Source: a virus. From it: a stretch of 25,930 nucleotides of DNA. The stretch spans positions 1-25,930 of the IMG/VR virus record IMGVR_UViG_3300020168_000351, one strand, 5' to 3'. The position numbers and the translations under genes are program-made. Below the pieces are notes generated by a model. It saw only the letters and a program-made list of their open reading frames with translations, did no database searches and was not told where the DNA came from. Shown in pieces: positions 1 through 25,930 of the stretch (positions are counted from its first letter, which is position 1; the number at the start of each line of letters is the position of its first letter).

Positions 1-1375
1 TTTTCGTATACTGTGATGGCTTTGTGCCTTTTGCTCTAGCCTTCTTATCACCTGGTGCATCTTTATATAGATCTGGATTACCGTGATCATCACGCTTAGA
101 CATTTTCTTAAAGTGTGCGTCACGTGCTGTCTTTGTAGACTTAGACTTTATACCCATTTGGAATGTAGCAGGCTGTGAGCCTTTGCGGTCATCAATATCA
201 GGATCTTGGCGAACCTGAATCTTTTCCTGCATAGGTTTTTGCTTTAGATATTTTTTACGAGAGATTGGCGGTCCACCATATTCATTTACATCTTCACCTT
301 GAGCCTTTTTAATAGCATCAGGTGTAGGCGCACCTTTTTCGCCTTTCTTTCTCATCCGCTCGCCACGTGCGCGCTTAGCCCAAATGTTAGCCCAAAGACC
401 TTCAGATTTTTCTCCGGGTGTCATGGATTTAGCTTTTTTAGTAGAATCTGGTGTACCCCATTCGGGTTGATTTGCTTCTTGTAATGATTCTCTAACCACA
501 CCATCATTGTCGTCGTTAGGAATATCCTGTACATCCCAGTTTACTTGTTGATTGGGATCAACCTTAGAAATATCATCCAGCCAACATCTCCAGGTCTCTC
601 CTTTAGATTCCACAATAACATAATTCGTACCAAGATGTTGGATGTTACCAACAATCCCATGTCTAGTCATTACGACCTGGTCACCCTTCTCAAATATGTT
701 ATCTCGAATGTAGGCTTCCCTAAGTTCGGATACTGGCTCTAGTTGTACGTGGTTTTTAAATTGCTTAGCCTCTTTTAATCCCATTGCCTTACGAATAGTG
801 TTAAACATTTTTTTGGCATCAGGATTAGAAACTGCCTTTGGTAATCCTTGTGAAAAGGATACAAAGTCATTATCCTTTGCAAAGCCTCTCATCTTAGATG
901 CTGACATACCTTCAACACCTTCTGAATCAGGATCTCTTTCACCTGCAGAGATTACTTTAATTGATTTAAAATTATAGAATCCATGGGTAGATTTCTTACC
1001 ATTATATTTGTTTAGTAAGATGTCAAACTCTCTAAGACGATCTGATCCAACCACCATTACTAGGTTAATAAACCCTTCGTCATACAGAGCAGATGCTGCG
1101 GCCATAGGATTATTAACTTTTTTATTCATCATAATGGATCGAGCATGCTTAGGGAATAACTTCCTAGCAAATTTAATCTTTTCTTGATATTTTAATGGAT
1201 TCTTATTTTGATCCTGGGATTGGGATAGAAAGACTCTATACGGATTGGATCCAGATTTCTGGGATAAAACATCAAGCAACTTACCATGACCAATCGTCGG
1301 GGGATTCATCCTCCCGAACGTAAAGAATACAGTCTTTTCCTCTTCTACTAAAAACTGTGAAAAACTGTTAAACAT
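1..1375 (-). CDS. Cytidylyltransferase-like nucleotidyltransferase, 3' end outside window
   Basis: The frame stays open from an ATG at 1375 to the window edge, giving 458 codons with the C-terminus missing. The N-terminal domain is a HxGH-type nucleotidyltransferase. It has GRMNPPTIGH at about residues 21-30, with Thr in place of the first His, and MSASKMR near residue 156, which matches the (I/M)S(T/A)xxR signature. Such domains join a nucleotide to a phosphorylated substrate, as in NMN adenylyltransferase or cytidylyltransferases; the substrate cannot be read here. A beta-rich stretch follows (about 230-270), then a long Lys/Gly/Pro-rich hydrophilic tail. The first 11 residues, MFNSFSQFLVE, resemble a T4 capsid-targeting sequence and are shared in style with two genes upstream in the same operon. 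It starts 1 base after the stop of the preceding gene. Comparable proteins are known to me from marine T4-like phages, where they lie near structural genes. Confidence 0.8.
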   Translation of the reverse strand, partial: MFNSFSQFLVEEEKTVFFTFGRMNPPTIGHGKLLDVLSQKSGSNPYRVFLSQSQDQNKNPLKYQEKIKFARKLFPKHARSIMMNKKVNNPMAAASALYDEGFINLVMVVGSDRLREFDILLNKYNGKKSTHGFYNFKSIKVISAGERDPDSEGVEGMSASKMRGFAKDNDFVSFSQGLPKAVSNPDAKKMFNTIRKAMGLKEAKQFKNHVQLEPVSELREAYIRDNIFEKGDQVVMTRHGIVGNIQHLGTNYVIVESKGETWRCWLDDISKVDPNQQVNWDVQDIPNDDNDGVVRESLQEANQPEWGTPDSTKKAKSMTPGEKSEGLWANIWAKRARGERMRKKGEKGAPTPDAIKKAQGEDVNEYGGPPISRKKYLKQKPMQEKIQVRQDPDIDDRKGSQPATFQMGIKSKSTKTARDAHFKKMSKRDDHGNPDLYKDAPGDKKARAKGTKPSQYTK

Positions 1376-1376
1376 A

Positions 1377-1832
1377 TTAAGATCGCTTTTTACCCATTTC
1401 TGCACGTCTTAGTTGTGGTAACAACTTTTTAGCCAACCGGTTAACCCGGGGCTTCATTTTATCTAGACGGGCTTCTATTTCTTTTTTTCTAGAGGGGGTA
1501 AGATCTCTCTTAGCAATACCTTGAGTCAGCTTTTTAGCCATTGCTCTACGAGCAGCTTTTTGGGCTCTCTTAGCTAGAACCTTAGCACTAGCAATTTTAG
1601 CTTTGGCTTTTTTTGCACCAACTTGGATACGGGCTTGGAACTTTTGCATCCGTCTCTTAGCCTTCCGGCGTTGAGCTACTGTCCACGCTTCATCCATTTC
1701 TGAATTCTCTATCTGGGTTTCCTCTGAAGTGGAAACATCCATTTTTCTTTTTTTCGCCTGACGTTTGATTAATTCATCTTCGCCTGGCATGTTATCTACA
1801 GGGGTAAAATCTTTAAAACTGACCTTTGCCAT
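1377..1832 (-). CDS. Lys/Ala/Arg-rich hypothetical protein of the structural operon
   Basis: This 151-residue, strongly basic protein has no signal peptide or membrane segment. Residues 50-150 are almost entirely Lys, Arg, Ala and Gln, with the spacing of long amphipathic helices, so a DNA-binding or scaffold-like helical protein is plausible. The ATG directly follows the stop of the upstream ligase-like gene (TAAATG), and GAGGAA within that gene's last codons serves as ribosome-binding site. The start, MAKVSFKDF, partly echoes the aromatic-x-acidic-aromatic pattern of its neighbours' N-termini but lacks the following (L/I)xE. I do not recognise a named family. A virion-internal or head-associated role is inferred only from the operon. 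Confidence 0.75.
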   Translation of the reverse strand: MAKVSFKDFTPVDNMPGEDELIKRQAKKRKMDVSTSEETQIENSEMDEAWTVAQRRKAKRRMQKFQARIQVGAKKAKAKIASAKVLAKRAQKAARRAMAKKLTQGIAKRDLTPSRKKEIEARLDKMKPRVNRLAKKLLPQLRRAEMGKKRS

Positions 1833-3071
1833 TTAGTTCCTCGTTGGTTTGTCCCATCCTTTTAATATATCTGGTGAAAAGTTGTTGTATGAGAACTCCA
1901 TACGATCAACAAGTTTCACAGCGTCACCACCTAATTTGTCAATAGCAACAAAGCCTTCGGCTCCCGTTACTTTAAATCCATTCTTACTCTTAACAAAAGT
2001 TGAAATATTTTGTAAAGTATTAAGCTTATTTATAAGTTTTAATTTCACAAGAACGATCAATTTTTGTAGATCAAACATCTTTTCTAGTGATTTTTTATTA
2101 TCGTTCGAAAAAAAGCTTAATATTTTTTCTAGTTTATCTCTTTGGGTTGCTTTACCCTTTTCGCTTGTTCTTTTAGCTATTTCTTTGGCGTATCTAAGTC
2201 TGATCCACCTAATGAGCATTGATACGTGTCTTCCTGAATCTCCAATGACCTGTCCCTTTCTGACATACTTATTATTGAATTGCTCAATGAGGCGCGGTAG
2301 CTCTTCATGTGATTCAAGCTCCCTAAGGGTTGATCCGGCGATCTGGTTAAATAGTTTGCCAATTTCGGAAAGATTCGCGTTAACATCATCTGTGTCCTTT
2401 TTACTCATGGTTGCTTTGGTTAGATCTCTTAACATTGCATCCTGCGACCAAACGTTTTTACTTTTCTTTAGCGAGGAAACGTCGACTCCATAGTCTGCCC
2501 GATAGGTGGCAAAACCTCCACTTGGATTGGAGGACCGATAAGTGGTATGCCATACGATTCCGATTTTCGCGGATCTGACCGCTGCAGCAGAAGGGCTGCT
2601 AGCAGGTATAGCATAGACGATAGTATTAGGGTGGAAAGTAATATAGTCCTCACCATTAATCTTTTTCCTTTTAATATCCCCTGGCCCATATAAAAAATCA
2701 CCCTGGATAATGCCTTTAATTCCTAATTCTGGTAAATGCTTTAGTGCGAGCTTAAGCTTAACAGCCAGATCACCGCTAGTATCAGCATCCACGTCAGCGT
2801 CAGATTTATAGACCTTAGGATTCTTATTAAAGATTCCCTTTTTGGCGACAAAGAATTTGCCGTCACGTGGATCAGTGCCAGCAAAAATAGCAGGAGCACC
2901 ATCCCACTTAACAGATACATTACCGTCATGCTCACCTCTTAACATATCTCTTAGGCTCCGAAGAGCCATTATAGCATCCCGTGTTCCTTTGACCCCGCCA
3001 TATAGAACTTTGTCCTCGATATGGGTCATGTGTGTATTTTTAGATTCTGTTATATATTCTGAAAAATTCAT
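1833..3071 (-). CDS. Ligase-like covalent nucleotidyltransferase with KxDG motif
   Basis: This 412-residue protein carries what look like the ordered motifs of the DNA/RNA ligase superfamily. Motif I is VKWDGAP with K55 as the candidate AMP-accepting lysine. A motif III-like IQGDFLY lies at 122-128 and a IIIa-like GIVWHTTY at 171-178. A motif IV-like AEGFVAID begins at 371 and a motif V-like AVKLVDR at 384-390. About 190 mostly helical, Lys-rich residues separate IIIa from IV, much longer than in compact ligases. The N-terminus MNFSEYITE resembles a T4 capsid-targeting sequence. Its ATG overlaps the stop of the upstream gene by one base. Known ligases seal nicks through an enzyme-AMP intermediate; whether this one is active, and on what, is not shown. 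Similar proteins of unknown function occur in marine T4-like phages. Confidence 0.75.
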   Translation of the reverse strand: MNFSEYITESKNTHMTHIEDKVLYGGVKGTRDAIMALRSLRDMLRGEHDGNVSVKWDGAPAIFAGTDPRDGKFFVAKKGIFNKNPKVYKSDADVDADTSGDLAVKLKLALKHLPELGIKGIIQGDFLYGPGDIKRKKINGEDYITFHPNTIVYAIPASSPSAAAVRSAKIGIVWHTTYRSSNPSGGFATYRADYGVDVSSLKKSKNVWSQDAMLRDLTKATMSKKDTDDVNANLSEIGKLFNQIAGSTLRELESHEELPRLIEQFNNKYVRKGQVIGDSGRHVSMLIRWIRLRYAKEIAKRTSEKGKATQRDKLEKILSFFSNDNKKSLEKMFDLQKLIVLVKLKLINKLNTLQNISTFVKSKNGFKVTGAEGFVAIDKLGGDAVKLVDRMEFSYNNFSPDILKGWDKPTRN

Positions 3072-4675
3072 TACTCGATCTCGTAGTTAATGTTGACTGC
3101 GTGTTCGTTTAGAGTACCAGTAGAGCTTATTGACATGCTTAATCTATCAAGTGGTGTTAGAATAATCCTTAGGTTTGATACATCAAGTGTAACATCAGAA
3201 CCTGGTGAGAATGAATAAGAACCAATCAGCTTTTCTGTTTGGCCTGCTACAATAGTAGTCACAGTTTCTGATGTATCTGTACTTCCATCTCCGACCCCTG
3301 TATATTGTAAATTCGCAGTAGTATCAGCATTAAGATATAACTTTAATTGAACAGGATCTGATGATGTACCAGTACCAACAACTGCAGCAGAAATTGTTTG
3401 AATAATAATCTCACGTTGATTTAGTACACTCGGTTTACCATTTTCATTAATTCTATTATTCTTAATGGTTAATACATGGTGATCAGAACCAGAAGCTTTA
3501 GATGCTGATGAAGAAGCAGATACAGATCTTGCTGTATTATTACGAATGATCTGACCTTCAATACCTCCCATCATAGAAGCACCTTTCACTCGGACATCAG
3601 TTCCAGTGCCTAGACCAGGAGCAGCATTTACTACTGCATATCCAATACGCAATGATGGATTCGATAAGTGTGGTACTGTATTACTGTTTGCATATAATAT
3701 TTCATGGAATGGGAACAGTAGGCCAGTATTACCATCTTCAATCATAAACCTAATACGTCCTGCACCTAACCATCTAAAGTCAATTTGAAATACATTAAGT
3801 TTGGTTGTATCAATAATCATACCTGATGGGCCTCTACCATTAAGAGGATCAATATTAAAATCATCTTGATATACCCAAGTGTCATTAGGAACCGCACCAG
3901 GTTGAAGTTCAGTATATGTAGCTGCAAAGGTACCATCACTTGTAACCGAGAATGTTCCAGGTAATACACCGGGAGGTCCATTATAAAGCATCGTAATAGT
4001 ATCTTGACAGTAATCAACGATCCATCCGGGAATGGGAAAATTACCTATCTCAGATGAGTTATGAGAAATAGTTCCTGCAGTAACTGGAACCGGAATTACA
4101 ACATCATTAAGAGTAAACGTAACTGTTTCATTACCAGTTGCTGCAGCAGTAATAACAAACTTAGCAACATGAGCATTTGAATTGTATCGACGAAGGACTG
4201 CAAACTTGGAATTGTTTACGTTATATCCTACACCCAAAACGTTATTCTGATTGATAAATCCAGCAACTTGTTGATAACCATTTACTTGACCATTTGGCCA
4301 CATTGCAGTAAATCGTGCAACTGAACCTTGACCTGGTCTATAACGAACTGATCTGTTCGATCTGAGTGTGGCAAAGGATCCAGCAGTACCACCTGATGAT
4401 ACTGTCATAATACCATCACTATCAATCAAAGAAGATCCAGAACCGGATTGGTTTTGTCTGAACTCAGATTCTATTCCATATAAACCATCAAGTTGAAAGA
4501 ACGGAGAAAGTTCCGATGTGATTAATTCACCAAATGCACCAGCTGTAGCAGATCCACCTTGACCAGCAGGGTTAATGATGTTGCCATAACGATCAGAGAT
4601 CATCATAACCTCATGAATGTCATTTCTAGTTGCTTGTGTTAGATGTTTTTGTCTGTTTACACTAAATTGTGCCAT
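3071..4675 (-). CDS. Virion structural protein, beta-rich (fibre/decoration-like)
   Basis: This 534-residue protein is rich in Gly, Ser, Thr and Asn, with almost no Cys and no signal peptide or membrane helix. Its N-terminal third has a segment around IESEFRQNQ and RSVRYRPGQGS that I associate with virion proteins of marine T4-like phages. The central part (about 165-350) looks like beta-sandwich repeats, and the C-terminal part (about 395-534) is a second beta-rich domain with many Thr/Val strands. It begins directly after the stop of the 466-residue gene (TAAATG). It lies downstream of tandem T4-type late promoters, fitting a late structural product. A surface-exposed head or tail decoration or fibre is the best guess; the exact location is not visible. 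Confidence 0.75.
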   Translation of the reverse strand: MAQFSVNRQKHLTQATRNDIHEVMMISDRYGNIINPAGQGGSATAGAFGELITSELSPFFQLDGLYGIESEFRQNQSGSGSSLIDSDGIMTVSSGGTAGSFATLRSNRSVRYRPGQGSVARFTAMWPNGQVNGYQQVAGFINQNNVLGVGYNVNNSKFAVLRRYNSNAHVAKFVITAAATGNETVTFTLNDVVIPVPVTAGTISHNSSEIGNFPIPGWIVDYCQDTITMLYNGPPGVLPGTFSVTSDGTFAATYTELQPGAVPNDTWVYQDDFNIDPLNGRGPSGMIIDTTKLNVFQIDFRWLGAGRIRFMIEDGNTGLLFPFHEILYANSNTVPHLSNPSLRIGYAVVNAAPGLGTGTDVRVKGASMMGGIEGQIIRNNTARSVSASSSASKASGSDHHVLTIKNNRINENGKPSVLNQREIIIQTISAAVVGTGTSSDPVQLKLYLNADTTANLQYTGVGDGSTDTSETVTTIVAGQTEKLIGSYSFSPGSDVTLDVSNLRIILTPLDRLSMSISSTGTLNEHAVNINYEIE

Positions 4676-6076
4676 TTATGCTCCGGCCTCCACTTTTACA
4701 TACACTGAAGAATCAGAGGTTTTAGATCCGGCCAGATTAACTAGATAAGAAATAAACTGATCCCGTTTTGTTTTAGTTGCTTGATCCACTGCATAGATTA
4801 TTTCTGTAGCACCCAAGTTAGCATGAATCCGATCAACACTTTGTTTTTTTAGTTCCTCCCAAAACGGCTCCCAGGCTATATCCGAATGAATTGAATGTGC
4901 TTTTTCCCAAAGCGCTTTTGCCGAAGTTTCATTCTTTCCACCTAGCATTGCTCGCGAAGCAGTTTTAAGCTGATCGTTAGTTTTTAATGTTACACCTAAA
5001 TACTCCTTCGCAGCGTATTCAATTGAACCATATCCACTACGTCCACCTCTTGCGCCAGTTCCTTGAATCTCTACGTTTAGTGGACCTAAATTAGTAGGGG
5101 CTCTAACATCCATTTTCTTTTGACGATCAAAGAATATATATCCGCCTTTTGATGACCAGAATGTAGCGTTTCTAGTAGAGGCTTTAAGAATAGAATGATC
5201 ATAGGTATGTTTACCAAGCTCCACGCCATCCAAATTATAATCGGTTAACTTTGCTTTGGTAGTAAGTTTATTAATCTGCTTTAGAGAAATACCAACAATA
5301 TCTCGATCTATGAAAGCCTGCTTAATTGTAGAATTAAGATTCTGTACACTAGTAGCATCCAATTTAGTAGATAGATTAATGGTTTTCTTAATCGCCCATA
5401 TATCTCCAGGGTTCCATTTATCGCCTGCCAACTGGGGTTTCCCATCCGCCCTAAAAGCTTTCGTTTTCATTTTATAGATTTCATTCATTTTAGTAGAGCC
5501 TCTATGGAAAGTGTGATCCTTCCCCACATATTTTTTATCGATTAACGCTTTACCTGATACGTATGCAGATATGTGCCAACCTTCTGCCGAGCTCATCATA
5601 TCTTCAAATGTACGATCAGTATCAATAACCGTAGAATATTTCTTTAGGACCTCAGGAGTAAAATGTGAAAATTCCTTCTTTACCCCTTCACCTATCAGTG
5701 CGGCAAGATATAAACACTGAAGGGCTTCTCCGTTAGCGGTAACACCTGTCGCACCAGCTCCTTGTCCCGCACCTCCGAATATCGGTGCTTTACCCAGTGT
5801 GTTAGAAAGTATGTTAGATTTATCAGCAAGGGTAAGAATGAAATATTGATCTTTGCTAGATTTAAAGTTTTCAATAGCATCTAGATTTGCTTTAGTGTTA
5901 GGTATAGAAACATCCTTACCATTTACATCTGGGACTGCACTCCCATCTTTTATAGCTTGTGCTAAAATGTCCAATCGCACGTCAGTGGTTCGCGCCTTTA
6001 CTTTTAGCCACTGAGCACGTGTCATAGGTGAATACATACTACGTCTTTCCGTTAAAAAATCTCTGAATCGAAGCAT
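4676..6076 (-). CDS. Putative virion-packaged protein with nuclease-like motifs
   Basis: This is the first gene of the late structural operon, with 466 residues. It starts at the ATG 23 bases below the nearer late promoter element. The N-terminus MLRFRDFLTE matches the T4 capsid-targeting pattern (aromatic-x-acidic-aromatic-(I/L)-x-E). The middle shows a Glu-bearing helix around E117, then KWNPGDIW at 220-227 and DIVGISLK at 259-266. This order (Glu in a helix, then a Pro/Asp turn, then a strand ending in xxK) is what PD-(D/E)XK nucleases show, with Ser replacing the usual Glu next to K266. A Gly/Arg-rich loop (about 338-350) follows. The nuclease reading is inference only; a purely structural role remains possible. 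The C-terminal 40 residues look like a small beta tail. Confidence 0.7.
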   Translation of the reverse strand: MLRFRDFLTERRSMYSPMTRAQWLKVKARTTDVRLDILAQAIKDGSAVPDVNGKDVSIPNTKANLDAIENFKSSKDQYFILTLADKSNILSNTLGKAPIFGGAGQGAGATGVTANGEALQCLYLAALIGEGVKKEFSHFTPEVLKKYSTVIDTDRTFEDMMSSAEGWHISAYVSGKALIDKKYVGKDHTFHRGSTKMNEIYKMKTKAFRADGKPQLAGDKWNPGDIWAIKKTINLSTKLDATSVQNLNSTIKQAFIDRDIVGISLKQINKLTTKAKLTDYNLDGVELGKHTYDHSILKASTRNATFWSSKGGYIFFDRQKKMDVRAPTNLGPLNVEIQGTGARGGRSGYGSIEYAAKEYLGVTLKTNDQLKTASRAMLGGKNETSAKALWEKAHSIHSDIAWEPFWEELKKQSVDRIHANLGATEIIYAVDQATKTKRDQFISYLVNLAGSKTSDSSVYVKVEAGA

Positions 6077-6098
6077 TACCGTTACTTGTTTTTAACTG

Positions 6099-6114
6099 TA
6101 TTTATGTATTTATA
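6099..6114 (-). promoter_or_regulatory. Tandem T4-type late promoter elements
   Basis: Read on the minus strand, TATAAATA (6107-6114) is followed at once by CATAAATA (6099-6106). TATAAATA is the consensus -10 element of T4 late promoters, recognised by the gp55-type sigma factor. It lies just upstream of the structural operon starting at 6076 and just downstream of a terminator, the expected place for an independent late transcription unit. Confidence 0.75.
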
Positions 6115-6122
6115 AGACACAA

Positions 6123-6148
6123 AAAACCCGGGGAAAGACCCGGGTTTT
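6123..6148 (-). terminator. Intrinsic terminator, perfect 10-bp stem
   Basis: The arms aaaacccggg (6123-6132) and cccgggtttt (6139-6148) pair perfectly around a 6-base loop, and on the minus strand the stem runs into a T tract. It lies 3 bases after the stop of the 84-residue gene. The symmetry means it could also act on the other strand. Confidence 0.9.
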
Positions 6149-6151
6149 GAA

Positions 6152-6406
6152 TTACCGATCGTAGACGTATATGTCTGCTTTTTCAGCGAAGGAAAGGGGA
6201 AGTGATTGGTTGTAACGACGATTACCCATTCTATGTCCCCGACCTTGAAGCTTTACATACTGACGTTTTAGACTACCTTTAGACTTTTGGAATTCATTGG
6301 ATTCTTTTACAGTCTTACGAATTGCCTTGATCCAAGCTTGGTCATCGGGGTCTTTCAGATCTACAGTTGCGATATAAGAGTTTGTGCGGTCAGACTTAAT
6401 AATCAT
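6152..6406 (-). CDS. Small basic hypothetical protein
   Basis: This 84-residue protein is rich in Lys, Arg and Gln, with no membrane segment or Cys. AAGGAGATA provides a strong ribosome-binding site, and the gene stands alone between an early-type promoter and a perfect terminator. That makes it a single-gene transcription unit. The central segment KRQYVKLQGRGHRMGNRRYN is highly basic and could bind nucleic acid. I do not recognise the family. The early promoter suggests a host-takeover or regulatory role, but nothing in the sequence shows it. Confidence 0.8.
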   Translation of the reverse strand: MIIKSDRTNSYIATVDLKDPDDQAWIKAIRKTVKESNEFQKSKGSLKRQYVKLQGRGHRMGNRRYNQSLPLSFAEKADIYVYDR

Positions 6407-6432
6407 AGAGGTATCTCCTTATTGATAATACT

Positions 6433-6466
6433 ACTCTACCGCTTTTCAAATCGATTGTAAACCCCC
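6433..6466 (-). promoter_or_regulatory. Early-type promoter for the 84-residue gene
   Basis: On the minus strand, GGGGG then TTTACA (6456-6461), a 17-base spacer, and TAGAGT (6433-6438). TTTACA resembles the -35 of T4 early promoters (GTTTAC). An A tract lies upstream of the G run. The leader TAGTATTATCA that follows is shared with the promoters near 8973 and 10246. Confidence 0.65.
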
Positions 6467-6471
6467 TTTTT

Positions 6472-6945
6472 TTAAAATTTATAAAGATATTTTGCTATAT
6501 GCCCAACAAATGGTAGAAGCATCAATGCCATTATTAAATTCATTCCAGTATGTGCCATAGCTATTCGAAGGGTATCACCTCTAGGCCATCCGTCTGAAAC
6601 AAAAAAGCCAGCTAGCCATATCGTACCCGTGGTACCAATATTAGCCCCTAGAACTGCTGCAACTGCAGCTGGAAGAGGTAAAGCCCCAGATGCAACTAAT
6701 GCAATAATAGCTGTAGTTGAAAGAGAGGAGGATTGCCACAAAAGAGTCATGACTATTCCACCGACGAACATATAAATTGGATTACCTAAAAAGAATTGTA
6801 GGTGATCCATATTTCCCATCGACTTCATACCTCCCGAGAAGGTTTTAAGGCCAATATAAAATATTACCAACCCGACCAGAGCTGTAATTACAGGATTACC
6901 TAGATCCATCTTCTTTACCCTTTTCCATAGTTTTGTGTTACCCAT
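6472..6945 (-). CDS. Half-size Na+/phosphate cotransporter (PNaS) domain protein
   Basis: This 157-residue membrane protein has the two signatures of one PNaS repeat: QSSSLSTT (71-78) and GANIGTT (100-106). Helical stretches lie at about 19-34, 57-70, 77-98, 108-117 and 133-148. The family (NptA/SLC34 type) takes up phosphate with sodium using two inverted repeats in one chain. Here only one repeat is present, so it would have to dimerise or act with a host partner. I chose the ATG at 6945, preceded by AGGAAGTAGAA, over one six codons upstream that lacks a good ribosome-binding site. It follows a terminator, and no clear promoter is seen. A phosphate-uptake role during infection is inferred from the family. 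Confidence 0.75.
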   Translation of the reverse strand: MGNTKLWKRVKKMDLGNPVITALVGLVIFYIGLKTFSGGMKSMGNMDHLQFFLGNPIYMFVGGIVMTLLWQSSSLSTTAIIALVASGALPLPAAVAAVLGANIGTTGTIWLAGFFVSDGWPRGDTLRIAMAHTGMNLIMALMLLPFVGHIAKYLYKF

Positions 6946-6977
6946 TTCTACTTCCTGTTTCATTTATGAGTAATTAT

Positions 6978-7008
6978 AAAAAAAGTACCGCCGACTTCGC
7001 AACGGTAC
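6978..7008 (-). terminator. Intrinsic terminator after the DUF932 operon
   Basis: On the minus strand, GTACCG (7008-7003) and CGGTAC (6990-6985) pair, with two possible inner wobble pairs, and the stem is followed by seven T. It lies 29 bases after the stop of the last gene of the 8945-7038 operon. Confidence 0.8.
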
Positions 7009-7037
7009 CGCTATAATTCAAATGTGTATATAAAGTG

Positions 7038-7256
7038 TCACACCCCTAAGATTCTTGCTGCCTCACGTTTATTATCGTGCGGTAAGGACTTACCAGCCAT
7101 AAGGTGTTCCACAATTTGATGGAAGTAAAAGGCGGCATCCTCCTGACCGTCAGCATCTAAGACCTCTGCGCAATCCTTGAAAAACATTTTTAGTTTCATA
7201 TCCTGCAGACCGTCACCTAATGCTGCCTTATGTGTTTTACCCCGCCGTTGATTCAT
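7038..7256 (-). CDS. Small hypothetical protein
   Basis: This 72-residue protein has a helical, acidic centre (DMKLKMFFKDCAEVLDADGQ) and no membrane segment. The ATG at 7256 is chosen because GAGGAGGATGGT precedes it closely; longer readings into the upstream gene lack this site. It overlaps the end of the preceding small gene by 20 bases and is the last gene before a terminator. Family not recognised. Confidence 0.65.
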   Translation of the reverse strand: MNQRRGKTHKAALGDGLQDMKLKMFFKDCAEVLDADGQEDAAFYFHQIVEHLMAGKSLPHDNKREAARILGV

Positions 7257-7428
7257 ACCATCCTCCTCTTGTAAGCATCTCTTTGAATTTAACCACAGCG
7301 TCTGCATCCAAGGTTATCTTAGATGCAGGAACGCCATCGTCTTTACTATACTGCCTTAAGGTTGTTCCGTAAACCCCCTCAGACAAATAGTATACGTGAA
7401 CATGATTATCGTGCACGTACTTGGTCAT
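7237..7428 (-). CDS. Small hypothetical protein
   Basis: This 63-residue protein begins MTKYVHDNHVHVYYLSEG, with several His and Tyr near the start. The ATG at 7428 sits one base after the stop of the 180-residue gene, so translation is probably coupled. The C-terminus overlaps the next gene's start by 20 bases. No motif was recognised. It is part of the operon led by the DUF932 gene. Confidence 0.6.
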   Translation of the reverse strand: MTKYVHDNHVHVYYLSEGVYGTTLRQYSKDDGVPASKITLDADAVVKFKEMLTRGGWYESTAG

Positions 7429-7429
7429 T

Positions 7430-7972
7430 TTAAGTCGCCAATAAGCTTTCCGGAAGAGTAGAAGCAGGAACCCCAGACTCAACTAATTTAGTTGAAAGTT
7501 TACCGTTATACCGACGATTGAATCGACTGGCTACACTAAGAGTTTGCTGCTTTGCTCGGCGGATTGTACGACCGTCTTTTTCTCCTTTATATCCTGCAAA
7601 TTTATAATGAGTAGCAACATCCTCCCAGTTGGTAAAACGTTTATCAGAATCGTCCATATTTTTAAGAGCTTTAGCTATAGACTCATAATCTGTACCTTCG
7701 AAAGTCACCTTAAAAGTTTTCTTAGGCTCGTTATTTACTGGTTGAACGAAATTTCCGCCGCTGACGTAATCAGCAGTGTCGGTATAAAGATACATCTCAT
7801 CCCCATGTTCAATCTCAATATTGTGTTTATCTACTAGTAGCCAATCATGGTCACCGTTATCATCAGCGATGATCTGACATACATACGTCTCTGACATGGG
7901 CTGATAACGCATCACGTCCAGTGCAAGATCGCCATACTTTTGACTTTTAAGCATAATTTCCGTAATTTCCAT
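7430..7972 (-). CDS. Hypothetical acidic/basic two-part protein
   Basis: This 180-residue protein starts at 7972 behind AAGGAGATACATT. Residues 1-80 are acidic and look beta-rich (YVCQIIADDNGDHDWLLVDK). Residues 100-180 are basic, with KGEKDGRTIRRAKQQ around 142, which could be a helix-turn-helix or nucleic-acid contact region. It lies 16 bases after the DUF932 gene in the same operon. I do not recognise a family; the basic C-terminal half is the only functional hint. Confidence 0.7.
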   Translation of the reverse strand: MEITEIMLKSQKYGDLALDVMRYQPMSETYVCQIIADDNGDHDWLLVDKHNIEIEHGDEMYLYTDTADYVSGGNFVQPVNNEPKKTFKVTFEGTDYESIAKALKNMDDSDKRFTNWEDVATHYKFAGYKGEKDGRTIRRAKQQTLSVASRFNRRYNGKLSTKLVESGVPASTLPESLLAT

Positions 7973-7988
7973 AATGTATCTCCTTAGA

Positions 7989-8945
7989 TTAAGCGGCAGT
8001 CGCCAGTTCGACTGCCTTGTTTGCTGCAACAACCTTACGTGCTGCGTTTTGACCAAACCACTGAGAGTGGAGGCGGTTATCTTTGTTCCGACCTTGTACG
8101 TGATCGGTAACAAAGGTTACTGAGTTGAAGGCCTGCCACCAAGTACCTTGTGCAAATTCTGCACCTGGCTGGGTATCAAGAACATCAAAGCAGAGTTTAG
8201 CATTGCGAGAAAGATCCTCGTAAGCTTTAACTTCTTTTGGCATTTCTGTGCGAGAAGTATTTGGGAATACTGAATTATAGTATTCGATAAGTGACTCGGC
8301 AGAGGTTTTACGTGAACCAAGGAACTGAGCCATTTCTTTGTACTTAGCAAATTTCTCGTGAGCGATGCCAAGTGTTTCTTTTACCATATCTGGATTAAAC
8401 TCAGTACGGTGAGAAAGACGTACACTATTTTTAGATTCGGCTTCCAGTGACATAGTCAATGTATTGTTGCAAACCACACGGATTGGTGTGAAGCGAACAT
8501 CGATTGATTTGCCATACTTATGAGGGTTACTAAAGAGCAAGTAAGAATCGATAGTATCCTCGCCGAATACGTCGAATGATTCCTTGACCTTTGCCAGTGC
8601 CCAAACATATTCACCATCACGTAATGAACCTGCTGTGTGCATTTCCATATCACCAGCAAGAACAAATTCTGAAAAGAATTCGAAGGCGGTTTCGTTTTGG
8701 ACTGGGTTCCAGTTTTCACCGATGTTGGTGAGGATGCGACCGTCTGAACCACGGATAAGTGATTTTTGACCGGTGGGCATTTTTTCGCCATTGAATTCTA
8801 CGAATGACTCGACTGCGTGAACTTCCCAATCCACTCCAGCTTTTTTCATCATTTGAATTGGTGTAAGATCGTTAGAGACCTTTTCACCAAGACCGTGCCA
8901 AGGTAGTTCGCCAGCGTATGCCATAGTTTCAACCATATGTGCCAT
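7989..8945 (-). CDS. DUF932-family phage/plasmid-like protein
   Basis: This 318-residue protein begins MAHMVETMAYAGELPWHGLG, typical of the DUF932 family (also called phage/plasmid-related protein TIGR03299). The family is widespread on phages and plasmids, and its biochemical role is unknown. Characteristic parts are the WHGLG start, a SNPHKYGKS segment near residue 140, FTPIRVVCNNTL near 153 and a late WWQAFNSVT segment. It leads a four-gene operon with an early-type promoter and a good ribosome-binding site (TAGGAGAATA). The length fits the family. Early expression suggests a function before head assembly. Confidence 0.85.
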   Translation of the reverse strand: MAHMVETMAYAGELPWHGLGEKVSNDLTPIQMMKKAGVDWEVHAVESFVEFNGEKMPTGQKSLIRGSDGRILTNIGENWNPVQNETAFEFFSEFVLAGDMEMHTAGSLRDGEYVWALAKVKESFDVFGEDTIDSYLLFSNPHKYGKSIDVRFTPIRVVCNNTLTMSLEAESKNSVRLSHRTEFNPDMVKETLGIAHEKFAKYKEMAQFLGSRKTSAESLIEYYNSVFPNTSRTEMPKEVKAYEDLSRNAKLCFDVLDTQPGAEFAQGTWWQAFNSVTFVTDHVQGRNKDNRLHSQWFGQNAARKVVAANKAVELATAA

Positions 8946-8972
8946 AATATATTCTCCTATTTGATAGATACT

Positions 8973-9006
8973 ATTTTGTCGTATTTCGATTCATTTGTAA
9001 ACCCCC
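8973..9006 (-). promoter_or_regulatory. Early-type promoter for the DUF932 operon
   Basis: On the minus strand, GGGGG, TTTACA (8996-9001), a 17-base spacer, then CAAAAT (8973-8978). The -10 is weak, but an overlapping TAGTAT follows and the leader TAGTATCTATCAAATAGGAG resembles those of two other early-type units. Confidence 0.55.
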
Positions 9007-9356
9007 TAATTCAAATAATTACGACATTTTTTTAATTTATTTGAAATAAATTTAGGGTCGTTTATTTGACGGTTGAGGGGCGATGGATGGGGTAAGGTAA
9101 AGTGATCCACACCAAGTTTAGTTAGTACCTTAGAGACTAAACCACCTAATGCTATTACTTTATCGTGCCCGCGTACGCACGCGAGTACGTGCTCGCGGTC
9201 GAGCGTGCGCTTGTCCCAGTGTGGATCGTGGGATAGATTGGTAAAGGCTACAATGCCCACATCCAATTCATCGATCCAATCCTGTAGACGATACCAGGCA
9301 CAGCCTTTACGGTACTGTGCCTTAGTAGGATTTATTCCAATGATTATACTAGGCAT
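9006..9356 (-). CDS. Uracil-DNA-glycosylase-superfamily protein
   Basis: This 116-residue protein has the two ends of the UDG fold: IIIGINPTKAQ near residue 4 and LPHPSPLNRQIND at 88-100. Between them is a central strand (VGIVAFTN, 33-40) and DKVIALGG at 65-72. UDGs remove uracil or related bases from DNA; catalytic Asp/His positions vary in the superfamily and activity cannot be assigned. It is shorter than typical UDGs (about 200), so it may be a compact divergent member or a DUF1643-like relative. The ATG at 9356 overlaps the end of the preceding gene, and AAAGGCC is the only ribosome-binding hint. The central part of the gene is unusually GC-rich. Confidence 0.6.
   Translation of the reverse strand: MPSIIIGINPTKAQYRKGCAWYRLQDWIDELDVGIVAFTNLSHDPHWDKRTLDREHVLACVRGHDKVIALGGLVSKVLTKLGVDHFTLPHPSPLNRQINDPKFISNKLKKCRNYLN
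9180..9197. repeat. GC-rich near-palindrome inside the UDG-like gene
   Basis: CGCGAGTACGTGCTCGCG is an inverted repeat with one mismatched pair around a central ACGT. It sits within a roughly 50-base GC-rich patch that stands out from the AT-rich surroundings. It lies in coding sequence, so it may only reflect codon use in the segment RTLDREHVLACVRG. Confidence 0.5.
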
Positions 9357-9582
9357 TGTACTTGTAGTGGCCTTTAAATGCCGAACCAATAACTCCATCT
9401 CCAGATCCGGCTAGTTCTAACATCCAAAGTATCCGAGACACCTCGGCTGAATTAGGGGCTTCGTTGATGTCTTTAGTCAAGCGGAACATTTTAGTCCTCT
9501 TGACCTTAAGCTGTTTTAAATACTCTAATCCAAGCTCTTTTGCTTCTGCCAGAGGAAGATTTTCAATACCACGAATATTCAT
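9349..9582 (-). CDS. Small hypothetical protein
   Basis: This 77-residue protein starts at the ATG at 9582 behind AAGGAGTGGTAAT, which lies in the last codons of the preceding gene. Residues 10-40 look helical and basic (LGLEYLKQLKVKRTKMFRLT). The C-terminus GSGDGVIGSAFKGHYKYNA is Gly-rich. It overlaps the UDG-like gene by 8 bases. No family recognised. Confidence 0.65.
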   Translation of the reverse strand: MNIRGIENLPLAEAKELGLEYLKQLKVKRTKMFRLTKDINEAPNSAEVSRILWMLELAGSGDGVIGSAFKGHYKYNA

Positions 9583-9583
9583 A

Positions 9584-9811
9584 TTACCACTCCTTATAGT
9601 AACCCATCTCTTCATTATAGTCATACCCAGCGCGATAGGCTTCAAGTTCATCTGCGCTCATTTCACCTTCATCTACCCGATTACTTTGATAAGTTGCGCT
9701 GCAAAAAAAGTGAGGATTAAACCCACGACGATAATACGAATCAGCAGATCCGCGATCCCAAGGACCTCCATGGCGGTCATCGTATTTTTTTCCATTATAT
9801 ATAACTCCCAT
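9584..9811 (-). CDS. Small conserved phage protein with DRGSADSYY motif
   Basis: This 75-residue protein has GPWDRGSADSYYRRGFNPH at residues 16-34 and AYRAGYDYNEEMGYY near the end. I recognise this pattern from small uncharacterised proteins of phages and bacteria; no function is known to me. Its ATG overlaps the stop of the upstream 136-residue gene (TAATG), with GAGGAAATGG as ribosome-binding site. Confidence 0.75.
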   Translation of the reverse strand: MGVIYNGKKYDDRHGGPWDRGSADSYYRRGFNPHFFCSATYQSNRVDEGEMSADELEAYRAGYDYNEEMGYYKEW

Positions 9812-10221
9812 TATACCATTTCCTCGTATTCTACTACGGCTTCGATTTCTTTGATAAGTTTCTTACCATAAGGGGTGAATAGGATACCTTGTTCCCAAAC
9901 AAAATGTTCTACGTCTTGAATGTGGTAGAACTTTTCAGGACCAATAATCCATCTGATAGCGGTGAGGCGATCGATAGCACCAAGACCCATTACGTCTTTG
10001 ACACGAGCCTCGAACTTTTGGACACACTCTTTTTCGAAGAGCTTTTCAGCTTTAGTATTCTCTTCGAGTTGGTAGCAAAGTTCGTCCCACATCTGCTGTT
10101 TGACTTCATCGCATTCGTGATAGAAACTAGAAAGGTGACCGCTGTCTCTAGCGGGCCCACGAGTTCCATAAACATCTTTTACGAGGTCTGAGAAAACATC
10201 ATTCGAACCGAAAGTATACAT
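9811..10221 (-). CDS. Hypothetical protein, first gene of an early-type operon
   Basis: This 136-residue, mostly helical and acidic protein has no signal peptide or membrane segment. It contains WDELCYQLEENTKAEKLF around residue 45 and a C-terminal HFVWEQGILFTPYGKKLIKE segment that could be a small winged-helix-like unit. The start is fixed by AAAGGAGATAATACA before ATG and by the early-type promoter 25 bases further up. It leads a tightly packed four-gene operon (10221-9006). Family not recognised. Confidence 0.75.
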   Translation of the reverse strand: MYTFGSNDVFSDLVKDVYGTRGPARDSGHLSSFYHECDEVKQQMWDELCYQLEENTKAEKLFEKECVQKFEARVKDVMGLGAIDRLTAIRWIIGPEKFYHIQDVEHFVWEQGILFTPYGKKLIKEIEAVVEYEEMV

Positions 10222-10245
10222 TGTATTATCTCCTTTGATAATACT

Positions 10246-10278
10246 AATATAATGTATTTCAGTTCAAATGTAAATCCC
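10246..10278 (-). promoter_or_regulatory. Early-type promoter for the 10221-9006 operon
   Basis: On the minus strand, GGGGA, TTTACA (10269-10274), a 17-base spacer, then TATATT (10246-10251). A purine-rich stretch lies upstream. The leader TAGTATTATCAAAGGAGAT matches those of the units at 6406 and 8945. Confidence 0.7.
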
Positions 10279-10314
10279 CTCCCCCCTGACTTTTTTCATT
10301 TTTTTCGAATTTTT

Positions 10315-10452
10315 TTATTCTTTTTTCCAGATAGTCCAAGCACCATAGGCAATAGCTATTCCTGCGGCTATCTTAGCGAGTGGGGCTAGAAACAAAGTCA
10401 TAAGACCTAAAGCTACCAGGGCAGCCCCATCCCATGAGGTTCTTTCCTTCAT
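10315..10452 (-). CDS. 45-residue membrane protein
   Basis: Reading from the ATG at 10452 gives MKERTSWDGAALVALG and onward to a TAA at 10315. The chain has 45 residues with a hydrophobic core from about residue 9 to 38 (ALVALGLMTLFLAPL, then AAGIAIAYGAWTI) and a WKKE end. It begins two bases after the stop of the preceding small membrane protein, so translation is probably coupled. It is one of three consecutive tiny membrane proteins at the end of the lipase-containing late operon. A holin-like or envelope role is possible. I have a recollection of similar small proteins in marine T4-like phages, but no function is established. Confidence 0.75.
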   Translation of the reverse strand: MKERTSWDGAALVALGLMTLFLAPLAKIAAGIAIAYGAWTIWKKE

Positions 10453-10453
10453 T

Positions 10454-10741
10454 CTACTTTTTACCCAATCCATTTTCGATTTCCTCCAATCGTTTTTCTA
10501 TGCTGTCTATTTTACTGGTTACCTTGGGATAGCGTTTACGCCAGGCATCAGGATCATCCTGTAACCAGTCCCAACCAAACCTATCCACAAGATAATCCAA
10601 TAGCTTGTCAAATTTAGACATAAGCCATAAAGCAGCGTGGGTATTTCTAAACCATGCCAAAAATGCTGCACCCACTAGAGATCCAGCAATGGCTGTATAG
10701 ATCCATAATGTGTCACCGAACATTCTTGATAGCATTTCCAT
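10454..10741 (-). CDS. Small membrane protein with cytoplasmic tail
   Basis: This 95-residue protein has one hydrophobic segment at about 12-30 (WIYTAIAGSLVGAAFLAWF). A charged, Trp-rich middle (FGWDWLQDDPDAWRKRY) and a coiled-coil-like C-terminus (KIDSIEKRLEEIENG) follow. The ATG at 10741 is preceded by GGAGGGATCTA and overlaps the upstream stop (TAATG). Its position between another one-helix protein and a 45-residue membrane protein suggests a complex. A holin or spanin-like role is possible but unproven. Confidence 0.75.
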   Translation of the reverse strand: MEMLSRMFGDTLWIYTAIAGSLVGAAFLAWFRNTHAALWLMSKFDKLLDYLVDRFGWDWLQDDPDAWRKRYPKVTSKIDSIEKRLEEIENGLGKK

Positions 10742-10962
10742 TAGATCCCTCCGTATGTACTCATAATAGCTGGACCAAACAAACTCATTACCCACATAAG
10801 AACTGCAATACTGAATATACCAATCAGTAGCCATTTCATTTTAAAGTCATCCACCTTCATTTGTAGTCCAAGCACTTCGTTCCCTAAAATTCGGATTGCA
10901 AGCTCAAACTTACCTTCCGGATGATCCACCGCTTCGATCATTTTTTGTTTTTCTTCAGCCAT
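10741..10962 (-). CDS. Small one-helix membrane protein
   Basis: This 73-residue protein has a soluble N-terminal part (MAEEKQKMIEAVDHPEGKFE) and one hydrophobic helix at about 43-65 (WLLIGIFSIAVLMWVMSLFG). The start at 10962 is supported by GGAGAAAGAAA before ATG, and it overlaps the end of the lipase gene by 8 bases. This tight coupling to the lipase points to joint production. Function unknown; small hydrophobic phage proteins next to lytic enzymes are often holins or their regulators. Confidence 0.75.
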   Translation of the reverse strand: MAEEKQKMIEAVDHPEGKFELAIRILGNEVLGLQMKVDDFKMKWLLIGIFSIAVLMWVMSLFGPAIMSTYGGI

Positions 10963-11683
10963 TTTCTTTCTCCAAATATTTGATATAATTCGACATGCCA
11001 TGATCTCTCGCTCCATCAAAGGGTTGTCTTTTTTTCCATGCTGCCATACGACCACGCCAACCATCTTTAAATCTTTGCCAACTTGTCATCTTCCTAATGT
11101 TTCCATAGAAGTTTATATAGCGCAACTCCCCATGATGTCTATATCCCATCCATTTAAACGGAACCTTAGGAACTATGTCATTGTTATTTACATGTCTATA
11201 ATGTGGGGCTTTAATTGATTTCACCCATTCAGCATTTCCTGCTCTTGGTGAGCCGTATGTGTATAGACCAGTAACTTTATCGCCCAACCTGCTTGCTGCG
11301 ATAGTAGCCATTGCACCACCCAGAGAATGACCACAGATATACAAATGGTAACACTTCTGGGCTTCCATGACCTCTAGAATGTTGTGCCAAATTTTATTAA
11401 CTTCTTCTTGGAATCCATTGTGGACTTTACCATGGCCATTGTGTGCTGCATCAGGCCAAGCATTTAGATCTGCTTTAACATCAGAAAATTCATCTGGCTC
11501 TGTGCCTCTAAAACATATAGCCATTTCCTTATCGTCCCAAATTACATGACACTGCGCACCTTTCACTTCGATGAACTTGTGACCTTTCCATCCCATTTTC
11601 TTATAAAGCTTTTTAGCTTCTTTCCCATCCAAATAAGCAATGCCGGCCAACTGCGACATTTCATAACATCTCTCAATAGACAT
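10955..11683 (-). CDS. Class-3 lipase (alpha/beta hydrolase)
   Basis: This 242-residue protein has the class-3 lipase hallmarks. The nucleophile elbow GHSLGG is at 118-123 (S120). The oxyanion-region CFRGTEPDEFSD starts at 58, NNNDIVP supplies D169, and DHGMSNY supplies H228, completing a Ser-Asp-His triad. Such enzymes hydrolyse acyl esters of glycerolipids. There is no signal peptide, so it would act in the cytoplasm on the inner membrane or need release through a holin. The ATG at 11683 lies 8 bases after the coiled-coil gene. Its place in a late operon with three tiny membrane proteins fits a role in membrane damage at lysis; a virion-associated lipase is an alternative. Confidence 0.85.
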   Translation of the reverse strand: MSIERCYEMSQLAGIAYLDGKEAKKLYKKMGWKGHKFIEVKGAQCHVIWDDKEMAICFRGTEPDEFSDVKADLNAWPDAAHNGHGKVHNGFQEEVNKIWHNILEVMEAQKCYHLYICGHSLGGAMATIAASRLGDKVTGLYTYGSPRAGNAEWVKSIKAPHYRHVNNNDIVPKVPFKWMGYRHHGELRYINFYGNIRKMTSWQRFKDGWRGRMAAWKKRQPFDGARDHGMSNYIKYLEKENG

Positions 11684-11691
11684 AATACCTC

Positions 11692-12387
11692 CTAGTCATT
11701 AAGTGGATTGTCTAAAGCCTCTTCAATTGTTTTCTTGATTTCGGTTTCAAGATCATCCATTTTAAATTCTAGATCAGCGGTCGTCTCTTTCATAACATCA
11801 CGTGTATCTTTTTCAGATTCTCTCATAGTCATTTCCACCTCCCTTAAGGTAGCGGAAGTTTCTGATCTAATTTCGCCCATAGTATCTCTGATCTTTTCAA
11901 GCTCTAGTTTTAGGTTGTTCGACATTACCTCTAGTTCGTCTTGAGCTTCTTTTAGATCAGCCGCGGCTTCAGCCAATTGTTGTTTTGTTTTATTCTCAAA
12001 TTTATCTATAGTATTTTCGGTCTTAATTTCAAATGATTCGATTGAATCCTTTGTCTTATCAACTGATTCATCTACCTTAGCATCTAAACGATCAAGGGTA
12101 CCTTCCATCTTCAGCAGGTCGTCCTTTAGATCGTTTTTAATATCTCTGGTATACGTTATTGCTTCATCAATCCGTAGCATAGACTCATCTAGCTTTTGTA
12201 TCACTAAAGCATTCTCTGCAGCTATAGCATCGATGTCAATCTCTTGTATAATCTCTTTCATATCCATGTAGTCTTTGTAGAACTCAAAGCCGGCCCAAGC
12301 TGCACCGCCTAACGTGGATAATGCCGTCAGAACGGCGAACATTTTTCCGCCCCTGAATGTTGTGCCAGCAAATTCAAATTCTGCCAT
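11692..12387 (-). CDS. Membrane-anchored long coiled-coil protein
   Basis: This 231-residue protein has a hydrophobic segment at about 16-34 (MFAVLTALSTLGGAAWAGF). About 190 residues of highly charged, heptad-like sequence follow, rich in Glu, Lys, Asp and Leu, and typical of a long coiled coil. It starts right after the stop of the beta-rich gene (TAAATG), with GGAGAAAGA as ribosome-binding site. It would sit in the inner membrane with a rod on one side. A spanin-like bridging rod is conceivable, but there is no lipobox and no paired partner, so this is speculation. Neighbouring genes encode secreted or membrane proteins and a lipase. Confidence 0.75.
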   Translation of the reverse strand: MAEFEFAGTTFRGGKMFAVLTALSTLGGAAWAGFEFYKDYMDMKEIIQEIDIDAIAAENALVIQKLDESMLRIDEAITYTRDIKNDLKDDLLKMEGTLDRLDAKVDESVDKTKDSIESFEIKTENTIDKFENKTKQQLAEAAADLKEAQDELEVMSNNLKLELEKIRDTMGEIRSETSATLREVEMTMRESEKDTRDVMKETTADLEFKMDDLETEIKKTIEEALDNPLND

Positions 12388-12708
12388 TTATCTTTCTCCT
12401 AATGGTATTTCTATTCCTGCTACTATACCCTTTAACTTATAATCTTCTATCCCCGGCATAGCAAAAAAGTTACCAGCTTTAAATCTAGCCATTGGAACTA
12501 TGTGGGCTGAAGTGTATCCCGTCATAAATCCCAATTCAATGTTATCATTTAGATCCCAACTTAAATAATTACTTATTTTCTTTTCACTATTTACAAGTAA
12601 TCCGTAATTATAACGACCTCGCTCACATGTGGCATATGGATGAATCATATTATAGCCGTCATCCATATTCAAATGGAGTGACAGCGCCAACCCTAAAAGA
12701 CAGTTCAT
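12388..12708 (-). CDS. Small beta-rich protein, possible outer-membrane barrel type
   Basis: This 106-residue protein has a short hydrophobic start (MNCLLGLALSLHL). Alternating aromatic and polar residues follow (HPYATCERGRYNYGLLVNSE), with HPxATxxxxxYNxGLxxNS near 23-41 and a C-terminal VAGIEIPLG strand. The pattern resembles small phage proteins related to outer-membrane enzymes such as lipid A deacylases. It is too short for a full barrel with confidence, and the signal peptide is marginal. The start overlaps the previous stop by four bases (ATGA). Function unassigned. Confidence 0.65.
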   Translation of the reverse strand: MNCLLGLALSLHLNMDDGYNMIHPYATCERGRYNYGLLVNSEKKISNYLSWDLNDNIELGFMTGYTSAHIVPMARFKAGNFFAMPGIEDYKLKGIVAGIEIPLGER

Positions 12709-14468
12709 CTATTGTCGTATTGCATCCTTACTAGTGCGTTATGTTTTTCGTCACTTGCCCCGTTAAAGAATCTTGAATTTGGGTTATCATGATTTTTTTG
12801 GTTTGGGTAAATCTCCTTTGGTTTATAAAAATCTGCGTCAGCCATTTGAAGTTGTTGGTATTGGCTGAATAATGGGTTATATCCTAAAAGTGCGGATCGT
12901 GCATCTTCATCATCACTGCCTTCAAATGCCTTTGCTACCAGCTCGGCTTCTTCCATAGTACTCATAGGTTCAGCAATTTCTTCTTTTGGTTCTGGTAGTT
13001 TAAGTTCGAATGTAGGAGATGTTACTTGACTTATAATATTATTTAAAATATCATTTGCGGTTTCTACATTTACATCATCCACAATTATTTCTAACTGCAA
13101 AACATTCTCTTCTAAATTTAAAGCTGCAAATTGTTGTTGTGAAACATTAGAAGCAATTGACTGTACGTTCTCTATTAATTGCTCCTCCATTTCAAAGGAT
13201 AGTTCAGCAGACTCTTGGGCCTGCTCCATTACAAAACTAGTGGATTGTTGGTCTGATTGAATAGATGATGTTGTAGCACTGCTTATGGCATTATTGGCCG
13301 CGGCAGCAGCGTCAGCAACAGCGCCTCTAGCCACATCCAACGGATTAATCCGTACCCTTGGGCTCGTTCCAGTTTCCGCCACAGTGTCATTTAATATCTC
13401 TGGTTCAAGATCGCCAGCAACTTCTATGGGCTCTTCCAACACTTCTTCAATGGCATCTTCTATTACCTCTACTACTGGTTCTGGTCCTGGTTGAGATTCT
13501 TCAATAACTTTCTCAGTACGTGGAGTTTCATTAACTTCTTCAATTGTTCCTGTGTCATTTGTCATCTCCGCCATTGCTAGTTGTTCGGCCAACATGGCCT
13601 CTTGTTGTTCTTGTAGTGCCGTAGCATATCCAGGACATCTAGCATCATTCAAAGGATCACTACAATCCAATGGTTCTTTATAAACAAAGATGGAATAGAT
13701 ACCAGCTTCTCTAAACTCTGGACCCCAGTAGCCAGCCCAGTAACCAGCATCTTTACCCTCAACTTCTAGCGTAAGTGTATCAACTTTATCGCCCATTAAA
13801 AAAGGATCATACCACTGCATTCCATTTTTTTGTTCCCAGTCACTTATTGAATATGAGTAATCCCACTCTCTTTCATCAAGGACATTTCCATCATTATCTT
13901 TGACAATGACTCTTACATATAATGGGTCTTGATTATTGATTTGATTTGCACTTGTATCATTAGCATTGTAATTTTTAACTTTCCATTGCCATAAGTATCC
14001 AACAACTTGAACACCAGCAACTTTTAAAGCATCATTTATAATGTCTTGTGTTTGAGAAACTATTGTATTATTAAATCCGAAACGAATAGCTCCATCACCA
14101 TTAGTACCTATATTAGCACATGAACCACCAGACGTTCCACCCCAAGATCCATCTCCGCCATTAGAAGCTGAAGGATCTAAACATCCAGTTGTGGCTGTCC
14201 AAGAGTCTATAGAGTAAGTTGTATTTTCACTTTCAAACCATCCCGTTCCTAAAAACCCACCGTCTCCAGTCGTAGTTGCAGTAACATTATTATCAATCAG
14301 CTGTTCCATATATGTGCGTTCATTATATTCCAACAGATCATCAGGATTCGATGGAGCAGCATACAGCGTTCCCATATCAATATCTTGTTGGGTTAGGTCC
14401 TGCGCGCTAGAGTATTGCGAGAAGAGCCAAGAGCATACCAAGACCGATGAAAGTGTTTGCTTTAGCAT
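12705..14468 (-). CDS. Large secreted protein with beta domain and acidic linker
   Basis: From the ATG at 14468 this is a 587-residue protein with a standard signal peptide (about 1-22, ending SSAQ). An ATG 51 bases upstream is also possible. A Gly/Ser/Thr-rich part (about 60-125) leads to a beta-sandwich-like domain (about 140-265). A Cys pair follows in CSDPLNDARCPGYA (about 269-282). After this come an acidic Glu/Pro-rich linker (about 305-370), an Ala-rich helix and a mostly helical C-terminus. Cys-Pro-Gly-Tyr-Ala segments of this kind are familiar to me from marine T4-like phage proteins of unknown role. The gene overlaps the end of the Thr/Asn-repeat gene by 62 bases. An envelope, periplasmic or virion-surface location is inferred from the signal peptide and late promoter. 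Confidence 0.7.
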   Translation of the reverse strand: MLKQTLSSVLVCSWLFSQYSSAQDLTQQDIDMGTLYAAPSNPDDLLEYNERTYMEQLIDNNVTATTTGDGGFLGTGWFESENTTYSIDSWTATTGCLDPSASNGGDGSWGGTSGGSCANIGTNGDGAIRFGFNNTIVSQTQDIINDALKVAGVQVVGYLWQWKVKNYNANDTSANQINNQDPLYVRVIVKDNDGNVLDEREWDYSYSISDWEQKNGMQWYDPFLMGDKVDTLTLEVEGKDAGYWAGYWGPEFREAGIYSIFVYKEPLDCSDPLNDARCPGYATALQEQQEAMLAEQLAMAEMTNDTGTIEEVNETPRTEKVIEESQPGPEPVVEVIEDAIEEVLEEPIEVAGDLEPEILNDTVAETGTSPRVRINPLDVARGAVADAAAAANNAISSATTSSIQSDQQSTSFVMEQAQESAELSFEMEEQLIENVQSIASNVSQQQFAALNLEENVLQLEIIVDDVNVETANDILNNIISQVTSPTFELKLPEPKEEIAEPMSTMEEAELVAKAFEGSDDEDARSALLGYNPLFSQYQQLQMADADFYKPKEIYPNQKNHDNPNSRFFNGASDEKHNALVRMQYDNR

Positions 14469-15396
14469 GGGGTGTAGTTTCTTCTGTTTGTGGAATAGGT
14501 TTTTCTTCTGGGAATTCATCCCATAGTGCCTGTGCTTGGTCTCCTATAGTACCATCAAATGGGCAAGGGGTGCCAGCCATTCTCATAGCGTTGAATACCG
14601 CTGCATCTTGACACATTAAAGCTACCGCAGCAACCTTCATACCCATATTATAAAGAGCTTTAGAGTTCTTCAGTCTCTCACAGTTTATATCTCTTATGTG
14701 TCCACCACCGCTCATCCCAAGTATTTGGGTTTGCACAGAACTAGACCATGTCACTGTACAGTTGTCATTACCACCTGACATAATGGTAGGTGCTATTGCT
14801 GACGGCGGTGGGGATTCAATCTTTTGAGTAACGTCTGATGTAGATGTATTTTGATTTACATTGGCATTAGTATTGCTAGACGTACTACTCATGGTAGTAT
14901 TACTAGTGTTATTGTTTGTATTAACATTAGTATTTGTATTAGTATTTGTACTAGTATTCGTATTGGTATTGGTATTTGTACTAGTATTTGTGTTGGTGTT
15001 ATCCGTAGTCACACTAGATGTATTATCAGAAGTGCTATTAACCGTGCTAGTGGTAGTGTTATCTATAGTCGAAGTATTCGTATTAGTATTTGTACTAGTA
15101 TTGGTATTTGTATTATTTGTCGTACTAGTATTCGTATTCGTGTTTGTCGAAGTGGTTGTACTATCTACAGTACTAGTATTCGTGTTTGTATTAGTATTTG
15201 TATTTGTACTAGTGATCGTCGTATCATTAGTATTCGTATTATCAGTAGTTACAGTGCTTGTTGTCGTGGTCGTACTGTCATTATTTGTTTCTACATAGCT
15301 AGTACTATCAAAATTACCATCTGCGTCATTAGCAACTTGGGCCTGAACAACAGATGATGCCATAACGAAGAGAACTGCGGACAGAAGTCTCTTCAT
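14407..15396 (-). CDS. Secreted Thr/Asn-repeat protein with C-terminal membrane helix
   Basis: This 329-residue protein has a signal peptide at 1-20 (VQAQ cleavage region). A low-complexity stretch of Thr-Asn and Ser-Thr repeats lies at about 38-189. A compact C-terminal domain at about 195-300 includes ILGMSGG, IRDINCERLK and MAGTPCPFDG with four or more Cys, and a hydrophobic tail (314-329) ends the chain. I recognise the C-terminal domain from marine T4-like phages; its function is unknown. It is the first gene behind a consensus late promoter, with AAGGAAAG as ribosome-binding site. The Thr/Asn stretch would form an extended, hydrophilic stalk outside the inner membrane. Confidence 0.75.
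   Translation of the reverse strand: MKRLLSAVLFVMASSVVQAQVANDADGNFDSTSYVETNNDSTTTTTSTVTTDNTNTNDTTITSTNTNTNTNTNTSTVDSTTTSTNTNTNTSTTNNTNTNTSTNTNTNTSTIDNTTTSTVNSTSDNTSSVTTDNTNTNTSTNTNTNTNTSTNTNTNTNVNTNNNTSNTTMSSTSSNTNANVNQNTSTSDVTQKIESPPPSAIAPTIMSGGNDNCTVTWSSSVQTQILGMSGGGHIRDINCERLKNSKALYNMGMKVAAVALMCQDAAVFNAMRMAGTPCPFDGTIGDQAQALWDEFPEEKPIPQTEETTPHAKANTFIGLGMLLALLAIL
14830..15285 (-). repeat. Degenerate repeat tract encoding (Thr-Asn)n
   Basis: About 450 bases consist of variants of ACN AAY codon pairs with interspersed AGT ACN. The Thr codon keeps changing between ACT, ACA, ACG and ACC, so the repeat is clear at protein level but irregular at DNA level. It is not a CRISPR array or a perfect tandem repeat. 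Confidence 0.85.
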
Positions 15397-15428
15397 AATA
15401 TCTTTCCTTATGAATTATTGGTCTTTCG

Positions 15429-15436
15429 TATTTATA
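15429..15436 (-). promoter_or_regulatory. T4-type late promoter
   Basis: On the minus strand the element is TATAAATA, identical to the T4 late -10 consensus. It lies 33 bases upstream of the Thr/Asn-repeat gene and would drive the 15396-10315 operon. Confidence 0.7.
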
Positions 15437-15446
15437 CAAAAATCCT

Positions 15447-15878
15447 CTAGAAACTTTGTTTATCTACTTTTGGGGGCTCCCAGGGCTGGGGATCGGTCCA
15501 GGGTTGGAAGTTCCCTGCAGGCGAAAGTAAACATATCATACCATCGGGAAACTGAATTGTAATAGAAGCGTTTTTGGTTTCCATATTCCACCAAACAGCA
15601 ACTGCACCTCTAAAATACCTATTACTTGAAGCTTCCTTAATAGCTCCATTACCTACAAACATTAATCTTTCGTTACTATTCTTTTGGAGGTTAAATACAA
15701 TAGGAAAATAATCACAAGGTGCGTTGATTAAAACACCCTTCCCACCCGGTTGAGTTTCAGGTTCGGGTAATTCAGGCTTAGCAGGAGGCTCTAATTGTTG
15801 AGCACTTAATGCTGTTCCGGCAAAAATAAAACATGCTAGAAATATTGCAGTTCTTATAATACTATATCTTCCATACAT
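15447..15878 (-). CDS. Secreted hypothetical protein with Pro-rich linker
   Basis: This 143-residue protein has a signal peptide (about 1-26, ending ALSAQ). A Pro/Glu-rich linker (27-47) precedes a compact domain with two Cys (C55 and C116) that could form a disulfide in the periplasm. The C-terminus contains QPWTDPQPWEPPK. The start is supported by AGAGGAGAATATA before ATG. It lies between the porin terminator and the late promoter of the next operon. A possible degenerate late element (CATAAATA at 15954-15961) lies upstream, but the terminator stands between them. Family not recognised. Confidence 0.75.
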   Translation of the reverse strand: MYGRYSIIRTAIFLACFIFAGTALSAQQLEPPAKPELPEPETQPGGKGVLINAPCDYFPIVFNLQKNSNERLMFVGNGAIKEASSNRYFRGAVAVWWNMETKNASITIQFPDGMICLLSPAGNFQPWTDPQPWEPPKVDKQSF

Positions 15879-15893
15879 TATATTCTCCTCTAT

Positions 15894-15922
15894 AAAAAAT
15901 AGGGAGCTAACCGTGGCTCCCT
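15894..15922 (-). terminator. Intrinsic terminator after the porin gene
   Basis: On the minus strand, AGGGAGC (15922-15916) pairs with GCTCCCT (15907-15901) around an 8-base loop and is followed by TATTTTTT. It closes the tmRNA-porin unit. Confidence 0.85.
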
Positions 15923-15967
15923 GCGTGTCTATTACGTGACAACCCGATAATAATATTTATGATAATA

Positions 15968-16759
15968 TTAGAAGCTAAAAGTAACACCTACTGTTGGTGC
16001 AAAGTCTTCGTTATCAATGTTATAATTAGCGCCGGCGCTTACTTCAGCACCGCCAATATTATAAACATACTCACCGCCGATGTTTTGCATAATTTCATCG
16101 GTATCACCGTTCAGATAAGCTGTGATTCCAAGAGCTGAAGCAGTTGTTTCGAAACCAAGTTTCTCCGCATCAATATCATATGACATTGCAGCACCTACTC
16201 CAACACCTGCAGCTTCAAATCCACCTACACCAGCACCAAGTACTGTGTTTTCAGTGTCGAAGTTATAATCTGCCGCTGCAGTAACATTCATACCCATTAT
16301 GCCAAGTGTATAAGAACCTTGCAAGTTGCTTAGATCCGTTACATCTTTTGTCCAGTCAGTAAATCCAACTGCAACAGCTGCATCACCAACTTTAACAGCT
16401 ACTGATTCAGTCATTGCTGGTTTAGATAGTGTCTGGTTACCTTCGGCATCTGGCATCAAACCGTTGTCGTCACCAAGTGCGACACCGATGCCACCAACAC
16501 CTGTACCTACGGTCCAGTTATCCAGTACAACAGCATTATTATCTGTTGCACTAAAGTCTAGGTCTACAGAGGCAAGACCAGATGCATCGATGCCAAGGTC
16601 TAGCCCCATAGATCCGGCCATGTCGCCGGCTGCAGTCTCTTTCAAAGTTAATCCAACTTCTCCAGAAATAGTTGGCCCTGCACTGGCCGTTGTGTCTTCA
16701 GCAAATGCTACGCCGGCGAACGATGTAGCGATTGCGGATGTGATAAGTAACTTTTTCAT
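15968..16759 (-). CDS. Phage-encoded outer-membrane porin-like beta-barrel protein
   Basis: This 263-residue protein begins with a textbook signal peptide (MKKLLITSAIATSFAGVAFA, cleavage after residue 20). It consists of alternating short beta strands rich in Gly, Ala, Val and Asp and ends in VGVTFSF. The terminal Phe is the usual signal for assembly by the BAM machinery. The style resembles small alphaproteobacterial porins. Phage-coded outer-membrane proteins are known to alter host surface permeability or block further infection; which applies here is not shown. It lies 15 bases after the two-helix membrane protein, in the unit headed by the tmRNA, and is closed by a terminator. Confidence 0.8.
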   Translation of the reverse strand: MKKLLITSAIATSFAGVAFAEDTTASAGPTISGEVGLTLKETAAGDMAGSMGLDLGIDASGLASVDLDFSATDNNAVVLDNWTVGTGVGGIGVALGDDNGLMPDAEGNQTLSKPAMTESVAVKVGDAAVAVGFTDWTKDVTDLSNLQGSYTLGIMGMNVTAAADYNFDTENTVLGAGVGGFEAAGVGVGAAMSYDIDAEKLGFETTASALGITAYLNGDTDEIMQNIGGEYVYNIGGAEVSAGANYNIDNEDFAPTVGVTFSF

Positions 16760-16774
16760 TATTATTTCCTATTA

Positions 16775-17005
16775 TTACTTTTTGTTCCAAATCTCATATA
16801 GAACCCAAACTGCGATCAAACCAACTAGTCCCTGAGCGCCTAACATCGCGATGATCCCGCTAACATTAGTAATTACGCTAGCTGTTGGGAGAAACGGAAT
16901 TGCACCAAGTCCTAAGACTTCTAGTACAATCATAAGAGCTGCGATACTAATACCGACTTCTGCTAATGCTCCTGCCCATGTTTTTACTTTGTTTAGAATT
17001 TCCAT
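16775..17005 (-). CDS. Two-helix small membrane protein
   Basis: This 76-residue protein begins MEILNKVKTWAG, with an ATG at 17005 chosen because AAAGGAATAACAATT precedes it. Two hydrophobic segments, about 18-38 (ISIAALMIVLEVLGLG) and 48-70 (IIAMLGAQGLVGLIAVWVL), are joined by a short Pro-containing loop, and the chain ends WNKK. The topology would suit a class II holin or a small channel. It lies between the tmRNA and the porin gene and is probably transcribed with both from the early-type promoter at 17303-17331. Function not recognised. Confidence 0.75.
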   Translation of the reverse strand: MEILNKVKTWAGALAEVGISIAALMIVLEVLGLGAIPFLPTASVITNVSGIIAMLGAQGLVGLIAVWVLYEIWNKK

Positions 17006-17070
17006 AATTGTTATTCCTTTATTTGTTATTCGCCACACTTCTGTTGCTAGGCAGTGGCCGCCCCCTGTGA

Positions 17071-17115
17071 TTATGCTGCTAGAGCAAATCCAGATGGTGC
17101 AAAATTATCGTTTGC
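17071..17115 (-). other. tmRNA tag reading frame, ANDNFAPSGFALAA-stop
   Basis: Beginning at the resume codon GCA (17115-17113), the frame reads Ala-Asn-Asp-Asn-Phe-Ala-Pro-Ser-Gly-Phe-Ala-Leu-Ala-Ala and ends at UAA. The AND start and the ALAA end are hallmarks of tmRNA proteolysis tags; the terminal Leu-Ala-Ala is the ClpXP recognition end in known tags. CUAGCAG at the tag end can pair with CUGCCUAG after the stop, with one bulged base, as in the helix that holds the stop codon in E. coli tmRNA. Confidence 0.92.
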
Positions 17116-17162
17116 ATTTGTGTTTTGTAAACTGGACTACATGTCGATCCTATTTCAGCCCC

Positions 17163-17242
17163 ATCAAAAACACACCTTCTTGGCCCGACTAAGGGTTGTG
17201 TGCTGCACCACACCTATTGTGCAGATAGGCGAAGTGTGTTTT
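17163..17242 (-). other. tmRNA spacer hairpin removed during maturation
   Basis: Between the encoded CCA and the GGGG start lie 80 bases. The ends, AAAACACAC-UUC and GAA-G-GUGUGUUUU, pair with one bulged G and extend the acceptor stem, holding both halves together before cleavage. A second smaller hairpin (ACAAUAGGUGUGGUGCAG region) lies inside. Known permuted tmRNAs lose this part by processing. Confidence 0.8.
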
Positions 17243-17302
17243 TGGTGGAGCTGCTGGGTACCGCCCCCAGGTCCATATAACCTTTATAACGTCTACTTCT
17301 TT

Positions 17303-17331
17303 ATTTAATCACATATCCGAGAGATTGTAAA
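17303..17331 (-). promoter_or_regulatory. Early-type promoter for the tmRNA unit
   Basis: On the minus strand, TTTACA (17326-17331), a 17-base spacer and TTAAAT (17303-17308). The expected transcription start near 17296 falls just before the tRNA-like 3' half, as needed for a tmRNA precursor. Confidence 0.75.
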
Positions 17332-17406
17332 TACCGTAAAACTATATTTTTACTTCGTGACATAATTATCACTTTCCAATTCTCGTCATATGCTATGGTT
17401 ATATTC

Positions 17407-17811
17407 TTATACTTCTTTATCGTGTACGTAGAGCTGGATGAGGGCATAGTGTAATACCTTCATTAAGTCTTTTCGAGCATCGTCAGCGGTACCTTTTTTT
17501 CCATATCGCTGTGCGTACTTGAGGACATTGCCAATACAGAAACCCGTGCCATGTCCACCATCAACAATGAATTCAGTAGCCTGAAACTTTTCTTTTGCAT
17601 AGTGCTGACCATATGTGCTATCGACGTATTCCTTAAATTCTTTGATTAGTTCTGCTTCATTGAATTTGTAATCAATATTTGGAACGAGAGTAAACGTATA
17701 TTCGTGTTCTTCATAACCCTCTTTGGGCCAATCCTTATAATCCTCGAAATCTGATGTGTCAATTGCCAAGGTTGATGTATCGATTGTGACTACGTTTTTT
17801 TCTTTTGCCAT
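17407..17811 (-). CDS. DUF3310-like protein
   Basis: This 134-residue protein has a C-terminal GFCIGNVLKYAQRYGKKG segment followed by DARKDLMKVLHYALIQLY. This matches the DUF3310 pattern found in many phage proteins (GN-x2-KY-x2-R, then DL-x-K-x3-Y). The family's role is unknown, although it sits beside nucleotide-metabolism genes in many phages. The acidic N-terminal half is not assigned. The ATG at 17811 follows GGAGACTTGGAT. It overlaps the DUF1289 gene by 53 bases. Confidence 0.75.
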   Translation of the reverse strand: MAKEKNVVTIDTSTLAIDTSDFEDYKDWPKEGYEEHEYTFTLVPNIDYKFNEAELIKEFKEYVDSTYGQHYAKEKFQATEFIVDGGHGTGFCIGNVLKYAQRYGKKGTADDARKDLMKVLHYALIQLYVHDKEV

Positions 17812-17965
17812 ATCCAAGTCTCCTCATTATTTCCATACGTTTTTCATGGTCGTATGAAATCCATTCTGTTATCTCATCTATCGTTCTACCACACCCGATG
17901 CATTTTCTATTCTGACCAATCTTACATATCTGAATGCATGGTGTAACATATAAATCCTTACTCAT
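17759..17965 (-). CDS. DUF1289-family small Cys protein
   Basis: This 68-residue protein shows PCIQICKIGQNRKCIGCGRT at residues 9-28, followed by DEITEW. This is the DUF1289 signature PCI-x2-C-x7-C-x-GC-x-RT-x2-EI-x2-W. The four Cys (10, 14, 22, 25) probably bind a metal or Fe-S cluster; its function is unknown. DUF1289 is common in proteobacterial genomes and less so in phages, which suggests capture from a host. The tail (KRKKRSHNRY) is strongly basic. The ATG overlaps the endolysin stop by 8 bases, so translation is probably coupled. Confidence 0.85.
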   Translation of the reverse strand: MSKDLYVTPCIQICKIGQNRKCIGCGRTIDEITEWISYDHEKRMEIMRRLGYGKRKKRSHNRYINLGN

Positions 17966-18422
17966 AGAATAGGTGCGAACCTATTACTCGAACCAGTTTC
18001 ATTTCTTTCGACCAAGCTGGATTAACCCAATTAGCATGGTAATGATTTGCACCAAACGATGGATCCTCAACATTTCCTATCATAACGTCCCGTGCTATAA
18101 CTTGGGCCTTTTCCCAAGCCTTTTCATCAGTTGGGGTATGATCCTTAATCATGTGGGTCCAACTGAATTGTTTATCCTGATATACCACACCGCAAATAGT
18201 ATCTGGCCAACGTTGATCTTTAACTCGGTTAATAGTAACTTGTGCTACTGCTATTTGGCCCTCTGAAACTTCACCACGTGCTTCATGGTAAATATTTAGT
18301 GCCATGCATTTATGTTGTTCCGGATCTACTTCCGGTCGAAGTGATAATGCTGCCGCAAATAATCCTGCTGCTATTCCCATGGTAATTAACCCGCTCGCTG
18401 TGTTTATTATTTTACGTTTCAT
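17958..18422 (-). CDS. SleB-type cell-wall hydrolase with N-terminal membrane anchor
   Basis: This 154-residue protein has an N-terminal hydrophobic segment (about 8-27) and then a Hydrolase_2/SleB domain. NIYHEARGE at 43-51 contains the catalytic Glu47. The segments VAQVTINRV, CGVVYQDKQFSW and DPSFGANHYHANW are typical of the family. SleB-type enzymes are peptidoglycan lytic transglycosylases. The N-terminal segment looks like a signal-anchor, so a SAR-type endolysin released from the membrane is possible. It is followed by the DUF1289 gene, overlapping it by 8 bases. The only promoter seen is early-type. Ribosome-binding site AAGG is modest. Confidence 0.88.
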   Translation of the reverse strand: MKRKIINTASGLITMGIAAGLFAAALSLRPEVDPEQHKCMALNIYHEARGEVSEGQIAVAQVTINRVKDQRWPDTICGVVYQDKQFSWTHMIKDHTPTDEKAWEKAQVIARDVMIGNVEDPSFGANHYHANWVNPAWSKEMKLVRVIGSHLFYE

Positions 18423-18448
18423 GGTTATTTAGCCTTATATTCATGAGA

Positions 18449-18482
18449 ATACTACACTATTTTTAGGGGGTTGTAAACCCCC
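18449..18482 (-). promoter_or_regulatory. Early-type promoter for the endolysin unit, with palindromic -35
   Basis: On the minus strand, TTTACA (18472-18477), a 17-base spacer and TAGTAT (18449-18454). The -35 lies inside the perfect inverted repeat GGGGGTTTACAACCCCC (18482-18466). Confidence 0.65.
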
Positions 18483-18488
18483 TTTTTT
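18466..18488 (+). terminator. Hairpin with T run in plus orientation
   Basis: GGGGGTT (18466-18472) and AACCCCC (18476-18482) pair around GTA and are followed by six T on the plus strand. As no plus-strand gene is supported, it may serve as an operator or block antisense transcripts. Confidence 0.45.
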
Positions 18489-18506
18489 CATTTTATCTGA
18501 AAAAAA

Positions 18507-19235
18507 TTAAATAATATTATTTTTCGGGGCCCAGCCTAGATCGTACAAATACTGTACATTAGCTCTAGTTTTTATTCGTTCGCCTTTGGGGTTTTCTGTT
18601 CGGATCTCGCCTTCCCATTGGAACCTTTTTTCCGCCATTTCTAAAACATTAAAAGCCTGTCCGGTACCAATATCTAAGACCCTCTCACGGATGTCATTGA
18701 AGTTAGACATAATAGTCCATATAGCTTCGCAGAGATCATCAACGTGTATCCAATCGCGGTGGTGGTTTGCGTTGATATAACTAACCTCGCCGCGTTCTAA
18801 CTTTTTATAAAGCATATCATCGCGGCCGGGCCAGACTGTGTGGAACCGCATACCTTTGAACCTACGACCATCCACTCTGGCAATTTCCTCACACATTTTT
18901 TTGGTTGCAGCGTATGGATTACCCCACCATTCGTAGGCATTCGACGATGATGCATATAATACTCTTTCGCAAGCCATTCGTCCAAATGTTAAGGCATTAT
19001 GCGTACCATTGACATTATTATCATAATAAAATTCCGGTTCTTCGAAAGATCTTCGAACACCTGGGATAGCTGCTAAATGGATCAAGTAATCCCACTTAGT
19101 GCCTAGGTATCTACTCCACTCTTGCCATTCTCTAATATCACCTGCAAAACAAGTGACTCGGGCTTTCCGATCTTGAAGGAAAGGCAAGAGATGTGACCCT
19201 ACGCATCCTGCAGCGCCAGTTAATAGTATTTTCAT
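18507..19235 (-). CDS. NAD-dependent epimerase/dehydratase (extended SDR)
   Basis: This 242-residue protein has the Rossmann motif GAAGCVG at residues 7-13, the HLAA motif near 53-56, and YAATK (Y108-K112) as the active-site Tyr-x3-Lys. YASSSNAYEW precedes the latter. This is the extended short-chain dehydrogenase/reductase family, which epimerises or dehydrates nucleotide sugars. It is shorter than bacterial members (about 310), and the C-terminal substrate domain is reduced, so the substrate is uncertain. The ATG overlaps the upstream stop (ATGA). With the UDP-sugar dehydrogenase at 25603 it gives this phage two sugar-nucleotide enzymes, perhaps for host-surface or virion glycan changes. 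No terminator is seen after it. Confidence 0.85.
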   Translation of the reverse strand: MKILLTGAAGCVGSHLLPFLQDRKARVTCFAGDIREWQEWSRYLGTKWDYLIHLAAIPGVRRSFEEPEFYYDNNVNGTHNALTFGRMACERVLYASSSNAYEWWGNPYAATKKMCEEIARVDGRRFKGMRFHTVWPGRDDMLYKKLERGEVSYINANHHRDWIHVDDLCEAIWTIMSNFNDIRERVLDIGTGQAFNVLEMAEKRFQWEGEIRTENPKGERIKTRANVQYLYDLGWAPKNNII

Positions 19236-19585
19236 TCGCTGTTATCACCTGGCATTTTAAGAGGACGGTTTAAGAAGTCGTGTCTAGGATCTTGACCATC
19301 GATACCACCTTTCATATATGCACCAAAGAAGGAAGCATAGTTAATAAGGTCGACGATAGAATCTTCTAATGACTCGAAGTTTGGTTCATAATCAGGATCT
19401 AATTCCATAGACTCCATAACAGACTGCAGGCGAAGCATCTTGCCAGTCATAATGTCCAGGATAGTAGCACATCCACGTGGATAGTACATAGCTTGCCGAA
19501 CACGTGACTTTGGATTCTGGTAATCGTTACCTTTTTGGTTCTGGATCTCTGCAGCACGCTGTAATATTTTCAATGACTCTTTCAT
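19232..19585 (-). CDS. DUF1599-like nucleotide-related protein
   Basis: This 117-residue helical protein has KGNDYQNP near residue 18. Further on are a TGKMLRLQSVME segment and SLEDSIVDLINYASFF, a pattern of the DUF1599/Nmad-type family found in phages and associated with modified nucleotides. The Asp/Glu positions resemble those of all-alpha NTP pyrophosphatases, and it directly follows a MazG-like gene. I chose the ATG at 19585 because GGAGATTAAT lies just before it; a TTG four codons upstream has no such site. Confidence 0.75.
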   Translation of the reverse strand: MKESLKILQRAAEIQNQKGNDYQNPKSRVRQAMYYPRGCATILDIMTGKMLRLQSVMESMELDPDYEPNFESLEDSIVDLINYASFFGAYMKGGIDGQDPRHDFLNRPLKMPGDNSE

Positions 19586-19586
19586 A

Positions 19587-20006
19587 TTAATCTCCAACAG
19601 CTAGTGGCACATCACCGTGATTACCAGAGTGACTTGGACCAACCCAACCATCAGGCTTAATTAGATCCGGTAATCCGAATGGGTTCGGACGTCCAGGCTT
19701 TACACCTACATCTTTAGCCATATTAGCGGAATAGATCTCGTTCCAAGCCTTCCATGCGTCTACACCGAATACGTCCAGTGTACCAATAGCAAAGACACAT
19801 AGATCGATTAGACCATCTACGATCTCTTCAGGGTCTTTGTTATCAATAGCCTCACGGGTTTCATCCAGCTCTTCCTCTACCATATTAAGGCGGAAGCGGA
19901 GATAAGTCTGCATTAGTTCTTTATCGTGTTTATTCTTTTCAAACCACTCGTGCACGCCGAACTTATCGTGCATTTTGTTAATATCTGCTACCCAATTTTC
20001 TGACAT
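19587..20006 (-). CDS. MazG-like all-alpha NTP pyrophosphohydrolase
   Basis: This 139-residue protein has the metal-binding arrangement EEELDE (44-49) then EEIVDGLIDL (60-69), matching EExxE and ExxD of the MazG/dUTPase-like all-alpha family. NPFGLPDLIKPDGWVGPSH near the C-terminus is typical of phage members. These enzymes cleave NTPs, dNTPs or (in MazG) ppGpp to monophosphates plus pyrophosphate. T4-like phages often carry one. It has its own strong early-type promoter, with AAGAAAGG as ribosome-binding site. It precedes the DUF1599-like gene by one base, so the two are likely made together. Confidence 0.85.
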   Translation of the reverse strand: MSENWVADINKMHDKFGVHEWFEKNKHDKELMQTYLRFRLNMVEEELDETREAIDNKDPEEIVDGLIDLCVFAIGTLDVFGVDAWKAWNEIYSANMAKDVGVKPGRPNPFGLPDLIKPDGWVGPSHSGNHGDVPLAVGD

Positions 20007-20035
20007 GGATTACCTTTCTTAATTTCATATAACAC

Positions 20036-20064
20036 ATTATAATAGAATTATCTAACATTGTAAA
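20036..20064 (-). promoter_or_regulatory. Strong early-type promoter for the MazG-like operon
   Basis: On the minus strand, TTTACA (20059-20064), a 17-base spacer and a perfect TATAAT (20036-20041). It lies in the 60-base gap between genes at 20067 and 20006. Confidence 0.85.
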
Positions 20065-20066
20065 CA

Positions 20067-20300
20067 CTAAAGTAGCGTTCCATCATACTGGGGGTCGATT
20101 TTTTTAATCCCCAGTGCCCAGTTCTCAGCTGCATCCTCTACATATCTTAAAGCCTTACCTTTGAATTCTTCTGTGTGAAACCACTTAGCGGAATCCTTTT
20201 TATAATATTTAAGATAAAAGTATTCCTCTTTATAGTCCACGTGTATTTCACAGTATTCTGATTCATCATCTTTGTAAAATGTAGATAAATGCTTTCCCAT
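20067..20300 (-). CDS. Small hypothetical protein, Tyr/Lys-rich
   Basis: This 77-residue protein has a beta-rich N-terminal half (YCEIHVDYKEEYFYLKYYKK) and a helical C-terminal half (RYVEDAAENWALGIKKID). No membrane segment or Cys cluster is present. It begins one base after ThyX; AGAGGAGATCTAAA is the ribosome-binding region. I have seen similar small proteins next to thyX in T4-like marine phages but know no function. Confidence 0.7.
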   Translation of the reverse strand: MGKHLSTFYKDDESEYCEIHVDYKEEYFYLKYYKKDSAKWFHTEEFKGKALRYVEDAAENWALGIKKIDPQYDGTLL

Positions 20301-20301
20301 T

Positions 20302-20991
20302 TTAGATCTCCTCTATGAAATTTACCATGTCTGGGTAGATTTTAGATATGGCTAGGGCTATCTCCCGCGCCAATTCCATATGTTCTTTCTGAGTTCCATT
20401 TGCCGAACGTAGCTCGACATAATGTATCCAGGAGCGAATAGTACCATTAACATAGAGCCGACTAGGTGTATTGCCTTCCGGAAGAACGACCCTTGCTTGT
20501 TCTTTTGCGATTCCATTTTCAATTGCCCAATTGTATGCTTTCATGGCAGCGTTCCAAACTAGACGCTGATGTGTCTCCCATGATTGGTGTAAGTTAATAT
20601 CATCTGTCATGACACTATTCTGACGGTTTTTAGGATCTTGCAACCGAGCCTTACGAATTACAACAGAGTCATCAAGATCGCGAATATCAGCATACCGCTG
20701 AGAAAACTCTTGAAATGAAAACGATCTGTGCCGGAGGAGCTGTCTTGCGATGTCTCTGGTTGTTTCGACTTCAATACAGGCTGATGCCATTTCAAATGGC
20801 GACCAGTGTTTGTGCTTAATGAGGTAGTTAAGTAGCTTTGTCGTTGTTTTGGTGTTAGCCTGGTTCGACGGGTTGGAGACACGGGCACAATACGCGACGA
20901 GGTCTTGGATGTTATCAAGTCCCGCGACACCAAGTTCTCCTGAGTGGATACGACTGCCGGGTTGGCTATAGGAGATAAGCTTTGCATGCAT
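20302..20991 (-). CDS. thyX: Flavin-dependent thymidylate synthase ThyX
   Basis: This 229-residue protein carries the ThyX motif RHRSFSFQEFSQRY at 87-100 (family pattern RHRxxSxNExSxRY, with Gln for Asn). ThyX makes dTMP from dUMP with FAD, NADPH and methylene-tetrahydrofolate; it replaces the ThyA (td) of T4. HWSPFEMAS (62-70) and a C-terminal LRSANGTQKEHMELAREI fit the family. Together with the dCMP deaminase at the window edge it would supply thymidylate for phage DNA. The start ATG lies four bases after the stop of a small gene that follows the helicase. Confidence 0.95.
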   Translation of the reverse strand: MHAKLISYSQPGSRIHSGELGVAGLDNIQDLVAYCARVSNPSNQANTKTTTKLLNYLIKHKHWSPFEMASACIEVETTRDIARQLLRHRSFSFQEFSQRYADIRDLDDSVVIRKARLQDPKNRQNSVMTDDINLHQSWETHQRLVWNAAMKAYNWAIENGIAKEQARVVLPEGNTPSRLYVNGTIRSWIHYVELRSANGTQKEHMELAREIALAISKIYPDMVNFIEEI

Positions 20992-20995
20992 ATAC

Positions 20996-21196
20996 TTATG
21001 ATACCTCTTTCAATTTTTTGTATCGAGATTGTGGAGAAACCTTTACCTTAATAAATGGCTTATTAGTTTGTTCCTTATTTGGATTGGCGATAGTATAGAC
21101 TACGGTCTTGCCTTTATCTAATGCTCGTTGTTTATTTAACATCTTTTCTAGAGGCGTTACTCCAAATCCAGATGTTTTCATCGATGATCTAGCCAT
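20996..21196 (-). CDS. Small basic hypothetical protein between helicase and ThyX
   Basis: This 66-residue protein is strongly basic, with MARSSMKTSGFGVTPLEKML at the start and SPQSRYKKLKE at the end. Its ATG overlaps the helicase stop by one base, so it is probably coupled to it. A role as a helicase accessory or DNA-binding protein is possible from context alone; no family was recognised. Confidence 0.65.
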   Translation of the reverse strand: MARSSMKTSGFGVTPLEKMLNKQRALDKGKTVVYTIANPNKEQTNKPFIKVKVSPQSRYKKLKEVS

Positions 21197-22560
21197 TATA
21201 ATTTAAACTCCTTAAATCGTTCATTCATTTCTGTTTTATCAAATGTAGGTGTATCGTCCACTAAGTCACTGGATCCTTCTGAATCGAATAACCGCATTTT
21301 AGATCGATCCACACCAACTAAGAATCTCTTATTAACGTTCGGATCATTATATCTATTCTTTAATTGTTTTACCATAATCTGATTATCTTTAGAAAGCTCG
21401 TCATTTGATATTAAGGCAAACATTAAGTCCGCCGTTGCGGGTAATCCAAAAGATTCGGACGTATCTTCAAGCCCAACATCCGAGTTAGAATAACCCGAAC
21501 GCGTCGTCTGCGTTGCAGAGATAATCGGAACGTTGAACTCAACTGCAAGTCCGCGGATCTCTTCGGCAATAGCTTTAATATATGAGTAAGAATTGATAGA
21601 TCCTCCCATGCCTTTCATACGTGCAGATGCACATATATTTAAATAGTCTATAAAAATAATATCAGGTATAAAGTTCTTTTTTAGCTTTAGCTCATTAAGC
21701 AAAGCACGAAAATGATTGGTGTGAGCCTGACCTGTTGGATATTCCTTTATAATTAATTTACCATTAGTCTTGGCAGCAATCTGTGAAACTTTATTGACTA
21801 GCATATCCTTAGATAGCGTTTCCAGCTGGTCAATAGGTACATCCAAAAGATTTGCATCGATACGTTCCGCGATCCGCTCTTCGCTCATTTCCATTGTAAT
21901 ATATAAAACGTTCTTACCATCGTTTAAAGCCGCTGCACTGACGTGACACATAAAAAGGGATTTACCCACGCCCGTACCCGCGAGCGCGATGTTAAGGGTC
22001 TTATTAGGTAATCCACCCTTTGTAATCTTATTAAAGAACTCAAGGTCAAAAGGAATTCTTTCTTCTTGTTCATGATAGAAGTCGTATCGCTCAGACACGT
22101 TCTCGATATAGTCATGGCCAATATTCGTATCAAAAGAAACAGCCAGTGCCTTTGTAAGTATATCAGGTAAAGAGTTTTTAGTTAGCGTACTATGTTTGCC
22201 GTCGATAATACTTATACTCTCCATAATGGCATTGTACACAGCACGATCCTGACACCACTTCTCGGTAGTATCAAAGAGCCATTTATCATCAATAGCTTCT
22301 ACTGCAAATATGTTTGGAATAATCTCTACAGCATGTTGATATTGTTCGTCATTAAATTTATCAGACTGGTCTACCTCGATTTTAAAAGATTCCTGTGTAG
22401 GCAATCTATTATATTTGGCGACGTACTTAGCAACCTCCTTGAACAGCTGGCGATAAACACCATCGAAATATTCAGGCTTTATAAACGGTAAAACCTTACG
22501 CATGAACTTCTCATTAGTAAGCACATTGCGCAAGACTGTTTGCTCTATATTAGCGTTCAT
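21196..22560 (-). CDS. Replicative DnaB-type helicase (T4 gp41-like)
   Basis: This 454-residue protein has an N-terminal helical domain (1-150) and a RecA-like motor domain. Walker A is AGTGVGKS at 194-201, a Glu-containing TMEMSEERIAERI segment starts at 222, Walker B is IIFIDYLN at 301-308, and a Gln sensor lies in SATQTTRSGYSN at 348-359. Length and order match T4 gp41, the hexameric 5'-3' helicase that moves with the primase at the fork. It has an early-type promoter inside the end of the preceding gene. AAAGGAAACC precedes the start. Confidence 0.95.
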   Translation of the reverse strand: MNANIEQTVLRNVLTNEKFMRKVLPFIKPEYFDGVYRQLFKEVAKYVAKYNRLPTQESFKIEVDQSDKFNDEQYQHAVEIIPNIFAVEAIDDKWLFDTTEKWCQDRAVYNAIMESISIIDGKHSTLTKNSLPDILTKALAVSFDTNIGHDYIENVSERYDFYHEQEERIPFDLEFFNKITKGGLPNKTLNIALAGTGVGKSLFMCHVSAAALNDGKNVLYITMEMSEERIAERIDANLLDVPIDQLETLSKDMLVNKVSQIAAKTNGKLIIKEYPTGQAHTNHFRALLNELKLKKNFIPDIIFIDYLNICASARMKGMGGSINSYSYIKAIAEEIRGLAVEFNVPIISATQTTRSGYSNSDVGLEDTSESFGLPATADLMFALISNDELSKDNQIMVKQLKNRYNDPNVNKRFLVGVDRSKMRLFDSEGSSDLVDDTPTFDKTEMNERFKEFKL

Positions 22561-22819
22561 TGGTTTCCTTTATCGAATTTTCTATAATGGCTAATAGTAT
22601 CGCACCTGCAGTGGATTGTAAATCCACATTATCAGCAGAATCACCAACAGGTGAATAATGTACTGAAAAGTCGAAGTTCAAATGCTCACCATCTTCAGCT
22701 ACTTTTATTGCACCGAAATTAATAACGGTTTCGACAAACTCCCCGGTTAGGATCCGGATGTTCCAATAATCATTCTTATCAGAGCTGGGGATTAATTCAT
22801 AGTCTACATTTTCTTCCAT
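22550..22819 (-). CDS. Small acidic conserved hypothetical protein
   Basis: This 89-residue acidic protein has a beta-rich middle (YWNIRILTGEFVETVINFG and HLNFDFSVHYSP) and a helical C-terminus (AGAILLAIIENSIKETNE). GGAGAATATGTA precedes the ATG, and the start overlaps the stop of the nucleotidyltransferase gene. Its last 11 bases overlap the helicase start. I know such proteins only as conserved hypotheticals of marine T4-like phages. A promoter for the helicase lies inside it. Confidence 0.7.
   Translation of the reverse strand: MEENVDYELIPSSDKNDYWNIRILTGEFVETVINFGAIKVAEDGEHLNFDFSVHYSPVGDSADNVDLQSTAGAILLAIIENSIKETNER
22594..22626 (-). promoter_or_regulatory. Early-type promoter for the helicase gene
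   Basis: On the minus strand, TTTACA (22617-22622), a 17-base spacer and TACTAT (22594-22599), inside the 89-residue gene. The -35 is centred in the perfect inverted repeat GTGGATTTACAATCCAC. Confidence 0.7.
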
Positions 22820-23169
22820 TACATATTCTCCCTAATTTTAGTGGCTGATATCTGATGTATCTCTTCACCTAAATCATGTTTGGTTATACTATATCCAACA
22901 TCACGTCCATATGATATATCTACTATATTTGGAACTTGGTTTATCTCGTAGTCCTTACTATATACAAACCCCTCTTTTTTTAAAGCATTTGTAATAAAAA
23001 GTCGCACTTCGTGATAATCATATGGATTGTCTTTGGTAATGGGCATATCCCTGACCTGGATAACTACTTGTCCAGTTTTTCGAATAGCTCGTTTAAAAAG
23101 TTCGGTGTGGCCTCTGTGCCAAGGTTGCCACCTCCCAAGTAACTGTACAGTTGGTTTAGATCTATCCAC
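22819..23169 (-). CDS. Cytidylyltransferase-like nucleotidyltransferase, GTG start
   Basis: This 116-residue protein has GRWQPWHRGH at 12-21 (the HxGH nucleotide-binding motif) and ISATKIREN near the C-terminus (the IS(T/A)xxR motif), so it is a full small nucleotidyltransferase domain. The substrate is unknown. The start is GTG, with AAGGA seven bases upstream and an in-frame stop just before it. It overlaps the P-loop kinase by 106 bases in another frame. The pair looks like two halves of a kinase-nucleotidyltransferase unit that is fused in other phages, as far as I recall. A split by a frameshift or an internal initiation site are both possible. Confidence 0.8.
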   Translation of the reverse strand: MDRSKPTVQLLGRWQPWHRGHTELFKRAIRKTGQVVIQVRDMPITKDNPYDYHEVRLFITNALKKEGFVYSKDYEINQVPNIVDISYGRDVGYSITKHDLGEEIHQISATKIRENM

Positions 23170-23525
23170 TTAGTAATCCTTACATCATAAAATTCAGGTT
23201 CTGTAAATATAAGATCGGTGTCTAAATATCTACTATTCTCTATAGTGTCCATCCAAATAGTATAATCAGCATCAAAGATATAGCGGGTTAAATCTGTTGG
23301 ACAAACAAAGTCACAGATAACGGTTCTGCCGTTACCTTTCTCAAAGTCTGCAAAGTTGGCCATTCGCCGAGCTTGTCTGAGCCTTCCCTCCATGGTAAAG
23401 TCCCAGTCGTTAGCCATCTTTCGTATAACGTCAGCATCATACCAAGCGCAGTCGAATCCAAGCGATAACTCTCTAGCAATTTTTGACTTACCACTTCCAG
23501 GTAATCCCATTATCAATATCTTCAT
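23064..23525 (-). CDS. P-loop kinase, adenylylsulfate-kinase-like
   Basis: This 153-residue protein has Walker A GLPGSGKS at 7-14. WYDADVIRKM follows at 28-37, then a helical lid with GRLRQARRMA (47-56), a strand TVICDFVCPT (68-77) and IWMDTIENSRYLDTD (90-104). These are features of the APS-kinase/zeta-toxin-like fold that phosphorylates small molecules or nucleotides. APS kinases make PAPS, but the phosphate acceptor cannot be read here. The last 35 residues are encoded in DNA that also codes for the next protein in another frame and look unlike a kinase C-terminus. The ATG follows the previous stop by only one codon gap. Confidence 0.8.
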   Translation of the reverse strand: MKILIMGLPGSGKSKIARELSLGFDCAWYDADVIRKMANDWDFTMEGRLRQARRMANFADFEKGNGRTVICDFVCPTDLTRYIFDADYTIWMDTIENSRYLDTDLIFTEPEFYDVRITKWIDLNQLYSYLGGGNLGTEATPNFLNELFEKLDK

Positions 23526-23753
23526 TTAGTGTAACACTTCACTCTGGTTAAAAGTTTTCACCTCGCCTTTTAAATCGAACATTGCCTTTACCATTTTATT
23601 ATAATCTTCCTCTGATAAAGATGTTCTATAGAGTGACATACCGATGGTGGACATAACTGCTGCTACCATCATAACATCAACGTCCTCTAATAAAGTGTTT
23701 ACTAAATCTATAAGTTTATTATATGTAAACTGGAATTCCTCTTCTTCATACAT
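23526..23753 (-). CDS. Small acidic helical hypothetical protein after uvsX
   Basis: This 75-residue protein starts MYEEEEFQFTYNKLIDLVN at 23753, one base after the uvsX stop, with GAGGTG of the uvsX end as ribosome-binding site. It appears to be all helix, with a hydrophobic segment VDVMMVAAVMSTIGMSLY around 25-43 that may be a core helix rather than a membrane span. It directly precedes the kinase gene. No family known to me. Confidence 0.7.
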   Translation of the reverse strand: MYEEEEFQFTYNKLIDLVNTLLEDVDVMMVAAVMSTIGMSLYRTSLSEEDYNKMVKAMFDLKGEVKTFNQSEVLH

Positions 23754-23754
23754 T

Positions 23755-24801
23755 TTACACCTCTTCGACAATAGCATCCATATCTATTGGCGCCTGGTAA
23801 CCAATACTATATTGCTTTTTAATAAATTCTTTGAAGTCGGTATCTTCAAAGATAGGTTGCCAAAACTCTGCCTCTAGAGTTTGATCATACCTAACTTTGC
23901 TACCCACCTCACCAGTCTCCATATCCGTCGCTGCATACCAGCCATTCGAAGGTTTAGTAACGTACCCACCAGCAAGAGCCACGTCAAGAAGGCCAGAATA
24001 ACTGCGAACACCACCGTCCCAGGAAACAGTAATAGGAATCTTAGATTTTTCTTTAACATATCTGCTCTTCTCAACATTAATTACAAAATGGTATCCGGTG
24101 ATTTCTGTACCCTTTTTCTCTTGTTGGCGACCTATAATCCATATATTATCCGCGGAGTAATAAATGCCTGTACCCCCAGAGACAATAGCTTTAGGGAATA
24201 ATCCCATTTCTTGATATGTATGATTTACTGCTAGTAACGGAATATCCTTCATAGTTAGATAAGGAGTGGTCATACGAAATAGACCCTTGAGGGCCTTTGC
24301 GCGAGACATGTCCGCAACTGATTTTTCGTTTAGCGCGTCTTCAAGCTCTTTCTTAGATGCCAGATTACCAATAGAATCGATTACGATAACCACCCGGTCA
24401 CCACGCTCTAATTGTTCCAGCTGGCCAATAAGATCAAATTTAAGCTCTTCCACATTTGCAACAGGGGTATGTAGTACACGGTTTGTATCAATGTCGAATT
24501 GCTGGAAGTATGATTGGGGTGAGCCAAATTCTGAATCATAAAATAGCATAACCGAATCTGGATACTTTTCCATATAAGCCTGAGCCATGAGCAAGGCGAA
24601 TGAAGTTTTAAAATGTTTGGATGGACCCGCTAAGACTGTAAGTCCGGGTGTAAGCCCGCCATCCACGGAACCAGATAGTGCCACGTTAATCATCGGCACG
24701 GCTGTAGGAATCATATCCTTTTCTGCAAAGAACTTAGATTGAGCTAGGACTTCCGTCGTTTTGATCTTCGAGTTCTTTTTGAGTTTGTCCATAATTGACA
24801 T
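23755..24801 (-). CDS. uvsX: UvsX RecA-like recombinase
   Basis: This 348-residue protein aligns by eye with T4 UvsX over its core. Walker A is GPSKHFKTS at about 59-67. LFYDSEFGSPQSYF follows near 86, VVIVIDSIGNLASKKE (Walker B region) near 137, and AVNHTYQEM near 186. GGGTGxYYSAD-like SGGTGIYYSADN and VEKSRYVKEKSKIP follow. UvsX forms filaments on single-stranded DNA and drives recombination-dependent replication. It is slightly shorter than T4 UvsX because the acidic C-terminal tail is reduced. The start overlaps the end of the dehydrogenase gene by 68 bases and has its own early-type promoter inside that gene. Confidence 0.97.
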   Translation of the reverse strand: MSIMDKLKKNSKIKTTEVLAQSKFFAEKDMIPTAVPMINVALSGSVDGGLTPGLTVLAGPSKHFKTSFALLMAQAYMEKYPDSVMLFYDSEFGSPQSYFQQFDIDTNRVLHTPVANVEELKFDLIGQLEQLERGDRVVIVIDSIGNLASKKELEDALNEKSVADMSRAKALKGLFRMTTPYLTMKDIPLLAVNHTYQEMGLFPKAIVSGGTGIYYSADNIWIIGRQQEKKGTEITGYHFVINVEKSRYVKEKSKIPITVSWDGGVRSYSGLLDVALAGGYVTKPSNGWYAATDMETGEVGSKVRYDQTLEAEFWQPIFEDTDFKEFIKKQYSIGYQAPIDMDAIVEEV

Positions 24802-25603
24802 TTTGCTGTTTCTCTCTTTCGTCTAATTCATATTGGTTTCTGTACTCATTATTAATTCTAACACATTCTTCGATTAATGTAAACCTCTTACTGTAATTAG
24901 TTAGAGCACTAGTGTCTTTGGGAAAGCACGCACCGCCGTATCCTTGTTTACCGTCGAACCCCGGCACTTTAGTATGGGATGGACCGATTCGTTTATCTGC
25001 GGCTACTGCCTTTATGATTGTATGAAAATTAGCATCTGTGTCACCAACTGCATCATATAGCTGATTAAAAAATGTAACTTTCATTGCCAGGAAACTATTA
25101 ATAGTATACTTTACAAAGCTTGCTTCCTTTATAGACATATGATACGTTGGGCAATGGTTGCAAAGACTATATTTTTCATATAAGGTTTGTAGTTGTTTTG
25201 TGTACTCATACTTACCGCCAAAGATATGGAATTCTGGTTCGACAAATTGTTCGTTTGCGGATTTTTCAGTTAGAAATTCTGGATTGTATACTATTCGATC
25301 ACGGTCAGACCATTGGCCTACTACATCTGGCGTAGCTGTAGATTTGATAACAATCATTGGGCAACTGTGAAGTCTACGAACTACGTCCTCTATAATTCTG
25401 CTATCTATTTGACCATCTGAATGCATAGGTGTTGGTACACATACAAATGCAGCATCAAACAGGTGTGGTATAATATCTGATACATCTGATCCGTATATAG
25501 GATCGATGATTGTCTTTTCTACGTTCGGATGACTAAATCCATAGTCTACAGCTTTACCTACAAACCCGTGACCGACTATTAATATTTTTATAGGAATTCC
25601 CAT
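24734..25603 (-). CDS. UDP-glucose/GDP-mannose dehydrogenase-like, short form
   Basis: This 289-residue protein has the NAD-binding GHGFVG at 11-16, FVCVPTPM at 53-60, the central-domain KYTINSFLAMKVTFFN at 165-180, and the catalytic Cys226 in GGACFPKD. The family oxidises the C6 hydroxyl of a nucleotide sugar to a uronate in two steps. Bacterial members run to about 390-450 residues; this form lacks most of the C-terminal UDP-binding domain and ends in a polar tail. A similar short form occurs in some phages. The start overlaps the dCMP deaminase stop by 16 bases. Together with the epimerase at 19235 it may remodel cell-surface or virion sugars. Confidence 0.85.
   Translation of the reverse strand: MGIPIKILIVGHGFVGKAVDYGFSHPNVEKTIIDPIYGSDVSDIIPHLFDAAFVCVPTPMHSDGQIDSRIIEDVVRRLHSCPMIVIKSTATPDVVGQWSDRDRIVYNPEFLTEKSANEQFVEPEFHIFGGKYEYTKQLQTLYEKYSLCNHCPTYHMSIKEASFVKYTINSFLAMKVTFFNQLYDAVGDTDANFHTIIKAVAADKRIGPSHTKVPGFDGKQGYGGACFPKDTSALTNYSKRFTLIEECVRINNEYRNQYELDEREKQQNVNYGQTQKELEDQNDGSPSSI
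24855..24885 (-). promoter_or_regulatory. Early-type promoter for uvsX
   Basis: On the minus strand, GGTTTACA, a 17-base spacer and TAGAAT. The -35 is at 24878-24883 and the -10 at 24855-24860, inside the dehydrogenase gene, about 54 bases before the uvsX start. Confidence 0.7.
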
Positions 25604-25930
25604 TGTAGACCAGCTTCTTTAAACATTTGTAGGGTTTGCTCCGTCGACTCTTTCCATCTAGGATTAAAAGCATCACCTTTCATAATAACTCTATGAATAC
25701 CAACCTGAATTATAGCCTTTGCACATTCGGAGCAACATGGCAACCCCCAGACATACATAGTTGCGTTGTGAAGGCTTACTCCATTGTATGTAGCATTATA
25801 TATGCAATTAGCCTCTGCGTGAACGATGTATTTGTACTTTTGTTCTCGGTCTTTATACCTATCATCATCTGCTATATGCCTAGGGAATCCATTATATCCT
25901 GTGCTTAGTACTTCGCCTTTTCGACCAACT
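25588..25930 (-). CDS. Deoxycytidylate deaminase, 5' end outside window
   Basis: The frame is open from the window edge to a TAA at 25588, giving 113 residues of the C-terminal part. It has the zinc signature of the deaminase family: HAEANCIYNA (HAE) and then WGLPCCSECAKAII (PCxxC), spaced as in dCMP deaminases. STGYNGFPRHIADD precedes it and is typical of the dCMP-deaminase substrate loop. The enzyme turns dCMP into dUMP, the substrate of ThyX, so the two genes serve the same thymidylate route. The N-terminus is cut off. Its stop overlaps the dehydrogenase start by 16 bases. Confidence 0.93.
   Translation of the reverse strand, partial: VGRKGEVLSTGYNGFPRHIADDDRYKDREQKYKYIVHAEANCIYNATYNGVSLHNATMYVWGLPCCSECAKAIIQVGIHRVIMKGDAFNPRWKESTEQTLQMFKEAGLQWEFL

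Follow-up and report, generated by a model that had tools for sequence, protein, structure and literature searches.

Does a class-3 lipase that a T4-like marine phage encodes together with small membrane proteins serve to lyse the host? We addressed this question for the IMG/VR record IMGVR_UViG_3300020168_000351, whose 25,930 bases were analysed as a whole (hereafter the window). The record is from a T4-like marine phage, and its DnaB-type helicase shares ~70% identity with the Phage C48C1 enzyme and 61-64% with the enzymes of Synechococcus phages. Because relatives hold the same genes among known lysis genes, the lipase probably helps to burst the host. Based on these comparisons of sequences, we consider it fairly probable that the lipase belongs, with its small membrane partners, to a late lysis module of marine T4-like phages.

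Two other elements of the window are recorded here as side observations. The minus strand encodes, at 6472-6963, a 163-aa protein with a Na+/Pi-cotransporter domain (PF02690, 7.8e-16) and, at 17028-17334, a permuted tmRNA gene of the alphaproteobacterial type (Rfam RF01849, 82.1 bits; RF04321, 83.3 bits), which was missed by ARAGORN. The latter may point to alphaproteobacteria as the host or as the source of the gene.

Organization of the lipase operon

The lipase gene belongs to a co-directional operon with the gene order p329, p604, 106-aa gene, cc231, lipase, m73, m95 and m52 (Table 1), in which neighbouring genes overlap or are separated by at most 8 nt. From the lipase onwards the genes overlap throughout (lipase-m73, -8 nt; m73-m95, -1 nt; m95-m52, -20 nt), and good Shine-Dalgarno sequences are present at all four starts. 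We take m73, m95 and m52 to be real genes since all three have conserved relatives. A previous sequence-only reading of this DNA had listed membrane proteins of 73, 95 and 45 residues, encoded by overlapping genes after the lipase. The first two sizes stand, whereas the third protein has 52 residues, given that an upstream ATG has a GGAGG site and that the family starts there. The same reading had placed a separate SleB-type endolysin about 6 kb away; it is found on the same strand at a distance of 6.3 kb. No spanin match was obtained in the 26-kb window. The interval from the SleB gene to the lipase operon holds two minus-strand genes (15968-16759 and 15447-15878) whose products have signal-peptide-like starts and no Pfam match, the former product being porin-like in look as judged from its sequence.

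Table 1. Positions and properties of the lipase operon, its upstream motif and the endolysin gene in the window.
Feature	Position	Strand	Properties
SleB-type cell wall hydrolase (endolysin)	17958..18422	-	PF07486, 2.3e-27; N-terminal hydrophobic segment (read from sequence)
TATAAATA, T4-type late promoter motif	15429..15436	-	begins 40 nt upstream of p329
p329	14407..15396	-	first gene of the operon; exported (read from sequence)
p604, 604-aa protein	12705..14519	-	in lipase operon; signal-peptide-like start (read from sequence)
106-aa protein	12388..12708	-	in lipase operon
cc231	11692..12387	-	in lipase operon; N-terminal TM and long coiled coil (read from sequence)
class-3 lipase	10955..11683	-	242 aa; S120/D169/H228; no signal peptide; basic WQRFKDGWRGR ahead of the catalytic His
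m73	10741..10962	-	soluble N-terminal part, C-terminal TM at ~residues 45-63; overlaps lipase and m95
m95	10454..10741	-	single N-terminal TM at ~11-31, charged C-terminal helices; holin candidate
m52	10315..10473	-	52 aa; hydrophobic stretch, basic ends, possible hairpin; second holin candidate

The lipase and its relatives

The lipase matches Pfam Lipase_3 (PF01764) with an E-value of 6.8e-24 and 84.8 bits, against a curated cut-off of 22, and a PHROG esterase/lipase family with 2.1e-24; the patatin family is absent among its Pfam matches. For comparison, 98 full-length frames were clustered at 70% identity into 18 clusters. The G-x-S-x-G motif is present in 98 of 98 homologues, and none of the 18 cluster representatives departs from S120, D169 and H228. 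The triad is thus intact, with S120 as the catalytic serine, and the original description of a Ser-Asp-His class-3 lipase devoid of a signal peptide was correct. No TM segment was predicted in any homologue. The structure model reached a pLDDT of 85.7 and a pTM of 0.87, and the solved proteins nearest to it in sequence and fold are class-3 lipases of fungi and a feruloyl esterase. By fold alone, triglyceride lipases and the feruloyl esterase come first, and plant phospholipase A1 ranks lower.

Within the basic segment, W202, Q203, K206, D207 and G211 are likewise invariant in the 18 representatives, and this segment might bind anionic lipid. A looser WQRFKDGWRGR-like segment occurs in 21 of the 70 genome-contig relatives examined (80 fetched), so that it is not strictly phage-specific. 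Bacterial relatives of the lipase, 35-44% identical, are widespread in cells of many phyla, and a metabolic origin of the enzyme is therefore possible. In the tree, the lipases of loci L072 and L080 branch beside cellular lipases, at a deep split from the window type; as this tree is unrooted, we do not claim that they were recruited independently.

Gene neighbourhoods of lipase and m95

Viral contig scans yielded 59 lipase loci and 60 m95 loci in overlapping sets, which were then mapped using profiles. In this map the lipase keeps company with m95 and m52 despite many changes of gene order and flanks. One arrangement (the L036-L050 group) comprises a T4-type lysozyme, lipase, m95 and often m52, with spanins within 3 kb in six loci. 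Another consists of GH19 endolysin, i-spanin, o-spanin, m95 and lipase (L074-L076, and L080 with a CHAP-like protein and m52), a third (the L032 group) of lipase, m95, m52 and GH19, and a fourth of i-spanin, o-spanin and lipase (L024 and L139, whose lipases are identical in the tree and are counted once). In 16 further m95 loci no lipase is nearby, and m95 follows the spanin pair; in relatives of this kind it is found directly behind GH19 endolysin, i-spanin and o-spanin. The endolysins and Rz-like spanins of the cassettes are independently named as such by PHROGs. The cassette lysozyme matches T4 lysozyme, and since PHROGs also matches tail-lysozyme families, its name rests on its size and place as well. 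An export signal is lacking in the lipase as well as in the T4-type and GH19 endolysins that neighbour it in relatives.

Of the 18 lipase clusters, 14 have m95 no more than 2 kb from the lipase; m52 is found up to 3 kb away in 13, and an endolysin or a spanin at the same range in 5. Any of m95, endolysin and spanin is nearby in 15 of the 18 clusters, and none of them was found nearby in the other 3. Among the 58 loci found by lipase alone and with a scored lipase frame (the 59th had none), 41 have m95 next to the lipase and 19 have an endolysin no more than 3 kb away. The 60 m95 loci comprise 37 with a lipase near, 16 with spanins, 4 with both and 3 with neither; in these last three, m95 lies ~220 bases or less from the locus edge.

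When 32 long records were searched whole, lipase was found in 26, m95 in 26 and o-spanin in 17. Lipase and m95 are adjacent in 17 of the 20 records that hold both, and ~24 kb apart in G022-G024. An o-spanin is also present in 11 of the 26 lipase-bearing long records, at 13-50 kb from the lipase in 7 of these 11. They include G006, a sister record with a near-identical locus (L023), in which an i-/o-spanin pair lies 16 kb beyond the lipase. Membership of the lipase in a lysis module, as first suggested from the window, is backed by this comparison, in which lipase and m95 appear among endolysins and spanins. A separate lysis route that replaces the usual one is not: relatives carry lipase, endolysin and spanins together, and the lipase therefore looks like an added arm of ordinary lysis.

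A late promoter motif upstream of the operon

As given in a part of a review (PMC2984593), the T4 late promoter is TATAAATA and the late promoter of cyanophage S-PM2 is NATAAATA. We found TATAAATA no more than 110 nt ahead of p329 in each of the 18 distinct upstream regions from relatives, compared with 127 of 2026 genes (6.3%) in the same loci and 2.5% of shuffles; being related in sequence, these 18 regions are not 18 independent events, though their spacing and flanks still vary widely. Locus L010 has the p329 block inverted, and a separate TATAAATA is found there ~66 nt upstream of the lipase. Over the whole window the count of the motif is that of chance (3 versus 3.2 expected), and it is informative only by its position before p329 in relatives. 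One of the three exact window copies stands ahead of the lipase operon, and one ahead of an operon with a virion structural gene. The position of the motif upstream of p329 in relatives and of the lipase in L010 makes it likely that the lipase operon is expressed late. Late production, which had been presumed in the sequence-only reading, thus gains the backing of comparison.

Holin candidates among the small membrane proteins

With one N-terminal TM and a charged C-terminus, m95 is within the size and layout of small holins, which have 1-3 TM; m52 has one long hydrophobic stretch that is interrupted by Pro and possibly forms a hairpin. In the latter case m52 would be similar to class II holins as these are described in a passage of PMC9636201. 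Neither protein matched a described holin family in Pfam or PHROGs profiles. The hint of XhlA obtained for m95 (E 0.02) is sub-threshold, and for this reason we propose that m95 works like a holin and not that it is a member of a known family. A PDB sequence search with m95 returned nothing significant, and its structure model was poor (mean pLDDT 57.5) and hence left out of the fold search. GTA_holin_3TM was found in 0 of 33 records by a search that worked on Mosig, and T4 holin T in 0 of 33 by one that lacked a positive control and says little. The designation of the small proteins as holin-like partners finds support by comparison, in their layout and their neighbours.

A recoded stop codon within m95 was considered and rejected, as the one in-frame stop reported in six long records falls beyond the gene end in the two loci inspected (L008 and L134). 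In many loci m95, m52 or the lipase is adjoined by a small protein with an EF-hand-like motif (a sub-threshold Pfam match) and two TM helices, found at 5245-5571 of L114 and in its relatives. It is possibly a calcium-sensing membrane protein of the lipase/m95 module.

Related genes in cultured phages

A relative of p329 in pelagiphage Mosig adjoins a gene of a 3TM holin family, and in HTVC023P another precedes an M15 peptidase by four genes. The neighbours of the Mosig relative gave no alignment in support of homology to p604 or cc231, and p329 alone has a homologue there. Some p329 homologues in cultured SAR11 phages are located near terminase.

The Prochlorococcus phage P-SSM2 (Kyanoviridae) encodes a shorter lipase, PSSM2_200, which is ~32% identical over 60% of the query. 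As with the homologous lipase of the window, its gene is overlapped by that of a small protein, here of 70 aa and with a hydrophobic N-terminus, and it lies upstream of genes for a coiled-coil/TM protein and gp61 primase. Beside PSSM2_200 there was no match to an endolysin, m95 or m52, and the coiled-coil protein is a very weak i-spanin match only. In the OM43 phage Melnitz (MZ577097.1; L121, 11995-13234) we found an Rz-like i-spanin/o-spanin pair and, next to it, an m52 homologue, all annotated as hypothetical; these precede a coiled-coil/TM protein similar to that of P-SSM2, followed by primase. Shewanella phage QDWS carries a more distantly related lipase, whose gene overlaps a lipoprotein-like one; a GH19 endolysin is encoded a few genes away.

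Proposed function and alternatives

In our best reading, the lipase would be the accessory lipid-hydrolysing arm of a holin-endolysin-spanin lysis system in which m95 and/or m52 are unrecognised holins. One or both of these proteins would trigger lysis and open the inner membrane, and the lipase, which has no export signal, would through its putative activity hydrolyse membrane phospholipids at the time of lysis. Its target could be the inner membrane, reached from the cytoplasm, or the inner leaflet of the outer membrane, reached by exit through the holin lesion as for signal-less endolysins. Working alongside endolysin and spanins, the lipase may render the collapse of the envelope faster or complete it. 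Several observations speak against this reading: the three lipase clusters that lack lysis neighbours, the long records in which m95 or the o-spanin lies far from the lipase, the widespread bacterial relatives, the nearness of the fold to triglyceride lipases, the missing match of m95 and m52 to known holin families, the poor model of m95, and the surroundings of the P-SSM2 lipase. In a broader form, which we put forward tentatively, this would be an unrecognised lysis system common to many marine T4-like phages, in which a dedicated class-3 lipase complements endolysin and spanins by dissolving membrane lipid in a distinct step, and with m95 and m52 as founders of two new holin families.

Alternatively, the lipase could be an auxiliary metabolic enzyme that releases fatty acids from the lipids of the host, to yield energy or to remodel the membrane during infection, its position among lysis genes being a mere convenience of the late operon. 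Such a role would agree with a cytoplasmic enzyme lacking an export signal, with a triglyceride-lipase-like fold, with relatives in many bacterial phyla and with the 3 of 18 lipase clusters that stand apart from lysis genes. We consider it unlikely in view of the late promoter motif and of the repeated association of the lipase with endolysin, spanins and m95 in differing orders and flanks.

The same motif would be expected of a virion or tail component acting at entry, as it is for structural genes, and one window copy does precede an operon with a virion structural gene; however, the lipase operon contains no recognised structural gene and the lipase groups with endolysin and spanins instead, which makes this explanation improbable. 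We give equally little credence to a cassette for superinfection exclusion or membrane remodelling, in which lipase and small membrane proteins would alter the envelope during infection: several exported or membrane proteins are indeed encoded in a single operon, but the motif and the neighbouring lysis genes argue against it. Replacement of the spanins by the lipase in outer-membrane disruption, suggested by the missing spanin match in the window and by m95 often neighbouring either lipase or spanins, is highly improbable and as a general rule refuted by the long records with both lipase and o-spanin, including G006, and opposed also by the four m95 loci in which lipase and spanins both adjoin m95.

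Comparison with known lysis systems

Lysis triggering in marine T4-like phages is poorly known. T4-like cyanophages are described as lacking the T4 r genes, which act in superinfection and lysis inhibition, in a review whose main text does not contain the word 'holin' (PMC2984593). For Melnitz, a curli pore was proposed as a pinholin-like channel for lysis control, in a paper whose main text has no word beginning with 'holin' (PMC9004378). If the favoured reading of a lysis module is true, it provides concrete holin and spanin candidates, and lipid hydrolysis joins the lysis of Gram-negative marine hosts. As both P-SSM2 and Melnitz are cultured, it can be tested.

We found no description of a class-3 lipase in a lysis module of a Gram-negative phage in the open-access literature; the mentions of lipase or phospholipase in parts of PMC5411513, PMC7504290, PMC7432712, PMC5587285, PMC8951688 and PMC10057898 are irrelevant here. 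The precedents that come closest are LysB of mycobacteriophages and the patatin cassette that has been proposed for phage WO. According to passages of PMC6116005 and PMC5707550, LysB is a lipid-cutting hydrolase encoded with the lysis genes and added to holin and endolysin. The window lipase, as a putative lipid hydrolase of a lysis module, would share this with LysB, and we liken the two by function only. LysB acts on the mycolic outer layer of mycobacteria and there fills the role of the spanins of other phages, whereas the window enzyme is a Lipase_3 protein of marine T4-like phages that also have spanins.

The cassette of the Wolbachia phage WO was proposed from genomes and, as set out in a part of PMC9203015, has no canonical endolysin or spanins. 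There, a phospholipase-like enzyme adjoins a small protein that has a single TM at its N-terminus and ends in a charged coiled coil, a layout similar to that of m95, and a relative of this protein adjoins a lysozyme. The window differs from WO in encoding a class-3 lipase and not a patatin, and in that endolysin and spanins are present in the system. With the canonical Gram-negative holin-endolysin-spanin module, the cassettes of the relatives share the same PHROGs-identified endolysins and Rz-like spanins. Unlike that module, the present system adds a lipase, and its holin candidates stand outside the described families.
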